Shown: positions 1-64,000 of the stretch, in pieces
Numbering within the stretch: the stretch's first letter is position 1
Layout: each line of letters starts with the position of its first letter
DNA from: Chloroflexota bacterium
Lineage (GTDB): Bacteria > Chloroflexota > Anaerolineae > Anaerolineales > Villigracilaceae
Reading direction: 5' to 3'
DNA length: 64,000 nt
NCBI GenBank assembly: GCA_019873655.1
Contig: JAIOAU010000006.1
Span: 62,001-126,000 of the forward strand
The notes under the pieces: model-generated
Told to the model about the DNA's origin: nothing
The model's input: only the letters and a program-made list of their open reading frames with translations
Database searches by the model: none
Program-made: the position numbers and the translations under genes

Positions 1-954
1 ACTGAGTTGCCCGTTGGGCAGGAAGCCGCCGTCGGGGCACTGACTGACGTCGGCGACGCCCTGGAGGATCAGGTTGGAGGCCAGGTATTCGTAGGGGATG
101 TCGGAGGCCAGTTCGGCGGGGGAGGCGGGGGTGGTCAGCCAGGGCGGGGGACCGCCGACGGGCGGGAAGGCCTCCCAGGTCTGGGCGCAGCCGGCGGCAG
201 GCGCGCCGCGCCATTGACTGCTGAGCACGTCCACGTACCAGCCGGGCTGGCCGGTCTCCGGTTCGGCGTCGGCCACCCGCAGGAGGGCCTCGAAGACGGG
301 GCTGCTGTCGCCGTAACTCGAATAGGCCCAGAATTCGAGGCGGATGCCTTCGGGCGGGGTGGGAAGGAGTTCGATGTAGCAGCGCGGTTCGCAGACGAAC
401 GGTTCGCCGTCGAGGACGCCCTCCAGGCGGGTGATGGTCTCATTGGGGAGCGGCTCTTCGCCGGTCAGGACCAGCAGGGCGTCGGGGTCGCACAGGTGCG
501 TCCCCGGCAGGCTGGTGCAGCCCTCCAGCGTGACCCAGACGACCGGCGGCGGCAGGCTGACGGCGACCTCGCGCTGGGCGGGGCCGGATTCCCAGAAGAG
601 CAGATAATAACCGCTGCACAGCGAGGGGTCGTCGCTTTCGGCGTATTCGCACGGCCGGGTGGCGGCCCATTTTTGATAGAGGTCTGCCCCGCAGGCGTAG
701 TAGATTTCGCCGGGGCGGGGCAGTCCTTCGTGATCCACGTAAATCTGGCAGACGACGGCGTTGTCCAGGAAGCGCACCAGCCACCACTCGTAGGCGGTGT
801 AGTTGACAGTGATGGCGGCGGCCCGGTCGGGGCCGGGAGGCGTCTCTTCCTGGGCGTGGACGGGGCGCGCCGCGGCCCCTGGCAGTTGCGCCAGGAGCAG
901 GGCGGTCAAGAGGACGGCAGCGGCGCGGGCGGCAAGCGGGAGAGGGCGGGTCAT
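1..954 (-). CDS. Secreted protein of unknown function, 3' end outside the window
   Basis: I read this frame directly: it opens with ATG at 954 (complement) and stays open for 318 codons to base 1, so the C-terminus is missing. Residues 1 to about 37 form a signal peptide: two early arginines, a long Leu/Ala core, and an Ala-Gln end. The exported part begins Pro/Glu-rich and continues as a Trp-, Tyr- and Cys-containing globular region with paired cysteines, which would suit disulfides outside the membrane. A weak AAGGG stands a few bases before the ATG. It lies downstream of the ccm operon in the same direction, separated by the hairpin at 965-996, so it may be read through from that operon or transcribed alone. 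I recognise no family. Confidence 0.72.
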   Translation of the reverse strand, partial: MTRPLPLAARAAAVLLTALLLAQLPGAAARPVHAQEETPPGPDRAAAITVNYTAYEWWLVRFLDNAVVCQIYVDHEGLPRPGEIYYACGADLYQKWAATRPCEYAESDDPSLCSGYYLLFWESGPAQREVAVSLPPPVVWVTLEGCTSLPGTHLCDPDALLVLTGEEPLPNETITRLEGVLDGEPFVCEPRCYIELLPTPPEGIRLEFWAYSSYGDSSPVFEALLRVADAEPETGQPGWYVDVLSSQWRGAPAAGCAQTWEAFPPVGGPPPWLTTPASPAELASDIPYEYLASNLILQGVADVSQCPDGGFLPNGQLS

Positions 955-964
955 TCCCTTAAAC

Positions 965-996
965 CTGGAGTCCGCTATGATTATAGCGGACTCCAG
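965..996 (-). terminator. Perfect 14-bp hairpin after the ccm operon
   Basis: Arms at 965-978 and 983-996 are exact inverse complements around a 4-nt loop, 15 bp after the ccmD stop. The minus-strand tail is only GTTTA, so it is a weak intrinsic terminator or an mRNA-stabilising structure. The plus-strand side has a T5 run at 1001-1005. The arm word TAGCGGACTC also occurs in the tandem array at 54858-55297. Confidence 0.55.
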
Positions 997-1010
997 CAGG
1001 TTTTTCGCGT

Positions 1011-1160
1011 TTACTTTGATTGCAGTTTTTCCAGCGTTTCCAGATCGCGTTTTAGATTCCGCCAGCGGATAAGCAGGCTGGCGATGTAAAGCCCCAGGAT
1101 GAAGAAGGCGACGGCGTAACCGGCGGTCAGGTATGTTATGGAAGTTTCGTAAGGTATCAT
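1011..1160 (-). CDS. ccmD: CcmD-like small membrane protein of the heme exporter
   Basis: This 49-residue frame has ATG at 1160 and a TAA at 1011-1013. It encodes a short N-terminus, one hydrophobic segment at about residues 11-31 ending in an Arg-Trp-Arg cluster, and a charged helical tail rich in Lys, Glu and Leu. That is the architecture of CcmD, the small subunit that in well-studied systems helps release holo-CcmE from CcmABC. CcmD proteins share little sequence, so the call rests on size, topology and position: it starts 12 bp after the ccmC stop and is the last gene of the operon. Sequence alone would not identify it. Confidence 0.72.
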   Translation of the reverse strand: MIPYETSITYLTAGYAVAFFILGLYIASLLIRWRNLKRDLETLEKLQSK

Positions 1161-1172
1161 CTCGGACCTCGT

Positions 1173-1871
1173 TCATTCGACGGCTTGTAATTTGCGCTGT
1201 TCGACGATTTCGGCCAGGCGTCCCAGGCGGATGCGATGCCAGAGCAGGGTGATGAAAATGACCGAGAAGGCGCCTAGGGCGAAGAACATGGTGTGGAGCA
1301 TGGCCGGGGACATGGCAAAGCCGCCCTGCGCCTGGGCGCTGGCCGTGCCGATGATGGCGGGGTGGATGGTCTGCCAGAGGCGGATGGAGAGGAAGGTGAC
1401 CGGGACGCTGAGTCCGCCGATGAGGGTGTAAACAGCCCCGAAGCGGGCGCGTCGCTCGGGGTCTTCGATGCCCTGGCGCAGGAGGAGGTAGGCCAGGTAG
1501 ATCATCTCGAGGATGGCGGCGGTGGTCAGGCGGGCGTCCCAGGTCCACCAGGTTCCCCAGGAGGGCTTGGCCCAGATCGAGCCGGTGACGATGGCCACCA
1601 GGAAGAAGACCAGGCTGATTTCGACGGCGGCCACTTCAACGATGTCCCACTTCAAATTTTTTGTGATCAGGAACGCGATTCCCGCCGCGGCGGCGGCGAG
1701 GAATCCGAGCATACCCACCCAGGCGGTGGAGATGTGGATGTAGAAGACTTTTTGGACGTAATTCATCGTCGCTTCCAGCGGCGCGTAGAAGAAGATGACG
1801 GCCAGCGCCGCCAGAAAGAGGAGGGTCGAGAGAGCCGTCAAAAGGGAAAGCAGTTTGGGTCGAGGTTCCAT
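1173..1871 (-). CDS. ccmC: Heme exporter membrane protein CcmC
   Basis: This 232-residue protein has six predicted membrane helices. It carries the family's tryptophan-rich periplasmic signature WGTWWTWDARLT (residues about 105-116) and histidines in the flanking loops (about residues 46 and 170). CcmC binds heme through these elements and presents it to CcmE at the outer face of the membrane. Length and topology match the family. It follows ccmB by 36 bp and precedes ccmD by 12 bp, in the order A-B-C-D. The C-terminal helix ends in a basic and glutamate-rich cytoplasmic tail. Confidence 0.95.
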   Translation of the reverse strand: MEPRPKLLSLLTALSTLLFLAALAVIFFYAPLEATMNYVQKVFYIHISTAWVGMLGFLAAAAAGIAFLITKNLKWDIVEVAAVEISLVFFLVAIVTGSIWAKPSWGTWWTWDARLTTAAILEMIYLAYLLLRQGIEDPERRARFGAVYTLIGGLSVPVTFLSIRLWQTIHPAIIGTASAQAQGGFAMSPAMLHTMFFALGAFSVIFITLLWHRIRLGRLAEIVEQRKLQAVE

Positions 1872-1907
1872 GCGCGTCCTTTCTCGCGGGAAGAATTGGA
1901 GAGGCTT

Positions 1908-2621
1908 CTATTCTTCGACAATGGCGTCGAAGAGCATGTAAGCCACAGCCAGGAAAATGGCATCGTAGCCAATCAGCAAGTTCAGCCAGGGGCGGATTTG
2001 TTCGAAAGGGGCGGCCTGCAAGAATCCGCCGCTGGCCCGCACGGCGGCCAGCAGGAGCGGCACGATGACCGGGAAGAGCAGGATGGGCAGGAGGATGTCC
2101 CGCGTGCGGGCCTGGACGGCCATGCTGGCCAGGAGCGTGCCGACGGCGACGTAGCCGAGCGAGCCGAGCAGGATGACCAGCAACAGGCCGGGATGAAAAA
2201 GGTTGAGGTTGTATAGCACGCTATAAAGCGGCAGGATGATGACCGCGACGAGTAGCATGAAGACCCAATTGGCCAGCATCTTGCCGAAGAAGATGGCCGA
2301 CCGATCCACCGGGGCAAGCAGGAGGCCATCCAGGCAGCCGCGGTCTTTTTCGACCGCCATCGAGCGATTCAGGCCGAGAGTGCCGGCAAAAGCCAGTGTG
2401 ACCCACAGGACGCCGGGGGTGATGGTCGGCCGCAGGTCGGGGGCCAGTTCGATGGCGAAGTTGAAGATGAGGATGACCAACAGGGCAAAGACCAGCATGG
2501 CCGAGAGCAGTTCGCGCGAGCGCACTTCGGCCGCCAGGTCTTTCCACAGCACGGCCAGGACGGCGCGAGCAAAACTCGACCGGGAAGGCGGTGAAGACGG
2601 CACTCGGCGGCTGGGGGTCAT
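1908..2621 (-). CDS. ccmB: Heme exporter ABC permease CcmB
   Basis: This 237-residue protein has about six membrane helices and begins with a basic, Ser/Pro-rich cytoplasmic leader. CcmB is the permease partner of the CcmA ATPase. The CcmABCD complex uses ATP to release heme-loaded CcmE rather than to transport heme itself. The region RSRELLSAMLVFALLVILIF (about residues 34-53) and the EKDRGCLDGLLLAPVDR segment are typical of the family, the latter being the loop that contacts the ATPase. Its start overlaps the ccmA stop by 4 bp (ATGA), which implies translational coupling of the two subunits. Confidence 0.94.
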   Translation of the reverse strand: MTPSRRVPSSPPSRSSFARAVLAVLWKDLAAEVRSRELLSAMLVFALLVILIFNFAIELAPDLRPTITPGVLWVTLAFAGTLGLNRSMAVEKDRGCLDGLLLAPVDRSAIFFGKMLANWVFMLLVAVIILPLYSVLYNLNLFHPGLLLVILLGSLGYVAVGTLLASMAVQARTRDILLPILLFPVIVPLLLAAVRASGGFLQAAPFEQIRPWLNLLIGYDAIFLAVAYMLFDAIVEE

Positions 2622-3313
2622 TTCGCCAACGTCTCCCGGTAGAAGTCGAGCAGATTGCCGCGCAATTCCTGGCGGTGAGCAGAGGCGCGCAGCAGGCCGC
2701 CGGTCAGGATGTCGAAGCGGGAGGCCAGGTCTTCGACGCGCGCCAGGTCGTGGGAGGTCATCACCACGGTGCGGCCGCGGGCGGCGACCTGATCCAGCAG
2801 GCGGTCGAGCATGTCGCAGGCCTCCTGGTCGAGGCCGGTGTGCGGTTCGTCCAGGAGCAGGATGTCCGGGTCATGCAGGATGGCGCGTCCGATTGCCAGG
2901 CGCTGTTGCATGCCGCGCGAGAAGGTGCGCACCAGGTCGCGGCGGCGGGAGGCCAGACCGACCAGGTCGAGGACTTCTTCGATGCGGTCGGCGGGGCGCG
3001 GCAGGTTGTACAAGCGGGCGTAGAAGCGCAGGTTCTCTTCGGCGGTCAGGTCGCCGTAGAGGAGCGGCTGGTGAGTGACGACGCCCAGGCGGGCGCGCAC
3101 GGCGGCGGCCTGCGCGGGCAGGCGGCAGCCGGCCAGGACGACCTCGCCCAGCGAGGGGCGGGTGAGCGAGGCCAGGATGCGCAGGAAGGTGGTCTTGCCG
3201 GCCCCGTTGGGGCCGAGGATGGCGACGAATTCGCCCGCCTGGACGTCGAAATCCAAACCGCGCAGGACGGTTTTGAGGCCGAAGCGTTTGACGAGTTTGC
3301 GGACGCGAATCAT
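2618..3313 (-). CDS. ccmA: Heme exporter ATPase CcmA
   Basis: This 231-residue ABC ATPase has a Walker A motif GPNGAGKT at residues 34-41, a signature loop of the form FSRGMQQR, a Walker B ILLLDEP, and a switch histidine in MTSHD. It lies between the diheme lipoprotein gene (12 bp upstream) and ccmB, which it overlaps by 4 bp. CcmA energises the CcmABCD complex that frees holo-CcmE. The signature is SRGM rather than the general LSGGQ, which is common in CcmA and other exporters of this group. The call is firm because of the ccmB and ccmC genes immediately downstream. Confidence 0.94.
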   Translation of the reverse strand: MIRVRKLVKRFGLKTVLRGLDFDVQAGEFVAILGPNGAGKTTFLRILASLTRPSLGEVVLAGCRLPAQAAAVRARLGVVTHQPLLYGDLTAEENLRFYARLYNLPRPADRIEEVLDLVGLASRRRDLVRTFSRGMQQRLAIGRAILHDPDILLLDEPHTGLDQEACDMLDRLLDQVAARGRTVVMTSHDLARVEDLASRFDILTGGLLRASAHRQELRGNLLDFYRETLAK

Positions 3314-3324
3314 ACGGCGCGGGG

Positions 3325-5139
3325 TCAGAGCAGGTCTTTGAGGCGTTCTTTGAGGGCGCGGCGGCGCGCCCGGTAGGCGTTTTCGGAGATGCCGCCGGCG
3401 CGATACTGGTCATCGAGGGCGATGATGGCGTCCATGAGGGCCTGCGGGTCGTCCCCCAGGGCGTCTTCGGCGGTTTCTTCGTCTGTCTCTTCCTCTTGCC
3501 GGGCGCGGTCGCGCAGGAAGAGATAAATTCCGGCGGCGAGGAAGGCGGTTCCGAGGGCGGCCATGCCAATCAGCAGACCGCTTTGCTCGCCCAGCCCCAG
3601 CAGGCCGGTCTGGCCGGGCTGACCGGTGATGGTCAGGTCGAACGGCTCGCCAGCGGCCAGCGAAGCGGCCTCGTAGATGCGGTATTCAGCGCCCTGCATG
3701 CTGCTGACGCCGCGGTCGCTCAGCCGGTCGCTGCGCACTTTGACTCCGGGCGGGACGAAGAGGTCCAGCGTCTCGACTGGCAGGAGGAAGGCGTGATCCC
3801 ACTCCAGGCGGCGCTCGTAGGGCAGGGAGAACCTGGCGGCGATGCCGTATTGCAGGCTTTCGCCGGGCAGGATGGCGAAGCCGTTCGTCGCCGGATAGAG
3901 CGGGGCGCTGCCTTCGGTCAACTCGAAGGTGACGGCTGAACCGGCCTCGGCGGGGATGCGGATGAAGGGGATGCTGGCGCCGTCGGTCTCGACGGTGACG
4001 GTTACATTGCTGGGATTGGTGAAGATGTAAATTTCATAGACCCGAATCAGGCCGCGGGTGGAGAAATCCAGGACGGTATGCACCTGCTGGAAGCGCAGCA
4101 GGCTGAAGTCGGCGGTCGATTCGTAGATGGTGACGGGCAGGTCGAATTCGGAGGAGAGGCCGTCGTAGAAAGCGGCCGCCGAGACGTAGGTCACGCCGCC
4201 GTACTCGACCGTGACCAGGTAAGCGCCGTCCGGCATGGGCGGGACGCCGCTGAAGAGGAAAGCGCCGTCGGCGGTGGTCAGCGTCATCTGGCGGCCAGTT
4301 TCCTGAGAGGCGTCGTAGATGCGCAGGGTGACGGGCAAACCGGCGGGCGCGGAGGCGCCCCCGCCGTGGACGACCCGTCCGCGGATGACGACGCCGGTCT
4401 CCTCGACCGGGGCGGCGGTCGGTTCGGCCGTCTCGGCCGGGGCCTCGGCGGCGGGGGTCGGCGAGGGGACGGGTTCGGCCAGGGGCGAGAGGTCGAAGGC
4501 CAGGGTGCGCAGGTAGAGGATCAGGGTTTGAATCTGCGCTTCGGAGAGTTGGCCGCCGAAGGCCGGCATGGCGTTGGGAATGCCCTCAGCGATGACGCGC
4601 CGCAGGGCGACGCCGCTGGAATCGGCCAGTTGGGCCGGGTCGCGGAAATCGGGGGCCGAGACCCCGTGACATTCGGCGCAGTTTTGGGCGAAGAGGGCTT
4701 GCGCCTCGGACAACTGCTCCGCTGTGGCTCCCAGGGTGTAGACGTAGGCCAGCACGTCCCAGCGTTCTTGTTCGCTCAGGGACTGGAAGGAGGGCATGCC
4801 GCGTTCGGCGCGTCCCAGCGTGACGACGCGGTACCATTCGGCCGGGGCGCGCTGGCTGGCGACTTCGGCCAGGCCGATGGCCGGGACGGCGACCGGCATT
4901 TGCGCCGCTTGCGGGCCGTTTCCCAGGCCGCGCTCGCCGTGGCAGGCGAGGCAGTTTTGGGCGTAAACGACAGCGCCGCGCGCCGGCGAGGGCGGCGCGG
5001 CCGGGGCCGAGAGAGTAAGAGTCGGCGCGGGAGTCGGGGAGCGGTAGCCGGGCGGAGGGGTGATGTCTTCGGAGAGGCTGAAGGTGCAGCTGCCCAGCGC
5101 CAGGCCGGTGAGCAGGAGGAGCAGGAGACGGAATTTCAT
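3325..5139 (-). CDS. Diheme c-type cytochrome lipoprotein with regulatory-like and membrane domains
   Basis: I start it at 5139, where the translation begins with a lipoprotein signal peptide and lipobox ending at Cys18. The same frame is open for 25 more codons upstream, but these lie inside the preceding gene. The protein is 604 residues. Two class I cytochrome c domains follow, with heme sites CLACH (Cys63) and CAECH (Cys154). Next come a Pro/Ala/Thr linker, a carboxypeptidase-regulatory-like beta domain (about 270-365), further beta-rich sequence, one membrane helix near 540-560 and a cytoplasmic acidic helix. The tail contains LDDQYRAGGISENAYRARR, the same motif found in the neighbouring CcmI-like protein. 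It overlaps that gene by 4 bp and sits inside the ccm operon, so it is probably matured by it. Its electron-transfer partner is unknown. Confidence 0.85.
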   Translation of the reverse strand: MKFRLLLLLLTGLALGSCTFSLSEDITPPPGYRSPTPAPTLTLSAPAAPPSPARGAVVYAQNCLACHGERGLGNGPQAAQMPVAVPAIGLAEVASQRAPAEWYRVVTLGRAERGMPSFQSLSEQERWDVLAYVYTLGATAEQLSEAQALFAQNCAECHGVSAPDFRDPAQLADSSGVALRRVIAEGIPNAMPAFGGQLSEAQIQTLILYLRTLAFDLSPLAEPVPSPTPAAEAPAETAEPTAAPVEETGVVIRGRVVHGGGASAPAGLPVTLRIYDASQETGRQMTLTTADGAFLFSGVPPMPDGAYLVTVEYGGVTYVSAAAFYDGLSSEFDLPVTIYESTADFSLLRFQQVHTVLDFSTRGLIRVYEIYIFTNPSNVTVTVETDGASIPFIRIPAEAGSAVTFELTEGSAPLYPATNGFAILPGESLQYGIAARFSLPYERRLEWDHAFLLPVETLDLFVPPGVKVRSDRLSDRGVSSMQGAEYRIYEAASLAAGEPFDLTITGQPGQTGLLGLGEQSGLLIGMAALGTAFLAAGIYLFLRDRARQEEETDEETAEDALGDDPQALMDAIIALDDQYRAGGISENAYRARRRALKERLKDLL

Positions 5140-5594
5140 GGGGCTGGTCTGTCTTTCAGGTTGTGGCCGCAGGAGGGGCAGAACTTGTCCGAGCGCAGCA
5201 CCGGCTTGCCGCAATGGGGGCAGAAGCCGCCGGTCTTTTCGCGGCGCGCCTGGCGACGCTTGGCGATCAGGGCCTCGATGTCTTCGTCGGAGAGGCGGCG
5301 CTTGCGGGCGGGCGGACGGGGCTTCCTTTCGTCCAGGCGGCGCAGAACCTCGGCGCCGCGCTGGACCAGCCGCGCCCGTTCGGCGGCGTAGTCGGCCTCG
5401 GGGATTTTACCGAGGGCGTAGTCGAAATCCAGTTCCTGCAAGGCGGTCAGGAGGCGCTCGCGTTCGGCCAGCAGGGCGGCCTCGTCCGGCGGCGCGGCCT
5501 GGGGTTCGAGGACGGGGCGGACGAGCGGCCGCCCGACGAACAGTACGACGAGGGCCAGGACAGCCAGGAGCAGGAGGACGGCGGCCAGTTCCAT
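5136..5594 (-). CDS. CcmI-like membrane protein with C-terminal zinc ribbon
   Basis: This 152-residue protein has one membrane helix (residues about 3-25). A predicted coil follows, containing LQELDFDYALGKIPEADY, the pattern seen in the N-terminal part of CcmI-type proteins, where CcmI assists delivery of apocytochrome. The C-terminus holds a four-cysteine zinc ribbon, CPHCGK...CPSCG (about 124-143). Position strengthens the assignment: it begins 1 bp after ccmG and ends overlapping the diheme lipoprotein start by 4 bp. Canonical CcmI carries TPR repeats in place of the zinc ribbon, so this is a divergent or reduced form. With the helix at the N-terminus, the ribbon would be cytoplasmic. Confidence 0.72.
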   Translation of the reverse strand: MELAAVLLLLAVLALVVLFVGRPLVRPVLEPQAAPPDEAALLAERERLLTALQELDFDYALGKIPEADYAAERARLVQRGAEVLRRLDERKPRPPARKRRLSDEDIEALIAKRRQARREKTGGFCPHCGKPVLRSDKFCPSCGHNLKDRPAP

Positions 5595-5595
5595 C

Positions 5596-6174
5596 TCATC
5601 TCCTCAGAAGCGGGTCGATGACCGCCCGAATTTCATCCACCGAGGCGAAGGGGCCGATTTTGATGAAACGCAGAACGCCCTGCTGGTCGATGATGTAGGT
5701 TTCCGGCACGCCCATGTCGCGGTTGAAGAGGCCCGAGATGCGCGATCCCTGGTCGGGGCCGTTGGGGTAGGTGATGTCGAATTTGACCAGGTAGGAGAGG
5801 CCGTCCAGGGGCGTGTCCACGTAGTCCACGCCCAGGAAGATGACCTGACCGCCGGGCTGGTAGGCGCGCCAGGCGGCCTCCAGGTCGGCGGCTTCGCTCT
5901 CGCAGGGTTTGCACCAGGAGGCCCAGAAGTTGACGAGGACCACCTGGCCGCGCAGTTCGGAGAGACGCACCTGGCTGCGGCCCTGGTACTCGTAGCCTTC
6001 GTACAGCGGCAGGGTGAAATCGGGGACCGGACGGCCGACGGCGATCATCGGCTGCTGGACGCGCGCCAGGCCGATGCCGATGACCAGCAGCAGGCCGAGC
6101 AGGGCGACCCAGATGACGATCTGCGCCCAGAGAGGGACGCCGCGGCGGGGGAGGGGGGAGGAGGGCGGGGTCAT
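5596..6174 (-). CDS. ccmG: Thiol-disulfide oxidoreductase CcmG/ResA type
   Basis: I start this at ATG 6174, 10 bp after the ccmH stop, giving 192 residues; an open 17-codon extension upstream overlaps ccmH and looks unrelated. One membrane anchor lies at about residues 15-37. It is followed by an extracytoplasmic thioredoxin fold of the TlpA/ResA class, with VNFWASWCKPCESEA containing the active CxxC (Cys88, Cys91) and a cis-proline GVPETYIID. Proteins of this type reduce apocytochrome cysteines before heme attachment. It lies between ccmH and the CcmI-like gene in the operon. The insertion VDYVDTPLDGLSYLVKF is typical of the TlpA group. Confidence 0.93.
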   Translation of the reverse strand: MTPPSSPLPRRGVPLWAQIVIWVALLGLLLVIGIGLARVQQPMIAVGRPVPDFTLPLYEGYEYQGRSQVRLSELRGQVVLVNFWASWCKPCESEAADLEAAWRAYQPGGQVIFLGVDYVDTPLDGLSYLVKFDITYPNGPDQGSRISGLFNRDMGVPETYIIDQQGVLRFIKIGPFASVDEIRAVIDPLLRR

Positions 6175-6184
6175 AGGGATGGCC

Positions 6185-6667
6185 TCATCTGCGTTTGCGG
6201 AGTTCTTCTTCCAGACGGGCGGCATATTCGTCCGCCGCGGGAACGGGCGGCGGCTGGACGGCGGTCTGCCGGGCTTTTCGCTGCCAGTCGCGGAGGCCGC
6301 GCCCCAGCAGGAAGAGGCCGGTCAGGAAGGCCAGCGGCGGGACGATGTAGAAGATCCAGTTGATTCCCTGACGCGGCGGTTCGGCCAGGACGCGCGCCCC
6401 GTAGTTGTCCACGAAAAATTGGATGATTTCGTCCTCGCTCTTGCCCTCGGCCAGCATCTGGCGGATGAGTTCGCGCCACTGACGGCAGGCCTCGGTGGGG
6501 CAGACGTCGAGGGGGGTGTTTTCGCACACCGGGCAGAAGAGTTGGCGGGCGATGGCGTTGACCTCGTCGTCGGAGGGGGTGGCCTGTTGGGCAAGCGCCG
6601 GCAGGGGGAACAGCGAGCCGAGGACGAGGAGGGCGACCAAGGCGAAAAGGAGACGTTTCTCTTTCAT
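6185..6667 (-). CDS. ccmH: Cytochrome c biogenesis protein CcmH
   Basis: The start at 6667 overlaps the ccmF stop by 4 bp and gives 160 residues: a signal peptide ending near ALAQQ, then a three-helix redox domain with LFCPVC (Cys45, Cys48). A membrane helix follows at about 105-125, then a cytoplasmic tail. CcmH presents apocytochrome to CcmF and cycles its CxxC with CcmG. A second cysteine pair (DVCPTEAC) follows the redox motif. Proteobacterial CcmH usually lacks this extra pair, which may form a structural disulfide. The sequence QMLAEGKSEDEIIQFFVDNYG is strongly family-typical. Confidence 0.94.
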   Translation of the reverse strand: MKEKRLLFALVALLVLGSLFPLPALAQQATPSDDEVNAIARQLFCPVCENTPLDVCPTEACRQWRELIRQMLAEGKSEDEIIQFFVDNYGARVLAEPPRQGINWIFYIVPPLAFLTGLFLLGRGLRDWQRKARQTAVQPPPVPAADEYAARLEEELRKRR

Positions 6668-8676
6668 GGGGTCTGGCTTTCCTTTGGAGGCCAGGCGGTC
6701 AGAATCATGCCGCCGATGAAGAGCAGACTGCCGATCCACAGCCAGTTGACCAGCGGGTTGTGGTAGACCTTGAAGGGGGTCTGGGCGGTCGAGACGTTCT
6801 CCCAGTTGACCAGCACCACGTACAGGTCGTCGGCCAGGGTGCTGTAGACGCCGGGGATGGTCATCGGCTGGCCGTCGGGGTAGAGGTCGTAGCGCGGGGC
6901 CAGGCGAGCGAGGAAGACGCCGTCTTTGAAGACGCTCAACTCGGCGCGGGTCACGCGGCGGCCGTCGGTGTGCGGGAATTGGGCCAGCGAGTCGTAGCGC
7001 AGGGTGTAGCCGCCCAGTTGAATCTCTTCGCCGATGGACAGGCTGCGCTGGGTCTCGGTCTGGAACAGTTCGATGCCCAGGATGCCGATGGCCATGACGA
7101 CCATGGCGATGTGGATGAGGTAGCCGCCGTAGCGGCGGCGGTTGCGGGCGAAGAGGCGTCCCAGCGCCTGGAAGGGGGTCTCGCGATTGGCTTTCATGCG
7201 GGCGCGCACGCCGCGCCCGTACTCGTAGAGGCTGACGGCCAGCACGAAGACGACCAGCGTGAAACCGATGAGCGCGATGAGATTGCGGATGCCCAGCAGC
7301 GCCAGGACGGGCGGGGTGAGCAAGGCCGGGATGGCCGGTTTCCACAGGGCGCGGCCCAGGCTGCGGGCGTCGGTGTAACTCCAGGCCGAGAGCGGGGCGA
7401 CGCCCATCAAGAGCATCAACAGGCCGAGCAGGGGCGCGGTGGCGCGCTCGTACCACGGCGGCCCGAAGGTGATTTTCTCGTTGGTCACGATTTCATACAC
7501 CAGCGGCGAGAAGACGCCATAAGCGACGATGAAGAAGACGCTCAGGAAGACGACCGCCGCCAGCAGGAAGAGCGCCTCGCGCGACAAGAGCCGCTCGAGG
7601 ACGATCTCGTCCCGCAGGAGGGGCCAGCGCCGAATCAGCAAGGCAAAGGAGACGATGACGGTCAGGGCGATGAAGCCGAAGAACATCGGGCCGATGGCGC
7701 TCTGGGCGAAGGCATGCACCGAGGACAGGACGCCGGAGCGGGTCAGGAAGGTGCCGACGATGACCATCACGTAGGTGAGGATGATGAGTGCCATGTTGAA
7801 GTGTTTGAAAATGCCGCGCTTTTCCTGGATGATGGCGGTGTGCAGGAAGGGCGTGCCGATCAGCCAGGGCATGAGGGCGGCGTTTTCGACCGGGTCCCAG
7901 CCCCAGTAGCCGCCCCAGCCGAGCACGTCGTAGGCCCAGCGCATGCCCAGCACCAGGCCGAGGGAGAGGAACAGCCAGGCGGTCAACGTCCAGCGGCGGG
8001 TGACGCGAATCCAGCGGTCATCGCTGCGGCCGGTGATGAGGGCGGCCATGGCGAAGGCGTAGGGGATGACGAAGGCGACGAAGCCCAGGTAGAGCATCGG
8101 CGGATGGAGAATCATGCCGGGGTGGCGCAGGAGCGGGTTCAGGCCGCGGCCGTCGGGAGGGAAGGCGGCCGCGCCGCCGGCGGGCCGGAACATCGCTCCG
8201 ACGGCGTCGCCGTTGGGCAGCAGCCACCAGCGCTCGAAGGGGTTTTCGAAGAAAATGCTCAAGGAGAGGAAGAAGGCCAGGGTGACGGCCGTCACCACGA
8301 TGACCCAGGGCAGGAATTCGCGCTCCCCTTTCCAATCGCGCAGACTGACGGCGCTGACGAAGGCCGAGAGCAGCCATGACCAGAAGAGCAGCGAGCCGGC
8401 TTGTCCGCCCCACAGAGCGGTGATCTTGAGATAGAGCGGCATGGCGTCGCTGGTCACCGAGTAGACGTATTTCACTTCGTAATGACCGGTGACGAGCAGA
8501 TAGATCAGCGCGCCGACCGCCAGGCTGAGGAGCGGAAAGGTCAGCAGAATCGCCCGGCGGGCGCTTTCCACCCAGGCCGCGCGTTGCCTCTGCGCGCCGT
8601 ACATCGCCGCCCCGATGGCAAACAGCGCCAGCAAAAATGAGAGAACCAGGACGCCAAAACCGAAATCAATGAGCAT
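6664..8676 (-). CDS. ccmF: Cytochrome c heme lyase subunit CcmF
   Basis: This 670-residue membrane protein has about 15 helices, near the usual family length. It contains the two tryptophan-rich signatures, WGGQAGSLLFWSW (about residue 90) and WGGYWGWDPVENAALMPWL (about 250), which form the extracytoplasmic heme-handling WWD region. CcmF attaches heme from CcmE to the CxxCH motif of apocytochrome and works with CcmH. A large soluble loop near the C-terminus is followed by a final helix. It starts 56 bp after ccmE and overlaps ccmH by 4 bp. The preceding small gap holds no second promoter that I can see. Confidence 0.96.
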   Translation of the reverse strand: MLIDFGFGVLVLSFLLALFAIGAAMYGAQRQRAAWVESARRAILLTFPLLSLAVGALIYLLVTGHYEVKYVYSVTSDAMPLYLKITALWGGQAGSLLFWSWLLSAFVSAVSLRDWKGEREFLPWVIVVTAVTLAFFLSLSIFFENPFERWWLLPNGDAVGAMFRPAGGAAAFPPDGRGLNPLLRHPGMILHPPMLYLGFVAFVIPYAFAMAALITGRSDDRWIRVTRRWTLTAWLFLSLGLVLGMRWAYDVLGWGGYWGWDPVENAALMPWLIGTPFLHTAIIQEKRGIFKHFNMALIILTYVMVIVGTFLTRSGVLSSVHAFAQSAIGPMFFGFIALTVIVSFALLIRRWPLLRDEIVLERLLSREALFLLAAVVFLSVFFIVAYGVFSPLVYEIVTNEKITFGPPWYERATAPLLGLLMLLMGVAPLSAWSYTDARSLGRALWKPAIPALLTPPVLALLGIRNLIALIGFTLVVFVLAVSLYEYGRGVRARMKANRETPFQALGRLFARNRRRYGGYLIHIAMVVMAIGILGIELFQTETQRSLSIGEEIQLGGYTLRYDSLAQFPHTDGRRVTRAELSVFKDGVFLARLAPRYDLYPDGQPMTIPGVYSTLADDLYVVLVNWENVSTAQTPFKVYHNPLVNWLWIGSLLFIGGMILTAWPPKESQTP

Positions 8677-8732
8677 GACTTTCCTTTGCGAGGACGATGA
8701 GGAGAAACACCGCTAAGACGTTGCGCCAGCCG

Positions 8733-9212
8733 CTACTCGTTGCCGGCTTGCCCGGGGAGCGATTCCTCGTAGCGGGTCGGGCATTTCAATAGCACTTCAT
8801 CGGCGTAGAAAATCCCGTCTTCGCCGAGGCGGCCGGTGACGATGGCCTGGGCCTCGTTCTGCAGCAGGTCGGGGCGCGGACCGACGTACACGACAGTGAG
8901 CCGCGGCCGGGTCGGGTCGAGCACGGCCTGATGCAAGACCTCGGCCAGCCCGCCCTGGGCTTCGATCGCGGCGTTGTCGCCGGGGATGTCGGCGATGTCG
9001 AAGCGCAGGCTCAAGGTCTCGGCGTCGTATTGGATTGTATCACCGATGACCGCCCCGGAGACGCGCAGGTTGCGCCCGACGGCTTGCTCTCCCTGCTCGC
9101 GCACCTGCCGGACGGTGAGAAAATACTCGGCGTTCGATTGCGTGGCGCTGACGATGAGATAGATGACGGCCGCCAGGATGATCAGCCCGCCGACCAGGAA
9201 TTTCGGACGCAT
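8733..9212 (-). CDS. ccmE: Heme chaperone CcmE, CxxxY variant
   Basis: This 159-residue protein has one N-terminal membrane anchor (about 5-25) followed by an OB-fold heme-chaperone domain (GRNLRVSGAV, LTVVYVGPRPDLL, EAQAIVTGRL). In most bacteria the heme is bound covalently by a histidine in an HxxxY motif. Here the aligned site reads KCPTRYEE, so Cys144 replaces the histidine and Tyr148 is retained. CxxxY-type CcmE proteins are known from archaea and some sulfate reducers. It is the first gene of the operon, with GGAGG spaced correctly before ATG 9212. The C-terminal tail is short, ending soon after the motif. Confidence 0.93.
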   Translation of the reverse strand: MRPKFLVGGLIILAAVIYLIVSATQSNAEYFLTVRQVREQGEQAVGRNLRVSGAVIGDTIQYDAETLSLRFDIADIPGDNAAIEAQGGLAEVLHQAVLDPTRPRLTVVYVGPRPDLLQNEAQAIVTGRLGEDGIFYADEVLLKCPTRYEESLPGQAGNE

Positions 9213-9520
9213 GATAACACCTCCATGATAATCAAACCCGTAAGCACAAAGCGACCGTGTTTGCAGCCCGACAACGGCCCGCCTCGAAAAGGCTCGTTGT
9301 CAGAAGCGATTCGGGTCCGAAGTCTGGAGACTTCGGACTCCTGAGGGGAGATAATTCGGTCGTGATTTTGGAAAAGAACCGCTTTTACGCTCTCTTCTCT
9401 TGCCTCTTCAGCAACTGCCTGCAATTCTACATATTGAGATTAATTCGCGGTGAGAATGCGATTATTCTGATAGATGTTGTGAGATTATGGGCGCGACGCT
9501 CGTCCTGGTCAGGTTCCCCC
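9213..9520. other. 308-bp gap upstream of the ccm operon
   Basis: This is the leader and promoter region of the minus-strand ccm operon. It holds the ccmE ribosome binding site next to 9212 and the inverted repeat at 9315-9338. Bases 9420-9500 are noticeably A+T-richer than the surroundings. I find no open frame with gene-like composition, no tRNA and no clear paired -35/-10 boxes. Confidence 0.6.
9315..9338. repeat. Heptad-spaced inverted repeat upstream of ccmE
   Basis: Ten-base perfect arms at 9315-9324 and 9329-9338 surround a TGGA loop. GTC occurs at 9315 and 9322, then GAC at 9329 and 9336, all exactly 7 bases apart. This is the same GTC-to-GAC heptad design seen at 28381-28431 and 58826-58888. 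Confidence 0.7.
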
Positions 9521-10417
9521 CTACTCCTCGTTGCGGCGCAGACGAGTCCCGCAGGCGCGGCAGAAGCGGTCGCCGGGCAGGGCGCGCTTGCCGCATTGGT
9601 GGCAGTAGAGCGGCTCGGCGCTGCTTTCCCGTTTCCGCCGCCGCGGCGATTTCGGCCGCTTGGCCTGCTGGCGCTGGAAAATCCCCGTCAGCCCGCCGAG
9701 GACCAGCAAAAAGCCCAGGATACCCAGCACCCACGGCAGGATGGTGTTCCAGGCCAGGTTGCGGCTGGATCGCTGTTCGAGCGGGCCGGAAGGTTGGATC
9801 GGCAGGCTGGCGATGCTCAGGTCGTCGCTGGCTTTCTGATAGGCGATGCTCAGGCTGAAGGTCTCGCCAGCCTCCAGCGGGCCAAACGTTTCCTCGTAGT
9901 AGCGCAGCCCGTCGCTGCCCGTCCGCGCCTCGCTCAACGGCGGATGGAGCAGGAGATTGGAGGCCCCCGCCGGCGACTGGAAACTGACGCGCAGCGCCTC
10001 GACGGCGTAATCGGCCGGCCATTCGTAGTGGTAGCGGCGGGTGTGATCTTCCTGGATCAGGCTCGGATCGTAATATTCCAGCCGGATGGCGCGGCTGTCG
10101 GGCCGCAGACGAATCGTCACCTCCAGCCAGTCGCCGGCGGGACGGGTTTCGTACTGCACGTTCTGGTCGGAGACGGCCGCGGGCGTGGGGCCGACGGCCA
10201 CCACGTAGGGTTCGCCGGCGGCGGCCGGAATGCGCAGGGCGACCTCGTCCGGCGCAGACGTCAGGACGAAATCGTAGATGACCAGCATCGCGGGCCGGTC
10301 GTACTCGGGCCACAGTTTGACCGTCACCTGGCTGAAAGCGACCCCGGCCTGTGCGTTGGCCGCCGCCGGGCTGAACCACAGAATCAGCGCCGCCAATGCC
10401 AGCGCGACCTTGCGCAT
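9521..10417 (-). CDS. Secreted/membrane protein with C-terminal zinc ribbon, function unknown
   Basis: ATG 10417 is preceded by a good GGAGG and starts a 298-residue protein with a signal peptide (residues 1-25, ending ANAQA). The large extracytoplasmic part (about 26-220) is beta-rich and resembles a bacterial surface Ig-like fold without a family I can name. A membrane helix at about 225-247 is followed by a strongly basic stretch and a four-cysteine zinc ribbon, CHQCGKR...CRACG, close to the C-terminus, which should face the cytoplasm. It stands alone on the minus strand, 31 bp beyond panE. The zinc ribbon at a membrane protein's cytoplasmic end is shared with the CcmI-like protein at 5136-5594. 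Confidence 0.75.
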   Translation of the reverse strand: MRKVALALAALILWFSPAAANAQAGVAFSQVTVKLWPEYDRPAMLVIYDFVLTSAPDEVALRIPAAAGEPYVVAVGPTPAAVSDQNVQYETRPAGDWLEVTIRLRPDSRAIRLEYYDPSLIQEDHTRRYHYEWPADYAVEALRVSFQSPAGASNLLLHPPLSEARTGSDGLRYYEETFGPLEAGETFSLSIAYQKASDDLSIASLPIQPSGPLEQRSSRNLAWNTILPWVLGILGFLLVLGGLTGIFQRQQAKRPKSPRRRKRESSAEPLYCHQCGKRALPGDRFCRACGTRLRRNEE

Positions 10418-10448
10418 CGTGCACCTCCAGAAAAGATTTGCTGCAATC

Positions 10449-11414
10449 TTACCATGCCTGCGGGCGGCTGGAGGCAGGAGGAGAGTCAGAGGGCCGGGAG
10501 GGGACAAGCGCCCGAATCGCCTCCCACATCCGCCGGTTGAGCGGCGTCGCCACGCCGGCCTGCTCGCCGAGGCGGACGATCGCGCCGCAGATGGCGTCGA
10601 TCTCGGTCGGCGCGCCGCGCCGGATGTCCTGAAGCATGGAAGAAAAATTCGACGCCGTCTGATGGGCGACCTGCTCGGCGGCCGCGACCGGGTCGTCGAA
10701 CGGCAGGCGGACGCCGCGCGCCGCGGCGACCGCGGCGGCCTCGCGGGCCAGGGCGGCCATCTGGCGGCGCGCCGCCGGACGCCGGAGCAGTTCGCCGTTG
10801 GGGACGCCCAGCAGCGCCGTCAGCGGGTTGATGGCGGCGTTGACGACCAGTTTGCCCCACACGAGCGCCTCGGCGTCGTCCACCAGCCGGACCTCGAAGC
10901 CGGATTCCGCCAGGGCGGCGGCCAGCGGCCCGAGGCGGGGATGCCGCTCCAGCCAGACCGGCCCCTCCCCGCCCGGGCGGACGCGTCCCGGCCCCAGCAG
11001 GGTCGCGCCCAGCGTGGTGACGCCCAGGCCGACGCGTTCGCTCCCCAGCGCGGCGGACAGCCGCTCGCGGTTGCCCAGGCCGTTCTGCAAACTGACGGCC
11101 AATCCGTCCGGCCGCAGGCAGGCGGACAGCCGCCGGGCGGCCTCGTCCGTCTGCCAGGATTTGACCAGGACGAGGGCGTGCGCGGCGGCCGGGCAGTCTT
11201 CCGGCCGGTCCGTCGCCTGGACGGGGAAGGCCGCCTCCCGGCCGTCCTCGCCGACCAGGCGCGCTCCTCCTTGCCGCAGGGCGGCCAGTCCCTCCTGCCA
11301 GCCGTCCAGCATGACGACCGGCGTCCCGCCCGCCGTCAGTCGGGCAGCAAACAGGGTGGCCAACGCGCCCGCGCCGACGATCAGGATCGGATCTCGGCCA
11401 GCAACTGTTGCCAT
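10449..11414 (-). CDS. panE: 2-dehydropantoate 2-reductase
   Basis: This 321-residue NADPH-dependent reductase converts ketopantoate to pantoate, the step after PanB in coenzyme A synthesis. The Rossmann start PILIVGAGALATLFAARL appears at about residues 8-25. The conserved lysine region is VLVKSWQT, and the C-terminal helical domain has WGKLVVNAAINPLTALL and FSSMLQDIRRGAPTEIDAICG. The only plausible start, ATG 11414, lies inside panB and gives an overlap of 34 bp, unusually long, so the two genes are very likely translated together. The C-terminus extends somewhat past the usual family end as a Ser/Pro-rich tail. Confidence 0.93.
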   Translation of the reverse strand: MATVAGRDPILIVGAGALATLFAARLTAGGTPVVMLDGWQEGLAALRQGGARLVGEDGREAAFPVQATDRPEDCPAAAHALVLVKSWQTDEAARRLSACLRPDGLAVSLQNGLGNRERLSAALGSERVGLGVTTLGATLLGPGRVRPGGEGPVWLERHPRLGPLAAALAESGFEVRLVDDAEALVWGKLVVNAAINPLTALLGVPNGELLRRPAARRQMAALAREAAAVAAARGVRLPFDDPVAAAEQVAHQTASNFSSMLQDIRRGAPTEIDAICGAIVRLGEQAGVATPLNRRMWEAIRALVPSRPSDSPPASSRPQAW

Positions 11415-12265
11415 TCTTCGTCGGGCATTTCGACCGAGTGTTCCTCGGCGGGGAAGACGCCCGCCTGCACCTCGGCGATGTACTCGCCGAAGGCGCGGCG
11501 CATCTCGGCGTGGAGGTTGGCGTATTGTTTGACGAAACGCGGCGTGAAGCGCTCGAACAGGCCGAGCAGGTCGTGGGTCACCAGCACCTGACCGTCGCAG
11601 CCGGCCCCGGCCCCGATTCCGATGGTCGGGATGGTCAGCCGTTCGCTGATCAGGCGCGCCAGGCGGGCGGGAACCGATTCGAGCACAAGGCTGAAGCAGC
11701 CGGCCTGTTCGAGCAGGAGGGCGTCTTCGAGCAGGCGGCGGGCGGCCTCGGCGGTGCGTCCCTGCGGGCGGAAGCCGCCCAGCCGGTGCACCGACTGGGG
11801 CGTCAGCCCGAGGTGGCCCATGACCGGGATGCCCGCCTCGACGATGCGGCGGACGGTCTCCAGGCGCTCGCGCCCGCCCTCCAGTTTGACGGCGTCCATG
11901 CCGCCCTCCTGCAGGAAGCGCCCGGCGTTGCGGACGGCCTCTTCGGGGGAGACTTGATAGGACAGGAAGGGCATGTCGCCGATCAGGAGAGGGGCGGAGG
12001 CCCCGCGCCGCACGGCGCGGCAGTGATGGAGCATCTCCTCCATGCCGACGGCCAGGGTATTTTCGTATCCCAGCACGACCATCGCCAGCGAGTCGCCGAC
12101 CAGGATGGCGTCGATGCCGGCCTCGTCCAGCGCCAGGGCGGTGGGGTAGTCGTAGGCGGTCAGCATGCAGATGCGCCGGCCTTCCGCCTTCATTTTTTGC
12201 AGGGCGGGGATGGTGACTTTCTTGCGCGCGCTCTTGGGGAGCGGCGCAGGGGGTGGGGTGGACAT
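11381..12265 (-). CDS. panB: 3-methyl-2-oxobutanoate hydroxymethyltransferase
   Basis: ATG 12265 is preceded by GGAGGG and starts a 294-residue TIM-barrel enzyme. It adds a hydroxymethyl group from methylene-tetrahydrofolate to 2-oxoisovalerate. Family signatures include LTAYDYPTALALDEAGID, VGDSLAMVVLGYENT with the metal-binding aspartate, GDMPFLSY, GGFRPQGRTAEAA, and IPTIGIGAGAGCDGQVLV. The N-terminal 20 residues are Pro/Lys-rich and precede the conserved core. A promoter with TTGAAA and AATAAT boxes lies about 100 bp upstream. The gene is first in a two-gene pantoate operon with panE. Confidence 0.96.
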   Translation of the reverse strand: MSTPPPAPLPKSARKKVTIPALQKMKAEGRRICMLTAYDYPTALALDEAGIDAILVGDSLAMVVLGYENTLAVGMEEMLHHCRAVRRGASAPLLIGDMPFLSYQVSPEEAVRNAGRFLQEGGMDAVKLEGGRERLETVRRIVEAGIPVMGHLGLTPQSVHRLGGFRPQGRTAEAARRLLEDALLLEQAGCFSLVLESVPARLARLISERLTIPTIGIGAGAGCDGQVLVTHDLLGLFERFTPRFVKQYANLHAEMRRAFGEYIAEVQAGVFPAEEHSVEMPDEEWQQLLAEIRS

Positions 12266-12362
12266 GGTACCCTCCGTAAAGGTAGGGGCCTCTCTATCGC
12301 AGGGAAGCCGCACGATGAAGAATTGCCGTCGCGGTTGGCAGGCCAATCCACGCGGCAGAAGG

Positions 12363-12391
12363 ATTATTCCACAGTTCGGTTATCTTTTCAA
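12363..12391 (-). promoter_or_regulatory. Sigma-70-type promoter for panB-panE
   Basis: Read on the minus strand, TTGAAA (12386-12391) and AATAAT (12363-12368) are 17 bp apart. The leader to the panB ATG is about 90 nt. The -35 box overlaps the -35 region of the divergent promoter, so the two probably compete for polymerase. Confidence 0.55.
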
Positions 12392-12413
12392 TCCCCCTGC
12401 TTTGTTCTATAAT
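12385..12413 (+). promoter_or_regulatory. Promoter for the YtxH-like gene
   Basis: TATAAT occurs at 12408-12413, with a partial -35 (TTTTCA, 12385-12390) 17 bp upstream. The leader to ATG 12461 is about 40 nt. Confidence 0.5.
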
Positions 12414-12460
12414 AAGCCTGACAGAATTGGACGATTTTCACCAGGAATGAGGAGGCTGTG

Positions 12461-12679
12461 ATGCGTAAACTATTGGGCTTCATCGTTGGCGCGATTGTCG
12501 GCGGTTTGGTGGGAGCCACGCTGGCGCTCCTGTATGCGCCCGAATCGGGCGCTGAATTGCGCGCTCAGATTCGGGAGCGGGCCGAGACCTTCGCGACCGA
12601 GGTCCGCCAGGCAGCGACGGCCAAGCGAATCGAACTCCAGGACCGACTGGAAAGTCTGCGCGCTCCCAAGGCGGGCTGA
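12461..12679 (+). CDS. YtxH-domain small membrane protein
   Basis: A consensus GGAGG at 12451-12455 is 5 nt before ATG 12461 but only 2 nt before an in-frame GTG at 12458, so I choose the ATG. The 72-residue product has one N-terminal glycine-rich membrane helix (about residues 4-25, with GAIVGGLVGATLALLYAP) and a charged helical tail predicted as a coil. This is the YtxH pattern: proteins of this family are linked to general stress in Bacillus, but the molecular role is not established. It converges tail-to-tail with the glycosyltransferase gene with no gap at all (stop codons abut at 12679/12680). Confidence 0.8.
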   Translation: MRKLLGFIVGAIVGGLVGATLALLYAPESGAELRAQIRERAETFATEVRQAATAKRIELQDRLESLRAPKAG

Positions 12680-13843
12680 TCAGCCGCCGGTTACTTGCCT
12701 GTAGAACGCTTCCGCCTGGGCCATGCAGCGCCGGTATTCGGCGCGCTCGGCAATCAGGCGGACGTTCGTTTTAAGGGCCTGCCGGCGCAGCGAGGGGTCG
12801 TCCAGGGCGGTCAGGATGGCTTGCGCCAGGCTGACCGGGTCGGTGGGGTCGACCAGCAGGCCGTTCTCGCCGGGGATGATCCATTCGCGCAGCGAGTCCA
12901 GGTCGCCGGCGATGGGCAGGCAGCCGCAGGCCATCGCCTCGAGCAGGGTGTTCGGCGTCCCGTCGTGGGTGGAGGGGGAAACGGCCGCCTGAGAGGACTG
13001 GTAGAGGGCGGCCATTTCGGTGTGTGGACGGGGGGGCAGCAATTCGACAGCGCGCCCAAGGCCCAATTTCTGCACCCAGGCCTCGGCGGCGGGGACGCCG
13101 GCCATCGCCGCACAGCGAAAGCGGGCTTCGGGACGAACGGCCAGGACAAGGGGGATGGCCCGGAAGAACGTATCGTTGCGCACGTAGCCGCGGAAGCCGC
13201 GCGGGTTGACGATGACCGGCTCGGCGGGGGGGACGGGCGGCGGGTGGAAGAGGTTCGTGTCGATGCCGCCGTTGCCGGGGATGACCAGGGTCGGTTTGCG
13301 CGGGTCGAAGCCGAAGGCGTGGGCCAGGCGGAGGTCCCGCCGGCAGTCGGCGTGCAGGGCGGCAGCGGCGCGCAGCGCGCTGCGCATGGCCGCGCCCATC
13401 CAGGGCGAGAGGCGGGCGTGGAGGGTGAAGTCGTTGCCCCAGGAGGAAATGACCAGCGGGGCGGGCAGTCGGGCGCGGGCGGCCAGCAGGCCTTCGAAGG
13501 GAATCCGCATGGCGTGGACGAGGTCGGGCCGGACTTGGGCGGCGATGGCCTCCAGGCGGCGGGCGGCGCGCGGCAGGGAGAGCAGTCCCAGCCACTGACG
13601 CAGGGCGGCGCGCAGGACGGCCCCCTGCGGGCCGCGCAGCAGGCCGCGGCGCGGCGCGGCGGCGGGGAGCGCGCTCCGCGCTCCGCTGAGGGCGACCGGG
13701 ACCAGGTCGAGGCCGCGCAACGGCAGGTCGGGGGCGCAGGCGAAGGTCGAGGCCAGATAGACCTCGTCGCCGCGCTCGATCCAGTAGCGCATCCAGTTCA
13801 GGGCAATCGGGGAGCGGCCGTCGGCCACGAAGAGCAGGCGCAT
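12680..13843 (-). CDS. GT4-type glycosyltransferase
   Basis: ATG 13843 starts a 387-residue GT-B glycosyltransferase: MRLLFVADGRSP at the N-terminus, SSWGNDFTLHA in the acceptor domain, and the donor-site signature GTPNTLLEAMACGCLPIAGD near residue 300 containing the E-x7-type nucleotide-sugar motif. Such enzymes build polysaccharides or glycolipids; the substrate cannot be read from sequence. UDP-glucose dehydrogenase 850 bp away may supply a nucleotide sugar for the same polymer. The start lies 6 nt after an extended -10 box (TGG then TATATT, minus strand, 13850-13855), so the mRNA may be leaderless. There is no Shine-Dalgarno sequence in that interval. Confidence 0.88.
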   Translation of the reverse strand: MRLLFVADGRSPIALNWMRYWIERGDEVYLASTFACAPDLPLRGLDLVPVALSGARSALPAAAPRRGLLRGPQGAVLRAALRQWLGLLSLPRAARRLEAIAAQVRPDLVHAMRIPFEGLLAARARLPAPLVISSWGNDFTLHARLSPWMGAAMRSALRAAAALHADCRRDLRLAHAFGFDPRKPTLVIPGNGGIDTNLFHPPPVPPAEPVIVNPRGFRGYVRNDTFFRAIPLVLAVRPEARFRCAAMAGVPAAEAWVQKLGLGRAVELLPPRPHTEMAALYQSSQAAVSPSTHDGTPNTLLEAMACGCLPIAGDLDSLREWIIPGENGLLVDPTDPVSLAQAILTALDDPSLRRQALKTNVRLIAERAEYRRCMAQAEAFYRQVTGG

Positions 13844-13849
13844 GGCTGC

Positions 13850-13855
13850 AATATA
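13850..13855 (-). promoter_or_regulatory. Extended -10 box giving a probable leaderless mRNA
   Basis: TATATT preceded by TGG on the minus strand ends 6 nt before the glycosyltransferase ATG. Transcription would therefore begin at or next to the start codon. Confidence 0.45.
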
Positions 13856-13880
13856 CCACAAACTCTTCGGGGCGAATCGT

Positions 13881-13909
13881 TTGACGGAATGCTCCGATTT
13901 GGGTATAAA
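13881..13909 (+). promoter_or_regulatory. Strong sigma-70-type promoter for the response regulator
   Basis: TTGACG (13881-13886) and TATAAA (13904-13909) are separated by exactly 17 bp. The predicted leader to ATG 14015 is about 100 nt. Confidence 0.6.
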
Positions 13910-14014
13910 GTAGATAGCGACGGGCATATTTGGTTTGAATGTGGGCTTTGCCCAGCGGATTTTGGGGCAAAGTCCCTCAGAAGCGGAAGCAAAGGGAATG
14001 GCTGGAGACCGGGC

Positions 14015-14401
14015 ATGGCGAAACCGCGCATTCTTTTGATCGAAGACAATGTGGACAACCGCGACATGGTGCGGTTTGTGCTGGAGCGCGCCGGCTATGA
14101 AATCTTGGTTGGACAGACCGGTTCTCAGGCGGTGGCGCTGGCCCGGCAGGAGCGGCCCGATTTGATTCTGATGGATCTCTCGCTGCCGGAAAAAGACGGC
14201 TGGACGGCGGCGAGCGAAATCAAAGCCGACCCGGCGCTCTCGGCCATCCCGCTCGTGGCGCTGACGGCTCACACGCTCCCCGGCGACCGGAAGCGGGCGA
14301 TGGCGGCCGGCTTCGACGGCTATGTCTCCAAACCGATCGATTTGCCCAGTCTGCTCAAGACGCTGGCGGCTTTCTTGCCGCCGCGGCCGGAGAGCGGCTG
14401 A
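14015..14401 (+). CDS. Single-domain CheY-like response regulator
   Basis: ATG 14015 follows a GGAG at suitable distance and starts a 128-residue stand-alone receiver domain. Acidic pocket residues Glu10 and Asp11, phospho-acceptor Asp54 (LILMDLSLPEKDGW), the switch threonine in LTAHT and the conserved lysine in SKPID are all present. There is no output domain, so it must act by binding a partner, as CheY or DivK do. No histidine kinase lies in the window. It is monocistronic, driven by the TTGACG/TATAAA promoter at 13881-13909, and is followed by the palindromic block at 14438-14547. Confidence 0.93.
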   Translation: MAKPRILLIEDNVDNRDMVRFVLERAGYEILVGQTGSQAVALARQERPDLILMDLSLPEKDGWTAASEIKADPALSAIPLVALTAHTLPGDRKRAMAAGFDGYVSKPIDLPSLLKTLAAFLPPRPESG

Positions 14402-14437
14402 ACGGCCTTTCGGCTAGGCGCAATTCTCATCGAGTAG

Positions 14438-14547
14438 GGGCTGTCCCAAATGGAACAGCCCGTTCTTTCGGGGGCTGAGCCCCCGAAAGAACAAGAATTT
14501 TCATCGCCTCCTTGCTCCTTCGGGGGCTAAGCCCCCGAAGGAGCAAG
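14438..14547. repeat. Composite block of three palindromes
   Basis: In order: an imperfect hairpin (14438-14461), a 15-bp perfect hairpin with 1-nt loop (14462-14492), and a 17-bp perfect hairpin with 1-nt loop (14512-14546). The last two share the core CGGGGGCTNAGCCCCCG. The block lies downstream of the response regulator and could terminate its transcript. A second, rearranged copy lies at 37716-37802. EcoRI-like GAATTC words and short direct repeats follow. Confidence 0.8.
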
Positions 14548-14625
14548 AATTCTGAGTGGAACAAGAATTCTCATCGAGCAGGTCAATAAGTGTCTCTTGC
14601 CCTGCAATTTTCGGCGGCGCAGGTG

Positions 14626-14653
14626 TTGCGTCGGCGCTTTTTTCTGGTATATT
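14626..14653 (+). promoter_or_regulatory. Extended -10 promoter for UDP-glucose dehydrogenase
   Basis: TATATT at 14648-14653 is preceded by TGG, and TTGCGT lies 16 bp upstream. The leader to ATG 14696 is about 36 nt and contains GGGAG. Confidence 0.5.
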
Positions 14654-14695
14654 ACAGCCTGCTGGTTTCTCAATCTTCGCTCTTTGGGAGTTTTC

Positions 14696-16002
<1,307 letters not shown>

Positions 16003-16006
<4 letters not shown>

Positions 16007-16899
16007 GCGAAGCAGCCCGTCCTCCCATCTGTGATTACGAAGGTTCCGACTATCAGACCTCGTTTTGGGATCGGGGCGGCCGCGAATATGAGGACCGCTG
16101 CGAGGCCATCGCCTTGCGGCATTTACTGCCCTCCGGCGGCCGGTTGCTACTCGAAGTGGGCGCCGGAGCGGGGCGGAACACGCCCCGTTACTGCGGCTTC
16201 GAGCGAATCGTCCTGCTCGATTATTCGCGCACCCAGTTGGAGCAGGCGCAGCAGCGCCTGGGGCGAAGTGAACGTTACCTCTACGTGGCGGCGGATGTCT
16301 ATCGGCTGCCGTTCGCGGCCGGGCTGTTCGACGCCGCGACCATGATTCGCGTCCTCCATCACATGGCCGATGCCCCGGCGGCGCTGCGTCAGGTGCGCGG
16401 CGCGCTGCGTCGGGGCGGGATTTTCATCCTGGAATATGCCAGCAAACGCAACCTGAAGGCCATCCTGCGCTACCTGCTGCGCCGCCAGACCTGGAGCCCG
16501 TTCACGCTCGAACCGGTCGAGTTTGCCCCCCTCAACTTCGACTTCCACCCGCGGGCGGTGCGCGCCTGGCTGGAGGAAATCGGCTTCGAGGTCCAGCAGG
16601 TGCGGACGGTCTCCCATTTCCGCGTCGGGCTGCTCAAGCGCCTCGTCCCGGCCCGTCTGCTGGCCGCGCTGGACGGTCTGTTGCAGCCGACCGGCGGCCT
16701 GTTTCAGTTGACGCCCAGCGTCTTCGTGCAGGCGGCGGCCGTCGGCGGACCGGAATCGGCTCCGCCGGGGGCGTTCTTCCGGTGCCCGGAATGCGGCCAC
16801 GCGCCGCTGGCCGAGGAGAAGGAACGGCTGGTCTGCCCGGCCTGCGGGCGCGCCTGGGGCGTACGGGACGGGATCTACGATTTCCGCCAGCCGCTGTAA
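16003..16899 (+). CDS. Class I SAM-dependent methyltransferase with zinc-ribbon tail
   Basis: This 298-residue protein has a methyltransferase core: [16 protein letters not shown] is the SAM-binding loop (about residue 50), followed by [17 protein letters not shown] and [12 protein letters not shown], the order of the UbiE/class I fold. Residues about 250-298 hold two CxxC pairs (CPECGH and CPACGR) and end in a Trm112/UPF0434-like strand VRDGIYDF. The substrate is unknown. A 4-bp overlap with ugd suggests a shared pathway in nucleotide-sugar or surface-glycan metabolism. It ends before the hairpin at 16935-16966. Confidence 0.87.
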
Positions 16900-16929
16900 T
16901 TATCAAGGGGCTGCCTCAAAGGCCTTTTC

Positions 16930-16966
16930 AAAAACATCATGGCCGCCAAATCTGGCGGTCATGATG
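16930..16966 (-). terminator. Intrinsic terminator of the cupin gene
   Basis: A 14-bp stem with one G-T pair (16935-16948 and 16953-16966, loop AATC) is followed on the minus strand by five T residues (16934-16930). It lies about 70 bp after the cupin stop, between convergent genes. Confidence 0.65.
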
Positions 16967-17037
16967 CTCTTAAAAATTCGTACCATTCGATGCCGAAAAA
17001 CAGCAACGCGCCGGCCGCAGCGAAAGTTTTGATTACA

Positions 17038-17361
17038 TTATCTTTTGATCATCGTCAGGAGCATCTTGAAGCGGGTTGCCGCCCGCACGGCGTGCGGGAC
17101 GTTGGCCGGCATGAGGATGGCCTGTCCCGTTCGGAGCAGAAAGGGCTTGCCTCCGATCTTGATCTCGGCCTCGCCGTCCAGGATGTGGACCAGGGCATCG
17201 AAGGGGGCGGTGTGCTCGCTCAGTTCCTGACCGGCGTCGAAGGCGAAGAGGGTCACATTGCCCGCCTCGCTCTTGGCGATCTGGCGCGAGACGACCGCGC
17301 CGGTCTGGTATTCGGCCAGGGAGGCGATCTCCAGGGCTTCCGATGGAGGGACGGTGGCCAT
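17038..17361 (-). CDS. Small single-domain cupin protein
   Basis: This 107-residue protein has one cupin barrel: the first motif is in GQELSEHTAPFDALVHILDGEAEI and the second in LRTGQAILMPANVPHAV. Its closest type is the anti-sigma-like or detoxification cupins that cap operons; the reaction cannot be read from sequence. Metal ligands that can be seen are His and Glu of the first motif and His of the second. It starts 25 bp after the metalloprotease stop and probably shares its transcript. The terminator at 16930-16966 lies downstream. Confidence 0.85.
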   Translation of the reverse strand: MATVPPSEALEIASLAEYQTGAVVSRQIAKSEAGNVTLFAFDAGQELSEHTAPFDALVHILDGEAEIKIGGKPFLLRTGQAILMPANVPHAVRAATRFKMLLTMIKR

Positions 17362-17386
17362 GAAATTCTCCTGGCTGAAAAGCCGA

Positions 17387-19396
17387 TCAGCGAATCTCGA
17401 ATTGATAGGCGGCCGGCATGAGGGTGAAGCGGGTCGTCCCGCTGACGACCAGCACCACTTCGCTCACGCCGTCCCGTCCGACCGAGATGGGGATGACGGC
17501 GGTTTGATCGGGCTGGACGGGGATGAACTGCACGGTCGCGCCGCCCGCGCCCTGGGTGATGAGCGCCAGGCGGAAGGTCTGCGGCAGGATGTTCTGGACG
17601 CGGGCAAATCCGGCGCTTTCCCAGCCGCCGTCGCCGTTCTCGAAGTCCTCGCGGTAGCCGATGGCGGGGATTTCGATGTCATCGATCAGCATCCCCTCGC
17701 CGTTGACGGCCGCGTCGGTGATGTATTCGAAGCGGATGTAAACCGGGCCGCCGGCGTAGGCCGAGAGATCGACCGATTCCTGAATCCAGCCGTTCGTCGC
17801 GCCGGTGTAGCCCCAGCCGTAAGAGTTGCCCATCGGGTTTTCGCTTGTGCCGGAGGGGGTGATCAGAATTTCCCAATGCTCTCCGTCGGTGGAGGCTTCC
17901 ACGTAGGCGTAGTCCCAATCCTCTTCGATGTCGTACCAGGTCCAGTAGGTCAGGGTGACCGGGCCGCTGACTCCGCTCAGGTCGAAGCGGCGCGTCAGGG
18001 TCATGTTCGATTTGTCGCCCTTGTTCGACCAGAAGGCGTAATCGCCGGAGTGGGGGCCGACGGGCAGCAGCGGGACGGAGGTGGCGCCGCTGAAGTAGAT
18101 GTTGTACTCGCCCGGACAGGTGATGCCGATGTAGTCCACGCCGTACTGGTTGACCTGGCGGGTGGCCAACGGCGAGGGACAGGTCTGGACGAACTCGGTC
18201 TCGGAGGCTTGCGGGGCCGCCGGATAGTTGTGATAGACGTAGCGTCCATCGGCGACGGCGGGATCGTGGAGGAAATTGGCGAGGACGAAATCGAGGAAGA
18301 AATCGTCGGCCTGGATTGGCTGGCCGGTCAGCGGGTCGCGGACCTGATGGGCGGCCAGGACGGCGTCGATGCTGTCCAGGCCGTTGGCCTGCTCCTGGAC
18401 GACGGCCTGGGTGATTTCCTCGCCGAAGCGGTCGAGGAAGTAGACGGCGAAGAGGAAGTTCGCGCCGTAATGGGCGGTGTTGGTGCCGGGGTCGGGCAGC
18501 CAGGCGGTGAGAGGCATGTCCGGGTTGCTGGTATAGTACCAGTCGAAGCCGCCGGTTTGGTAGCCGTTGAGGAAAACGGCCAGTTCGGCAAAGCCTTCGT
18601 CGATGAAGGAGCCCTCGTTCCCGTCCTGATGCCAGTGAATCATGTGCTGGAACTCATGGGCCAGGACGCTGTAGGTGTAATTGTCGCTCAGGCTTTGCGA
18701 GGCATTGATGTAGAACATCTCGTGAGCGTTGGAGTATGGCTGCACCAGCGGATGATATTGGTCGGAGGGAGAATAGTAACCGGCGACCGAAAAGCCGAGG
18801 TTCCTGGCGTAGAGGAGATAGATGTGCGGGTCGCCGTCCACGCCGGGGGTCCATTCGGAGCCGAAGAATTCGCGGTTGGTGGGGTAGATTTGATTCTCGA
18901 AGGTGTCCATCAACTGACGCATGGCGTTCTCGTTGACGTTGACGCCGTCCTCGGCCCAGAAGTAGGAGTGCGGCGTGATGTAACGCAGCGTGGCCTGGAC
19001 TTGAAAGGTCTCGTTGGTGTCGTTGTTGCTGACCCAGAAGGTCTGCCGGGCGCCGACGGCGAGCGGGACGGCGGGCGGGTCGAGCGTGGCGGGCGCGTCG
19101 CAGACGCCGCGCAGACGGCAGGCCAGCGCCGGCGGGTCGGCGATCGGGACGATGGTCCGCTGCAGGGTGAGCAGCGTTTCTGCGGAGACTTCCTCGGACG
19201 GGAGGCGGGTCACCTCAAAGGGGGTGGGGGTGGGTCCGAAGGGGTCTGCGCCGGTGGTAGGGGGCATGGCCGTGGCCAAATTGCTGCCGATTTGGTAGAA
19301 GGCGTAGAAAACGCCGATGGAAACCAGGATGAGGCAGCAGCACAGCGCCAACAGCACACCGACAAGAATGGGAACAGCCGAGGAAGATTTTTTCAT
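17387..19396 (-). CDS. Secreted M6-like metalloprotease (immune-inhibitor-A type)
   Basis: This 669-residue protein starts with a membrane-spanning signal anchor (about residues 8-36), followed by a Thr/Pro linker. The catalytic domain contains HEFQH at residues 247-251, the zinc-binding HExxH core, with a downstream EGFAELAVF giving the third-ligand glutamate region. The distal half contains a jelly-roll-like domain (about 460-590: SYGWGYTGATNGWIQESV, IRFEYITDAAVNGEGMLIDD) seen in immune-inhibitor-A proteases, and a beta-rich C-terminus. It would act outside the cell on proteins. A TAAAAT box lies a short distance upstream on the minus strand. The M6 versus M30-type placement rests on motif appearance only. 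Confidence 0.82.
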   Translation of the reverse strand: MKKSSSAVPILVGVLLALCCCLILVSIGVFYAFYQIGSNLATAMPPTTGADPFGPTPTPFEVTRLPSEEVSAETLLTLQRTIVPIADPPALACRLRGVCDAPATLDPPAVPLAVGARQTFWVSNNDTNETFQVQATLRYITPHSYFWAEDGVNVNENAMRQLMDTFENQIYPTNREFFGSEWTPGVDGDPHIYLLYARNLGFSVAGYYSPSDQYHPLVQPYSNAHEMFYINASQSLSDNYTYSVLAHEFQHMIHWHQDGNEGSFIDEGFAELAVFLNGYQTGGFDWYYTSNPDMPLTAWLPDPGTNTAHYGANFLFAVYFLDRFGEEITQAVVQEQANGLDSIDAVLAAHQVRDPLTGQPIQADDFFLDFVLANFLHDPAVADGRYVYHNYPAAPQASETEFVQTCPSPLATRQVNQYGVDYIGITCPGEYNIYFSGATSVPLLPVGPHSGDYAFWSNKGDKSNMTLTRRFDLSGVSGPVTLTYWTWYDIEEDWDYAYVEASTDGEHWEILITPSGTSENPMGNSYGWGYTGATNGWIQESVDLSAYAGGPVYIRFEYITDAAVNGEGMLIDDIEIPAIGYREDFENGDGGWESAGFARVQNILPQTFRLALITQGAGGATVQFIPVQPDQTAVIPISVGRDGVSEVVLVVSGTTRFTLMPAAYQFEIR

Positions 19397-19510
19397 AGGA
19401 TTATCCTGATAAAGAATGTCTCAATTTTACTATGGTTGTCTCAATTCTCCATCCCCCTTTGGCAGGATGCGGCTTTCTCGATTCGGTCGTCTTCCGCGGC
19501 GGAAAATGCT

Positions 19511-20533
19511 TCAGGAGAGCGGCCAGGTGGGCAGGACGTCAATCGAGAGATCGTCGCGGTGGCCGAGTGCGAAGCGGTAGTAGCCGGCGGCGGCGACCAT
19601 GGCGGCGTTGTCGGTGCAGAGCGAAAAGGCCGGAATGTTGACGGGGAATTCGTCCTGACTCTGGAACGCCTGGCGCAGCGTCTGGTTGGCCGAGACGCCG
19701 CCCGCTACCAGGATTTCTCTGGCCCCGAACTGGCGGGCGGCTTTCATGGTCTTCTGGAAGAGGACGTCCACGACCGCGGCCTGGAAGGAGGCGGCCAGGT
19801 CGGCGACGGGCAGCGGCCGGCCCTCGAATTTCTTGGTCTCGTTGAGAACGGCGGTTTTCAATCCGCTGAAGGAGAAGTCGTAACTGCCCTCCAGCCAGGC
19901 GCGCGGGAATTTGAAGGCGGCCGGGTCGCCCGCCTCGGCGGCTTGCTGGATGGGGGGGCCGCCCGGATACGGCAGGCCGAGCAGACGGGCCACCTTGTCG
20001 AAGGCCTCGCCGGCGGCGTCGTCGAGGGTGGCGCCCAGGCGGCGGTAACGGAGGTGGGCGTCCATCAGGTTGATTTCGGTGTGGCCGCCGGAGACGAGCA
20101 GGGCGACGAGCGGAAACTGCGGTTCGGGCGGCGGCATCTCGCTGGCAGGATAGACCCAGGCCGAGTAGATGTGGGCTTCCAGGTGGTTGACGCCGATGAG
20201 GGGGAGGCCGCGCCCCAATGCCAACCCCTTGGCCAGGTTCAGCCCGACGACCAGCGACCCGGCCAGGCCGGGGCCGCGCGTCGCCGCGACCGCGTCGAGG
20301 TCCGCCAGGGTCAGGTGGGCCTTGGCGAGCGTCTGCTCGACGACCGGCACGGCGGCCAGGATGTGCTGCCGCGAGGCCACTTCGGGGAAGACGCCCCCGA
20401 AGCGGGCGTGAATCTCCATCTGCGAGGCGACGGTCGAGGCGAGCAGCAGGCGGCCGTTTTCGATCACGGCCGCGGCGGTCTCGTCGCAGGAGGTCTCGAT
20501 GGCGAGGATGCGGGCGGGGGGGAGGTCAGTCAT
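19511..20533 (-). CDS. tsaD: tRNA N6-adenosine threonylcarbamoyltransferase
   Basis: This 340-residue ASKHA-fold enzyme transfers threonylcarbamoyl to A37 of tRNAs that read ANN codons. The N-terminal ILAIETSCDETAAAVI, the metal-binding HLEAHIYSAW (HxxxH) and the GGHTEI nucleotide loop are present, and so is the C-terminal CTDNAAMVAAAGYY. It requires TsaB, TsaE and TsaC, none of which are in the window. It is last in a four-gene minus-strand cluster and starts 10 bp after the M24 peptidase stop. No upstream promoter is apparent within the cluster. Confidence 0.96.
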   Translation of the reverse strand: MTDLPPARILAIETSCDETAAAVIENGRLLLASTVASQMEIHARFGGVFPEVASRQHILAAVPVVEQTLAKAHLTLADLDAVAATRGPGLAGSLVVGLNLAKGLALGRGLPLIGVNHLEAHIYSAWVYPASEMPPPEPQFPLVALLVSGGHTEINLMDAHLRYRRLGATLDDAAGEAFDKVARLLGLPYPGGPPIQQAAEAGDPAAFKFPRAWLEGSYDFSFSGLKTAVLNETKKFEGRPLPVADLAASFQAAVVDVLFQKTMKAARQFGAREILVAGGVSANQTLRQAFQSQDEFPVNIPAFSLCTDNAAMVAAAGYYRFALGHRDDLSIDVLPTWPLS

Positions 20534-20543
20534 TCGTCGGGGG

Positions 20544-21791
20544 TCAGGGGCGCCAGTGTTTCATGGGCAGGACGAAGTCGTAGGGGTAATCGGCCAGTTT
20601 TTCGATGCGGCCGTCGGGCCGGACCCAGTAGGTGTCCTCGATGCGCACGCCCATGCCCTTCTCCGGGTAGTACAGGCCCGGCTCGATGGTGACGACCACG
20701 CCCGGTTTGAGCAGGTTGTCGTCGGCGGCGGTCAGGCCCGACCAGGGGCGCTCGTGGACGTTGAGGCCGACGCCGTGGCCGAGCGAGTGGACGTAGCCTT
20801 CGAGGGGCGCCTGGGTGTGGAGCGGGGTCGGATGGCCGTTCTTTTCGAATTCCTCGCAGACCAGTTTTTGGTAGTCTTTGAAGGGAGCGTTTGGCGTCAG
20901 GGCGGCGACGACTTTGTCGTAGACGGCTTTGACTTCCTCGTAGAGGCGCTGGGCTTCGGGGACGGCGTAGCCCAGGCTCCAGGTGCGGGTGAAGTCGTAG
21001 AAGTAGCCGCCGCCGGCCTCGCAGGGGTAGATGTCGAAGACGATGGTCTGGCCGAGGCGCAGGGGGTCGCCGTCAGCGCCGACGGAGTGAGGGACGCCGG
21101 CGTCGCGCCCGATGGCGAAGATGCAGCCCTCGGGGTTTTCGGCGCCCAGTTCGGCCAGCCACAAATTGATGCGGGCGCGCACGTCGCCGATGGTCAGCGG
21201 GGAACCGTCCTCTTTCAGGAGGACCTCGTCTTCCCGGACCGGCGAGCCGGTCAACCACTCGGCGACGCGGCCGACGACCGTCGTCGTGACGCGGCCCATC
21301 TTGCGGATGCGGGCGGCCTCGGCCTCGTCCTTGGTCTCCATGGCGTACATGAAGAGCGAGCCGTCGCGCGTCTCGCCGACCAGTTCGAGGTCCGGCATGC
21401 GCCGGCGCAGGTGGTCGAAGACGGCCAGGGCCGAACCGACCTCGGTGTGGCCGTAGACGCCCACCCGTCCGCGCACGCCCTGGTCGGTGAAGATGCGCTG
21501 GTAGCGCAGGGCGGCGGCCAGGGCTGGGTCGCCGCCGGCCTCTTTCAGGAGTTCTTCATAATTGTAGGTGCTGTAAGGGATGACTTGCAGGCCCGATTTG
21601 GCGGCTTCGTCGCGTTCCATGTCGTTGCAGTAGAGGACGGCTGGCGCGCCGCGCTTCTTGAGGAGCGTGGCGGCCGAGACATGCCCGCCGCCGGTCAGGT
21701 AGTACATGGGCGGGTTATGGGTGGCGTTGCCGATCACCAGGATGGCGTCGAGGTTCTTGGATTGCATGAGGGTGTCGAGATCGGATTTCAT
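20544..21791 (-). CDS. M24-family metallopeptidase (Xaa-Pro aminopeptidase-like)
   Basis: This 415-residue protein has a creatinase-like N-terminal domain (about 1-165) and a pita-bread C-terminal domain. The dinuclear metal ligands are visible: Asp in VFDIYPCE, Asp in YFYDFTRTW, His in [13 protein letters not shown], Glu in VTIEPGLYY and Glu in [10 protein letters not shown]. It would hydrolyse N-terminal residues, probably before proline. The start overlaps the selA stop by 4 bp (ATGA). Substrate specificity is not resolvable. The N-terminal region has lower similarity to aminopeptidase P and may bind a different substrate such as dipeptides. Confidence 0.9.
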
Positions 21792-23161
21792 TGGGGTTTG
21801 TCCTTTTGGAAGTGGTTCAGCGCCTGCCGCAGGGCGGCCAGGAGACTGGTTTCCTGCTCCGGCAGGACGGTGCGCGGGTCGAGCAGGACCTGCCCCTGGG
21901 CGGCGCGGGCGATGACCGGCGGCGAGGCGCGCCGCAGGGCGGCCAGGAATCGGTCGGGGTTGTTGACGGCCAGACTCAGCACGAAGGTGGGGAGGGTCTC
22001 GCCCGGCAGGCTGCCGCCGCCGACGGTCGACTCGCTGGCCGTCGCCTCGCCCCGGCCGAGGGCCTGCGCCCAGGCCTGCGCCCGCGCCCGGAGGTCCTCG
22101 GGCCGGGCGGCGATCATGCGCCAGACGGGGATGGCCTGCTCGGCCTCGTCGCGCAGGTAGTGCAGCAGGGTGGCGCTGAGGGCCGCCAGGCAGGTCTTGT
22201 CGGCGCGGACGGCGCGGGCGAGGGGATGCTTTTTGATTTTGGCCAGCAGGTCGGCGCGGCCGAGGAGGATGCCCGCCTGCGGGCCGCCGAGCAGTTTGTC
22301 GCCCGAAAAGCAGACCAGGTCGGCCCCGGCGGCCAGCGATTCCTGGACCATCGGTTCGTGGGCCAGGCCGTAGCGTTCGGTGGGCAGCAGAGCGCCGGAG
22401 CCGAGGTCGTCGAGGCAGGGGACGCCCGCCCGGTGGGCGGCGGCGGCAATCTCGGCCAGGGAGGGTTCTTCGGTGAAACCGATGATGCGGAAGTTGGAGG
22501 CGTGGGCGTGCAGCGCCAGGGCGGCGGGTTCGGCCAGGGCTTCCTCGTAGTCGGAGAGACGCACCTTGTTGGTCGTCCCCACCTCGACCAGCCTGGCCCC
22601 GGATTGTTTCATGACCTCCGGGATGCGGAAGCCGCCGCCGATTTCGATCAACTGCGAGCGGGCGATGACGACCCGCCGGCGGGCCGCCAGGGCGCTCAAG
22701 GCCAGCAGGAGGGCGGCGGCGTTGTTGTTGACGACGACCGCCGCCTCCGCGCCGGTCAGACGGGTGAGCAGGGCTTCGGCGTGAATCAGGCGCGAGCCGC
22801 GCCTGCCGCTTTCCAGGTCGAACTCCAGGGTCGAGTAGCCGCGCCCGACGGCGTCCATGGCGGCGAGCGCCGCCGCCGAGAGGGGGGCGCGCCCGAGGTT
22901 GGTGTGCAGGATGACGCCGGTGGCGTTGATGACCGGCAGGAGGCTGGGACGCGTCCAGGCGGCCAGCAGGTCGGAGGCCTGGGCGAGCAGGTGGGCGCGG
23001 TCGGGCAGGGGCGCGCCCTGGGCCGCGGCGGCGCGGGTCTGCTGGAGGGCGGCGCGCACCGCCGCGACGGTCAGCGGGCGGCCGTAGCGGGCCGTCAGGT
23101 CGGCGGCCTGCGCCGTTTGCAAAAGTTGTTCGACGGAGGGGAGAGCGCGCAGGTCAGTCAT
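21788..23161 (-). CDS. selA: L-seryl-tRNA(Sec) selenium transferase
   Basis: This 457-residue PLP-dependent enzyme converts Ser-tRNA(Sec) to selenocysteinyl-tRNA(Sec) using selenophosphate. It has INATGVILHTNLGRAPLS and VNNNAAALLLAL in the N-terminal half and the PLP-lysine segment LVCFSGDKLLGGPQAGIL. The full family length is present. selB, selC and selD are not in the window, so the rest of the pathway must lie elsewhere or the gene has been kept for another reason. It overlaps its neighbours on both sides, 8 bp with the preceding membrane protein and 4 bp with the M24 peptidase, implying one transcript. Confidence 0.95.
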   Translation of the reverse strand: MTDLRALPSVEQLLQTAQAADLTARYGRPLTVAAVRAALQQTRAAAAQGAPLPDRAHLLAQASDLLAAWTRPSLLPVINATGVILHTNLGRAPLSAAALAAMDAVGRGYSTLEFDLESGRRGSRLIHAEALLTRLTGAEAAVVVNNNAAALLLALSALAARRRVVIARSQLIEIGGGFRIPEVMKQSGARLVEVGTTNKVRLSDYEEALAEPAALALHAHASNFRIIGFTEEPSLAEIAAAAHRAGVPCLDDLGSGALLPTERYGLAHEPMVQESLAAGADLVCFSGDKLLGGPQAGILLGRADLLAKIKKHPLARAVRADKTCLAALSATLLHYLRDEAEQAIPVWRMIAARPEDLRARAQAWAQALGRGEATASESTVGGGSLPGETLPTFVLSLAVNNPDRFLAALRRASPPVIARAAQGQVLLDPRTVLPEQETSLLAALRQALNHFQKDKPQ

Positions 23162-23600
23162 CGGAGGGCGGTGGTTCGGGGGCAGGCGGCGTCTCCTCGG
23201 CGATGACCGGCGGGCGCCAGCGCGAGCGCTCGATCATGCGGACGATGTATTCGACGGCGATCAACCCCAGCGCCCAGCCCAGGGCGATCCAGATGGTCAC
23301 CACCCCGTTGATCTCCAGCCAGGCCAGGACTGCGCCGTACACGCCGAACCAGATGGCCTGGCGCAGGATGACGGCCGACTCGGCAGGCGGGTTGCTCGGA
23401 AAGCGCAGGTTCAAGAACCAGACCGCTGGCAGGGCGGTTCCGGTCAGGGCGAGGGTCAGGAGGGCGAAGAAGAGCCAGCGCGCCCAGACGGTGGGCGTGA
23501 GCGTAAAAACGACCAGCGCCAGCCCGCCCCAGCCGAGAATCAAAAGCCCCAGCATGGAGGCCAGATACGGGCGAAAAGACGGGCGCGAAGTATCGTGCAT
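23154..23600 (-). CDS. Small multi-pass membrane protein, function unknown
   Basis: I start this at ATG 23600, which gives 148 residues; a 16-codon upstream extension is poorer and lies in the AT-rich promoter area. There are four hydrophobic segments at about residues 12-32, 38-60, 76-95 and 99-118. The C-terminus is Pro/Glu-rich and acidic. I see no named family. It overlaps the selA start by 8 bp and is the first gene of the selA-M24-tsaD cluster. The bases TATAAT (minus strand, 23607-23612) lie 6 nt upstream of the start, so this transcript too may be almost leaderless. Confidence 0.72.
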   Translation of the reverse strand: MHDTSRPSFRPYLASMLGLLILGWGGLALVVFTLTPTVWARWLFFALLTLALTGTALPAVWFLNLRFPSNPPAESAVILRQAIWFGVYGAVLAWLEINGVVTIWIALGWALGLIAVEYIVRMIERSRWRPPVIAEETPPAPEPPPSDD

Positions 23601-23692
23601 GCGCAAATTATATCCCAGAGTAGGTATAATAAGTGGCAGGAAGCGCATCGAGGCCGGAAAGCGCGTGATTGAGATGTTCCCGAGGAGGCGGG

Positions 23693-24085
23693 ATGAGCAT
23701 TGCCATTTACAATCAAACGAGTCTGGTCGGCGGCGTTCTGATCGAGAGCGAGACGGTTGGCTGGCTGTACCGCGGCGCGGAGCGAATCGGACGCATCGAG
23801 GTGGACTGGGGCGAGGAAGACCAGGAGCACGAGGCGACGGCCTTCGTCGCCGGCAACCCCTGCGCAGGGGTGACGGTCGAACGTTATGGCCGCAGCAGCG
23901 GGCGGATTCACCGCGGCCTGACCGATGTGGGGGAAGTCCGGCCGGAGGGGGCGGGAGCCTGCGGCGTCTATCGCGCCGGCCAGAAGGTGGGCCGCCTGGA
24001 AAGCCGCGCGGCCGGAATCAGCGTCAAACATCTGATGTTGTTCGGGGGCGCTGGCGCGGCGGTCTTGCTGGGCTTGTGTAATTGA
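23693..24085 (+). CDS. Beta-repeat protein with C-terminal membrane helix, function unknown
   Basis: ATG 23693 has AGGAGG at 23683-23688; an upstream TTG (23671) is not supported. The 130-residue product has three imperfect repeats of the form Y-x-G-x-x-x-G-R-(I/L) (WLYRGAERIGRIEV, RYGRSSGRIHRG, VYRAGQKVGRLES), resembling MORN-like or beta-flower repeats. It ends in a short hydrophobic segment (about 118-128), so it may be tail-anchored. TATAAT at 23625-23630 is a plausible -10. It is monocistronic and followed by a strong terminator. I do not recognise a named family. Confidence 0.72.
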   Translation: MSIAIYNQTSLVGGVLIESETVGWLYRGAERIGRIEVDWGEEDQEHEATAFVAGNPCAGVTVERYGRSSGRIHRGLTDVGEVRPEGAGACGVYRAGQKVGRLESRAAGISVKHLMLFGGAGAAVLLGLCN

Positions 24086-24094
24086 TCGACCGAA

Positions 24095-24123
24095 GCCCGC
24101 GCCGTTTAGGGCGGGCGTTTTTT
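24095..24123 (+). terminator. Intrinsic terminator
   Basis: GCCCGC (24095-24100) pairs with GCGGGC (24111-24116) and is followed by a T6 run. It ends the transcript of the beta-repeat protein gene. Confidence 0.8.
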
Positions 24124-24170
24124 ATGGTTTGGCGCTCAGGCGTTTGGAATCTCTGGAAAGGACATTTGCA

Positions 24171-26267
24171 ATGGATGCTTCTCTGCTCCCCTTTTTCGAT
24201 CCCAAGGGCGTGGTAGTGGTCGGGGCCTCGACCAATCCGGTCAAGCCGGGCTACGGGGTGGCCCGCAACCTGGCCAATTCGGGCTATCGAGGGGCGATTC
24301 ACTTCGTCAGCCAGAAGGAGGGCGAACTGTTCGGCCGTCCGATCTACACTTCGGTCGCGGCCGTCCCCGACCCGGTGGACCTGGCGGTCATCATCGTCCC
24401 GGCGCCGGCGGTCCCCCAGGCGCTGGAGGCCTGCGGGGCGCGCGGCATTCGGGCGGCGATCATCCTGGCGGGCGGATTCCGCGAGGTCGGCCCGGAGGGC
24501 GAGGCGCTGGAGGCCGAGGTGATGCGCATCGCCCGCGCCTACGGCATCCGCATCGTCGGCCCGAATTGCGTCGGCCTCACGGACGCCTATCTGCCGCTCG
24601 ACACCAGTTTCCTGCCCGAACCGGCCCCGCCCAAGGGCAACGTGGCCATCGTCTCGCAGTCGGGGGCGATGCTGCTGGTGATGATCGACTGGGCGCGCAG
24701 CGAGGGGCTGGGCTTCTCGCGCCTGATGAGCCTGGGCAACAAAGCCGACGTGGTCGAGGCGGATGTGCTCGAGGCCGCCGCCGGCGGCGATCAGACCGCC
24801 GTCCTGGCGCTGTACATCGAGGCGCTGGTGGATGGGCCGCGCTTCATCGCCGAGGCGCGCAAGGCCGCCCGCCGCAAGCCGCTGGTCGGCCTGAAGGTGG
24901 GGCGCTACAGCGCCGGTCAGCGGGCGGCCGCCTCGCACACCGGCGCGCTGGCCGGGTCGGACGCCGCCTACGCGGCCGCCTTCGACCGCGCCGGCATCCT
25001 GCGGGCCGAGACCAGCGAGGAACTCTTCGACTTGATCATGGCCTTCTCGTATTGCCCGCTGCCGGCCGGGCGGCGGGTTGCCATCCTGACCAACGCCGGC
25101 GGGCCGGGGGTGATCGCCTCCGACGCCATCGAGGCCCACGGCCTGGAACTGGCCAAACTTTCGGAGAAGACCGTCTCGGCCCTGAAGGAATTCCTGCCGC
25201 CGGCGGCCAATTTCTACAACCCGGTGGACATGCTCGGCGGTTCGCTGCCGCAGGATTACTCGCGCAGTCTGCAATTGCTGCTCGACGACCCCGGCGTGGA
25301 CGCGGTGATGGTCATCCTGCCGGCCCCGCCGATGTGCAAGGCCGAGGACGTGGCCGACGCCATCATCCCGCTCATCAAGGCGACGAGCAAGCCGGTGGTG
25401 GTCAACCTGCTCGGTCAGATGCTGGTGACCGAGGCGTTGAACCGTTTCCGCCGCGCCCAGGTGGCGACCTATCCGTTTGGCGAGCGGGCGGCGCTGGCGC
25501 TGGCCGCGCTGGCCCGCCGGGCCGAATTCGAGCGCGCCCCCGACCTGCCGCTGCCCGAACCGCCCGGCATCGACCGCCAGGCGGCGGCCCGCGCCCTGGA
25601 GGCGGCCGTCCCCGGAACCTGGCTGGACCCCGATTCCGCCGACCGTCTGCTGGCCGCCTACGGCATCCCGACCGCGGCCGTCAAACTGGCGCGCAGCCCC
25701 GAAGAGGCGGCGGCGCTGGCGGCGCGCCTGGGCTTGCCGGTGGCTGTCAAGGTGGCCTCGGCAGACATTCCCCACAAGTCCGATGTCGGCGGCGTGATTC
25801 TGGGCGTGGAGACGAGCGAGGCCGCGGCCGAGGCCTTCCGAACGGTCGTCGCGCGCGCCCGGGCGGCGATGCCGTCGGCGCGCATCGAGGGCGCTCACAT
25901 TCAGCGCATGCTGCCGCCCGGTCAGGAGGTGATCGTCGGCGCGGCGCGCGACCCGGTCTTCGGGCCGCTGATGATGTTCGGCTCCGGCGGCGTGGAGGTG
26001 GAGGGGCTGAAAGACGTGGCCTTCGACCTGGCGCCGCTGGCCGAGGCGCACGCCGAGCGGATGCTGGCCCGCACCTGGGCCGGGCGCAAACTGGCCGGAT
26101 TCCGCTCCATCCCGCCGGCCGACGCCGCGGCGGTCAAGGATGTGCTCATCCGCCTGGCGCGCCTGGCGCACGATTTTCCGCAAATCAGCGAGATCGAGAT
26201 CAACCCCCTGCGCGTCCTGGCCCCCGGATCGGGCGCGGCGGCGGTGGATGTGCGCGTCAAACTGTGA
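24171..26267 (+). CDS. ADP-forming acyl-CoA synthetase, fused alpha-beta
   Basis: This 698-residue protein joins the alpha domains (CoA-binding FDPKGVVVVGASTNP at the start, succinyl-CoA-ligase-like centre) with a C-terminal beta ATP-grasp domain. It makes ATP or GTP from acyl-CoA plus ADP and phosphate, producing the free acid. The phosphorylated histidine lies in SHTGALAGSD (His256). ATP-grasp features are LAAYGIPTAAVKLARS, GLPVAVKVASADIPHKSD, and EIEINPLRVL. ATG 24171 has GGAAAGG upstream; an open extension of 14 codons exists. Substrate could be acetate or a branched acid. This enzyme class typically conserves energy in fermenters and archaea. Confidence 0.9.
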   Translation: MDASLLPFFDPKGVVVVGASTNPVKPGYGVARNLANSGYRGAIHFVSQKEGELFGRPIYTSVAAVPDPVDLAVIIVPAPAVPQALEACGARGIRAAIILAGGFREVGPEGEALEAEVMRIARAYGIRIVGPNCVGLTDAYLPLDTSFLPEPAPPKGNVAIVSQSGAMLLVMIDWARSEGLGFSRLMSLGNKADVVEADVLEAAAGGDQTAVLALYIEALVDGPRFIAEARKAARRKPLVGLKVGRYSAGQRAAASHTGALAGSDAAYAAAFDRAGILRAETSEELFDLIMAFSYCPLPAGRRVAILTNAGGPGVIASDAIEAHGLELAKLSEKTVSALKEFLPPAANFYNPVDMLGGSLPQDYSRSLQLLLDDPGVDAVMVILPAPPMCKAEDVADAIIPLIKATSKPVVVNLLGQMLVTEALNRFRRAQVATYPFGERAALALAALARRAEFERAPDLPLPEPPGIDRQAAARALEAAVPGTWLDPDSADRLLAAYGIPTAAVKLARSPEEAAALAARLGLPVAVKVASADIPHKSDVGGVILGVETSEAAAEAFRTVVARARAAMPSARIEGAHIQRMLPPGQEVIVGAARDPVFGPLMMFGSGGVEVEGLKDVAFDLAPLAEAHAERMLARTWAGRKLAGFRSIPPADAAAVKDVLIRLARLAHDFPQISEIEINPLRVLAPGSGAAAVDVRVKL

Positions 26268-26301
26268 ACGCGCCAGGCTGGACAGATTCTCGGCCCTCAT
26301 G

Positions 26302-26307
26302 TAAAAT
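26302..26307 (+). promoter_or_regulatory. -10 box of rpsT
   Basis: TAAAAT at 26302-26307 predicts a start near 26314 and a leader of about 33 nt with GGAGG before the GTG start. No good -35 is visible. Confidence 0.4.
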
Positions 26308-26346
26308 TGAGCGCCGTGCAATTGCTCATTCATTTGGAGGAAGTAA

Positions 26347-26793
26347 GTGGCTAATATCAAGTCTCAAATCAAACGCAACCGTCAGAACGAGAAGCGCCGC
26401 CTGCGCAACCGCGTCTTCCGCGGCGAGGCGCGGACGGCGATCAAGAAGGCGCGCGTCGCCATTCAGACCGGCGACCCGGAGGCTTCGAAAGCGGCGGTTT
26501 TGCTCGCCATTCGCAAACTGGATCGGGCGGCCCAGCATGGAGTCCTGCATCGCAACAACGTCGCCCGCCGCAAGAGCCGCCTGATGAAGGCGCTGGCAAG
26601 CATGGAGGTCAAGGAAGTCGCCGCGCCGGCCGCCGAGGTCCAGCCGGAAGCGGCAGAAGCGCCGAAGGCCAAACGGGCGGCCGCGTCCAAGCCGAAGGCG
26701 AAAGAGGAAGCCGTCGAGGAACCCAAGGCCAAGAAACCGGCCTCGGCCGAGAAGAAGACAGCCGCCAAAAAGACGAGCGCCAAAGAGTCCTGA
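26347..26793 (+). CDS. rpsT: 30S ribosomal protein S20 with an Ala/Lys/Glu-rich tail
   Basis: The start is GTG 26347 with GGAGG about 10 bases upstream. The 148-residue product has the S20 core at residues 1-90 ([37 protein letters not shown]), which binds 16S rRNA. The usual length is about 85-90 residues. Here about 55 extra residues rich in Ala, Lys, Glu and Pro follow, ending AKES, in a repeated K-A-x-pattern resembling histone-H1-like tails. A terminator follows at 26819-26853. The gene is monocistronic and its leader is short. Confidence 0.95.
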
Positions 26794-26818
26794 CGTTCGC
26801 GGCTTGCAAAAATCCTGA

Positions 26819-26853
26819 GCGGGAGCGCCCGAAACGACGGGGCTCCCGCTTTT
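26819..26853 (+). terminator. Intrinsic terminator of rpsT
   Basis: GCGGGAGC (26819-26826) pairs with GCTCCCGC (26842-26849) and is followed by TTTT. Confidence 0.8.
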
Positions 26854-26862
26854 GCGCAATGT

Positions 26863-26868
26863 TATAAT
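26863..26868 (+). promoter_or_regulatory. -10 box of argS, extended type
   Basis: TATAAT is preceded by TGT. It predicts a start about 12 nt before ATG 26888, a very short leader. No convincing -35 is present. Confidence 0.45.
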
Positions 26869-26887
26869 CGGCCCGCGCAGGTGAACG

Positions 26888-28708
26888 ATGTTCCAGGAAA
26901 TCCAACAGGCAGTCGAGACCACGTTAAGAGCGTTTTGCCAGGCGGAGGGGATTCCTTTCGTCGCGCCGCAATGGAAGCCGATTCCGTTTGCCGGCGAGTG
27001 GGGCGTTTCGACCTCCTTCTTCCAGATGGCGGCCGAGGAGGCCCGCGCCGGCCGCGGGACGGGCAAGCCGGTCCCCGTCCGGGCGCAGGAACTGGCCGAG
27101 CGGATGAGGAACCAGTTGCGAGGTCTGGAAGGCGTCAACCGCGTTGAGTCGGTCAAGGGCTATCTGAACATCTACTTCGAGACCGGCGCGTACGCCCGCC
27201 GCGTGGTCGAGACCGTGCTGGCGCAAGGCGCGGACTTCGGACGCGGCGCGCCCAAAGGCGAGCGCGTCATGGTCGAGTATGCCCAGCCCAACACCCACCA
27301 CTCCTTCCACATCGGCCATTACCGCAACACCATCCTGGGCGAGGTGCTGGCGCGCCTGCTGGAGTTCGCCGGTTACGAGACCATCCGCGCCTCCTACCCC
27401 GGCGACATCGGCCTGGGCGTCATCACCGTGCTGTGGATGTACGACAAGTTCTACAAGGGGCAGGAGCCGCAGGAAGTCCACGCCCGTGGCCAGTGGCTGT
27501 TGAAACTGTACGTTGAGGCCACCGCCCTGCTGGAGAAGAAGGAAAACGAGACCCCCGAAGAGACGGCGCGGCGCGAGCAGTACGAAGCCGAACGCCGCGA
27601 GATGTACCGCCGCTGGGACGCCGGCGACCCCTACGTGCGCGACCTCTGGCTCCGGACGCGTGAGTGGAGCCTGGAAGAACTGCGCGACATTCTGCGCCGC
27701 ATGGATGTCAAGATTGACGTCTGGTTCTTCGAGAGCGAGGTGGACGAACCGGCCAAAGCCATCGTCGAGGAACTCGTCCAGCGCGGCATCGCCGACGACG
27801 AGCGTCCGCAGGGCGGGGCGGTCATCGTCCGCATTGACGAGAAACTCGGCCTGAAGCAGGAAAAATACCGCACCAACGTCATCCTGCGCTCGGACGGGAC
27901 GACCCTCTACCTGACCAAAGACCTGGCGCTGGCGAAAATCAAGTTCGAGAAATACGGCGTGGATCGCTCGATTTATGTGGTGGACGTGCGCCAGTCGCTG
28001 CATTTACAGCAGACCTTTGCGATCCTGCGGCTGATGGGCTTCCCGCAGGCCGAGAAGTGTTACCACCTCGGCTACGGCTTCGTCAGTTTGCCGGAGGGAG
28101 CCATGTCGGCGCGGCGCGGACGGGTGGTGCTGTTCATGGATGTCCTCGAGGAGGCCGTCCGCCGCGTCCTGGCGGTCGAATCGGAAAAGTCGCCGGAGAT
28201 GAACGAGGCCGAGCGCCGCCGCGTCGCCGAACAGATTGGGCTGGGCGCGCTGGCCTATTCCATGCTGGCCGTGGACAACAACCGCGACATCGTCTTCGAC
28301 ATGGACGCCGCCCTTTCCTTCGAGGGGCATACCGGCCCGTACATTCAGAACGCGCATGTGCGGGCGAGTTCGATTCTGAAGAAGTCGAAGGTCGAGGGTC
28401 AAAAGTCGGATTTGGGACTTTCGACCTTTGATTATGAATTGACCAGGCACGAAATCGAACTCATCGAGCAGCTCTCGCGCTTTCCGCAGGCAGTGGAGCA
28501 GGCCGCCAACGAGTACCGCCCGCTGGTCATGGCCGCCTACGCCTACGATTTGGCGAACGCCTTTCACTCGTTCTATCACGCCGTGCCGGTGATTCAGGCC
28601 GGGCAGGAAAACGTCCGCGCTGCCCGCCTGGCGCTGGTGGCGGCGGCGAAACAAGTCCTTGCCAATGCCCTGCGCTTGCTGTCCATCGAAGCGCCGGAAG
28701 TGATGTAA
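26888..28708 (+). CDS. argS: Arginyl-tRNA synthetase
   Basis: This 606-residue class I synthetase charges tRNA-Arg. The N-terminal tRNA-binding add-on domain (about 1-100), the HIGH signature at residues 141-144 (HSFHIGHYRNTILGE), the AxNxD-type connection and the C-terminal anticodon-binding helices (LVMAAYAYDLANAFHSFYH) are all present. The usual KMSKS is replaced by AMSARRG, common in ArgRS. Bases 28381-28431, in the variable linker before the anticodon domain (about residues 498-515), consist of a heptad-repeat stretch also found elsewhere in this window, in frame and apparently tolerated. ATG 26888 is about 12 nt from the predicted start of transcription. Confidence 0.97.
   Translation: MFQEIQQAVETTLRAFCQAEGIPFVAPQWKPIPFAGEWGVSTSFFQMAAEEARAGRGTGKPVPVRAQELAERMRNQLRGLEGVNRVESVKGYLNIYFETGAYARRVVETVLAQGADFGRGAPKGERVMVEYAQPNTHHSFHIGHYRNTILGEVLARLLEFAGYETIRASYPGDIGLGVITVLWMYDKFYKGQEPQEVHARGQWLLKLYVEATALLEKKENETPEETARREQYEAERREMYRRWDAGDPYVRDLWLRTREWSLEELRDILRRMDVKIDVWFFESEVDEPAKAIVEELVQRGIADDERPQGGAVIVRIDEKLGLKQEKYRTNVILRSDGTTLYLTKDLALAKIKFEKYGVDRSIYVVDVRQSLHLQQTFAILRLMGFPQAEKCYHLGYGFVSLPEGAMSARRGRVVLFMDVLEEAVRRVLAVESEKSPEMNEAERRRVAEQIGLGALAYSMLAVDNNRDIVFDMDAALSFEGHTGPYIQNAHVRASSILKKSKVEGQKSDLGLSTFDYELTRHEIELIEQLSRFPQAVEQAANEYRPLVMAAYAYDLANAFHSFYHAVPVIQAGQENVRAARLALVAAAKQVLANALRLLSIEAPEVM
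28381..28431. repeat. Heptad array inside argS
   Basis: GTC words at 28384, 28391, 28398 and 28405 are exactly 7 apart, then GAC words at 28416 and 28423 are also 7 apart. It translates to a hydrophilic linker rich in Lys, Ser and Gly. The switch of strand sense in the middle makes it fold-capable. Confidence 0.75.
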
Positions 28709-28711
28709 AAG

Positions 28712-28825
28712 CGTGTCAAGCGCTCCCGTGTCAAGTGTCAAACCATTCTTGTACGTGACACTGGAACACATGGCACGTGGCACCTGGCACATGGCACGTG
28801 GCACCGACACACGTGACACAGAACA
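28712..28825. repeat. Heptad array between argS and the GTPase gene
   Basis: GTGTCAA occurs at 28713, 28728 and 28735. TGGCAC then occurs five times with starts at 28771, 28778, 28785, 28792 and 28799, exactly 7 apart. It fills almost the whole gap after argS and holds no terminator-like T run. Confidence 0.85.
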
Positions 28826-28842
28826 ACTCATAAGGAGACCCT

Positions 28843-30162
28843 ATGCCAATCCGTACTCTTATCATGGGCGCCGCCGGGCGCGACTTTCACAACTTCAACG
28901 TTGCCTTCCGCGACAACCCCGATTATGAGGTAGTGGCCTTCACCGCGACCCAAATCCCCGACATCGAAGGCCGCGTCTATCCCGCCGCGCTGGCCGGGAA
29001 ACGTTACCCCAAGGGCATCCCGATTTACGCCGAGAGCGACCTGCTCAAACTCATCAAAGAGTTGAAAGTGGACCAGGTTGTCTTCGCCTATTCGGACGTG
29101 CCGCACGAATACGTCATGCACAAGGCCTCGATGGTGCTGGCCGCCGGCGCCGACTTCCGCCTGATGGGCAAGAACGCCACCCAGGTCAAATCGAGCAAGC
29201 CGGTCGTCTCGGTCTGCGCGGTGCGCACCGGTTCGGGCAAGAGCCAGACCACCCGCCGCGTCTCGCTCATCCTGCGCCAGATGGGCTTCAAAGTGGCCGC
29301 CATCCGCCACCCGATGCCCTACGGCGACCTGGTCAAGCAGGAAGTCCAGCGCTTCGCTGACTACGCCGACCTCGACAAGCACGAATGCACCATCGAGGAA
29401 CGCGAGGAATACGAACCGCACCTCGACAACGGCGTCATCGTCTACGCCGGCGTGGACTACGAGAAGATTCTGCGCCAGGCCGAGCAGGAAGTGGACATCA
29501 TCCTGTGGGACGGCGGCAACAACGACTTCCCGTTCTACGTCTCGGACCTGAAGATTGTCGTCGCCGACCCGCACCGCCCCGGCCACGAATCCACCTACCA
29601 CCCCGGCGAGACCAACGCCCGCGACGCGGACGTCATCGTCATCAACAAGGTGGACACCGCCGACCCGCAGGCCGTCATCAAGGTCCGCGAGAACCTGCGC
29701 GCCCTGAACCCGACCGCGACCGTCATCGAGGCCGCCTCCCCGCTCTTCGTGGATAACCCCTCCGCCATCCAGGGCAAGCGCGTCCTGGTGGTCGAGGACG
29801 GCCCAACGCTGACCCACGGCGAGATGGCCTACGGCGCGGGCTATGTGGCCGCCCAGCGCTTCGGGGCGAAGGAAATCGTGGACCCGCGCCCGTTCGCGGT
29901 CAAATCCATCGCCGAGACCTACAAGAAATACCCCAAGACTGGCCCCATCCTGCCCGCCATGGGCTACGGCCGCCAGCAGATGAAAGACCTGGAAGCCACC
30001 ATCAAGAAGGCCGACGTGGACATGGTCATCGTCGGCACGCCGATCGACCTGACGCGCGTCATCAAACTGGACAAGCCCTACCAGCGCGTCCGCTACGAAC
30101 TGCAGGAAATCGGCCAGCCCACGCTGGAGGACATTTTGAAGAAGAAGTTTGGAAAGAAATAG
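28843..30162 (+). CDS. Cyclic 2,3-diphosphoglycerate-synthetase-like GTPase
   Basis: This 439-residue protein matches the family named for archaeal cyclic 2,3-diphosphoglycerate synthetase. It has an N-terminal Rossmann-like domain (MGAAGRDFHNFNVAFRD) and a P-loop VRTGSGKSQ at about residues 127-135. A DGGNNDFPF acidic segment, an INKVDTADP nucleotide-specificity motif and a C-terminal LPAMGYGRQQMKDLEAT also match. In hyperthermophilic methanogens the enzyme makes a compatible solute; homologues occur in many bacteria, where the function is unknown. GGAG (AAGGAG) precedes ATG 28843. It is followed by the terminator at 30212-30247. I assign the family, not the reaction. Confidence 0.8.
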   Translation: MPIRTLIMGAAGRDFHNFNVAFRDNPDYEVVAFTATQIPDIEGRVYPAALAGKRYPKGIPIYAESDLLKLIKELKVDQVVFAYSDVPHEYVMHKASMVLAAGADFRLMGKNATQVKSSKPVVSVCAVRTGSGKSQTTRRVSLILRQMGFKVAAIRHPMPYGDLVKQEVQRFADYADLDKHECTIEEREEYEPHLDNGVIVYAGVDYEKILRQAEQEVDIILWDGGNNDFPFYVSDLKIVVADPHRPGHESTYHPGETNARDADVIVINKVDTADPQAVIKVRENLRALNPTATVIEAASPLFVDNPSAIQGKRVLVVEDGPTLTHGEMAYGAGYVAAQRFGAKEIVDPRPFAVKSIAETYKKYPKTGPILPAMGYGRQQMKDLEATIKKADVDMVIVGTPIDLTRVIKLDKPYQRVRYELQEIGQPTLEDILKKKFGKK

Positions 30163-30173
30163 CACTGAATGAA

Positions 30174-30202
30174 GTGACGGTTACCTGCCAGGTGACCGTC
30201 AC
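30174..30202. other. Inverted repeat before the terminator
   Basis: A stem of about 13 bp with one T-G pair (GTGACGGT at 30174 and ACCGTCAC ending 30202) stands between the GTPase stop and the terminator at 30212. Function unknown; it may protect the 3' end of the message. Confidence 0.45.
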
Positions 30203-30211
30203 ATTGCCAAG

Positions 30212-30247
30212 GAGTCGGGTGATGGATTGGCCCGACTCTTTTATTTT
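30212..30247 (+). terminator. Intrinsic terminator after the GTPase gene
   Basis: GAGTCGGG (30212-30219) pairs with CCCGACTC (30231-30238), followed by TTTTATTTT. Confidence 0.85.
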
Positions 30248-30280
30248 CTGAAAGAAAATATAAAGTAAGACATTTCTATA

Positions 30281-30309
30281 TTGACTTACTTATTACTGAA
30301 TAGTATACT
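30281..30309 (+). promoter_or_regulatory. Strong promoter of the toxin-antitoxin pair
   Basis: TTGACT (30281-30286) and TATACT (30304-30309) are 17 bp apart, within an AT-rich stretch (30241-30330) that contrasts with the surrounding DNA. The repeated TTACT word around the -35 is a candidate AbrB-type operator. Confidence 0.65.
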
Positions 30310-30338
30310 TATGATTGAGTTTAGGAAGGAGTGTTTGC

Positions 30339-30569
30339 ATGGAGACGGTTGTTACTTCCAAAGGACAGGTGGTCATCCCGTCGCAAATCCGGCGCAAATT
30401 GGGCGTGAAGGAGGGAACTTATCTCCAGGTTGATGTGGATGAAACGGCCAAGAAAATCATCCTGACCCCCATCACGCGGGAGTATATCCATTCCCTGCGC
30501 GGCAAATATAAAGGCAGAGGGTTGATGAAAGCCTTGATGGCTGAGAAGCAGCGAGAGAAGGAACGGTAA
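30339..30569 (+). CDS. AbrB/SpoVT-type antitoxin
   Basis: ATG 30339 with AGGAAGGAG upstream starts a 76-residue protein. Residues 1-47 form the swapped-hairpin AbrB DNA-binding domain: VVTSKGQVVIPSQIRRKLGV is the family signature. The C-terminal region is basic and probably binds the toxin. It directly precedes the PIN toxin gene with no gap (stop 30569, toxin start 30570) and should autoregulate the pair. The upstream TTGACT/TATACT promoter suggests strong expression when not repressed. Confidence 0.92.
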   Translation: METVVTSKGQVVIPSQIRRKLGVKEGTYLQVDVDETAKKIILTPITREYIHSLRGKYKGRGLMKALMAEKQREKER

Positions 30570-30980
30570 ATGGCCCGCAAACCAAAAGCGCTCGTCCTCG
30601 ATTCATGGGCGGTCATTGCCTATCTCGAAGATGAGCCGGCCGGGCAGCAGGTGGCTGACTTGATCGCCAGTGCTCATGAAGAGGCGATCCCCGTTTATCT
30701 TTGCGTTGTCAACGCCGGGGAGATCTGGTACATTATTGCCCGCGAAATATCGGAGGAGGAGGCGAATCGCAGCATCAAGGAATTGCGCGAGTTGCGCATC
30801 CAGTTCGTGGATGTGGATTGGGAACTGACGCAGGAGGCGGCGCGCTTCAAGGCGCAGCACAAGATGTCCTACGCCGATTGCTACGCCGCGGCGCTGGCCA
30901 AGGTCAGGAAGGCGGATTTGGTGACGGGGGATAGGGAATTTAAACCGCTGGAGGAGCAGATTAAGATTCAGTGGGTGTAA
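30570..30980 (+). CDS. PIN-domain toxin, VapC type
   Basis: This 136-residue PIN-domain ribonuclease has acidic metal-binding residues in LVLDSWAVIAYLEDEP (Asp near residue 10), NAGEIWYI, SYADCYAAALA and VTGDREF. This is the standard VapC quartet. The usual action is cleavage of specific tRNA or rRNA. It is paired with the AbrB-type antitoxin immediately upstream and lies at the 3' end of the AT-rich promoter island. Nothing in the surroundings indicates a mobile element. Confidence 0.92.
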   Translation: MARKPKALVLDSWAVIAYLEDEPAGQQVADLIASAHEEAIPVYLCVVNAGEIWYIIAREISEEEANRSIKELRELRIQFVDVDWELTQEAARFKAQHKMSYADCYAAALAKVRKADLVTGDREFKPLEEQIKIQWV

Positions 30981-31055
30981 TGTATTCGATATACCTCAAG
31001 CAACCGGGCGCGCGAAGAGATCATCCTTGCTTTTAACCTCTTGGGAAGTAAACCG

Positions 31056-31088
31056 CAGACCCCGTTTCTTCACAGGAAACGGGGTCTG
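31056..31088. other. Perfect 13-bp hairpin after the toxin gene
   Basis: Arms 31056-31068 and 31076-31088 with a 7-nt loop. No T run follows on the plus strand. A related CCGTTTC/GAAACGG hairpin occurs at 48150-48168. Confidence 0.55.
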
Positions 31089-31151
31089 TGATCCCTCCCC
31101 CTTTCCTCGATTTGGAGTATCATTTCCTCATCTCACCCGAGGAGACATCCC

Positions 31152-32960
31152 ATGATCTATCTCTACCTCCTGCTCGGCCTGCTCGTTCTCCTGCTTGCCT
31201 GGTACCTCATCGCGCTCATCTGGGGCAAGCCGTGGAGCGTGAAGGGCCTCTTCCTGCGCACCTTCCTCAAATTCGCCCTCAAAGGCCCCGAACTGCTGAC
31301 CATGCTCGGCATCCTGGAGAAGTTCGGCATTCACGGTCACAACGCCAAACTCTCCGACGCCTCGCAGGCCTTCGAGGACAAGATGTTCGCCTTCGTCAAG
31401 CGCGACCTGCGCCTGCTGCGCTCCTACCCGCGCCGCCGTCAGGACAAGGCCACCCTGCTCTCGACCGACATCATGGACTGGTTCCTGGACGACATCGTCC
31501 GCGGCGAACGCTGGCGGCATCACGACTATCCCCTCAACCAGATGTTCGGCATCCAGTCCGAACTGCCCAACTTCATGATGACCATGCATCCGGTGGTCAG
31601 CAAACTCGAAGCGCGCAACTACGTCAAACGTCTGAGCCGCTTCGGGGTCAAGTTCGACCAGGTGATGGAGGGGCTGGTCATCCGCGAGCAGAAGGGGGTC
31701 ATCCCGCCGCGCTTTGTCATCCGCCGCGTCCTGGACGAGATGACCGCCTTCGTGGCGAAGCCGGCGCGCGAAAATCCGCTCTACACCGTCTTCAAAGAGA
31801 AATTGGAGAAACTGCCCAGGGTCAGCGCCGCGGACCGCGAACGCCTGCTCGCCGCGGCCGAGACCGAAATCGAGCGGACCGTTTACCCCGCCTACCGCAA
31901 GTTCATTGACTACTTCACCGACCTGGAAGGGAAGGCGACCGACGACGACGGCGTCTGGAAACTGCCCGATGGGGCGGCCTACTACGCCCACTGCCTGCGC
32001 TCCAACACCACCACCGAGTACACGCCGGAGCAGGTCCACGAGACCGGACTGGCGGAGGTGGCTCGCATTGAGGCCGAAATGCGCGCCATCCTGGAAGGTC
32101 AGGGCTACCGGGACGTGGAAAGCCCGACCAAATTCCTGGCCGAACTGGCGAAAGAGGAACGCTTCCTCTACCCCAACACCGACGAGGGCCGTCAGCAATG
32201 CCTGGCCGACTACCAGCGCATCCTGGACGAGATGGACGCCGCCCTCGGCCCGTACTTCAACATCCGTCCGAAGGCCAGACTCAAGGTCGAGCGCATCCCC
32301 GAATTCCGCGAGAAGACCTCCGCCGGGGCCTACTACATGCCCGGCGACCTGAGCGGCTCGCGCCCGGGCGTCTTCTACGCCAATTTGCGCGACATGAAGG
32401 AAGTCCACAAGTTCGGCATGAAGACCCTCGCCTATCACGAGGGCATCCCCGGCCACCACTTCCAGATTTCGATTGCCCAGGAACTCAAGGGTGTGCCGTT
32501 CTTCCGCCGCATGGTGCCCTTCACCGCCTACGCCGAGGGCTGGGCGCTCTACGCCGAAAAACTGGCGCGCGAGATGGGCATGTACCGCGACGACCCCTTC
32601 GGCGAACTGGGCGCGCTCGATTCGGAACTCTTCCGCGCCGTGCGCCTGGTGGTGGATACCGGCATCCATCACAAGCGCTGGACTCGCCAGCAGGCCATCG
32701 AGTACATGGAAGCCCACTCGGCGCAAGACCATGCCAGCATCGTCAGCGAAATCGAGCGCTACATCGTCATGCCCGGCCAGGCCTGCGCCTACAAGATTGG
32801 CATGCTCAAGATGCTCGAACTGCGCGAGAAAGCGCAAAAGGCCCTGGGCGAGAAGTTCAGCCTGCCCGCCTTTCACGATGTGGTCTTGAAGAACGGTTCG
32901 ATGCCGCTCGACATCCTCGAGCGCGTCGTGGACGAATACATCGAGTCGACGCTGGCCTAG
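31152..32960 (+). CDS. DUF885-family zinc-peptidase-like membrane protein
   Basis: This 602-residue protein has an N-terminal membrane anchor (about 3-25) and the DUF885 fold. The motif HEGIPGHH at residues 429-436 contains the HExxGH-type zinc ligands, with the downstream YAEGWALYAE giving the third-ligand region. DUF885 proteins are regarded as putative metallopeptidases, mostly of unknown substrate. Bacterial members are usually secreted or lipoproteins; here a membrane anchor replaces the signal peptide. The gene is flanked by hairpins on both sides and appears monocistronic. Confidence 0.9.
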   Translation: MIYLYLLLGLLVLLLAWYLIALIWGKPWSVKGLFLRTFLKFALKGPELLTMLGILEKFGIHGHNAKLSDASQAFEDKMFAFVKRDLRLLRSYPRRRQDKATLLSTDIMDWFLDDIVRGERWRHHDYPLNQMFGIQSELPNFMMTMHPVVSKLEARNYVKRLSRFGVKFDQVMEGLVIREQKGVIPPRFVIRRVLDEMTAFVAKPARENPLYTVFKEKLEKLPRVSAADRERLLAAAETEIERTVYPAYRKFIDYFTDLEGKATDDDGVWKLPDGAAYYAHCLRSNTTTEYTPEQVHETGLAEVARIEAEMRAILEGQGYRDVESPTKFLAELAKEERFLYPNTDEGRQQCLADYQRILDEMDAALGPYFNIRPKARLKVERIPEFREKTSAGAYYMPGDLSGSRPGVFYANLRDMKEVHKFGMKTLAYHEGIPGHHFQISIAQELKGVPFFRRMVPFTAYAEGWALYAEKLAREMGMYRDDPFGELGALDSELFRAVRLVVDTGIHHKRWTRQQAIEYMEAHSAQDHASIVSEIERYIVMPGQACAYKIGMLKMLELREKAQKALGEKFSLPAFHDVVLKNGSMPLDILERVVDEYIESTLA

Positions 32961-32966
32961 ACTGGA

Positions 32967-33001
32967 GAGGGAACGAGTCTCTCGAGGAGACCCGTTCCCT
33001 C
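32967..33001 (+). terminator. Hairpin after the DUF885 gene
   Basis: GAGGGAACG (32967-32975) pairs with CGTTCCCTC (32993-33001), with an inner GTCTC/GAGAC stem and one mismatch. The T run is weak (ATTTC), so termination may be partial. Confidence 0.6.
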
Positions 33002-33010
33002 ATTTCATGC

Positions 33011-33016
33011 TAAAAT
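33011..33016 (+). promoter_or_regulatory. Extended -10 box giving a probable leaderless mRNA
   Basis: TAAAAT preceded by TGC ends 6 nt before the GTG start at 33023. No Shine-Dalgarno sequence fits in this space. Confidence 0.5.
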
Positions 33017-33022
33017 CGAAAT

Positions 33023-34693
33023 GTGAACCTCAGCGTTTCCGAACGGCAAAACTTCATCAAACGGCTGCATATCTTTCGCGGGCTGAACGATGCGCAACTG
33101 GCCGAGGCGGCCGAAAAGTTGCAGGAAAAACGTTTCAAGGCCGGCGAAACGATCGTCCAGCAGGGCGATCAGGGGGAGACGTTCTTTATCATCTACAGCG
33201 GCCGGGTCGAGGTGTCGACGCGCCGCGGCCGCCGCGCCCGGACGCTGGGCTTCCTGATGGAGGGCGACTACTTCGGCGAGGAGGCGCTCTTGCGCCGCCA
33301 TCACCGTCGCTCGGCCACGGTCACGGCCCGCAGCGAGGTGGTGGCGCTCGTCTTGCACCGCCAGGAGTTCGAGAAACTCTTAAAACAGGCTCGCGGCTTG
33401 CGCCGCAATTTCGAGGTCGCCATCGACAGCCATCGTCTCATCCGCCAGGCGCGCTTCAAATGGCTTCAGCCCAACGAGTCGATTTATTTCCTGGCCCGTA
33501 AGCATACCGTCGTCCTGTTACAATCCCTCTTCGCGCCCACCCTGGCTCTGATTCTGCCGGTCTTCTTCATTATCTTCTTTTTCGTCTTCCCATCCCCCAT
33601 TATCCTCGACCTGGGCTCTTTGGTGCTGGCGCTCATTGCCTTCTGGATGATTTGGAAATGGCTGGATTGGAGCAACGACTATTACATTGTCACCAATCTG
33701 CGCGTCATCCGCCTGGAGAAGACGATCGGCATCTACGACAGCCGCCAGGAAGCGCCCCTCAGCACCATCCTCTCGGTCGGCGTCGAGACCGACCAACTCG
33801 GCCGCATGCTGGATTACGGCACGGTCATCGTGCGCACCTTCGTCGGGCGCATCCTGTTTACGCAGGTGTATCGTCCCCAAGAGGCCGCCCAGATGATCGA
33901 GGAATACTGGAGCCGCAGCCGGGCCGTGGCCCGTCAGGCCGATGTGGAGGCGATGAAGCGCGCCATCCGCGAGAAACTTGGCCTGCCGACTCCGCCCCCT
34001 CCCCAGAAACAGGAGGGACCGCCCCTCCTGCCTCCCGTCTCGCGGCGGGGCCTTGCCCGGGCTTTGTTCGGCAATCTCTTCAGCATGCGCATCGTCGAAA
34101 GCGGCGGGACGATCACCTACCGCAAGCACTACTTCGTCCTCTTCAAACAAACCTGGGCGCCCGGGCTGATTGGGCTGATCATGCTCGTTTTGCTGGGCTA
34201 CCACTGGATTCGAAACAAACCCACTCTGGACGTGGTCTCCCTCATCTTACTTCTGGCCTTCTTCGGCGCCTTTTTGTGGTGGTTGTACCAGTATGTGGAC
34301 TGGCGCAACGACAAGTTCCAGGTCACCCAAGACCAGATCTTCGACATCGACCGCACCCCCTTTGGGCGCGAGGAGCGCAAATCGGCCTCGCTTGACGACA
34401 TCCTGAGCACCGAGTACAAGCGCGATACGTTCCTGAAAGTCCTGCTCAACTACGGCGACGTGTACATCTCCGTCGGCGGCACGCAGTTGATCTTCCAGGA
34501 TGTCCAGGACCCCCCGGCCGTCCAGCAGGATATCGATCAGCGGCGGGTGGCCCGCCTGGAGGCCAAACGCCAGGCCGAGGCCGCCGCCGAGCGGGAACGG
34601 ATGTCCTCCTGGCTGGCCACTTACCATCAGAGCGCCGAGGAGTTCCGCCGCGAACAAAGCCTGCAAAAAACCGACGAAAGTGAAGTAAAATAG
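33023..34693 (+). CDS. Cyclic-nucleotide-binding protein fused to membrane PH-like domains
   Basis: GTG 33023 starts a 556-residue protein; an ATG two bases upstream runs straight into a stop. Residues about 15-125 form a Crp-type cyclic-nucleotide-binding barrel (GETIVQQGDQGETFFIIYSG, MEGDYFGEEALL). Then come two related halves, each with paired membrane helices (about 165-210 and 370-410) followed by a bacterial PH-like domain (NDYYIVTNLRVIRLEKTIG and NDKFQVTQDQIFDIDRTPF). The tail is a charged coil. There is no DNA-binding domain, so a nucleotide signal would be read at the membrane. It leads the def-recF-cupin run. Confidence 0.85.
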   Translation: MNLSVSERQNFIKRLHIFRGLNDAQLAEAAEKLQEKRFKAGETIVQQGDQGETFFIIYSGRVEVSTRRGRRARTLGFLMEGDYFGEEALLRRHHRRSATVTARSEVVALVLHRQEFEKLLKQARGLRRNFEVAIDSHRLIRQARFKWLQPNESIYFLARKHTVVLLQSLFAPTLALILPVFFIIFFFVFPSPIILDLGSLVLALIAFWMIWKWLDWSNDYYIVTNLRVIRLEKTIGIYDSRQEAPLSTILSVGVETDQLGRMLDYGTVIVRTFVGRILFTQVYRPQEAAQMIEEYWSRSRAVARQADVEAMKRAIREKLGLPTPPPPQKQEGPPLLPPVSRRGLARALFGNLFSMRIVESGGTITYRKHYFVLFKQTWAPGLIGLIMLVLLGYHWIRNKPTLDVVSLILLLAFFGAFLWWLYQYVDWRNDKFQVTQDQIFDIDRTPFGREERKSASLDDILSTEYKRDTFLKVLLNYGDVYISVGGTQLIFQDVQDPPAVQQDIDQRRVARLEAKRQAEAAAERERMSSWLATYHQSAEEFRREQSLQKTDESEVK

Positions 34694-34725
34694 GCCTCCT
34701 GCATCTTTTTTAGTGGTGACTTTCC

Positions 34726-35232
34726 ATGACCCTTCGCCCGATTGTAACCGTCCCCGACCCCGTCCTGCGCCGCAAGGCCCGCCCCGTGACCCGCTTCGAT
34801 TCCGACCTGCAAACCCTGGTGGATGATATGATCGAGACCATGCGCGCCGCCCCCGGCGTCGGCCTTGCCGCCCCCCAGGTGGGCGTCTCCGAGCGCGTCA
34901 TCGTGGTCGAGTATCCCGAGGATGACGAAGACGAGGACGCCCCCAAGAAACTCTTCGTGGTCGTCAACCCGGAGATTCGCCAGCGTTCCCAGGAAAAAGA
35001 AATCGCCGTGGAGGCCTGTCTGTCGATCCCCGGCCTGCAGGGCGAGGTGGAACGCGACCTGGCCATCACCGTCCGCGGCCAGACCCGCCGCGGCCAGCCG
35101 ATCAAGATCAAGGCCAAAGGCTGGCTGGCGCGCATCTTCCAGCACGAAATCGACCACCTGGACGGCGTCCTCTACACTGACCGCGCCCTGCGCGTCTGGC
35201 AGCCGACCGAGCCGGTCGAGGACAACGTTTGA
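34726..35232 (+). CDS. def: Peptide deformylase
   Basis: This 168-residue metallo-deformylase removes the formyl group from new proteins. Three motifs are visible: GVGLAAPQVG (about 45-54), EACLSIPG (with alanine in place of the usual glycine) and QHEIDHLDG, giving Cys, His140 and His144 as metal ligands and Glu141 as catalytic base. It has the standard length. It sits between the membrane CNB protein and recF, which starts 10 bp later. No separate promoter is evident. Confidence 0.96.
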   Translation: MTLRPIVTVPDPVLRRKARPVTRFDSDLQTLVDDMIETMRAAPGVGLAAPQVGVSERVIVVEYPEDDEDEDAPKKLFVVVNPEIRQRSQEKEIAVEACLSIPGLQGEVERDLAITVRGQTRRGQPIKIKAKGWLARIFQHEIDHLDGVLYTDRALRVWQPTEPVEDNV

Positions 35233-35242
35233 CCGCGCCGAC

Positions 35243-36448
35243 GTGTACCTGACCCATCTCTCCTTGACCAACTTTCGCAGTTTTGCCCGCCTGGACCTGG
35301 ACGTGCCCCGGCGGGTTGTTCTGCTGGTCGGGAGCAACGCCCAGGGCAAGACCACCCTGTTGGAAGCCGTCTATTTCCTGGCGGCGTTCACCTCCTTCCA
35401 GACCCACGCCGACCGCCAACTGGTCAACTTCCTTGAAGCCCGCAAAGACCTGGCCGTCGGCCGCGTGGTGGCCGATTACCAGCGCGGCCGCGCCGCCCAC
35501 CGCCTGGAAGTGCGCCTCATTCTCGAGCCGGTTGGGGCGAACGGCCAGCGCCTGCGCAAGGAAATCTTGCTCGACGGCGTCAAACGGCCCATGCACGAGG
35601 TCATCGGCCACTTCAACGCCGTCCTCTTCGCGCCGCAGATGACCCAGATCATCGAAGGCGGCCCCGACGAGCGCCGCCGCTACCTGAACCTGACCCTGGC
35701 GCAGACCGTCCCCGCCTACGCCGCCCGCTTGAACGAGTACAGCCAGGCCCTGACCCAGCGCAACGCCCTGCTCAAACTGCTGGCCGAGCGCGGCGGCGAC
35801 CCGGCCCAACTGGATTACTGGGATGAGATTCTCGGCCGCGCCGGCGCGGCGTTGATTGCCGCCCGCATCGCCGCCATCCACGAGATCGAGCAGCGCGCCG
35901 CCCGCCTCCATCGTGACCTGACTCAGGGCAAGGAAATCCTGCGCCTTGACTACCAGCCAGCCTACGACCCCCTGCCGCGCCCGGCCGGACAGATGTCCCT
36001 GCGCCTCGACACGCCCCTCGACCGCCGCGGCCTGACGGAGGAGGACATCCGCCTCGGCTTCCTCGAGCGCCTCCGGCAGATTCGCGGCGAGGAGATCGCC
36101 CGCGGCGTCACGACCATCGGCCCGCACCGCGACGAATTGCGCTTCCTGGCCGACGGCATCGACCTGGGCGAGTACGGTTCGCGCGGCCAGGCGCGCACCG
36201 CCCTGCTGGCCCTCAAACTGGCCGAGGTCGAATGGATGAAAGACAAGACCGGCCACTGGCCGGTCCTGCTGCTCGACGAGGTGCTGGCCGAACTCGACCT
36301 CCAGCGCCGGGCCGACCTGCTGGCCCGCCTCGAGCAGTGCGAACAAGCCCTGCTGACCACCACCGACCTGAACCTGTTCACGCCGGCTTTCGTGGAGAAA
36401 GCGACCGTCTGGGAAGTGGAGGCAGGAAGAGTGGTCAGTGTTCGGTGA
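35243..36448 (+). CDS. recF: DNA replication and repair protein RecF
   Basis: GTG 35243 begins a 401-residue RecF, an SMC-like ATPase that loads RecA on gapped DNA. The Walker A GSNAQGKTT spans residues 30-38, the signature is in LGEYGSRGQARTALLALKLA, and the Walker B is VLLLDEVLAELD. The N-terminal MYLTHLSLTNFRSF is typical. Here recF lies with def rather than with dnaA-dnaN-gyrB. The last few codons lie in a heptad-repeat stretch at 36433-36472. The next gene begins 31 bp later. Confidence 0.95.
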   Translation: MYLTHLSLTNFRSFARLDLDVPRRVVLLVGSNAQGKTTLLEAVYFLAAFTSFQTHADRQLVNFLEARKDLAVGRVVADYQRGRAAHRLEVRLILEPVGANGQRLRKEILLDGVKRPMHEVIGHFNAVLFAPQMTQIIEGGPDERRRYLNLTLAQTVPAYAARLNEYSQALTQRNALLKLLAERGGDPAQLDYWDEILGRAGAALIAARIAAIHEIEQRAARLHRDLTQGKEILRLDYQPAYDPLPRPAGQMSLRLDTPLDRRGLTEEDIRLGFLERLRQIRGEEIARGVTTIGPHRDELRFLADGIDLGEYGSRGQARTALLALKLAEVEWMKDKTGHWPVLLLDEVLAELDLQRRADLLARLEQCEQALLTTTDLNLFTPAFVEKATVWEVEAGRVVSVR

Positions 36449-36472
36449 GCGGTGTTCAGTGTCCAGTGAGGA
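36433..36472. repeat. Heptad array spanning the recF end and the cupin leader
   Basis: Five contiguous heptads hold CRGTG at 36436, 36443, 36450, 36457 and 36464, exactly 7 apart. The array contributes the last codons of recF and the spacer before the cupin ribosome binding site. Confidence 0.75.
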
Positions 36473-36479
36473 GGAACGG

Positions 36480-36848
36480 ATGCCTGTAAAACATGCAAGC
36501 GATGTGCCCGAGGCCGAGGTCCAGGCCGGGGACTTCACCACCATCCAGGTGCTGCTTTCGGGGCAGGAGGCCCCCAACTTCGCCATCCGGCGTTTCCGCA
36601 TGGCCCCTGGCGGCGGGATGCCCAACCACACCAACACCGTCGAGCATGGCCAGTACGTGCTGCAGGGCCGGGCGCGCATCAGCATCGGCGGCGAGGAGTT
36701 CGAGGTCCAGGCCGGGGACGTGGTCTTCATCCCCGCCGGTGTGCCGCATTGGTACCAGAACATCGGCGACGACGACTTCGTCTTCCTGTGCGTCATCCCC
36801 ACCGGGACGAAAGACGTCGTCACGATCGTGGACGAAAAGAATTGCTGA
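36480..36848 (+). CDS. Small cupin protein
   Basis: ATG 36480 has GAGGAGG about 8 bases upstream and starts a 122-residue one-domain cupin. Conserved motifs include GGGMPNHTNTVEHGQYVLQGRARIS with the metal-binding His and Glu, and VQAGDVVFIPAGVPHWYQN with a histidine. The fold and length match small mononuclear-metal cupins of unknown reaction. It is the last gene of the CNB-def-recF run and converges with rsmG; there is no intrinsic terminator visible in the 21-bp gap. Confidence 0.87.
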   Translation: MPVKHASDVPEAEVQAGDFTTIQVLLSGQEAPNFAIRRFRMAPGGGMPNHTNTVEHGQYVLQGRARISIGGEEFEVQAGDVVFIPAGVPHWYQNIGDDDFVFLCVIPTGTKDVVTIVDEKNC

Positions 36849-36869
36849 CGAGATTCCCGGCCGGGAACG

Positions 36870-37580
36870 TCAAAGCGGTTTCTTGGCCGGCACACCCGGC
36901 TTGCGGGGATAAATCTTGGGCGTGGCGGCGACCTTTTCCACCACCAGCAGATAGCGGTCCTCGTCCACGCCCGGAATCCGGACGCCGATCAATTGTTTCA
37001 TGCTTCCGCCGAGCGCCTTGATGGCGTGGGCGGCTTTGTTGGCCTCCGCCGGGCCGCTGGCCCCCTTCTGGGCCAGCATGCAGCCGCCGACCCGCACCAG
37101 CGGCAGCAGGTACTCGCTCAGGATGGGCAGATTGGCCACGGCGCGCGCCACCGCCCAGTCGTACTGCTCGCGGTGGGCGGGCGTTTGCCCCACCTCCTCG
37201 GCGCGGGCGGTCAGCACCTCGACGTTCTCCAGTTTCAATATCTCGACGATGTGGCGCAGGAAAGCAGTCTTCTTGCCGACCGATTCGATCAGCGTCAGGC
37301 GCATGGATGGGTAGAGAATTTTGAGCGGCAGGCCGGGGAAACCCGCCCCCGTGCCGACGTCCACCAGCCGGGCCGGCGGGCGTCCCTTCCAGGCCAGGAC
37401 GCAGGAGAAAGAGTCCAGGAAGTGTTTGGTGCGGATACTCTCGGCGTCGCGCAGAGCGGTCAGGTTGACCCGTTCGTTCCAGGCCAGCAGTTCGCGCTCG
37501 AAGGTCATCAGCGCCACCACCTGACGCCCGGTCAGGTGGACGCCGAACAACTCCTGGGCGGCGCGAATCAATTTCTCCAT
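36870..37580 (-). CDS. rsmG: 16S rRNA 7-methylguanosine methyltransferase
   Basis: This 236-residue enzyme methylates G527 of 16S rRNA (Escherichia coli numbering). It contains the SAM-binding loop LVDVGTGAGFPGLPLKI, the NLTALRDAESIRTKHFLDSF region typical of RsmG, and the VARAVANLPILSEYLLPL segment. Length is slightly above average because of a basic C-terminal tail ending in Lys/Pro residues. ATG 37580 lies near an AT-rich stretch. It is monocistronic. Confidence 0.95.
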   Translation of the reverse strand: MEKLIRAAQELFGVHLTGRQVVALMTFERELLAWNERVNLTALRDAESIRTKHFLDSFSCVLAWKGRPPARLVDVGTGAGFPGLPLKILYPSMRLTLIESVGKKTAFLRHIVEILKLENVEVLTARAEEVGQTPAHREQYDWAVARAVANLPILSEYLLPLVRVGGCMLAQKGASGPAEANKAAHAIKALGGSMKQLIGVRIPGVDEDRYLLVVEKVAATPKIYPRKPGVPAKKPL

Positions 37581-37715
37581 GACTTCAATTATAAAACAAA
37601 GCAGCGGCTGTCAAAAAATAGAGCAGGATACTATTCTGCCCAGGGGCCAAAAGCCAAAGTTGGGGCTCTCTGATTTTGTCCGGCGCCTTCGGATGGCCGA
37701 CGACCTGCTCCAACC

Positions 37716-37802
37716 TGTTTCTTCGGGGGCTAAGCCCCCGAAGAAACAAGCAAGCCCCCGAAGGAGCAAGGGGGGGTGTCCCATCTTTTGGGACAACCCC
37801 CC
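37716..37802. repeat. Second composite palindromic block
   Basis: A 16-bp perfect hairpin with a 1-nt loop (37716-37748) is followed by a half palindrome (37753-37770) identical to the right arm at 14530-14547. A further imperfect hairpin (about 37770-37802) has GTCCC/GGGAC arms. The parts match those of 14438-14547 in a different order. It lies upstream of rsmG and downstream of the DUF4349 gene. Confidence 0.8.
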
Positions 37803-37812
37803 TTGGGAAAGA

Positions 37813-38727
37813 TCAGGAGGAAGCGGGAGGGGCTTTCTTGCGGCGGCCGCGTCGGACGAGCGCCACGATGCCCCACACGAACAGGGCCGGCGGGCCGAAG
37901 ATCAAGATCATCACCGGCAGAATGAACAGGAAGAAGCGGATGACGAAATCCACGAAGTGCTGCAGGAAGCGCACCAGGTCCTGAATGGCTTTGTTCAGCG
38001 CGCCCTTGGGCGTCCACGGGCCGATTTGAATCGGCTGGATGGTCTCCTCGGCCACCACCGTCACGCTGATCAGCGAGTAGGCGACGGATTGCTCATAGTA
38101 TTGCATTTGTCCGCGCACGCTCTCGATCTGGGCGCGATAGTATTCGAGTTGGTTGAAGACGTCCAGCACATCCTGGGTGTCGGCGGCCTCTTCCATGATT
38201 TCCATCAACTCGGCCTCGGCGGCCTGCAGATGGCGCAACTGGGACTGCAGGTCGGTGTACTGCTGGGTGACATCCTGCCCGCTGCGGGTCTCGTTGCGCA
38301 CCTCGACGGCGTCGGCCTTGATTTCGGTCAGCGCCCGCTCCAGGTCGGCGGCCGGGACTCGGATGCGGACGAAGCCCTCCGGGACCTGCCGCCCGCTGCT
38401 GGCGCGGACCTGGTAGACGTTCATCTCGACCACGAAGCCGCCCATGCGGGAGGCCAGGGCCACAATCGCCTGCACTTTGGCCCGCGGGTCGGGGACGACG
38501 ATGTTCAAATCGGCGTTCATGATGACCAGGCGGTCGGTCGGCGCGGCGCTGTCGTAGGCCGGCGCGACGGCAGACTCGCCCGCCGGTGCGCCCCCTCCGG
38601 CCGCCATCGGCGCTTCGGTCACGACGACTCGCTCGACGGCCGGCACCTGTCGGCTGGCCGGAGCGCAGGCCGACAGAAGCAGAATCAGCGCCAGCGGCAC
38701 AAGGACAAAGACAAGTTTCTTTTTCAT
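37813..38727 (-). CDS. DUF4349 lipoprotein
   Basis: ATG 38727 with GGAGG upstream starts a 304-residue lipoprotein; the lipobox ends at Cys21 (LLLSAC). The DUF4349 domain follows (about 65-245: IMNADLNIVVPDPRAKVQAI, MGGFVVEMNVYQV, YTDLQSQLRHLQAAEAELME), with a coiled central section. A membrane helix at about 260-285 is followed by a basic tail. DUF4349 proteins are widespread in the envelopes of Gram-positive and related bacteria; their role is unknown. A 101-bp gap separates it from the phosphoesterase gene. Confidence 0.88.
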   Translation of the reverse strand: MKKKLVFVLVPLALILLLSACAPASRQVPAVERVVVTEAPMAAGGGAPAGESAVAPAYDSAAPTDRLVIMNADLNIVVPDPRAKVQAIVALASRMGGFVVEMNVYQVRASSGRQVPEGFVRIRVPAADLERALTEIKADAVEVRNETRSGQDVTQQYTDLQSQLRHLQAAEAELMEIMEEAADTQDVLDVFNQLEYYRAQIESVRGQMQYYEQSVAYSLISVTVVAEETIQPIQIGPWTPKGALNKAIQDLVRFLQHFVDFVIRFFLFILPVMILIFGPPALFVWGIVALVRRGRRKKAPPASS

Positions 38728-38829
38728 GGCGTTTTCTCCTCCAGGGTGAATGAGTTCGCTCTCAGGACGTTCCCCCTTGCCCAAAAGTTCCATGGAGGCG
38801 AACAATGTTTTGGGCAGACGGGGGAACGC

Positions 38830-39564
38830 TTACCACCCGCCGCTCAGGCGGTCGGCGTGACGCTGGGGCAGCCCGGCTGCCAGGATGCGCTGCTGCACGG
38901 CCTTGACGTCATATTCCACGCGGCGCGGCTCCCAGAGATGCGTTTTTGGATAGTAGATCGCGTACGCGGCGCGCGGGTCGCGGTCGCGCGGCTGGCCGAC
39001 CGAGCCGGGATTGAAGATGGCGCGGTCGGTCATCTCGTAACGCGTGCCGGGCTTGGGAATCTCGATCGTAAAATCGTCATCTTGTTGGCGATATTGGAAG
39101 ACGGCCTGGAAATGCGAATGGCCGACAAAGCACCAGGGGGTGTTGAAATAATTCAGGTTGAGGCGGGCGACCAGGGTGTTCAGGACATATTCCCAAATGG
39201 GGTCGCGCGGGCTGCCGTGGACCAGCGAAACCTCGCCGCGCACGGTCACCTCGCGGGCGCAACTGCGCAGGAAGGCCATATTTTCCGGCGTCAATTGTTC
39301 CTTCTGCCACAGAAGCGAGCGTTTGGCCTCGGTGTTGAAGGCGGCCAGGGGCATCTCGCCCATCGCGGCGACATCGTGGTTGCCGATCTGACAGGTCAGT
39401 TTGGGCAGGCTGCGGATTCTTTCCACGCAGTCGTTCGGGTCGGGGCCGTAGCCGACGATGTCGCCCAGGCACCAGACCTCGCTCACCTTGCCGGCGTCGG
39501 CCAGGACGGCCTCCAGGGCCGTCAGGTTGGCGTGAATGTCCGAGATAACCAGGATTTGACTCAT
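38830..39564 (-). CDS. Metallophosphoesterase (YfcE/DUF2437-type)
   Basis: ATG 39564 overlaps the coaBC stop by 4 bp and starts a 244-residue calcineurin-like phosphoesterase. Metal-binding motifs are in order: ISDIHANLTALEAVL, LGDIVGYGPDPND, IGNHD, HGSPRDP and GHSHFQ. The NPGSVGQPRDRDPRAAYAI segment is typical of small protein- or nucleotide-phosphoesterases of this type. The physiological substrate is not evident. Its coupling with coaBC may hint at cofactor metabolism, though such phosphoesterases are often unlinked. Confidence 0.9.
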   Translation of the reverse strand: MSQILVISDIHANLTALEAVLADAGKVSEVWCLGDIVGYGPDPNDCVERIRSLPKLTCQIGNHDVAAMGEMPLAAFNTEAKRSLLWQKEQLTPENMAFLRSCAREVTVRGEVSLVHGSPRDPIWEYVLNTLVARLNLNYFNTPWCFVGHSHFQAVFQYRQQDDDFTIEIPKPGTRYEMTDRAIFNPGSVGQPRDRDPRAAYAIYYPKTHLWEPRRVEYDVKAVQQRILAAGLPQRHADRLSGGW

Positions 39565-40769
39565 GGATGTTCCAAAAGCGCCGCTAATCGTTCGATGATG
39601 GCCTCGGCGACTTCGGTCTTGTTCATCAGCGGCAGGGCCTCGCTCCGGCCGTCGGCGTAGAGGAGGGTGACGCGGTTGGTGTCCACGCCGAAGCCGGCGT
39701 CGGGGGCGGAGATGTCGTTGGCGGCGATGAGGTCGAGTTTTTTGGCCTTCAGTTTGGCGGCGGCGTTTTCGAGCAGGTCGCGCGTCTCGGCGGCGAAGCC
39801 CACCACGCAGCGCGGCCGGGAGTCCGAGTCGGCCAGGGCGGCGAGGATGTCGGGGGCGGCGTCGAGTTCGACCTGGGGAATGCCGTCGCGCTTCTTGAGT
39901 TTTTCGCCGGCGACCGATTTGGGGCGGAAGTCGGCCACCGCGGCGGCCATCAGGAGGGCGTCGGCTCCGGCGCACTCGGCCAGGACGGCGTTCAGCATCT
40001 GTTCGGCGGTGTGCACCTGGCGCAGGTCCGCGCCGACGGGCGGGGTCAGGCCGGTGGGTGTGCTGATGAGGACGACCTCCGCGCCGGCGTCGAGGGCGGC
40101 CTGGGCGAGGGCGTAGCCCTGCTTGCCCGACGAGCGGTTGGTCAGCACCCGCACGGGGTCGAGCGGTTCCTGCGTGCCGCCGGCTGTGACGACGATTTTC
40201 CTGCCCGCCAGACGGCCGTTTTTCCCCAACACCAGGCGGATGTGGCCGTACAGTTCGACCGGTTCGAGCAGCCGTCCGCGCCCGACCAGGCCGGAGGCCA
40301 TGCGGCCCTCGCCCGGCCCGGCGAAGAAGAGGCCGCGTTCGCGCAGGATGCGCACGTTTTCCTGGGTGGCGGGGTGTTCGTACATGCCGGCGTCCATGGC
40401 CGGGGCGAGGAGGATTGGGCAGCGGGCGGCCAGGGCGGTGATGGTGAGCAGGTTGTCGGCCGCGCCGTGGGCCAGTTTGGCCAGGGTGTTGGCGGTGCAG
40501 GGGGCGATGACCAGCAGGTCGGCGGTGTGGCCCAGGCCGACGTGCAGGACATGCGCCTCGCCGCCCCACAGGTCGGCGTCGGTGAAGGCCTTGCGGCCGG
40601 TGACCGATTGGAAGGTGAGCGGGGTGATGAATTTCTCGGCGGCCGGAGTCAGGATCACGTCCACCCGCGCCCCGGCTTGGGTCAGACGGGAGGCCAAGTC
40701 GGCGGCCTTGTAGGCGGCGATCGAACCGGTCACGCCGAGGAGGATATGTTTGTCAGACAAAATGGACAT
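39561..40769 (-). CDS. coaBC: Bifunctional phosphopantothenoylcysteine decarboxylase/synthase
   Basis: This 402-residue bifunctional enzyme is involved in coenzyme A synthesis. The N-terminal CoaC part (about 1-180) has GVTGSIAAYKAADL, the catalytic histidine region HVLHVGLGHTADLLVIAPCTANTLAK, and APAMDAGMYEHPAT. The C-terminal CoaB part has VTAGGTQEPLDPVRVLTNRSSG and the CTP-site KLKKRDGIPQ. It works after PanB, PanE, PanC and CoaA/CoaX, so this window holds three steps of the route. The 4-bp overlap with the phosphoesterase suggests co-translation. A 16-bp inverted repeat lies upstream. Confidence 0.96.
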   Translation of the reverse strand: MSILSDKHILLGVTGSIAAYKAADLASRLTQAGARVDVILTPAAEKFITPLTFQSVTGRKAFTDADLWGGEAHVLHVGLGHTADLLVIAPCTANTLAKLAHGAADNLLTITALAARCPILLAPAMDAGMYEHPATQENVRILRERGLFFAGPGEGRMASGLVGRGRLLEPVELYGHIRLVLGKNGRLAGRKIVVTAGGTQEPLDPVRVLTNRSSGKQGYALAQAALDAGAEVVLISTPTGLTPPVGADLRQVHTAEQMLNAVLAECAGADALLMAAAVADFRPKSVAGEKLKKRDGIPQVELDAAPDILAALADSDSRPRCVVGFAAETRDLLENAAAKLKAKKLDLIAANDISAPDAGFGVDTNRVTLLYADGRSEALPLMNKTEVAEAIIERLAALLEHP

Positions 40770-40861
40770 ATACCTTGATTATATATTAAAACCGCCCAGT
40801 GCATTGCCGGAACGAGGAGACCAGCCCTGCTTGCTGTCGAGCGTATCCAGAAAACCCAGAG

Positions 40862-40907
40862 CATCGAATTGCACGAGTCTTTCGTACCATTCGTGCAATT
40901 CGATGCA
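40862..40907. repeat. 16-bp perfect inverted repeat
   Basis: Arms 40862-40877 and 40892-40907 are exact inverse complements around a 14-nt loop. The loop with right arm starts TTCGTACCATTCG, a 13-base word also at 16978-16990. It lies between the Nudix stop and the coaBC promoter region and may end the Nudix-cluster transcript, but no T run follows. Confidence 0.65.
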
Positions 40908-40921
40908 GAAAAAGCCACTGA

Positions 40922-41377
40922 TCAGTGAAAAACCACCTCGTGGCTCTTCATCTCATCCCCCTCATAGACGAATCGGGCCGAGAAAAAGCGTTCTCCCGCC
41001 AGCCAGGGGAAGAAGATATGGTCGCTCGGCCAGAGCGGCAGCCGGTCCAGTTCGTTATCCGGCACCCAGCGCAACTCGCCTTCCGGGGAATCGCGCAATT
41101 GGCCCTGGAATTCCGTCGCCGTGAAGACAAAGACGTACCAGTCATTCCCCTTGAAATTCGGGAACATCAACAGGCCGCGCAGCCGCGGGGCGTGGATTTC
41201 CAGACCGCTCTCCTCGCGCACTTCGCGAATCACACACGCCTCCGGGCTTTCGCCCGGCTCGAACTTGCCGCCCAGCCCGTTCCACTTGCCGGCGTGGATG
41301 TCGCCGGCTTTGCGGTTGCGGTGAATCATCAGGGTCTTGCCCTGGTGTTTGAGGTAGCACAAAGTCGCCAGAATCAT
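40922..41377 (-). CDS. Nudix hydrolase
   Basis: This 151-residue Nudix hydrolase has the Nudix box GGKFEPGESPEACVIREV (residues about 36-53) followed by REESGL. Substrates of this group include oxidised nucleotides or other nucleoside diphosphates; the N-terminal sequence (MILATLCYLKHQGKTLMIHRN) resembles 8-oxo-dGTP-type members. It is the last gene of the phosphoesterase-YCII-esterase run, starting 15 bp after the esterase stop. It ends 14 bp before the inverted repeat at 40862-40907. Confidence 0.93.
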   Translation of the reverse strand: MILATLCYLKHQGKTLMIHRNRKAGDIHAGKWNGLGGKFEPGESPEACVIREVREESGLEIHAPRLRGLLMFPNFKGNDWYVFVFTATEFQGQLRDSPEGELRWVPDNELDRLPLWPSDHIFFPWLAGERFFSARFVYEGDEMKSHEVVFH

Positions 41378-41392
41378 CGGAGGACGGCGCTT

Positions 41393-42448
41393 TCAGCCGA
41401 ACAGGGTCGCCAGCGCCTCGCCCAGCACGTTGCGCCAGGTGGTGTAATTGTGCGCCCCGCCGGTCTCCACATAGGTCAGAGAGTAGCCCTTTTCCTTCAG
41501 CAGCGCCGCCATGCGGCGGTTGGCCGGGTACAAGAAGTCCATCCGGCCGACGTCCAGCCAGAGTCGGACCGGCGGAGGCGGCAGGCAGCGCGCCATCTGG
41601 ACGACGACCGTCTCGCAGTCGCCCAGTTCGAAGGCCCCGGCTTGACTGATGGCCTGGCCGAAAATGTGCGGCAGGCGCAGGGCAGTGTAGACGGCCATCA
41701 GCCCGCCCATCGAAGCGCCCAGGATGCCGTACGCGCCGGGCTGGCGGGCCGGGTCGATCAAACGCAACTGACTGCGGGCCAGCGGCAGGACGGCTTGCAG
41801 CAGGAAACCCAGGGTGGCGTCCGAGCAGGCGTACTCGATCATCCGCGCCGGGCCGCCGTTTTGCACCAGGGCCAGGGCAATCGGGCGGATGCGCTTCTGG
41901 GCGATGAGGTTGTCCACGATGACGGCGATGCGGCCGCGGCGCAGGTAGTCGTGGCCGTCGTAGACCACGAGCAGCGGGACGGACGCGTCGGTCGGCGGGC
42001 GGTAGAGATAGACCAGGCGCTGCCGCCCGGCCGCCAGGTCATCGGTCGGGACCTCGTGGCGGGTGACTGCGCCGCGCGCGACGGCCGGGCCGCGGCGGGT
42101 CAGCGGGCTGGGCGCGGCAGCGGGCATGTAGAAGTAATGGTTGTACTGGCCGACGCCGTTCCAGATGCGGCGCGGGTTGAACGGGTCTCGCACCCGCTGG
42201 CCGGTCTGCGGGTCGAAGAAGGCGTACTCCAGGTAGGCGTCGGGGGGCAGAGGCAGGCGCAGGGCGTGGAGGCCGTCGGCCAGGCGGCGCAGGGGACGCG
42301 GGTTTTCCTCCCAGCCGTGCAGGTCAGAGAGGAGATGCGGCGCGGTCTCGCCTTTCCAGACGAAGACGGCGGCGTCCGCCTCGATGACCGGATTGCCGCC
42401 CTCCTCCAGCCGCGCCAGCAGGCGGGCGGGATCGAGACGTTTACTCAT
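41393..42448 (-). CDS. Alpha/beta-hydrolase, enterochelin-esterase type
   Basis: This 351-residue protein has an N-terminal carbohydrate-binding-like immunoglobulin domain (about 1-130: GETAPHLLSDLHGWEENPRPL) and a C-terminal esterase domain. The nucleophile elbow GASMGG is at about residue 245, LDVGRMDFL gives the probable acid region, and GGAHNYTTW gives the catalytic histidine. That arrangement matches iron-siderophore esterases of the Fes/IroD type and related carbohydrate esterases. No siderophore genes are nearby, so the substrate may differ. It overlaps the YCII gene by 8 bp. Confidence 0.85.
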   Translation of the reverse strand: MSKRLDPARLLARLEEGGNPVIEADAAVFVWKGETAPHLLSDLHGWEENPRPLRRLADGLHALRLPLPPDAYLEYAFFDPQTGQRVRDPFNPRRIWNGVGQYNHYFYMPAAAPSPLTRRGPAVARGAVTRHEVPTDDLAAGRQRLVYLYRPPTDASVPLLVVYDGHDYLRRGRIAVIVDNLIAQKRIRPIALALVQNGGPARMIEYACSDATLGFLLQAVLPLARSQLRLIDPARQPGAYGILGASMGGLMAVYTALRLPHIFGQAISQAGAFELGDCETVVVQMARCLPPPPVRLWLDVGRMDFLYPANRRMAALLKEKGYSLTYVETGGAHNYTTWRNVLGEALATLFG

Positions 42449-42740
42449 CGTTCCGCCCCCACAATGAGATGCGCAGCGGATGGAGTTCGGCGGCCATGAC
42501 GTTCTCCCGGATGGAGGGGTCGGCGAACATGAACGCCTGCGCCGCCTCGTCGTTCTCGGCGCGGAAGACCACCAGACCGAAAGTGTCGTCCAGGCAGGGG
42601 CCGGCCAGCAGGACGCGCCCCTCGGCGGCGGCCTGCCGCAGGTAGGCGAGGTGTTCTTCCATGATGACGGATTCTTCGGGCGTGGGCTGCTCGAAGAATC
42701 CGTGACGGTAGGGATGAAGGAGGTAGAGGTATTCGGGCAT
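42441..42740 (-). CDS. YCII-domain protein
   Basis: This 99-residue protein has the YCII/ferredoxin-like alpha-beta fold, with YLYLLHPYRHGFFE at the start and HLAYLRQAAAEGRVLLAGP and AAQAFMFADPSIRENVM later. These small proteins often act as dimers; a His-Asp pair is sometimes called catalytic, but the function is unclear. The stop codon of the phosphoesterase and the start of this gene overlap at 42740, and its 3' end overlaps the esterase, so the four genes likely form one operon. Confidence 0.85.
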   Translation of the reverse strand: MPEYLYLLHPYRHGFFEQPTPEESVIMEEHLAYLRQAAAEGRVLLAGPCLDDTFGLVVFRAENDEAAQAFMFADPSIRENVMAAELHPLRISLWGRNDE

Positions 42741-44107
42741 CAGTCAGAAAAGGCTCCCGACCAGGTTTCGAAGTGCCGGCCGCCGCGCTCGCCGTCCTTG
42801 TAGAACGCCAGATAGGTCAGCACCTGATAGGGGACGAATTTTTGTTCCTTCGGTTTGTAACGCGCCAGGTCGTAGTAGGTGTGCCAGGTGCCGGAGTTCA
42901 GGTACATCTGATTCGTCCGCTCAGCGCCGGTCGAGATGGAATCGAGCGGCACGACCTCGTGGTGGTGGGTGTGACCGTAGACCACGAAGCGCGCTTCGCG
43001 CTTCAGGAAGGCCTCTTCCCGCAGCGCAAAGCGGGTGAAGGAAATCTCGTTGCCCCACATTTTCTTGCGCAGCCAGACCACCAGTTCATCCAGCGTCTTG
43101 AAAGGAATGCGGTCGGTCACGGTGATGGCCAGTTGCAAGACGTCGACCAGGTCTAATCTGAAGCGCCTGTCCGCCTGGCGCACGAGCGGCAGGTCCAGGA
43201 ATTGCTTGCACAGGTCGTCCCAAATGGTCTTCAACTGCTCCTGGCGCTTGCGGCTGACGTGGTTCTGCCGCAACTGGCCGCTGATCCACAGCGGGACGGC
43301 CAGCGCCGGGCGGACGTTGACCAGTTCGCGCAGGCTGTCCACGATGCCGGGCGGGAGGTCGGCGCCCATCTGTTTCTCGACTTCGAGCGGGAAGCGGTTG
43401 AAGACCTCCACCCCCAGGGCGTCGCCCAGGCTGGCGGCGTCGCGGCCCTTTTCTTTGAAGTAGTTGAAGGGGTCGTAGAGGTCGCCGTGTTGGGCGTAGA
43501 TTTCGTATTCGTCCAGCAGGGCCTGAACCTCGGCGGATTCGCGCGCCTCGTGCGGAAACGGCCCCGGCGGGTTGGACAGTCCAAACGCCTGCCGGATTTT
43601 CTTGCGGATGCCTTCGAAGGCCGAGCCGGGGAGGTGGTAGTACCAGTCGTGATTGCCGAGCAGGTAGAAGATGCGCACCGGAACCATCACCTGCTCGCGG
43701 GTCTTCAGCGCCGGCTCTCCTTTGCGGGTGGGAGGCGTCAACCCCAGGCCGTTTTGCGTCAGATCGCGCAACAGGGCCAGGCTGCCGGCGTTGTTTTCCA
43801 GAATCGCCTCGGTGATGGAATCGAGGACTCTGGCGTATGCCGGGTCGCGGACATCGGACCAGGGGCGGATCTCGTGCGGCTGGCCATTCTTGTCTTGAAT
43901 CCACAAGGTGGAATGCAGCGTTTCGAGCACGTCGCCCAGGAGGACGATGTCGATGCTTTCGATGGGCCGATAATGTCCGTCTTTGCGCCAGGAAGCGTTG
44001 AAGGCCATCTCTTCGAGGCGGTCGATGAACAATTCGAAGGCTGCCTGCGAGACCGGCTTGGCGCAGGTGCCGTCGGCCAGGTGAATGTCGCTCAAGATGA
44101 TCAGCAT
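42740..44107 (-). CDS. Large metallophosphoesterase
   Basis: This 455-residue protein has the calcineurin-like phosphoesterase motif series: LSDIHLADGTCAKP, VLLGDVLETLHST, LLGNHDWYYHLPG (metal and acid residues), and GHTHHHEVVPLD near the C-terminus. A long insertion between the third and fourth motifs (about 180-360) is rich in charged helices and could bind a partner. Length is well above small phosphoesterases, but the insert lacks the SbcD-type DNA-binding features. GAGGAGG precedes ATG 44107, and TATAAT is present upstream. It heads the four-gene minus-strand operon. Confidence 0.85.
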   Translation of the reverse strand: MLIILSDIHLADGTCAKPVSQAAFELFIDRLEEMAFNASWRKDGHYRPIESIDIVLLGDVLETLHSTLWIQDKNGQPHEIRPWSDVRDPAYARVLDSITEAILENNAGSLALLRDLTQNGLGLTPPTRKGEPALKTREQVMVPVRIFYLLGNHDWYYHLPGSAFEGIRKKIRQAFGLSNPPGPFPHEARESAEVQALLDEYEIYAQHGDLYDPFNYFKEKGRDAASLGDALGVEVFNRFPLEVEKQMGADLPPGIVDSLRELVNVRPALAVPLWISGQLRQNHVSRKRQEQLKTIWDDLCKQFLDLPLVRQADRRFRLDLVDVLQLAITVTDRIPFKTLDELVVWLRKKMWGNEISFTRFALREEAFLKREARFVVYGHTHHHEVVPLDSISTGAERTNQMYLNSGTWHTYYDLARYKPKEQKFVPYQVLTYLAFYKDGERGGRHFETWSGAFSD

Positions 44108-44271
44108 ATCTTGCCTCCTCTGTCTGCAGGTTTATTATAGCCTGAACGACGGTAAGATAGGATGGTCAAATCTTCGACCCTTGAGTATCATTGAGGCCGG
44201 TCGGGTCAATCCGGTCAGGCGGTGATCCTTTTTCTGGCCCGAACCCTTCTAGAATCTGTCGGGAGGTTGGA

Positions 44272-45048
44272 ATGGATTTTTCTCCTCTTGGAGGACGCAA
44301 GCGCGTCCTTGTGTTTGCCCTGCTGGGGGGCATTTTGCTCCTGGCCGGTTCGGTCTTTGGGGTGGACTGGACCAATTATTTCCTCGGAACACAAGCGCTC
44401 TATCCGGCGATTGGCAAGCCGCTCATCACCCTGCTGGCGATGACTCTGGCGCTGCTCATCGGTCGGAATCGGCTGAGCGACCGCGACTGGGGGCTGCTCC
44501 TGGCTGCCTTCGCCTGTATGCTGCCGACCGACATTCTGATGAGCGTGGTGGCCGTCAGCCCGCAGGTCGGGGTGGGTTCGGCGGTGTTCATGGTCGGCGG
44601 CGTGCTTTCGATCCTGGCGCATCTCTTTCTCATCCTGCGGCTGGTGGGTTACGGCGCGCCGGGCTGGAAGAAGGGAGAGAGCGTGGGGTCGAATCTCTGG
44701 CTGCCGTTGGCCATCTTCGGCCTGGCGGCGCTCCTTCTGGCCGGGTTGTGGCCGCATATCGTGCGCGTCGGCCACGCGGCGATTGCCCCGGCCTACACGA
44801 CGTTCTTCTGCACCACCCTGTGGCTGGCCGCCGAGACCGTCCGCCGCCGATTGCTGCCGCGCCCGAACGCCTGGATGGCGGCCGTCGCCGCCGCCTGTTG
44901 GTTCGCCACCGAAATCACCGGCGAAATCTACAACCTCGGGCTGGGCGACCTCTCCGAGGTCATGTTCCGCATCGTTTGGGTCTTCTACGGGACGAATGTC
45001 GTCCTGTGGGCGCTGAGCGGCTATCGGTGGGAGTCGGCTTCGGCGTGA
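44272..45048 (+). CDS. Multi-pass membrane protein, possibly YhhN/TMEM86-like
   Basis: ATG 44272 is preceded by GGGAGG at good spacing; an upstream extension to 44191 is not supported. The 258-residue product has eight predicted helices. AIGKPLITLLAMTLALLIG, DRDWGLLLAAFACML and FMVGGVLSILAHLFLI resemble the three conserved regions of YhhN/TMEM86 lysoplasmalogenases, but key acidic positions are not fully matched. I therefore give the family as a possibility. It stands alone between divergent and convergent neighbours. Confidence 0.6.
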   Translation: MDFSPLGGRKRVLVFALLGGILLLAGSVFGVDWTNYFLGTQALYPAIGKPLITLLAMTLALLIGRNRLSDRDWGLLLAAFACMLPTDILMSVVAVSPQVGVGSAVFMVGGVLSILAHLFLILRLVGYGAPGWKKGESVGSNLWLPLAIFGLAALLLAGLWPHIVRVGHAAIAPAYTTFFCTTLWLAAETVRRRLLPRPNAWMAAVAAACWFATEITGEIYNLGLGDLSEVMFRIVWVFYGTNVVLWALSGYRWESASA

Positions 45049-45081
45049 GCGTCCTCTGCGCCCAGCGGGGCGCGGAAAGTC

Positions 45082-46110
45082 TCAGAGAGCGGGGGAGGCC
45101 GGCGCGGCGTAGCGCTTGAGCGCCTCCCAGCCGACCAGTTTTTTCTGTTCCTCGTCGTAGAGCCGCAGGCGCAAACTCTTCAAACTGGAGCGCAGGGTCA
45201 GGGTGGGCGGGTTTTGCAGCAACGGGTTCTCGCGGAAACATGCTTCCAGTTTGTAGTTGGGAATGCGGGCGCTCAAGTGGTGGATGTGATGGAAGCCGAT
45301 GTTGCCGGTGAACCATTGCAGGACTTTGGGCAGTTTGAAGTACGAACAGCCCTTCAGCCCGGCCTCGAAGAAGTCCCATTTCTCGTGCCGTTCCCAGTAG
45401 ACGTTCTCGAACTGGTGCTGCATGTAGAAGAGCCAGACGCCGACGGCCGTTCCCAGCCATAAGACGGGGATTTGCACCATCAGATAGGCCTTCCAGCCCA
45501 CCAGCCAGATGAGGCCGCCGATCAGGACAACCAGCGCCAGGTTGGTCCACCACACGCTGGCCCTTTCGCGCTTGCCGGTCCCGCGCCCGTAAAAGCGCTG
45601 CACGATGGCAAAGACGATCGGCGCGCCGATGATGAACATGTTGAAGGGATTGCGCATCAGGCGGTAGGCGAGTTTGCGCCACCAGGGCGCTTGCAGGTAT
45701 TCCTGAACGGTCATCGTGTACACATCGCCGACGCCGCGCCGGTCGAGGTCGCCGGCGGTGGCGTGGTGGATGGCGTGGTCGCGCCACCAGCGCGCCCAGG
45801 GGGTGAAGGTCAGGATGCCGGTGATGACGCCGACGACGTCATTGGCTTTGCGGGAGGGGAAGAACGAGCCGTGACCGCAATCGTGGAAGATGATGAACGT
45901 CCGCACCATGAAGCCAGCGGTGGGGATGGCCAGCAGCAGCGTCAGCCAGTAGGAAACCTTCAGGCTGAGGAACATCAGCGCCCAGAGAGCAAAGTACGGG
46001 ACCAGGGTGTTGATCAGTTGCCAGACAGCGCGGCGGGCGTCGGCGGTTTGATAAGGGGCGAGAATCTTTCGCAAAACGGTTTTGGGGTCTTCTAGCACAG
46101 AACTATCCAT
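45082..46110 (-). CDS. Membrane fatty-acid desaturase
   Basis: ATG 46110 lies 6 nt after GGAGG and gives 342 residues; a TTG five codons earlier is not favoured. Three histidine boxes are visible: HDCGHG (about residue 76), HAIHH (about 112) and HHIHH (about 270). These are the diiron ligands of acyl-CoA or acyl-lipid desaturases of the DesA/omega type. Four membrane helices occupy the expected positions. Adding double bonds would adjust membrane fluidity. The gene is monocistronic and diverges from the membrane-protein/regulator cassette. Confidence 0.9.
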   Translation of the reverse strand: MDSSVLEDPKTVLRKILAPYQTADARRAVWQLINTLVPYFALWALMFLSLKVSYWLTLLLAIPTAGFMVRTFIIFHDCGHGSFFPSRKANDVVGVITGILTFTPWARWWRDHAIHHATAGDLDRRGVGDVYTMTVQEYLQAPWWRKLAYRLMRNPFNMFIIGAPIVFAIVQRFYGRGTGKRERASVWWTNLALVVLIGGLIWLVGWKAYLMVQIPVLWLGTAVGVWLFYMQHQFENVYWERHEKWDFFEAGLKGCSYFKLPKVLQWFTGNIGFHHIHHLSARIPNYKLEACFRENPLLQNPPTLTLRSSLKSLRLRLYDEEQKKLVGWEALKRYAAPASPAL

Positions 46111-46252
46111 AACGCCTCCTTCCAAAAATATTCTACAACAAAGCGGCCGGGGCAGGTGATTTTTTGCGGCTTGGGTCGCATCGAATGGCGGGATTTTACG
46201 AAAAAGTTTGTATCCTTCGCGAACTGGTTTGGAGAGATTTCTCCGAAAAGAC

Positions 46253-46281
46253 TTGACTTTCCTGGCAAAAGGGTGTATTAT
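46253..46281 (+). promoter_or_regulatory. Strong promoter of the regulator/ABC cassette
   Basis: TTGACT (46253-46258) and TATTAT (46276-46281) are exactly 17 bp apart. AT-rich sequence follows (46276-46325) with the short inverted repeat ACTCT/AGAGT (46283-46299) and the direct repeat ATTACTCT (46279 and 46314). These overlap or follow the start point, the expected place for a repressor operator. Confidence 0.65.
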
Positions 46282-46335
46282 TACTCTGTATTATAGAGTT
46301 CTCTAAAATATATATTACTCTAAAGGAGATAGTGA

Positions 46336-46905
46336 ATGAACATCACTCCCGATGAAGCCCAACAAGCCCTGGCCGCCATCCAAACCATGGCGCAGAAGAC
46401 CCGCCGGGCGCTCTCCAGCAGCGGCGCGTATCTCTTCCTGATTGTCTGGGGCGCTGTCTGGCTGGTCGGATTCCTGGGCAATCAATTTCTGACCTCGCAA
46501 CACGCAGGGTATCTCTGGTTCGGGCTGGACATCGTCGGCGCGCTGCTCTCCTGGTTCATCGGCGCGCGGATGGGACGGCGCGTCCGCAGCGCTGGCGGGA
46601 GCGTCTCGGGCAAACGCATTGCCTGGTTCTGGATTCTCTTGTTCCTGTATGTCGTGGCCCTGATCGGCGTCGCCTGGCCGGTGGATGTCAAACAGATTGC
46701 TGTATTCATTGTGCTCGTCATCATGCTCGGCTGGCTGGCGATGGGACTGTTGCTCTCGATCACCTCGATCCGCCTGACGCTGGCCATCACCGCCCTGACC
46801 CTCGTCGCTTACTTCGCCTTTCCGGCCTATTTTCACTTCATCATGGCGTTTCTCGGCGGCGGCGGCATGATTGCCTTTGGAATTTACATTCGCAACAGGT
46901 GGTGA
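46336..46905 (+). CDS. Four- to five-helix membrane protein of a regulatory cassette
   Basis: This 189-residue protein has a short charged N-terminus (about 1-25) and five hydrophobic segments. It begins MNITPDEAQQALAAIQTMAQ, a pattern common among small membrane proteins encoded next to winged-helix regulators and ABC transporters. A GGAG lies upstream. The stop codon is followed 3 bp later by the regulator GTG. It is first in a four-gene run (membrane protein, regulator, ATPase, permease) with one promoter. Function unknown; it may sense or sequester the regulator. Confidence 0.78.
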   Translation: MNITPDEAQQALAAIQTMAQKTRRALSSSGAYLFLIVWGAVWLVGFLGNQFLTSQHAGYLWFGLDIVGALLSWFIGARMGRRVRSAGGSVSGKRIAWFWILLFLYVVALIGVAWPVDVKQIAVFIVLVIMLGWLAMGLLLSITSIRLTLAITALTLVAYFAFPAYFHFIMAFLGGGGMIAFGIYIRNRW

Positions 46906-46908
46906 GCC

Positions 46909-47202
46909 GTGGCCGAACTCAACGAGACTATTCACCAACCCGTGCGGCTGCGCATCATGGCGGCCCTGGTCACCCTGGACCCCGGCCAGGAACTGGAATT
47001 CACCTACCTGCGCGACCTGCTCGAGGTCACCGACGGCAACCTGGGCGCGCACCTGCGCAAACTGGAAGAGGCCGGCTATATCGCGGTCAACAAGACCTTC
47101 GTGGAACGCAAACCGCGCACCTATGTCTCGGCCACCCCGCTCGGACGTAAGGTGTTCCGGGAGCATGTGGCGGCGCTGGAGTCGATTCTGAAAAACAAGT
47201 GA
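46909..47202 (+). CDS. Winged-helix transcriptional regulator (ArsR/HTH_34-like)
   Basis: GTG 46909 starts a 97-residue one-domain winged helix: NETIHQPVRLRIMAALVTLD, EVTDGNLGAHLRKLEEAGYI (recognition helix) and the wing VERKPRTYVSATPLGR. It resembles the small regulators that control adjacent ABC transporters. No effector domain is visible, so its ligand would bind the DNA-binding domain or a partner. The operator repeats around 46283-46325 are the likely target. It ends 8 bp before the ATPase gene. Confidence 0.88.
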   Translation: MAELNETIHQPVRLRIMAALVTLDPGQELEFTYLRDLLEVTDGNLGAHLRKLEEAGYIAVNKTFVERKPRTYVSATPLGRKVFREHVAALESILKNK

Positions 47203-47210
47203 GGGAAGAG

Positions 47211-48134
47211 ATGGAAACGATTGTGCAAGTGCAAGGACTTCGAAAAACCTATGGCGCGACCGTCGCCGTGGATGACATCTCGTTCGTCGTCCACGAGGGC
47301 GAAATCTTTGGCATGGTCGGGCCGAACGGGGCGGGCAAAACCACCACCATCGAATGCCTGGAGGGCCTGCGCAAACCGGACGCCGGGACGGTGCGCGTCC
47401 TCGGCGTGGATCCCCAGCAGGAGGGCCAGACCCTGCGCCTGCGCGCCGGCATGCAGTTGCAGCAGTCCAACCTGCCCGACCGGATGAAGGTCTGGGAGGC
47501 GCTCGACCTGTACGCTTCGTTCTACCCCAAGCCGCTCGACTGGCGCGACCTGCTCGTCCAACTCGGCCTGGAAGAAAAACGGAACACCCCCTTTGGGAAA
47601 CTCTCCGGTGGACAGAAACAGCGCCTCTTCATCGCCCTGGCGCTCCTGCCCGACCCGCAACTGGTCTTCCTGGACGAACTGACCACCGGCCTCGACCCGC
47701 AGGCGCGCCGCGCCATCTGGGACCTGGTGCGCGACGTCCGCGCCCGCGGCAAGACGGTCATCCTGACCACCCACTTCATGGAAGAAGCCGAACGCCTGTG
47801 CGACCGCGTCGCCATCCTCGACCGCGGCAAGATCGTAGCGCTGGATACGCCGGAGGCTTTGATTCGCGCTTTGGGCGCGGAGGAGCGCGTCGTCTTCCAC
47901 ATCGAGGGGAATTTGCCCCCGGCGTTCGCCTCGGCTCTCTCGGAGGGGACGCGCCTCGAGGTCCAGGGCGAGCGGGCGACGGTGTACAGCCGCAACGGAC
48001 GGCAGGTCCCGCTGGTGGTCGAGGTAGTCGGCCTCCTCTCGGCGCAGGGAATCCGATACCGGGACCTGCGCACCGAGCAGCCCAATCTGGAAGATGTCTT
48101 CCTGAGCCTGACGGGTCGGGAGATGAGGGATTGA
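47211..48134 (+). CDS. ABC-2-type exporter ATPase
   Basis: ATG 47211 with GGGAAGAG upstream starts a 307-residue ABC ATPase. Walker A GPNGAGKT lies at residues 37-44, the signature is LSGGQKQRL, the Walker B LVFLDELTTGLDPQARR, and the switch histidine is in LTTHF. The C-terminal 80 residues form the extension usual in drug and polysaccharide exporters. It pairs with the permease gene 60 bp downstream; the gap holds a CCGTTTC/GAAACG hairpin and no obvious promoter. Substrate unknown. Confidence 0.94.
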   Translation: METIVQVQGLRKTYGATVAVDDISFVVHEGEIFGMVGPNGAGKTTTIECLEGLRKPDAGTVRVLGVDPQQEGQTLRLRAGMQLQQSNLPDRMKVWEALDLYASFYPKPLDWRDLLVQLGLEEKRNTPFGKLSGGQKQRLFIALALLPDPQLVFLDELTTGLDPQARRAIWDLVRDVRARGKTVILTTHFMEEAERLCDRVAILDRGKIVALDTPEALIRALGAEERVVFHIEGNLPPAFASALSEGTRLEVQGERATVYSRNGRQVPLVVEVVGLLSAQGIRYRDLRTEQPNLEDVFLSLTGREMRD

Positions 48135-48194
48135 ATTTCTCGAAGGCCCCGTTTCTTTCGAGGAAACGAGTCCTTCTCAAGGAGAGATGCAAAG

Positions 48195-48938
48195 ATGAAA
48201 AGCCTGTGGAAAATGACCTGGATGGAAGCCAAACTGTTCTTGCGCGAGCCATTTGGCACCTTTTTTACCCTGGCCTTTCCGCTGATGATGCTGTTCCTTT
48301 TTGGGAGCATCTACGGCAACGAACCCAGCCCGCTGTTCGGAGGCCGGGGGACGATTGACATCTCCCTGCCGTCCTACACGGCGATGATTATTGCGACCAC
48401 CGGCCTGATGTCCACGACGATCACCATTGCGATGTACCGCGAGTACGGCATCCTGCGCCGCCTGCGCACCACGCCGGTCAGTCCGCTGGTCATCCTGGGC
48501 GCGCAGGTGATTGTCCTGTTCCTGATGACGGCCGCCGGCATGATGCTGCTTTTGCTGGCGGGAAAACTGGTCTACCATGTGCAGTTCGAGGGCAATGCCC
48601 TCAGCCTGCTGGCCGGTTTTACGCTGGCGAGTCTGAGTTTCTTCGGGATTGGCTTTTTCCTGGCGGGGATCGTTCCCACGCCGCGCACGGCGCAGATTGT
48701 CGGCATGGTGCTGTTGTATCCGATGATCTTCCTCTCCGGGGCCGGTTTCCCGCGCGAATTGCTGCCGGCGACCATCCAAAAGATCGCGACGTTCCTGCCG
48801 CTCACTTACGTGGTCAACCTGCTGCGCGGCCTGTGGTTCGGAGAGGCCTGGAGCCAGCATGTCACCGATGTGGCCGTCCTGGCGGTCGCCCTGGTCGTAG
48901 GAGTGCTGGCCTCCTCCAGGCTGTTTCGATGGGAGTGA
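48195..48938 (+). CDS. ABC-2-type exporter permease
   Basis: This 247-residue ABC-2 permease has six membrane helices. The N-terminal amphipathic helix (KMTWMEAKLFLREPFGTFFT) and the coupling segment REYGILRRLRTTPVSPLVI are typical, as is the LSGAGFPRELLPATIQKI re-entrant region. It is the last gene of the cassette and would export a small molecule or lipid with the upstream ATPase. GGAGAG precedes ATG 48195. The SbcC-like gene begins 43 bp later behind its own extended -10. Confidence 0.92.
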   Translation: MKSLWKMTWMEAKLFLREPFGTFFTLAFPLMMLFLFGSIYGNEPSPLFGGRGTIDISLPSYTAMIIATTGLMSTTITIAMYREYGILRRLRTTPVSPLVILGAQVIVLFLMTAAGMMLLLLAGKLVYHVQFEGNALSLLAGFTLASLSFFGIGFFLAGIVPTPRTAQIVGMVLLYPMIFLSGAGFPRELLPATIQKIATFLPLTYVVNLLRGLWFGEAWSQHVTDVAVLAVALVVGVLASSRLFRWE

Positions 48939-48968
48939 ACCGGCAACGGGAGGACGTCCCTGGGATGG

Positions 48969-48974
48969 TAAAAT
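48969..48974 (+). promoter_or_regulatory. Extended -10 box giving a probable leaderless mRNA
   Basis: TAAAAT preceded by TGG ends 6 nt before GTG 48981, the same spacing as at 33011-33016. Confidence 0.5.
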
Positions 48975-48980
48975 TACGGT

Positions 48981-51035
48981 GTGATTCCCGTTCATCTGCG
49001 ACTTGCTGGTTTCCTCTCCTACCGCGAGCCGGCCGAAATCGACTTCACCACCTTCGACCTGGCCTGCATTTCCGGCCATAACGGGGCGGGGAAGTCCTCG
49101 CTGCTCGACGCCATCACCTGGGCGCTCTTCGGCCAGGCCCGCAAACGCGACGATTCGCTCGTCAACAGCCACCCGGCGGTCAAGGCCGCCGAGGTGGCCT
49201 TTACGTTCCAGTACGAGGGCAATCTGTACCGCGTCCTCCGCAGCCTGCCGCGCGGCAAGCCGACTCAACTGGAGTTCCAGATTTCCGACGGCGGGACCTG
49301 GCGGCCCCTCACCGAGCGCACCGGCCGCGAGACGCAGGCGCGCATCGAACAGACGCTGCGCCTCGACTACGAGACCTTCGTCAACGCGGCCTTCTTCTTG
49401 CAGGGCAAAGCCGACCAGTTCGCCCAGCAGACGCCCGGACGGCGCAAGGAAATCCTGGGCAGCATCCTCGGCTTGGAGGTCTGGGAGGCCTACCGCGAGC
49501 GCGCCGCCGAGCGGCGCAAGGCCGTCGAGGGCGAGTTGGCGGCCGTGGATGGCCGTCTGCAGGAGATCGAAGCCGAACTGGCCGAGGAGCCGCAGCGCCG
49601 GCAGCGCTTGGCGGAACTGGAAGCCGAATTGGCGCGGCTGACGGCCGTCCGCAAGACGCAGGAGGCTGCTCTGGAAAGTCTGCGCAAGGCGGCGGCCTCG
49701 AAGGTCGCGGCCGAGAAGGCGCGTTTGGAGGAAGAACGGCGCGCCCTGCAGGAACAGGAGCAATCCGTCCGCCAGCAGGCGCGGGCGCTGTCCGATCTGG
49801 AAGCGCGCCTGAAGGACGCCCAGGCCGCCCTCCAGGCCGCCGAACAGACCCTGGCCCAACGCCCCGCCTTCGAGAGCGAGCGGACGGCCGCCCGCGAACA
49901 GTTCGGCCAGTTGAAGGCCGAGAACGAGTGGCTCAAGGCGGCCATGGACGACCTCAAAGCGCGCCTCGACCAGTTGGCGGCGGCCAAGGACGCGGCGGTC
50001 TGTCCGCTGTGCGGCCAGCCCTTGAGCCAGACTCACCTGCAGAGCACCCTGGCGCAGTTGGAGGCGGAGGGCAAAGAAAAGGGGGATCGCTTCCGCGCCA
50101 ACAAAGCCCGCATGGACGAACTCGTCCAGCAGATGCGCGTCCAAGAACAGCAGGCCGCCCGCTTCGAGGAGGCCGAGCGCGAACGCCTGAGGGCTTCGAA
50201 CATGGCTGCCCAGTTCGGCGAACGCCTGGAGGCCATCCGCAAGGCGGTCGAGGCCTGGGAGGCGGGCGGCGCGCAGCGCCTCGCCCAGGTGGAGGCCCTG
50301 CTCTCGAGCGAGGAATATCTGCGCCAGCAGGAAGTCCCGGCCGCGGACCTCCAGCAGGCCGAGCGGGTCTTGCTCGATTTGCAGGAGCAGGAGAACCGCC
50401 TGAATCAGGAGGTCGGCGCGGCGCGCCAGAAGGTGAACGTCCTCGACGACCTGCGGGCGCGCCGGCAGCGTTTGCAGGCCGAGCGCGAAGCCTCCGCCCG
50501 GCAGGTTGGCCGCTACAAAGTCCTCGAACGCGCCTTCGGGCGGGATGGCGTCCCGGCCCTGCTGATCGAACAGGCCTTGCCCGAGATCGAGGCGCGCGCC
50601 AATGAGTTGCTCGACCGTCTCTCGGACGGCAGCATGTCGGTCCGCTTCGTCACCCAAGCCGGTTACAAGGACAAGAAGCGCGACGACCTGCGCGAGACCC
50701 TCGAGATTCAAATCAGCGACGGGGCCGGGCAGCGCGATTACGAATTATTCTCCGGCGGCGAGGCCTTCCGGGTCAACTTCGCCATCCGCCTGGCGCTCTC
50801 GCAGGTGCTGGCCGGCCGCAAGGGCGCCCGCCTGCAAACCCTCATCATTGACGAAGGCTTCGGGTCGCAGGACGCCCAGGGCCGTCAGCGGCTGATCGAG
50901 GCCATCAACGCCGTGCACGGCGATTTCGCCAAGATTCTGGTCATCACCCACATGGACGAACTCAAGGACGCCTTCCCCACCCGCATCGAGGTCGAGAAGA
51001 CCGAGCGGGGGTCGCAGGTGAAGGTGATCGGATGA
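48981..51035 (+). CDS. SbcC/Rad50-like SMC-family ATPase
   Basis: GTG 48981 begins a 684-residue SMC-type protein. The N-terminal Walker A is GHNGAGKSS (about residue 32), the C-terminal signature is ELFSGGEAFRVNFAIRLALS, and the Walker B is LIIDEGFGSQD. Two long coiled arms flank a zinc hook CPLCGQPL at Cys341-Cys344, the tetramerising tip of Rad50/SbcC. Length is well below E. coli SbcC (over 1,000 residues), so the arms are short. The nuclease partner SbcD/Mre11 is not adjacent; the phosphoesterases at 38830 and 42740 do not look like it. The downstream gene overlaps by 4 bp. Confidence 0.88.
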   Translation: MIPVHLRLAGFLSYREPAEIDFTTFDLACISGHNGAGKSSLLDAITWALFGQARKRDDSLVNSHPAVKAAEVAFTFQYEGNLYRVLRSLPRGKPTQLEFQISDGGTWRPLTERTGRETQARIEQTLRLDYETFVNAAFFLQGKADQFAQQTPGRRKEILGSILGLEVWEAYRERAAERRKAVEGELAAVDGRLQEIEAELAEEPQRRQRLAELEAELARLTAVRKTQEAALESLRKAAASKVAAEKARLEEERRALQEQEQSVRQQARALSDLEARLKDAQAALQAAEQTLAQRPAFESERTAAREQFGQLKAENEWLKAAMDDLKARLDQLAAAKDAAVCPLCGQPLSQTHLQSTLAQLEAEGKEKGDRFRANKARMDELVQQMRVQEQQAARFEEAERERLRASNMAAQFGERLEAIRKAVEAWEAGGAQRLAQVEALLSSEEYLRQQEVPAADLQQAERVLLDLQEQENRLNQEVGAARQKVNVLDDLRARRQRLQAEREASARQVGRYKVLERAFGRDGVPALLIEQALPEIEARANELLDRLSDGSMSVRFVTQAGYKDKKRDDLRETLEIQISDGAGQRDYELFSGGEAFRVNFAIRLALSQVLAGRKGARLQTLIIDEGFGSQDAQGRQRLIEAINAVHGDFAKILVITHMDELKDAFPTRIEVEKTERGSQVKVIG

Positions 51036-52210
51036 GCGGGGCGCTCCTGGCCCTTTTCTCGACCCTGGCCTGCTTGATCGGCGCCGTCATCGTCACCTGG
51101 CTGCACAACCAGCACCAGATGAACATCGTCGTCCGGCCGGTTGCGCCGCCCCGGCGCGGGCCGCGCCTCTCGGTCATCGTCCCGGCCCGCGACGAGGAAC
51201 GCAACATCCGGCGCTGCGTCGAGGCCCTCCTGGCGCAGACCTGGCCGGACTACGAGGTGCTGGTCCTGGACGACCGCTCGAGCGACGCCACCCCCCGCAT
51301 CCTGGCTGAACTGGCCGGGCGCGATCCCCGCCTGCGCGTTTTGCGCGGCGCCGACCTACCCCCCGGCTGGGCCGGCAAACCCCACGCGTTGCACCAGGCC
51401 GCCGCCCAGGCGCGCGGCGAGTGGCTCTGTTTCGTGGATGCCGACACCTTCCTCGCCCCCGAGGCGCTGGCGTCCGTCTACGCCGCGGCGCAGGAGCAGC
51501 AGGCCGACCTGTTCACGCTCATGACCGCCCAGGAGATCAAGACCTTTTGGGAGCGGGTCATCCTGCCGCTGGTGTTCACGGCGCTCTCGGTCGGTTTCGC
51601 GCCGCGCAAGGTCAACGATCCGAAGCGCAAGGACGCCATTGCCAACGGGCAGTTCATCTTCATCCGGCGGGCGGTGTACGAGGCCGTGGGCGGGCACGCC
51701 GCCATCAAGAATTCCATCGTGGAGGACAAAGACCTGGCCGTCCTGGTCAAGCGGGCCGGCTATCGGCTGGTGGTGGCCGACGGGCGGCAGGTCGCCTCGA
51801 CCCGCATGTACACCTCGCTGCCCGAGATGTGGGAGGGCTGGACGAAGAACATCTTCCTCGGCCTGAAAGGCTCGGCCGGGATGCTCCTGCTGGGCGCTTT
51901 TGGGGCTTTTCTCAGCCTGATGGCCGCCCTCGTGCTGCCGCTCTGGCTGGCGGGCGGCCTGGCCTGGTTCGCCGCTGGCGGCGGGTCCGCGGCGCTGCTG
52001 ACGGCGCTCGAGGCGGCTCTGCTGTGGGGCTATCTCATCTTCTGGCGCGTCCTGGCGCTGCGGAGCATGGACGTGCCGCCCCTCTATGCCCTGACCGTCC
52101 CGCTGGGGGCGGCCGTCTTTGCGGCGATGATGTTCGCCTCGGCCTGGAAGGTGCTCTCCGGCCGGGGCGTCACCTGGAAGGGCCGGCGCTATCGCCGAAA
52201 TGTGACCTAA
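51032..52210 (+). CDS. Family 2 membrane glycosyltransferase (HpnB/CrtQ-like)
   Basis: This 392-residue GT2 enzyme has one N-terminal helix (about 5-25). The catalytic domain has VIVPARDEERNIRRCVEALL, VLDDRSSDAT, FVDADTFLAPEAL and the EDKDLAVLVKRAGY acceptor motif. Three or four C-terminal helices follow. It resembles hopanoid-linked HpnB and carotenoid glycosyltransferases. It overlaps the SbcC-like gene by 4 bp, an unusual partnership. Its 3' end contains the Crp-type operator of nrfHA: the stop codon is inside the operator's spacer. Confidence 0.87.
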   Translation: MSGALLALFSTLACLIGAVIVTWLHNQHQMNIVVRPVAPPRRGPRLSVIVPARDEERNIRRCVEALLAQTWPDYEVLVLDDRSSDATPRILAELAGRDPRLRVLRGADLPPGWAGKPHALHQAAAQARGEWLCFVDADTFLAPEALASVYAAAQEQQADLFTLMTAQEIKTFWERVILPLVFTALSVGFAPRKVNDPKRKDAIANGQFIFIRRAVYEAVGGHAAIKNSIVEDKDLAVLVKRAGYRLVVADGRQVASTRMYTSLPEMWEGWTKNIFLGLKGSAGMLLLGAFGAFLSLMAALVLPLWLAGGLAWFAAGGGSAALLTALEAALLWGYLIFWRVLALRSMDVPPLYALTVPLGAAVFAAMMFASAWKVLSGRGVTWKGRRYRRNVT

Positions 52211-52216
52211 GTCACA
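52201..52216 (+). promoter_or_regulatory. Crp/Fnr-type operator for nrfHA
   Basis: TGTGA-N6-TCACA, a perfect palindromic half-site pair. Its centre (52208.5) lies about 40.5 bp before the start predicted from the TACAAT box, the class II activation position. It overlaps the stop codon of the upstream glycosyltransferase gene. Confidence 0.72.
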
Positions 52217-52236
52217 AATTTATTCCACGGATTTGC

Positions 52237-52242
52237 TACAAT
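52237..52242 (+). promoter_or_regulatory. -10 box of nrfHA
   Basis: TACAAT at 52237-52242 predicts a start near 52249, 2 bp before the chosen ATG. No -35 box is present 17 bp upstream, as expected for activator-dependent promoters. Confidence 0.55.
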
Positions 52243-52250
52243 AGAGGGTG

Positions 52251-52748
52251 ATGAAAACGTTTGCCGCCCATTGGCCGCTGGTTGTTGGCTTGCTGGCGCT
52301 GGTCGCTGCGCTGGGCGTGTTCGCCTGGGCGAGCGACGCGCCGGCCTATGCCGGCCACGAACCTGCCACCTGCAACAATTGCCACGTCATGCACGACGCC
52401 TACGAGAACTGGTTCCACGCCCCGCACCAACGCTGGGCGGTCTGCACCGACTGCCACCTGCCGCACGAGAATTTTATCGCCTACTGGTACGAGAAGGGCC
52501 GTTCCGGATTCCATGATGTCCTCGTCTTCTCGACCGGGACCTACCCGGAGCGCATTCGCGCCACCGAGCGGACGCGCCGCATCATCCAGTCCAACTGCAT
52601 CCGCTGCCACCTGGACGCGGTCGAGAGCATCGTCATGGCGCCCCAGCCCTTCGAGCGTCCCTGTTGGGAGTGCCATCGGGACGTGGCCCACGGAGAGCGC
52701 GGCCTCTCGCAGTCCCCCTATCACGATGAGGAGGTGTACCACCGATGA
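52251..52748 (+). CDS. nrfH: Tetraheme cytochrome NrfH, quinol dehydrogenase subunit
   Basis: I use ATG 52251; GTG 52248 is also in frame and closer to the -10. The 165-residue protein has one N-terminal membrane anchor (about 7-27) and four heme sites: CNNCH, CTDCH, CIRCH and CWECH beginning at Cys41, 65, 116 and 138. NrfH takes electrons from menaquinol and passes them to NrfA. The spacing CNNCHVMHDAYENWFHAPH is typical. It overlaps nrfA by 4 bp. Expression is likely controlled by a Crp/Fnr protein at 52201-52216. Heme is attached by the ccm system at the other end of the window. Confidence 0.96.
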   Translation: MKTFAAHWPLVVGLLALVAALGVFAWASDAPAYAGHEPATCNNCHVMHDAYENWFHAPHQRWAVCTDCHLPHENFIAYWYEKGRSGFHDVLVFSTGTYPERIRATERTRRIIQSNCIRCHLDAVESIVMAPQPFERPCWECHRDVAHGERGLSQSPYHDEEVYHR

Positions 52749-54085
52749 AAAAGTACACGCACCTGATTCTGGTCGGCGTCATCTTGATTCTGACCGCTTT
52801 GCTGGCAGGGGTGCTGATTTTTCTGAAAAGTCAGCCGCCCCAGCCGCGCGCCTTTCAGCCCATCGTCGAAGTCGCGCCCTTCGAACCCGATTCGGCCGTC
52901 TGGGGCGAGAATTTTCCCAACCAGTACAGCAGCATGTTGCTGACCGCCGAGAATCGCGCCGACACCGAGTACGGCGGTTCGAGCGGCTTCTCGCACCTGG
53001 AGCGCGACCCGCGCCAGGTGATCCTGTTTGCCGGTTATCCTTTCAGTTGGGAATACAATGACGACCGCGGCCACGCTTACGCCCTGGCTGATGTGGAAGC
53101 CACCGCCCGCGTCACCGCTTCGACCCACGCCACTTGCTACTCGTGCAAGTCATCCAACAACCCCGCCCTGTGGGCCGAGATGGGGCGGGAAGGGTATGAC
53201 GCCCTGCTCTTCTCCGAGATAGCCCCGCGCATGGAGTACTCGATCGGCTGCGCCAACTGTCACGAGGCCGGGACGATGCGTCTAATCGTCACCAATCCCT
53301 CGCTGGAGACCGCCTTCGAGGCCCAGGGGATTGACTGGCGCAATTTCTCCCGCCAGGAGATGCGCACCGTCGTCTGCGCCAACTGTCACGTCGAGTATTA
53401 CATGGTCGGCGAGGACAAAATCCTGACCTTCCCCTGGGCCAACGGCACGCGCATCGACCAAATCATTGCCTACTATGACGAGATCGGTTTCGCCGACTGG
53501 ACCTATCCCGGCACAGGGACGCCCATGCTCAAAGCCCAGCATCCCGAATTCGAGTTTTTCACGGCCGGAAGCACCCACTACGAAGCCGGCGTCGCTTGCG
53601 CCGATTGTCACATGCCCTACGTGCGCGATGGCGCGGCCAAATACTCCAGCCACAACATTCACTCGCCTCTGTTCGATCCGATGGCTGCCTGCGGCCAGTG
53701 TCACACGGACGTGGACTACGTCGTGGAGCGGGTGAATGTCATTCAAGATCAAGTCTTCGCCGCCAAGATCGCGGCCGAGGACGCCTTGATCGATGCCATC
53801 ACCGCCCTCTCCGTCGCGGCCGCCGATCCGCGCGCCGACCCGGTCCTGCTCGAGCAAGCGCGTCGACTGCACCGGCGGGCGCAGTTCATGTGGGATTTCG
53901 TCTCGGCCGAGAACAGCATGGGCTTTCACAATCCCGAATACGCCCTTTCCATCTTGACCGAGGTGACCAATCTGGCCCGCCAGGCGCAGATGCTGGCGGC
54001 CCAGGCAACCGGCAACCTTGACCTGTTGCAGACCGGCGTCTATTACACCATCGACCCGCCGCCTGCGCCGGCCTCCCCGCCGTAA
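52745..54085 (+). CDS. nrfA: Ammonia-forming cytochrome c nitrite reductase
   Basis: This 446-residue pentaheme enzyme reduces nitrite to ammonia with six electrons. The catalytic heme uses the special site CYSCK (Cys131-Lys135), and four further CxxCH sites begin at Cys169, 211, 285 and 316. Active-site residues can be seen near YYMVGEDK and in LKAQHPEFEFF. It has an N-terminal anchor or signal segment (about 7-27), and the mature enzyme acts outside the membrane with NrfH. CxxCK attachment normally needs extra lyase factors (NrfEFG in E. coli); none lies in this window. A Pro/Ala-rich tail ends the protein. Confidence 0.97.
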   Translation: MKKYTHLILVGVILILTALLAGVLIFLKSQPPQPRAFQPIVEVAPFEPDSAVWGENFPNQYSSMLLTAENRADTEYGGSSGFSHLERDPRQVILFAGYPFSWEYNDDRGHAYALADVEATARVTASTHATCYSCKSSNNPALWAEMGREGYDALLFSEIAPRMEYSIGCANCHEAGTMRLIVTNPSLETAFEAQGIDWRNFSRQEMRTVVCANCHVEYYMVGEDKILTFPWANGTRIDQIIAYYDEIGFADWTYPGTGTPMLKAQHPEFEFFTAGSTHYEAGVACADCHMPYVRDGAAKYSSHNIHSPLFDPMAACGQCHTDVDYVVERVNVIQDQVFAAKIAAEDALIDAITALSVAAADPRADPVLLEQARRLHRRAQFMWDFVSAENSMGFHNPEYALSILTEVTNLARQAQMLAAQATGNLDLLQTGVYYTIDPPPAPASPP

Positions 54086-54100
54086 TCTTCCTCTTGCCAG

Positions 54101-54141
54101 AAAAGGCTTCGAAGGCGGCAGAAGAACCTTCGAAGCCTTTT
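54101..54141. terminator. Bidirectional terminator between nrfA and the regulator
   Basis: Perfect 15-bp arms (54101-54115 and 54127-54141), with AAAA on the left and TTTT on the right. It serves both convergent genes. Confidence 0.85.
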
Positions 54142-54160
54142 GTATCGCCGGGCGGATTGG

Positions 54161-54838
54161 TCAATTCCATGGTCCTTGCGTCCACTGTTCCAGCACGTGC
54201 GGGTCGGCGACCGTGATGCGGCGTTTCTCCACGCGAATGGCCCCCGAGCGTTCCAGTTCGCGCAGCGAGCGGGCGACCACCTCGCGCACCGTTCCCAGGC
54301 GGGCGGCCATCTGGTCTTGCGTCAACTGGGTGCGGCGCGTCTCCTGGATCAGGCGCGCCAGGCGGTGAGTGACCTGATAGAACGCCATCTCGCTGACCGC
54401 CTGCACCAGGTGGCGCAGATTGGCGCACAGGTTATCGATCACCTTCTGGGCGAACTCGGGATTGGCGGCCACCGTCTGGCGGATGCATTCCGCCTCGACC
54501 ACCCAGACGCGGCTTTCTTCGAGCGCCTCGGCGTTGACCGGATTGCCGCCCTGGTCGAAGACCGACACCTCGTTGAACGTCTCTTTCTCCTGCACCAGGC
54601 GGACGATGTACTGGCGTCCCTGGGGCGAGAGGCGGTACAACTTGACGCATCCGTGTTGGACGATGTGCAAACCAGCGCAGGGTTCGCCTTCCCAGAAGAG
54701 CGGCTCGCCGCGTTCGAATTGGCGCAGGGAGGTGCACTCCGCGGCGCGCTTCAAATCCGTTTCGGGCAGATTCTCGAAATAAGGATTCTCGCGCAGCGCG
54801 CGCAACTTTTCATCGAATTCAACCTTTAAAACCCTCAT
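54161..54838 (-). CDS. Crp/Fnr-family transcription regulator
   Basis: This 225-residue regulator has an N-terminal cyclic-nucleotide-binding-like barrel (RQFERGEPLFWEGEPCAGLHI, EVSVFDQGG), a dimerisation helix, and a C-terminal winged helix with recognition region TQDQMAARLGTVREVVARSLREL. There is no N-terminal cysteine cluster of the Fnr iron-sulfur kind, so direct oxygen sensing is unlikely. Residues typical for cAMP (an Arg-Ser pair) are not clear; a heme- or NO-type ligand is possible. It converges with nrfHA and matches the operator found upstream of nrfH. Its promoter region lies in or next to the tandem array at 54858-55297. Confidence 0.9.
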   Translation of the reverse strand: MRVLKVEFDEKLRALRENPYFENLPETDLKRAAECTSLRQFERGEPLFWEGEPCAGLHIVQHGCVKLYRLSPQGRQYIVRLVQEKETFNEVSVFDQGGNPVNAEALEESRVWVVEAECIRQTVAANPEFAQKVIDNLCANLRHLVQAVSEMAFYQVTHRLARLIQETRRTQLTQDQMAARLGTVREVVARSLRELERSGAIRVEKRRITVADPHVLEQWTQGPWN

Positions 54839-54857
54839 AACCCCGATTCCTCATCCA

Positions 54858-55297
54858 CAAAATCCGTTCCTATCCGTGAATCCGTGACAAAGTCCGTTGA
54901 CCAAAATCCGTTCCCATCCGTGAGTCCGCTACAAAGTCCGCTGACTGGAATCCGTTCCCATCCGTGAGTCCGCTACAAAGTCCGCTGACTGGAATCCGTT
55001 TCCATCCGTGAGTCCGTTACAAAGTCCGCTGACCAAATCCGTTTCCATCCGTGAGTCCGTTACAAAGTCCGCTGACCAAATCCGTTCCCATCCGTGAATC
55101 CGTGACAAAGTCCGTTGACCAAAATCCGTTCCTATCCGTGAATCCGCTACAAAGTCCGCTGACCAAATCCGTTCCCATCCGTGAGTCCGCTACAAAGTCC
55201 GCTGACTGGAATCCGTTCCCATCCGTGAGTCCGTTACAAAGTCCGCTGACCAAATCCGTTCCCCTCCGTGAGTCCGTGACCAAGTCCGTTGTCAACC
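54858..55297. repeat. Tandem array of about ten 42-46-bp units
   Basis: Ten near-identical units of about 44 bp contain the words AATCCGTTCCCATCCGTGA and ACAAAGTCCGCTGAC, with small substitutions in a few positions (for example GCT/GTT/GTG before ACAAAG). Unit ends vary between GACC and GACTGG. The array fills the gap between the Crp/Fnr start and the phosphoribosyltransferase stop, so it replaces the regulator's upstream region. Both strands contain open frames, but these are repeat-derived. It is not CRISPR: units are contiguous with no unique spacers. Confidence 0.9.
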
Positions 55298-55804
55298 ATC
55301 CGCCCCCGTCAACACCCGGTCTGCGCCGCGGTCGATTTCCCACGGATAGATGACATACGCCTCGGTGGCTTCGGCGTAATAATCCGGCCGCAGCGTGCCG
55401 AACAGCGAGCGGTACGGATTGAAATGCAGGACGCACGTTTCGGGGAACCCGCCCGCCGCCGAGACGCGGTTCTTGACGGCGGTCATCGTCCGCCCCGACC
55501 CCCAGACGTCGTCCACGCACAGGACGCGCCGGCCGCGCAGCAAATCGTCGGCGGGGAACTGCAAGAAAGTCGGCCAGGCCAGCAACGACGTTTTTTCCGC
55601 CTCCAGCAGGGCGGGGAAGTCCACTGCCGCCGTCAGCAGCGTGGTCAGGCCCATTTTCTCGGCCAGCAGCCCGCCGGGGATGATGCCGCCGCGCGTCACC
55701 ATCAGCAGCGCGTCGAACTCCCCCCTGAATTTGGGCAACAGCGAATCGATCAGACGGTCGACGTCATCCCAGGAGAGTAGGATGTTGCGCGGCCCGGCCT
55801 GCAT
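55292..55804 (-). CDS. Purine/xanthine phosphoribosyltransferase-like protein
   Basis: This 170-residue PRTase fold has LLMVTRGGIIPGGLLAEKMG near the N-terminus (the PPi loop) and the PRPP-binding VLCVDDVWGSGRTMTAVKN (about 95-113), followed by the hood-domain-like HFNPYRSLFG. Bacterial gpt/hpt or xpt-type enzymes of this size salvage hypoxanthine, guanine or xanthine; base preference cannot be read. Its 3' end touches the tandem array. It starts 4 bp after the membrane protein stop, so the two are co-transcribed. Confidence 0.85.
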   Translation of the reverse strand: MQAGPRNILLSWDDVDRLIDSLLPKFRGEFDALLMVTRGGIIPGGLLAEKMGLTTLLTAAVDFPALLEAEKTSLLAWPTFLQFPADDLLRGRRVLCVDDVWGSGRTMTAVKNRVSAAGGFPETCVLHFNPYRSLFGTLRPDYYAEATEAYVIYPWEIDRGADRVLTGADG

Positions 55805-55808
55805 GTGG

Positions 55809-56699
55809 CTACCCCAGCACAGCCTGCAGCGGGGCGGGCGCGGCGACCGCGACCTGCGAACCGGCTTCCTGGGCTTTTTCCACCTCGCGCGCCCACAGAT
55901 ACAGGCAGGTATGGTAGGCGGTGGCGGTGTAAGAGGTGATCACCGTCGCAATCATGATGAAGACGCCCGCAATCAGCACGCCCAGCCCGACGCCCAGCGC
56001 CCAGCCGAGGATTTCCTGCGGCCCGGCCAGCGAGACCAGCCCCACGCCGACCCCCAGCCCCAGGACGACGCCCAAACCGCCCAGGAAGAAGCCAATCAAC
56101 CCGTTGACGGCCTTCACTCCCACCGTGCTGATGCCCACCAACAGCAGATTGTTCTTGACGATGTTGTAGACGCGTTTGAGCGCCTCTTTGAGATTGATGT
56201 CTTCGATGACCATCGCCGGCAGGAGCAGAAAGGCCGCCTCCGTCCAGACCACGTTGATCGTCCCGGCCAGGAGATTGCGGCCGCGGCTCTGGCCTTTTCC
56301 CTTGACCCAGTCGCTGAAAATGTTGACCGCCGTCGAGGCGGCGGCCAGGCTGAGAATGTCGAGCCAATCGCGCTTGACCACCGCCCAGGCCTTGTCCATG
56401 CGCCCGTCGCCCTCGGCCAGATAACCGAAGATGAGATAAATGGTCATCGCCGAGAAAAGATAACCGACCGAAAACTGGGCGAAAATCATCACCGCTCCCA
56501 GGACGAAGATGGCCGCCTGCCCGATCCAGTTCTCGCCGCCGAACAGAAAAGCGGCGCCGATCATGAATGGGATGAACAGGAGCGAGACGAGGAAACCGAC
56601 AATCAGGGAGTAAATAGACGGCTTGATCAGGTCGCGATCCTTGAGGGCCATCTGCCAGGCCTGCTTGAGGAACGACCAGCCGCGGGCAAACGATTGCAT
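55809..56699 (-). CDS. Multi-pass membrane protein (DUF6159-like)
   Basis: This 296-residue protein has about six helices grouped in pairs. The N-terminal MQSFARGWSFLKQAWQMAL and central VVWTEAAFLLLPAMVIEDIN motifs match a family of bacterial membrane proteins of unknown function (DUF6159 in my recollection). The C-terminus is Ala-rich. A TTATAATCA-like AT patch follows the ATG on the other side. GGAGG precedes ATG 56699. It likely shares a transcript with the phosphoribosyltransferase. Confidence 0.75.
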   Translation of the reverse strand: MQSFARGWSFLKQAWQMALKDRDLIKPSIYSLIVGFLVSLLFIPFMIGAAFLFGGENWIGQAAIFVLGAVMIFAQFSVGYLFSAMTIYLIFGYLAEGDGRMDKAWAVVKRDWLDILSLAAASTAVNIFSDWVKGKGQSRGRNLLAGTINVVWTEAAFLLLPAMVIEDINLKEALKRVYNIVKNNLLLVGISTVGVKAVNGLIGFFLGGLGVVLGLGVGVGLVSLAGPQEILGWALGVGLGVLIAGVFIMIATVITSYTATAYHTCLYLWAREVEKAQEAGSQVAVAAPAPLQAVLG

Positions 56700-56729
56700 A
56701 GGACGCCTCCAAACTGTAAGATGAGATGA

Positions 56730-59261
56730 TTATAGCAAACTTATGGGTTCGACTTCAACCCGCCAGCCGGGCAGTTCCCGGCCGCGCAGCAGGGAGGCCG
56801 GATCGGGTCCGCGCAGGATGATCTGCCAGCGGTGCCAGCCTGCGGTCTTGGCGAAAAAACAGGGCGCGGGTCCGATCAGCGTCGTTTCCCGCCTCGCTTC
56901 TGCCGTCAGCCAGGCGGCGATCTTCTCGGCCGTCCGCCTGGCCTCCGCTTCCGCCTTGGCCGCGTCCAGGGCGCGGTATTCCAACCTGACCAGCCGCGCA
57001 AAGGGCGGATACCCCAAGCGGCGGCGCTCCTCCAGTTCGCGGGCGTAGAAACCGTCCACGTCGTGGGCCGAGGCAGCCTGGATGACGTAATGGTCCGGCT
57101 GGAAGGTCTGCAGGATGACCCGCCCGCCGAGGGCCGAACGTCCGGCCCGCCCCGCCACCTGAGTCAACAGGTTGAAGGTCCGTTCGGCGGCGAAGGGATC
57201 GGGCAGGTGCAGGCCCACTTCGGCCAGCACCACACCCACCAGCGTGACCCGCGGCAGATCGAGACCTTTAGCCAGCATCTGCGTCCCGATCAGGATGTCG
57301 GCCCGGCCGGCGGCGAAGTGGCTCAGGATGATTTCGTGGGCGTCCTTCTGACGGGTGGTTTCCCAGTCCCAGCGCAGGGTGCGGGCGGACGGGAAGAGCG
57401 CCTGCACCTCGCTCTCCACTTTTTCGCTGCCCAGCCCGTAGGCGCGAATCTGCCGGCTCCCACAGGCCGGACAGGTCTGCGGCATCCGGCGGCGATAGTT
57501 GCAGCGGTGACAGCGCAGGTCGGACGTCGCAGGACGGGCCTCTTCCGCCTGCCCGCTCCTCGACGCCGGGCTTTCGATGTGATAGGTGAGCGGCGTGTCG
57601 CAATTCGGACACTTCAGAACATGCCCGCACTCGCGGCAGAACACGTACGTGGCCGCGCCGCGCCGGTTGAGGAACAGAATCGCCTGTTGGCCGCTGTCCA
57701 GGACGCGTGCCAGGTTCTCGATCAGGACTCGGCTGAAGATGGCGCGATGGCCCGATTTGAGTTCGGCGCGCATGTCCACCACCTCGACCGGCGGCAGGTT
57801 CGGCTGGACGATTCGGCGGGGCAGCGCCAGCCGCAGACTCGCCCCGCTCTCGGCCTGGTAGCGCTGGACGACGGAGGGGGTGGCCGAGCCGAGGATGCAG
57901 ACCGCCCCGCACAGGCGGGCGTATTGGCGGGCGGCCGTCTCGGCGTGGTAGAAGGGCGGTTCGGCCTGGTAATAGGAACTGTCGTGGCATTCGTCCAGGA
58001 CGATCAGGCCGGGGTTGGGGAGGGGCGTGAAGAGCGCCGAACGCGGCCCGATGACCACCTGGAGCAACCCCAGGCGGGCGCGCCGCCAGGTGTCGTAGCG
58101 TTCGCCGTCCGAGAGGCGCGAATGGACCAGCCCCACCTGCCCGGGGAAGCGCGCCAGGAAGCGCCGCACCATCTGCGGGGTGATGGCGATTTCGGGGACG
58201 AGGATGAGGGCCTGTTTGCCGCGTCGCGCCGCCTCGGCCGCGGCGCGCAGATAGAGTTCGGTCTTGCCCGAACCGGTGACGCCGTGCAGGAGGAACGGCT
58301 GGGACGCCACTGGCGAGGCGAAGGCCGCCTCGATGGCTTCCCACGCCTTCTGCTGGTCGGCGGTCAGGTCGGGCGGCGTCTCTTCCGGGCCGCCCGGTTC
58401 GATCTTCGCCAGCGGGTCGCGCCAGATTTCGGTCTCGCGCAGGACGATCAGGCCGCGCTCGGCCAGTTCCTGCAAGTCGGCCAGGGTACAGCCGCTGGCC
58501 GCATACACCCAGGAAACGTTGACCGCCTGCGGCTCTTCGATGAGAAAACGCAACGCGGCCTGACGCCGCGCCCGCGTGGCCTCCGTTTTTCCCAGGTCCG
58601 ACAGGGCCGCTTCGGCTTCGGCGGGCGGGACGGCCAGTTGCGCCGTCCGGACGAACTTGGGGCGGACACTCGGCGGCGGCAGGACGGATTGACGCGTCAG
58701 CACGCCGCGCCGCGCCAGCGCCTCGGCGGTCTTGCGCCAATCGACGCGGGAGAAATGCCGGTCGATTTGCCGCCCGCGCAGGGGGCCGCGCGTCTTGAGC
58801 AATTCCAGCAAGCGGTTTGCTATCTGACCATGGACCGTGGACGGCAGACCATGATTGACGGTCTGCGGTCCGCTGTCCGCGGTCCGATAAAGCACATCCG
58901 CCTGTTGACTCAGCCCGGCGGGCAGCATCAGGTCGATCACCGCCGCCAGCGGCGCGAGGAAATAGTCTGCCATCCAGCGCGCCAGGGCGATCTGGGCGGC
59001 GGTCAGCGCCGGAAGGGGGTCGAGCAGGTCGAGGACGGGCCGCGTCTCGGCGACGGCGGGCGTCGCCGTCAATTCGAGCACCACGCCCTGGACAGTCTGT
59101 TTGCCGAAAGGCACGGTCACCAGATGCCCGGCCCCGACCCGCCCGAGCAGGTTTTCGGGCAGATGGTAATCGAAGACGCCCGAAAGGGTCGGGATGTTGA
59201 CGGCGACGCGGGCAAAGAAAGTTTCGGTCACAGGGGAAGGGGCGCGGGCGGGCGGCGTCAT
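56730..59261 (-). CDS. priA: Primosomal helicase PriA
   Basis: This 843-residue DNA helicase restarts stalled forks. The 3'-binding N-terminal domain, Walker A GVTGSGKTELYL (about residue 320), motif II DECHDSSYYQ (the usual DEEHD with Cys at the third position), and the zinc-binding block with CRECGHVLKCPNC and CHRCNYRRRMPQTCPACGS are present. So are motif V IGTQMLAKGLDLPRV and motif VI QVAGRAGRS. The heptad array at 58826-58888 translates to about 21 residues (125-146) in the N-terminal part without shifting frame. The start overlaps the amrB stop by 4 bp. An internal insert separates the zinc cysteines. Confidence 0.95.
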   Translation of the reverse strand: MTPPARAPSPVTETFFARVAVNIPTLSGVFDYHLPENLLGRVGAGHLVTVPFGKQTVQGVVLELTATPAVAETRPVLDLLDPLPALTAAQIALARWMADYFLAPLAAVIDLMLPAGLSQQADVLYRTADSGPQTVNHGLPSTVHGQIANRLLELLKTRGPLRGRQIDRHFSRVDWRKTAEALARRGVLTRQSVLPPPSVRPKFVRTAQLAVPPAEAEAALSDLGKTEATRARRQAALRFLIEEPQAVNVSWVYAASGCTLADLQELAERGLIVLRETEIWRDPLAKIEPGGPEETPPDLTADQQKAWEAIEAAFASPVASQPFLLHGVTGSGKTELYLRAAAEAARRGKQALILVPEIAITPQMVRRFLARFPGQVGLVHSRLSDGERYDTWRRARLGLLQVVIGPRSALFTPLPNPGLIVLDECHDSSYYQAEPPFYHAETAARQYARLCGAVCILGSATPSVVQRYQAESGASLRLALPRRIVQPNLPPVEVVDMRAELKSGHRAIFSRVLIENLARVLDSGQQAILFLNRRGAATYVFCRECGHVLKCPNCDTPLTYHIESPASRSGQAEEARPATSDLRCHRCNYRRRMPQTCPACGSRQIRAYGLGSEKVESEVQALFPSARTLRWDWETTRQKDAHEIILSHFAAGRADILIGTQMLAKGLDLPRVTLVGVVLAEVGLHLPDPFAAERTFNLLTQVAGRAGRSALGGRVILQTFQPDHYVIQAASAHDVDGFYARELEERRRLGYPPFARLVRLEYRALDAAKAEAEARRTAEKIAAWLTAEARRETTLIGPAPCFFAKTAGWHRWQIILRGPDPASLLRGRELPGWRVEVEPISLL
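58826..58888. repeat. Heptad array inside priA
   Basis: Nine contiguous heptads over 63 bases. GAC occurs at 58826, 58833, 58840 and 58847, then GTC at 58861, 58868, 58875 and 58882, each series exactly 7 apart. Because 63 is a multiple of both 7 and 3, the frame is kept. Confidence 0.85.
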
Positions 59262-60115
59262 CCGGCGGGGGCGGTCTTGAGCGCCACGGCCGCCCCGTAG
59301 CCGACCACCGAGGCGTAGTCGCCGGTCACATCGCCCGAGGTGGCGTGATACAGCACCTTGACGGCGTCAGCGCCCAGGGCGCGGGCTGCCCACAGGACGG
59401 CGGCGGTCGCCGCATGGCCGCAGGCAAAGCCCTTGCCGGTCCGCTCGGCCTCGAAGAGGGCTTCGGGGTCGAAGGCCTCCAGGCAGCGCAGGACTTCGGC
59501 GTCGAGTTTCTTGGCGGTGGCCTGATCGTAGAAGTGGGAGAGGTCGGTGCTGGCGACCAGCAGGGCGTTGCGGCTGCGCAGCACCTCGGCCAGGGCTTCG
59601 CCCAGCGCCTGGGAGATGGCCGGTTCCTGGGCGCGCACCATCACCGGCAGGAGGCGGAAATCGCCCGCCAGGGCGCGCTGCAGGAAGGGGAGTTCGATTT
59701 CGAGGGAGTGTTCGCGGTCGTAGGCCACCGGCGTCAGACCGATGGCCAGGCGCGCCCGAAGGGCGGCGTCCAGGGCGGCCAGGGCCTCCTGATCCACAGG
59801 AATCGGGCCGAGCGGGGTGGCATAGGCCTCGTGAGCGGTGGTCAGGAGGGGTTCGTAATAGGGCTGATGCATCGGCGAGATGACGGCCACCAGGTCGGGG
59901 CGGCGGCCGCGCACGGCGGCAAAGGCGTACCCGGCCACCGGGCCGGAGTAGATGTGACCGGCGTGCGGGGCGATGACGGCCACCACCTCGCCGGGCAGGT
60001 CGGGCAGTCTGGCGCGGTCGAGGTAGGAATCGACGGCGCGGCGCAAGGCGTCGGGGTTGCCCTCGTACCAGGCGCCGGCAATCGGCGAAGGACGGACAGG
60101 AGCAATCGTGGTCAT
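59258..60115 (-). CDS. AmmeMemoRadiSam system protein B (MEMO family)
   Basis: This 285-residue protein belongs to the MEMO/AmrB family: AGAWYEGNPDALRRAV, VAVIAPHAGHIYSGPVAGYAF, ASTDLSHFYDQ and GHAATAAVLWAARA are its signature blocks. The His and Asp residues in those blocks form an extradiol-dioxygenase-like metal site. Partners AmrA and the radical SAM protein AmrS are not in the window. GGAGG precedes ATG 60115. Gene order amrB-priA with a 4-bp overlap suggests co-transcription. The bacterial role remains poorly understood. Confidence 0.92.
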   Translation of the reverse strand: MTTIAPVRPSPIAGAWYEGNPDALRRAVDSYLDRARLPDLPGEVVAVIAPHAGHIYSGPVAGYAFAAVRGRRPDLVAVISPMHQPYYEPLLTTAHEAYATPLGPIPVDQEALAALDAALRARLAIGLTPVAYDREHSLEIELPFLQRALAGDFRLLPVMVRAQEPAISQALGEALAEVLRSRNALLVASTDLSHFYDQATAKKLDAEVLRCLEAFDPEALFEAERTGKGFACGHAATAAVLWAARALGADAVKVLYHATSGDVTGDYASVVGYGAAVALKTAPAG

Positions 60116-60190
60116 ACGGCCTCCTTTTTCCTTCTCAATTTTAGCACGGCTGCAAACGACTTGTTCGGCGAGAGGCGTTGGCGATCGGGG

Positions 60191-60865
60191 CTAACGGGGA
60201 TACCTGCGGCGGAAGCGGCGGCGGGAGGCCCAACGCAGCAGGAGCGCCGCGCCTCCCAACAGGGCGGCCAGGGCCAACCAGACGAACGGCCAGAGATCGG
60301 CCGCCGGGCGTTTTGCCTGCGGCGTCGCCGGCTGTTCCTGGGCGGCAAAGGCGGCCGGTTCGGGCGTCGCGGCAGGGGTGGGGGTGGCCTCGACCAGGCG
60401 GGCCGAGTCGGCGGTTTGCGGTTCGGGTTCGGCTGGCGCGGCGAGCATGGGGGCGGCCTCTGTGATGACCTCGTCCGATTCGGCCGCGCCGCCGCCCATA
60501 CTGGGGAGGGGCGCGGCGGCCGGCGCAGAAGCGCCCAGCGGCAGTTGACCGATCAGGTTGCCGCCGAAGGTGCAGACGAAGAGCAGGGCGGCCAGGGCCG
60601 AAGCCCAAGACAGGATGGGCACGCCGCGCGGCGCGGGCGGCCGCAGACCGGCCATGCGGGGCGTGAGGGTGAAATTGCGCGGGGCGCGCCGCCTCGGGGC
60701 GCGGCGCAGCAGGCCGCGGGTCTGGCGGAGTTCGTCCAGGGCGGCTTGCAGGGCGGGGTTGGCGTTCAGGCGGGCTTCCAGGCGCGCCGCCTCGGCCGGG
60801 GGGAGTTGCCCGTCCAGATAGGCCGAGAGTTGTTCGAGGTCGCGGGAGGAGAGAGAATCGTTCAT
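60191..60865 (-). CDS. Anti-sigma-factor-like membrane protein
   Basis: This 224-residue protein starts with a typical anti-sigma module: LSSRDLEQLSAYLDGQLPPA and EARLNANPALQAALDELRQT, but lacks the zinc HxxxCxxC motif. A membrane helix follows (about 85-108), then a Pro/Ala/Thr-rich extracytoplasmic linker of about 80 residues, and a second helix (about 192-212) before a basic tail. The two helices make it different from the usual one-span anti-sigma factor. It overlaps the sigma-factor gene by 4 bp, the arrangement of a sigma/anti-sigma pair. Confidence 0.85.
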   Translation of the reverse strand: MNDSLSSRDLEQLSAYLDGQLPPAEAARLEARLNANPALQAALDELRQTRGLLRRAPRRRAPRNFTLTPRMAGLRPPAPRGVPILSWASALAALLFVCTFGGNLIGQLPLGASAPAAAPLPSMGGGAAESDEVITEAAPMLAAPAEPEPQTADSARLVEATPTPAATPEPAAFAAQEQPATPQAKRPAADLWPFVWLALAALLGGAALLLRWASRRRFRRRYPR

Positions 60866-61470
60866 GCGCCACGCTCCTCCAGCAGACGGAAGGCGGCGGG
60901 CAAAAGTTCCCGGAAGCGCTGCAGGCAGTCGCGCAGGCGCAGGCGGGCGCGCGCCAGGCGGGACTTGATCGTGCCGAGCGGTAGGCGCGCCGCCCGGGCG
61001 GCGTCTTTGTAATCCAATCCCTGGATGTCGGTCAGCACGACCACGGTCCGGAACTCGATGGGCAGGGCGTCCAGGCAGTGCTGGATGGCGTGTTCGAGTT
61101 CGGCGCGGATGAGTTCGTCTTCGGGCGAGGCGGAAGGATCGGCCAGCCAGCGCGGGGCTTCGACTTCCTCGCCGGCTTCGTTTTCCGGTTCGAGGGGGGT
61201 CGTCGGGCGGCGCTTGCGGCGGCGCAGTTCGTCGTAACAGGCGTTGGTGACGGTGCGCAGCAGCCAGGCTTTGAAGGAGCCGCCGCGGTAGGCGTTCAGG
61301 GCGCGGAAGGCGGAGAGGAAGGCTTCCTGGGTGGCGTCTGCCGCCAAGTCTTCGTCGCCGAGGATGCGCAGGGCGGCGTTGTAGAGCGCATCCTGGTAGG
61401 CCAGGACGAGGCGGTTGAAGGCTTCCAGGTCGCCGCGCTGGGCGGCGCGGATGAGGGCGGGTTCGTCCAT
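60862..61470 (-). CDS. ECF-type RNA polymerase sigma factor
   Basis: ATG 61470 gives 202 residues with region 2 (YQDALYNAALRILGDEDLAADATQEAF and RTVTNACYDELRR) and region 4 (LPIEFRTVVVLTDIQGLDYKDAARAARLPLGTIKSRLARARL) of ECF sigma factors. An acidic linker of about 50 residues joins the two. It pairs with the overlapping anti-sigma gene. The -10 box TAAAAT (61478-61483, minus strand) lies 7 nt before the ATG with no ribosome binding site, so the mRNA may be leaderless. A longer upstream in-frame stretch overlaps lysS on the same strand. Confidence 0.93.
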   Translation of the reverse strand: MDEPALIRAAQRGDLEAFNRLVLAYQDALYNAALRILGDEDLAADATQEAFLSAFRALNAYRGGSFKAWLLRTVTNACYDELRRRKRRPTTPLEPENEAGEEVEAPRWLADPSASPEDELIRAELEHAIQHCLDALPIEFRTVVVLTDIQGLDYKDAARAARLPLGTIKSRLARARLRLRDCLQRFRELLPAAFRLLEERGA

Positions 61471-61477
61471 CTGGGCT

Positions 61478-61483
61478 ATTTTA
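61478..61483 (-). promoter_or_regulatory. -10 box of the sigma-factor gene
   Basis: TAAAAT on the minus strand, 7 nt before ATG 61470. Sequence before it is GTGGGG, so this is not a clear extended -10. Confidence 0.4.
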
Positions 61484-61499
61484 CCCCACTGTTTCGACG

Positions 61500-63029
61500 C
61501 TATTTTTCGTCGGCGCGCATGTGCGGGAAGAGCAACACCTCGCGGATGGAGTGTTTGTCGGTCAGGAGCATGGTCAGGCGGTCGATGCCCATGCCAAAGC
61601 CGCCGCACGGCGGCATGCCGTAGCGCATGGCGCGCAGGTAGTCCTCGTCCATGGGGTGTTTCTCCTCGTCGCCGTCGGCGTAGTCGCGGCCCATTTCGAG
61701 GAAACGCTGTTCTTGGTCGAGTGGGTCGTTGAGTTCGGTGAAGGCGTTGCACAGTTCAAAGCCGGCCACGTAGACTTCGAACCGCTCGACGGTCAGCGGG
61801 TCGCCCGGCTTGGCTTTGGCCAGGGGGGAGATATCGCGCGGGTAGTCGTACAGGAAGGTCGGTTGGATGAGGGTCGGTTCGAGGTACTCGGAGAGCATGA
61901 AGTCGATCAGTTTGCCGCGCGTGGCCTGCGGATCGGGCTGTTTGCCGGCCTGGACGAGGGCGCGGCGCAGGGAATCGGCCGTCGGGTGGGCGGCGATGTC
62001 GATGCCGCTCGTCTCCAGCAGGCCCTGGCGCATTTCCAGCCGCCGCCAGGGCGGGGTGAAATCCAGTTCATGGCCCTGGTAGGTGAGGCGGGTCGTACCG
62101 AGCACCTGCTGGCAGACGTAGGCGAGCATCTCTTCGGTCAGATCCATCACCTTCAGGTAGTCGGCGTAGGCCCAGTAGAATTCGAGTTGGGTGAATTCGG
62201 GGTTGTGTTTGAAGGAGACGCCCTCGTTGCGGAAATCGCGCCCGATTTCGTAGACCTTTTCGAGGTTGCCGACCAGGAGGCGCTTGAGGTAGAGTTCGAA
62301 GGAAATGCGCAGGTACATATCCTGGTCGAGTTCGTTGTGGTGGGTGACGAACGGCCGCGCCGCCGCGCCGCCGTAGATGGGCTGGAGGATGGGCGTCTCG
62401 ACCTCGAGGAAGCCGCGGCCATCCAGGAACTGACGCAGGGCGCGCAGGATGGCGGCCCGTTTGCGGAAGGTTTCGCGCACTTCGGGGTTGACGGCCAGGT
62501 CGGCGTAACGCTGACGGGCGCGCAGTTCGGGGTCCTCGAGGGCGGCGTGGCGGATGACGGTGCCGTCGGGCAGGGTTTCGTCTTTGGCGGCCGGCAAGGG
62601 GCTGATGGCCTTGGCCAGCATTTTGTAGTCATGCACCAGCAGGGTCACCTCGCCGGTGCGGGTGCGCATCAGGACGCCGGAGGCCTGGATGAAGTCGCCC
62701 AGGTCGAAGTAGTCGTTGAAGAAGGCGAGGCGTTCCTGGCCGATTTCGTTCAGCCGCAGCAGCAACTGGATGCGCCCGTCGCCGTCCTCGATGTGGGCGA
62801 AGGTCAGTTTGCCCATCGGGCGGACGGCGCGCAGGCGGCCGGTCAGGACGGCGCGCAGTTCGGGCGTTTGCCCCGCCTCGGCCTGGCGCTCGGCCGCCTC
62901 GAAGGCGGCGATCGCCTCGGCGCTGGTGTGCGTCCGCTCGGCGCGGGGCGGGTAGGGTTCGATCCCTTGCTGGCGCAAGGCTTGCAGTTTTTCGAGACGA
63001 ATTTTTTCGAGGGAGGTGTATTCGGGCAT
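61500..63029 (-). CDS. lysS: Lysyl-tRNA synthetase, class II
   Basis: This 509-residue class II synthetase charges tRNA-Lys. The N-terminal OB-fold anticodon domain (about 60-160) precedes the catalytic domain. Motif 2 is FRNEGVSFKHNPEFTQLE and motif 3 is PPCGGFGMGIDRLTMLL. The start is ATG 63029 with a GAAAGG upstream. Length and motif spacing are normal for the bacterial class II enzyme. It is downstream of greA on the same strand, beyond the greA terminator at 63082-63116, and should have its own promoter (TAAAAT box about 21 nt before the ATG). Confidence 0.97.
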   Translation of the reverse strand: MPEYTSLEKIRLEKLQALRQQGIEPYPPRAERTHTSAEAIAAFEAAERQAEAGQTPELRAVLTGRLRAVRPMGKLTFAHIEDGDGRIQLLLRLNEIGQERLAFFNDYFDLGDFIQASGVLMRTRTGEVTLLVHDYKMLAKAISPLPAAKDETLPDGTVIRHAALEDPELRARQRYADLAVNPEVRETFRKRAAILRALRQFLDGRGFLEVETPILQPIYGGAAARPFVTHHNELDQDMYLRISFELYLKRLLVGNLEKVYEIGRDFRNEGVSFKHNPEFTQLEFYWAYADYLKVMDLTEEMLAYVCQQVLGTTRLTYQGHELDFTPPWRRLEMRQGLLETSGIDIAAHPTADSLRRALVQAGKQPDPQATRGKLIDFMLSEYLEPTLIQPTFLYDYPRDISPLAKAKPGDPLTVERFEVYVAGFELCNAFTELNDPLDQEQRFLEMGRDYADGDEEKHPMDEDYLRAMRYGMPPCGGFGMGIDRLTMLLTDKHSIREVLLFPHMRADEK

Positions 63030-63081
63030 GGCGCAGCCTTTCTGAGCGTTATTTTACCATTCGAGGCCGGGCGCTTGGCGC

Positions 63082-63116
63082 AAAAAGCCCCGCGCATCGG
63101 GCAGGATGCGCGGGGC
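63082..63116 (-). terminator. Intrinsic terminator of greA
   Basis: Perfect 12-bp arms GCCCCGCGCATC (63087-63098) and its complement (63105-63116), followed on the minus strand by T5 (63086-63082). It lies 22 bp after the greA stop. Confidence 0.85.
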
Positions 63117-63137
63117 CTGAACGGGCTTGCCCCAGGC

Positions 63138-63611
63138 CTATTCGACCTTGACGATTTTGACTTTGAAGGTGCCGCCCGGCGCTTCGACGGTGACCTCGTC
63201 GCCGGCGCGGTGATTGAGCAGGGCTTTGCCCAGCGGCGATTCGTTCGAGATGCGGCCTTCGCGCGGGTTGGCCTCGGCCGCACCCACGATGGTGTACCGT
63301 TCGGACGGGCCGTCTTCCTCTTTGATGACCACCGTCGAGCCGACCTGGATGAGGCCGCGTTTGTCTTTCTTGTCGGTCGTCTCCTCGATGATGCGCGCCG
63401 AAGCCAGGATCATTCCCAGTTCCTGGATGCGCCCCTCGACGAAGGCCTGCTCGTTCTTGGCGGCCTCGTACTCGGCGTTTTCGATCAATTCGCCGCCTTC
63501 CATCGCCTCGTGCAAACGGTTGGCGACTTCCTGGCGTTTGACCGTGCGCAGGTAGTCGAGTTCTTCCTGGAGTTTCTGATAGCCTTCTTTGGTCAGGAAT
63601 GTGGTCGGCAT
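63138..63611 (-). CDS. greA: Transcription elongation factor GreA
   Basis: ATG 63611 starts a 157-residue protein of standard length. The N-terminal coiled coil has FLTKEGYQKLQEELDYLRTV and MEGGELIENAEYEAAKNEQA with the acidic tip (Asp/Glu) that reaches the RNA polymerase active site to rescue backtracked complexes. The C-terminal FKBP-like domain ends GGTFKVKIVKVE. An open upstream extension of 77 codons has no gene-like features. The leader contains a hairpin followed by six U residues (63628-63658), 17 nt before the start, which may cause early termination. Confidence 0.96.
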   Translation of the reverse strand: MPTTFLTKEGYQKLQEELDYLRTVKRQEVANRLHEAMEGGELIENAEYEAAKNEQAFVEGRIQELGMILASARIIEETTDKKDKRGLIQVGSTVVIKEEDGPSERYTIVGAAEANPREGRISNESPLGKALLNHRAGDEVTVEAPGGTFKVKIVKVE

Positions 63612-63627
63612 GGTATGACTTCCTGGT

Positions 63628-63658
63628 AAAAAATGTGCATCTCCGTAGCAGAGATGCA
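63628..63658 (-). promoter_or_regulatory. Terminator-like hairpin in the greA leader
   Basis: TGCATCTC and GAGATGCA (63636-63643 and 63651-63658) form an 8-bp stem with a 7-nt loop. On the minus strand it is followed, after 2 nt, by six T residues (63633-63628), inside the predicted leader. Confidence 0.6.
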
Positions 63659-63684
63659 TGATCGGTTTCCCTGTCCGCGCCGTT

Positions 63685-63712
63685 ATTATACATGATTCTG
63701 TTCGAAAAGCAA
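63685..63712 (-). promoter_or_regulatory. Promoter of greA
   Basis: On the minus strand TATAAT (63685-63690) follows TTGCTT (63707-63712) by 16 bp. Transcription would start near 63678, giving a leader of about 67 nt that includes the hairpin at 63628-63658. Confidence 0.55.
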
Positions 63713-63856
63713 GATGATTGTCTCCTGTTCCGATAGAGGGAGAACGCCTCGAATGGTTGACCGGCGGCGGCCGTTCTGTGCTATCATTGCGACGGCGTAG
63801 AGGGGACCCTCGGCCTCTTGGCTCGCTCGAATCGACTGACATCTTGTGGAGGAAAT

Positions 63857-64000
63857 ATGATTCCCAGACTGCACTTTGCTCATCTGCCTACCCCGATCGA
63901 TTCTCTGCCTCGACTTTCAGCCGCCCTCGGCGGCCCCACCCTGCTGGTCAAGCGCGACGATCAAACCGGCCTGGCCTTCGGCGGCAACAAGACGCGCAAA
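63857..64000 (+). CDS. PLP-dependent D-cysteine desulfhydrase/ACC-deaminase family enzyme, 5' end only
   Basis: ATG 63857 with GGAGG at 63848-63852 opens a frame that runs to the last base (48 codons seen). The sequence [28 protein letters not shown] and FGGNKTRK is the N-terminus of the family containing D-cysteine desulfhydrase and 1-aminocyclopropane-1-carboxylate deaminase. The lysine in GGNKTRK is the likely PLP-binding residue. Which of the two activities applies needs the missing C-terminal part. It diverges from greA. Confidence 0.85.

Follow-up and report, generated by a model that had tools for sequence, protein, structure and literature searches.

During heme ligation, CcmI is described as working alongside CcmF and CcmH (PMC3884852). 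Two questions form the background, namely by which route the apocytochrome is delivered to CcmF and how heme is reduced at that site; a 2023 review calls the electron donor to the transmembrane heme of CcmF unknown (PMC10663686). A study of archaea asks whether unrelated proteins replaced the missing CcmD, CcmH and CcmI (PMC9084895), and a Cys-type CcmE has been reported (PMC3601427). In a literature search that took in a minority of the subscription papers, no publication was found on the two proteins described below, nor any that joins ccm with Anaerolinea or CcmI with a zinc ribbon.

The window, i.e., the whole stretch of DNA analysed, comprises 64,000 nt from the forward strand of a Chloroflexota bacterium (Villigracilaceae; GCA_019873655.1, contig JAIOAU010000006.1, positions 62,001-126,000). 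Its ccm genes, together with the two genes here termed P1 and P2, are arranged as follows:

1173..1871, minus strand: ccmC, from the open reading frame and operon order
1908..2621, minus strand: ccmB, from the open reading frame and operon order
2618..3313, minus strand: ccmA, adjoining P2
3325..5139, minus strand: P2, 604 aa, a lipoprotein with two cytochrome c domains, an Ig-like and beta ectodomain, a TM helix and a cytoplasmic hairpin
5136..5594, minus strand: P1, 152 aa, with a TM helix, a CcmI-like hairpin and a C4 zinc ribbon (open reading frame, Pfam, NCBIfam and structure model)
5596..6225, minus strand: ccmG, from sequence and operon order
6185..6667, minus strand: ccmH, with a PF03918 match in its own genome
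6664..8676, minus strand: ccmF, homologues keeping the same order
8733..9212, minus strand: ccmE, with CPTRY, i.e., Cys in place of the heme-binding His of classical CcmE

The frames at 5596..6225 and 6664..8676 are presumed, from their sequences, to be ccmG and ccmF. These coordinates bear out the original prediction that P1 and P2 lie between ccmG and ccmA, the stop codon of P1 overlapping the start of P2 (ATGA). The notion of an unusual insertion had to be given up, as the order ccmE-F-H-G-P1-P2-A-B-C is the usual one in Anaerolineales: P1 adjoins P2 in 76 of the 77 named loci with room, P2 adjoins ccmA in 76 of 76, and the order P1-P2-ccmA is also found in most of the loci examined across the phylum. 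The P2 core is present across Chloroflexota, in 104 of 201 genomes (nine of these weakly), and the 80 loci kept from the 455 of a pattern search all bear Chloroflexota-type names, the look at other phyla being a single search with patterns taken from close relatives. A fusion of the two genes, suspected in one relative (L164) from the end of an open reading frame, was dismissed because a stop codon separates them. With a probability of roughly one half, we read P1 and P2 as a two-part CcmI-like module of the Chloroflexota CcmF heme lyase that carries a fused cytochrome.

The structure model of P1 (m19d70de0f057, mean pLDDT 88) consists of a helix at residues 2-25 and a hairpin at 36-60/66-90, which is placed on the cytoplasmic side because of the charges that follow the TM helix; the protein has no second TM helix and ends in the zinc ribbon. 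Its parts are:

5325..5489, minus strand: hairpin, residues 36-90
5367..5432, minus strand: shared motif, residues 55-76, inside the hairpin
5169..5222, minus strand: zinc ribbon, Cys125-Cys142 (PF13240, E 1.8e-8)

R73 and L76 of the hairpin are kept in 45 of 45 alignment rows, and the four zinc-ribbon cysteines in 44/44 or 44/45. The match of P1 to CcmI (TIGR03142) is weak, with E 0.18 and 12.1 bits over residues 10-79; residues 1-100 alone reach 14.5 bits, and the cut-off is 29.3. In none of 121 relatives (0/121) was there a CcmI over this curated cut-off. CcmI is the best NCBIfam match of P1, 15 of 21 P1 segments match TIGR03142 at E <= 0.1 (best 3.8e-5), and, as judged from the model and the TIGR03142 alignment, P1 has in common with CcmI an N-terminal TM helix and, behind it, a helical segment that is probably cytoplasmic. 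The 29 sub-threshold rows at E <= 0.01 fall, by position, on P1 in 18 cases, on the TM-plus-hairpin end of P2 in four (G101, G108, G022 and G089), and elsewhere or at unchecked places in seven. No TPR domain is among the Pfam families listed for the two proteins (25 of 36 for P1 and 9 of 9 for P2), and a Foldseek search with the P1 model gave no match at E <= 0.001.

P2 is modelled with a single, C-terminal TM helix (m2745d5d7c7e1, mean pLDDT 86.7; model residue n corresponds to P2 residue n+1) and contains the following elements:

5086..5088, minus strand: lipobox Cys18, from sequence, Cys in 43 of 46 rows
4939..4953, minus strand: first heme motif CLACH, residues 63-67, in 43 of 43 rows that cover this site
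4666..4680, minus strand: second heme motif, CAECH at residues 154-158, which has degenerated in many relatives
3331..3447, minus strand: cytoplasmic hairpin of two helices, residues 565-603, with the shared motif at 3352-3417

Its two CXXCH cytochrome stretches (PF13442, E 3.4e-26) are accompanied by a weak CarboxypepD_reg match. With CXXCH, with MPSF and MPAF for the axial Met, and with fold matches to cytochromes c6/c552 and one alternative complex III subunit, the N-terminal part has the marks of a c-type cytochrome, its score for CcoP (TIGR00782) being 54 bits against a cut-off of 179.95. Since both domains have intact ligands in the window and the first cytochrome, where present, is more conserved than any other part of P2 (mean entropy of its best blocks 1.26-1.42, compared with 1.69-1.87 for the hairpin and 1.96-2.46 for the beta domain), P2 might be a respiratory, membrane-anchored diheme electron carrier that is merely co-transcribed with the ccm genes. 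This we hold to be highly improbable, as the hairpin is more conserved than the beta domain, and as 8 of 114 P2 homologues have no cytochrome (129 rows merged by removing duplicates; a ninth such row, L071, is truncated where its contig ends and was left out of the count), nor has any of the 22 homologues read from outside the class, of which 18 are nonetheless neighbours of ccm genes. The cytochrome is an optional part of P2 and, contrary to what had been supposed, P2 is not primarily an electron carrier. An apparent loss of the first heme in one relative (L204) was discarded, the region reading like a local frame slip with intact flanks. Unexpectedly, 37 of the 114 proteins retain the second cysteine pair while having lost both heme ligands.

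The beta domain (residues 343-510) resembles chains of the OST complex with Z 8.9-11.1 at 6-15% identity; the best four rows (Z 10.4-11.1) align over 146-156 residues with an rmsd of 3.5-4.0, and the other OST rows align worse (rmsd 5.8-12.4). These chains are presumably ribophorin I/OST1.

The motif shared by the two proteins forms a hairpin of two helices on the inner side of a TM helix and close to it. As originally predicted, both sequences fit one pattern, LDFDYALGKIPEADYAAERARL in P1 (residues 55-76) and LDDQYRAGGISENAYRARRRAL in P2 (residues 575-596), with L575, R593 and L596 of P2 kept in 51 of 51 rows and Y589 in 49 of 51. In its exact form the pattern proved over-fitted, being found in 0 of 78 P2 and 2 of 76 P1 proteins of named relatives, but a looser form is conserved: L[DE]-x12/13-[YFH]-x3-R-x2-L near the end of 76 of 78 P2, and L[DE]-x12-[YF]-x3-R-x2-L in 74 of 76 P1, a few P1 rows running past the stop. 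The two hairpins are related, as an alignment of P2 tails (38 rows) with P1 segments (36 rows) by hhalign gave E 7.6e-11 and a score of 44.2, whereas 200 column shuffles reached no more than 16.1. Searched against its own genome, the P2-tail profile picks out P2 (1.6e-18) and P1 (4e-4), with no further match below 0.51, and the P2 core profile has two places at E <= 0.001, P2 and P1 (1.3e-7). A search of 61 genomes at E <= 0.01 ties the motif to the ccm operon, for 94 of the 100 matches of the P2-tail profile are P1 or P2 (60 P2, 34 P1; six others), all assigned manually according to their position and the length of their frames, eight of them being among the 15 loci read in detail.

The same hairpin also resembles those of CcmI, SHOCT and GvpG and is therefore not unique to cytochrome maturation; it belongs to a broader SHOCT/GvpG/CcmI type of hairpin. 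The P2 tails score 39.2 with six SHOCT-like tails of unrelated proteins, all membrane proteins of a single kind that is presumably PH-like, where the labels "PH-like", "SHOCT-like", "Rieske" and "metal ATPase" were given by eye rather than by family search. As this nearly equals the score with P1, the wide occurrence in SHOCT-type tails that had been named as speaking against a link to maturation is half borne out. It is also conceivable that the hairpins are generic SHOCT-type tails, acquired separately, that act locally or near the membrane and are not specifically tied to maturation, and at E <= 0.01 Pfam indeed assigns 16 of 28 P2 ends to GvpG and 5 of 28 to SHOCT, a domain described as having no settled function, which when tested by its authors did not act in oligomerisation (PMC3581485). 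We regard this explanation as unlikely, given the 94 matches, the Y...R of the ccm hairpins where the six tails have F...K, the poor score of P1 with these tails (19.0) together with its best NCBIfam match to CcmI, and the lack of any SHOCT (PF09851) match in window P2 or anywhere in its own genome. Window P2 likewise stays below the GvpG (PF05120) cut-off of 30.6, with 19.1 bits at full length and 22.4 for the C-terminal part.

As to what the hairpins might bind, gene content is informative. Five gene clusters (L052-L055 and L322) have CcmF, CcmG, CcmH, P1 and P2 and no CcmA, CcmB, CcmC or CcmE in the fetched stretch, which in L055 is a 4.9-kb contig; five other loci have both hairpins and no CcmH, namely L267 and L273, where this absence was judged at the locus only, and L307, L308 and L320, whose variant P1 hairpin is matched by the P1 model only. 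CcmF is therefore the constant companion of P1 and P2, beside which they persist without other Ccm genes as well as without the cytochrome, and the partner would be CcmF, or each would be the partner of the other. An NrfEFG-like role of the second cluster was rejected, since no C..C[HK], i.e., no CXXCK/CXXCH client, occurs in the nearby listed frames of at least 80 aa in L052, L053 and L054, although clients may lie elsewhere.

Co-occurrence was scored in 86 of 89 loci, three (L281, L304 and L332) having been dropped as P1 lay beyond the fetched stretch or contig end. The hairpin state was set by hand in L285 (where the operon copy of P2 has no hairpin and another copy, in which one is visible, was set aside) and L275 (where the model missed a hairpin that the eye could recognise), and L277 and L289 were scored P1-positive on weak matches. 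Counted as both/first only/second only/neither, CcmH and the P1 hairpin give 55/4/5/22, the P1 and P2 hairpins 57/3/10/16, and CcmH and the P2 hairpin, weakly associated and with tree pairs going either way, 52/7/15/12. The idea that the hairpins strictly require CcmH is rejected by the five loci that keep both without it, and is further undercut by this weak association and by too few tree pairs.

That the two hairpins pair with each other and bind no single third protein is a possibility that we entertain tentatively, as the genes are adjacent and translationally overlapping, the hairpins related and their presence correlated, and both hairpins are missing in 12 loci without CcmH. The correlation rests on few independent events, with 3-7 tree pairs of which none is significant, and ten loci keep the P2 hairpin beside a short P1 that consists of the TM helix and zinc ribbon only; both observations count against this pairing and against the module reading alike. 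The latter is also at odds with a P1 that has neither a TPR domain nor a second TM helix, with the similarity of the P2 hairpin to SHOCT-like tails, with one locus where P1 and CcmH are present and the P2 hairpin is missing (L286), and with P2 genes that have no ccm gene nearby (L262, L269, L288 and, bar a CcmG-like match, L287). Of the original idea of one common partner in the maturation machinery, the location has gained in plausibility, gene content pointing inside the CcmF module, but mutual pairing fits equally well.

According to the CcmI-like module reading, P1 and P2 would be lineage-specific subunits of the CcmF module of System I that jointly do the job of CcmI. P1 would give the membrane and cytoplasmic part (TM helix, hairpin and zinc ribbon), like N-terminal CcmI, and P2 the extracytoplasmic part, its beta ectodomain holding or presenting the apocytochrome to CcmF while its own TM helix and hairpin keep it at the lyase. 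Both hairpins might attach to the CcmF complex from its cytoplasmic side, or to one another, and the cytochrome fused to P2 in Anaerolineae could be an added redox arm for electrons to or from the lyase heme. A more far-reaching scenario, which we consider doubtful, would have Chloroflexota swap CcmI for a two-protein module with paired hairpins assembling on CcmF, Anaerolineae fuse a client cytochrome as the reductant arm of the lyase, and one clade turn the second cytochrome domain into a heme-free CXXC, as an apocytochrome mimic or a thiol relay to CcmG/CcmH. If the place of CcmI is filled by a different protein pair, one with a fused cytochrome, in a large part of the phylum, both the route of the apocytochrome and the reduction of the heme become testable, and, with the natural clusters that do without CcmABCE and the operons that do without CcmH, only CcmF, P1 and P2 are left as candidate parts of a minimal lyase.

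Ribophorin I has an ectodomain, one TM helix and a cytosolic end, as does P2, and may have a similar beta-domain fold, but the likeness is one of fold only. The SHOCT domain (PF09851) shares with the P2 tail its about 30 residues, two helices and C-terminal position, and differs in the F and K of the six tails and in that the P1 hairpin is internal; GvpG (PF05120) has the same kind of helix pair as the P2 end. With System I* (Cys-type CcmE) the window shares a CcmE with CPTRY, yet it has CcmH and CcmG. CcmI (CycH), finally, resembles P1 in its TM helix followed by a cytoplasmic segment and in a gene next to ccmF/ccmH; in P1 a zinc ribbon stands instead of the second TM helix and TPR domain, and the job proposed here would, unlike in CcmI, be divided between two proteins.

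The two genes between ccmG and ccmA of the window code for proteins of 152 (P1) and 604 amino acids (P2), and the operon reads as follows, all names other than P1 and P2 being read from the sequence:

8733-9212, minus strand, ccmE
6664-8676, minus strand, ccmF
6185-6667, minus strand, ccmH (also matched by PF03918)
5596-6225, minus strand, ccmG
5136-5594, minus strand, P1: a single transmembrane helix, followed by a helical hairpin and a C4 zinc ribbon
3325-5139, minus strand, P2: a lipoprotein (Cys18) that carries a pair of cytochrome c domains, an Ig-like domain, a beta domain, a single transmembrane helix and a C-terminal, cytoplasmic hairpin of about 40 residues
2618-3313, minus strand, ccmA
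1908-2621, minus strand, ccmB
1173-1871, minus strand, ccmC

Upstream of ccmE lies P3 (9521-10417, minus strand), with a signal peptide, a beta ectodomain, a transmembrane helix and a zinc ribbon; relatives of P3 are found upstream of ccmE in some other loci too, at times beside an ABC ATPase.

The motif LDxxYxxGxIxExxYxAxRxxL, which the original prediction had seen in both proteins, is real and fits both window proteins; its exact form recurs in none of 78 named P2 relatives and two of 76 named P1 relatives, and a looser form in 76 and 74 of them, respectively. In P2, L575, R593 and L596 are kept in 51 of 51 rows, D576 in 50 and Y589 in 49, and the hairpin is better conserved (mean entropy 1.69-1.87) than most blocks of the beta domain (1.96-2.46), the first cytochrome domain, where present, being better conserved still (1.26-1.42 in its best blocks); in P1, R73 and L76 are found in 45/45 rows. 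Profiles of 38 P2 tails and 36 P1 segments match each other with E = 7.6e-11 and a score of 44.2, as compared to maxima of 16.1 for 200 column shuffles and 12.9 for 34 CcmF/CcmH windows. Within its own genome, the P2 core profile, which includes the transmembrane helix, finds only P2 and P1 (the latter at 1.3e-7) at E <= 0.001.

The hairpin is, however, one form of a loosely defined type, to which SHOCT, GvpG and the N-terminal segment of CcmI, a known subunit of the heme lyase, also belong. GvpG is matched by 16 and SHOCT by five of 28 P2 ends (E <= 0.01), and CcmI by 15 of 21 P1 segments (E <= 0.1, best 3.8e-5). Against the P2 tails, six SHOCT-like tails, all from the same type of membrane protein, score 39.2, nearly as high as P1 does, but against P1 only 19.0. 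The P2-tail profile has 100 matches at E <= 0.01 across 61 genomes; as sorted by hand, with eight of the 100 read in their loci, 94 are P1 or P2 and six are tails of other proteins. One protein outside ccm (locus L276, 6527-8086, minus strand) has a propeller-like ectodomain followed by a transmembrane helix, hairpin and zinc ribbon resembling the end of P1, which thus occurs outside ccm too.

Among 80 named loci, P1 is the gene immediately upstream of P2 in 76 of 77 that have room for it (the exception being L168), and ccmA the one immediately downstream in all 76 that have room. With the P2 core profile (E <= 0.001), a match is found in 118 of 150 genomes sampled from the class and in 104 of 201 from the phylum; four and nine of these, respectively, lack any match stronger than 1e-15 and may hold P1 only. 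Of 22 P2 reading frames listed from outside the class, none has CXXCH; 18 adjoin ccm genes and four do not (L262, L269, L287, L288).

P2 homologues were found by the beta domain and transmembrane helix, and 8 of 114 distinct rows, which occupy at least two and probably three branches of the tree, lack the cytochrome; it is thus an addition and not part of the constant core. The hairpin, formerly taken for the tail of an electron carrier, is therefore better read as belonging to a Ccm subunit, one that can have a carrier fused to it. In 37 of the 114 rows (e.g., L137, L139, L144, L155, L174 and L025) the second cytochrome domain (window equivalent 4666-4680) has lost its heme His, replaced by A (12), S (7), P (6), G (5), E (2) or D, I, T, V and Q (once each), and the axial Met is kept in none of them, whereas 57 of the 67 rows with CXXCH have it. 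Both Cys are retained, as CXXC in 36 and as C-x3-C in L164; 36 of the 37 rows group in one clade, which includes one CXXCH row, and L165 stands apart. Judged by its residues, the second domain of these rows is a predicted heme-free cytochrome domain, and a Cys pair outlasting both heme ligands suggests that it may have a dithiol or disulfide function. In L204 (9998-11884) the first heme region is disrupted by what looks like a local frame slip with intact flanks, probably a sequence error.

By comparison with solved structures (Z 8.9-11.1), the beta domain (343-510) resembles, in fold only, the N-terminal domain of M1 aminopeptidases and OST-complex chains, which we take to be ribophorin I/OST1. 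The handling of substrate polypeptides by ribophorin I is, for P2, a hint and not evidence.

With respect to the proposed common partner in the maturation machinery, CcmF, CcmH and the two proteins themselves have to be weighed. Clusters of CcmF, CcmG, CcmH, P1 and a cytochrome-less P2, with no CcmA, B, C or E in the fetched stretch, are found in L052-L055 and L322; in the CcmF tree the former branch together with L323 and L324, and L322 falls outside that branch. Rieske-type proteins (L052) and a metal ATPase (L053) were seen by eye nearby. Both hairpins are kept without CcmH in L267, L273, L307, L308 and L320, that of P1 as a variant in the last three. CcmF is the constant companion in every such case. 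A CcmF and CcmH holocytochrome synthase engineered to work without CcmABCDE, a title in the reference list of PMC8975832, would by analogy make a natural cluster without CcmABCE plausible.

In the other CcmH-less families (22 loci), P1 is either not found or reduced to the transmembrane helix and zinc ribbon without hairpin (L268, L278, L298, L300, L301, L309-L317), and the P2 hairpin is lost in 12 and kept in 10. Over 86 loci, co-occurrence (both/first only/second only/neither) is 55/4/5/22 for CcmH and the P1 hairpin (Fisher 5e-12), 57/3/10/16 for the P1 and P2 hairpins (3e-8) and 52/7/15/12 for CcmH and the P2 hairpin (0.0015). The tree allows only three to seven independent pairs, with which none of the three tables is significant; nearly all random pairings run in the same direction for the first two, and in either direction for the third. 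Co-occurrence is thus suggestive without amounting to proof. The original prediction, borne out in its observation, is supported in part only in its interpretation. We infer binding, the handling of clients and the role of the fused cytochrome.

The CcmI model TIGR03142, which covers the N-terminal part of that protein, reaches its cut-off in none of 121 relatives; of 29 weaker rows, 18 lie by position on P1, four on the transmembrane-plus-hairpin end of P2 (at least two running past its stop) and seven elsewhere or unchecked. Since P1 lacks the TPR part of CcmI and P2 has a beta ectodomain in its place, neither is classed as CcmI; we propose, however, that the two together work like CcmI. The CPTRY of the window CcmE is the Cys type of System I*, yet CcmH is present. 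The operon is likely to represent a Chloroflexota form of System I, with the P1-P2 pair in place of CcmI.
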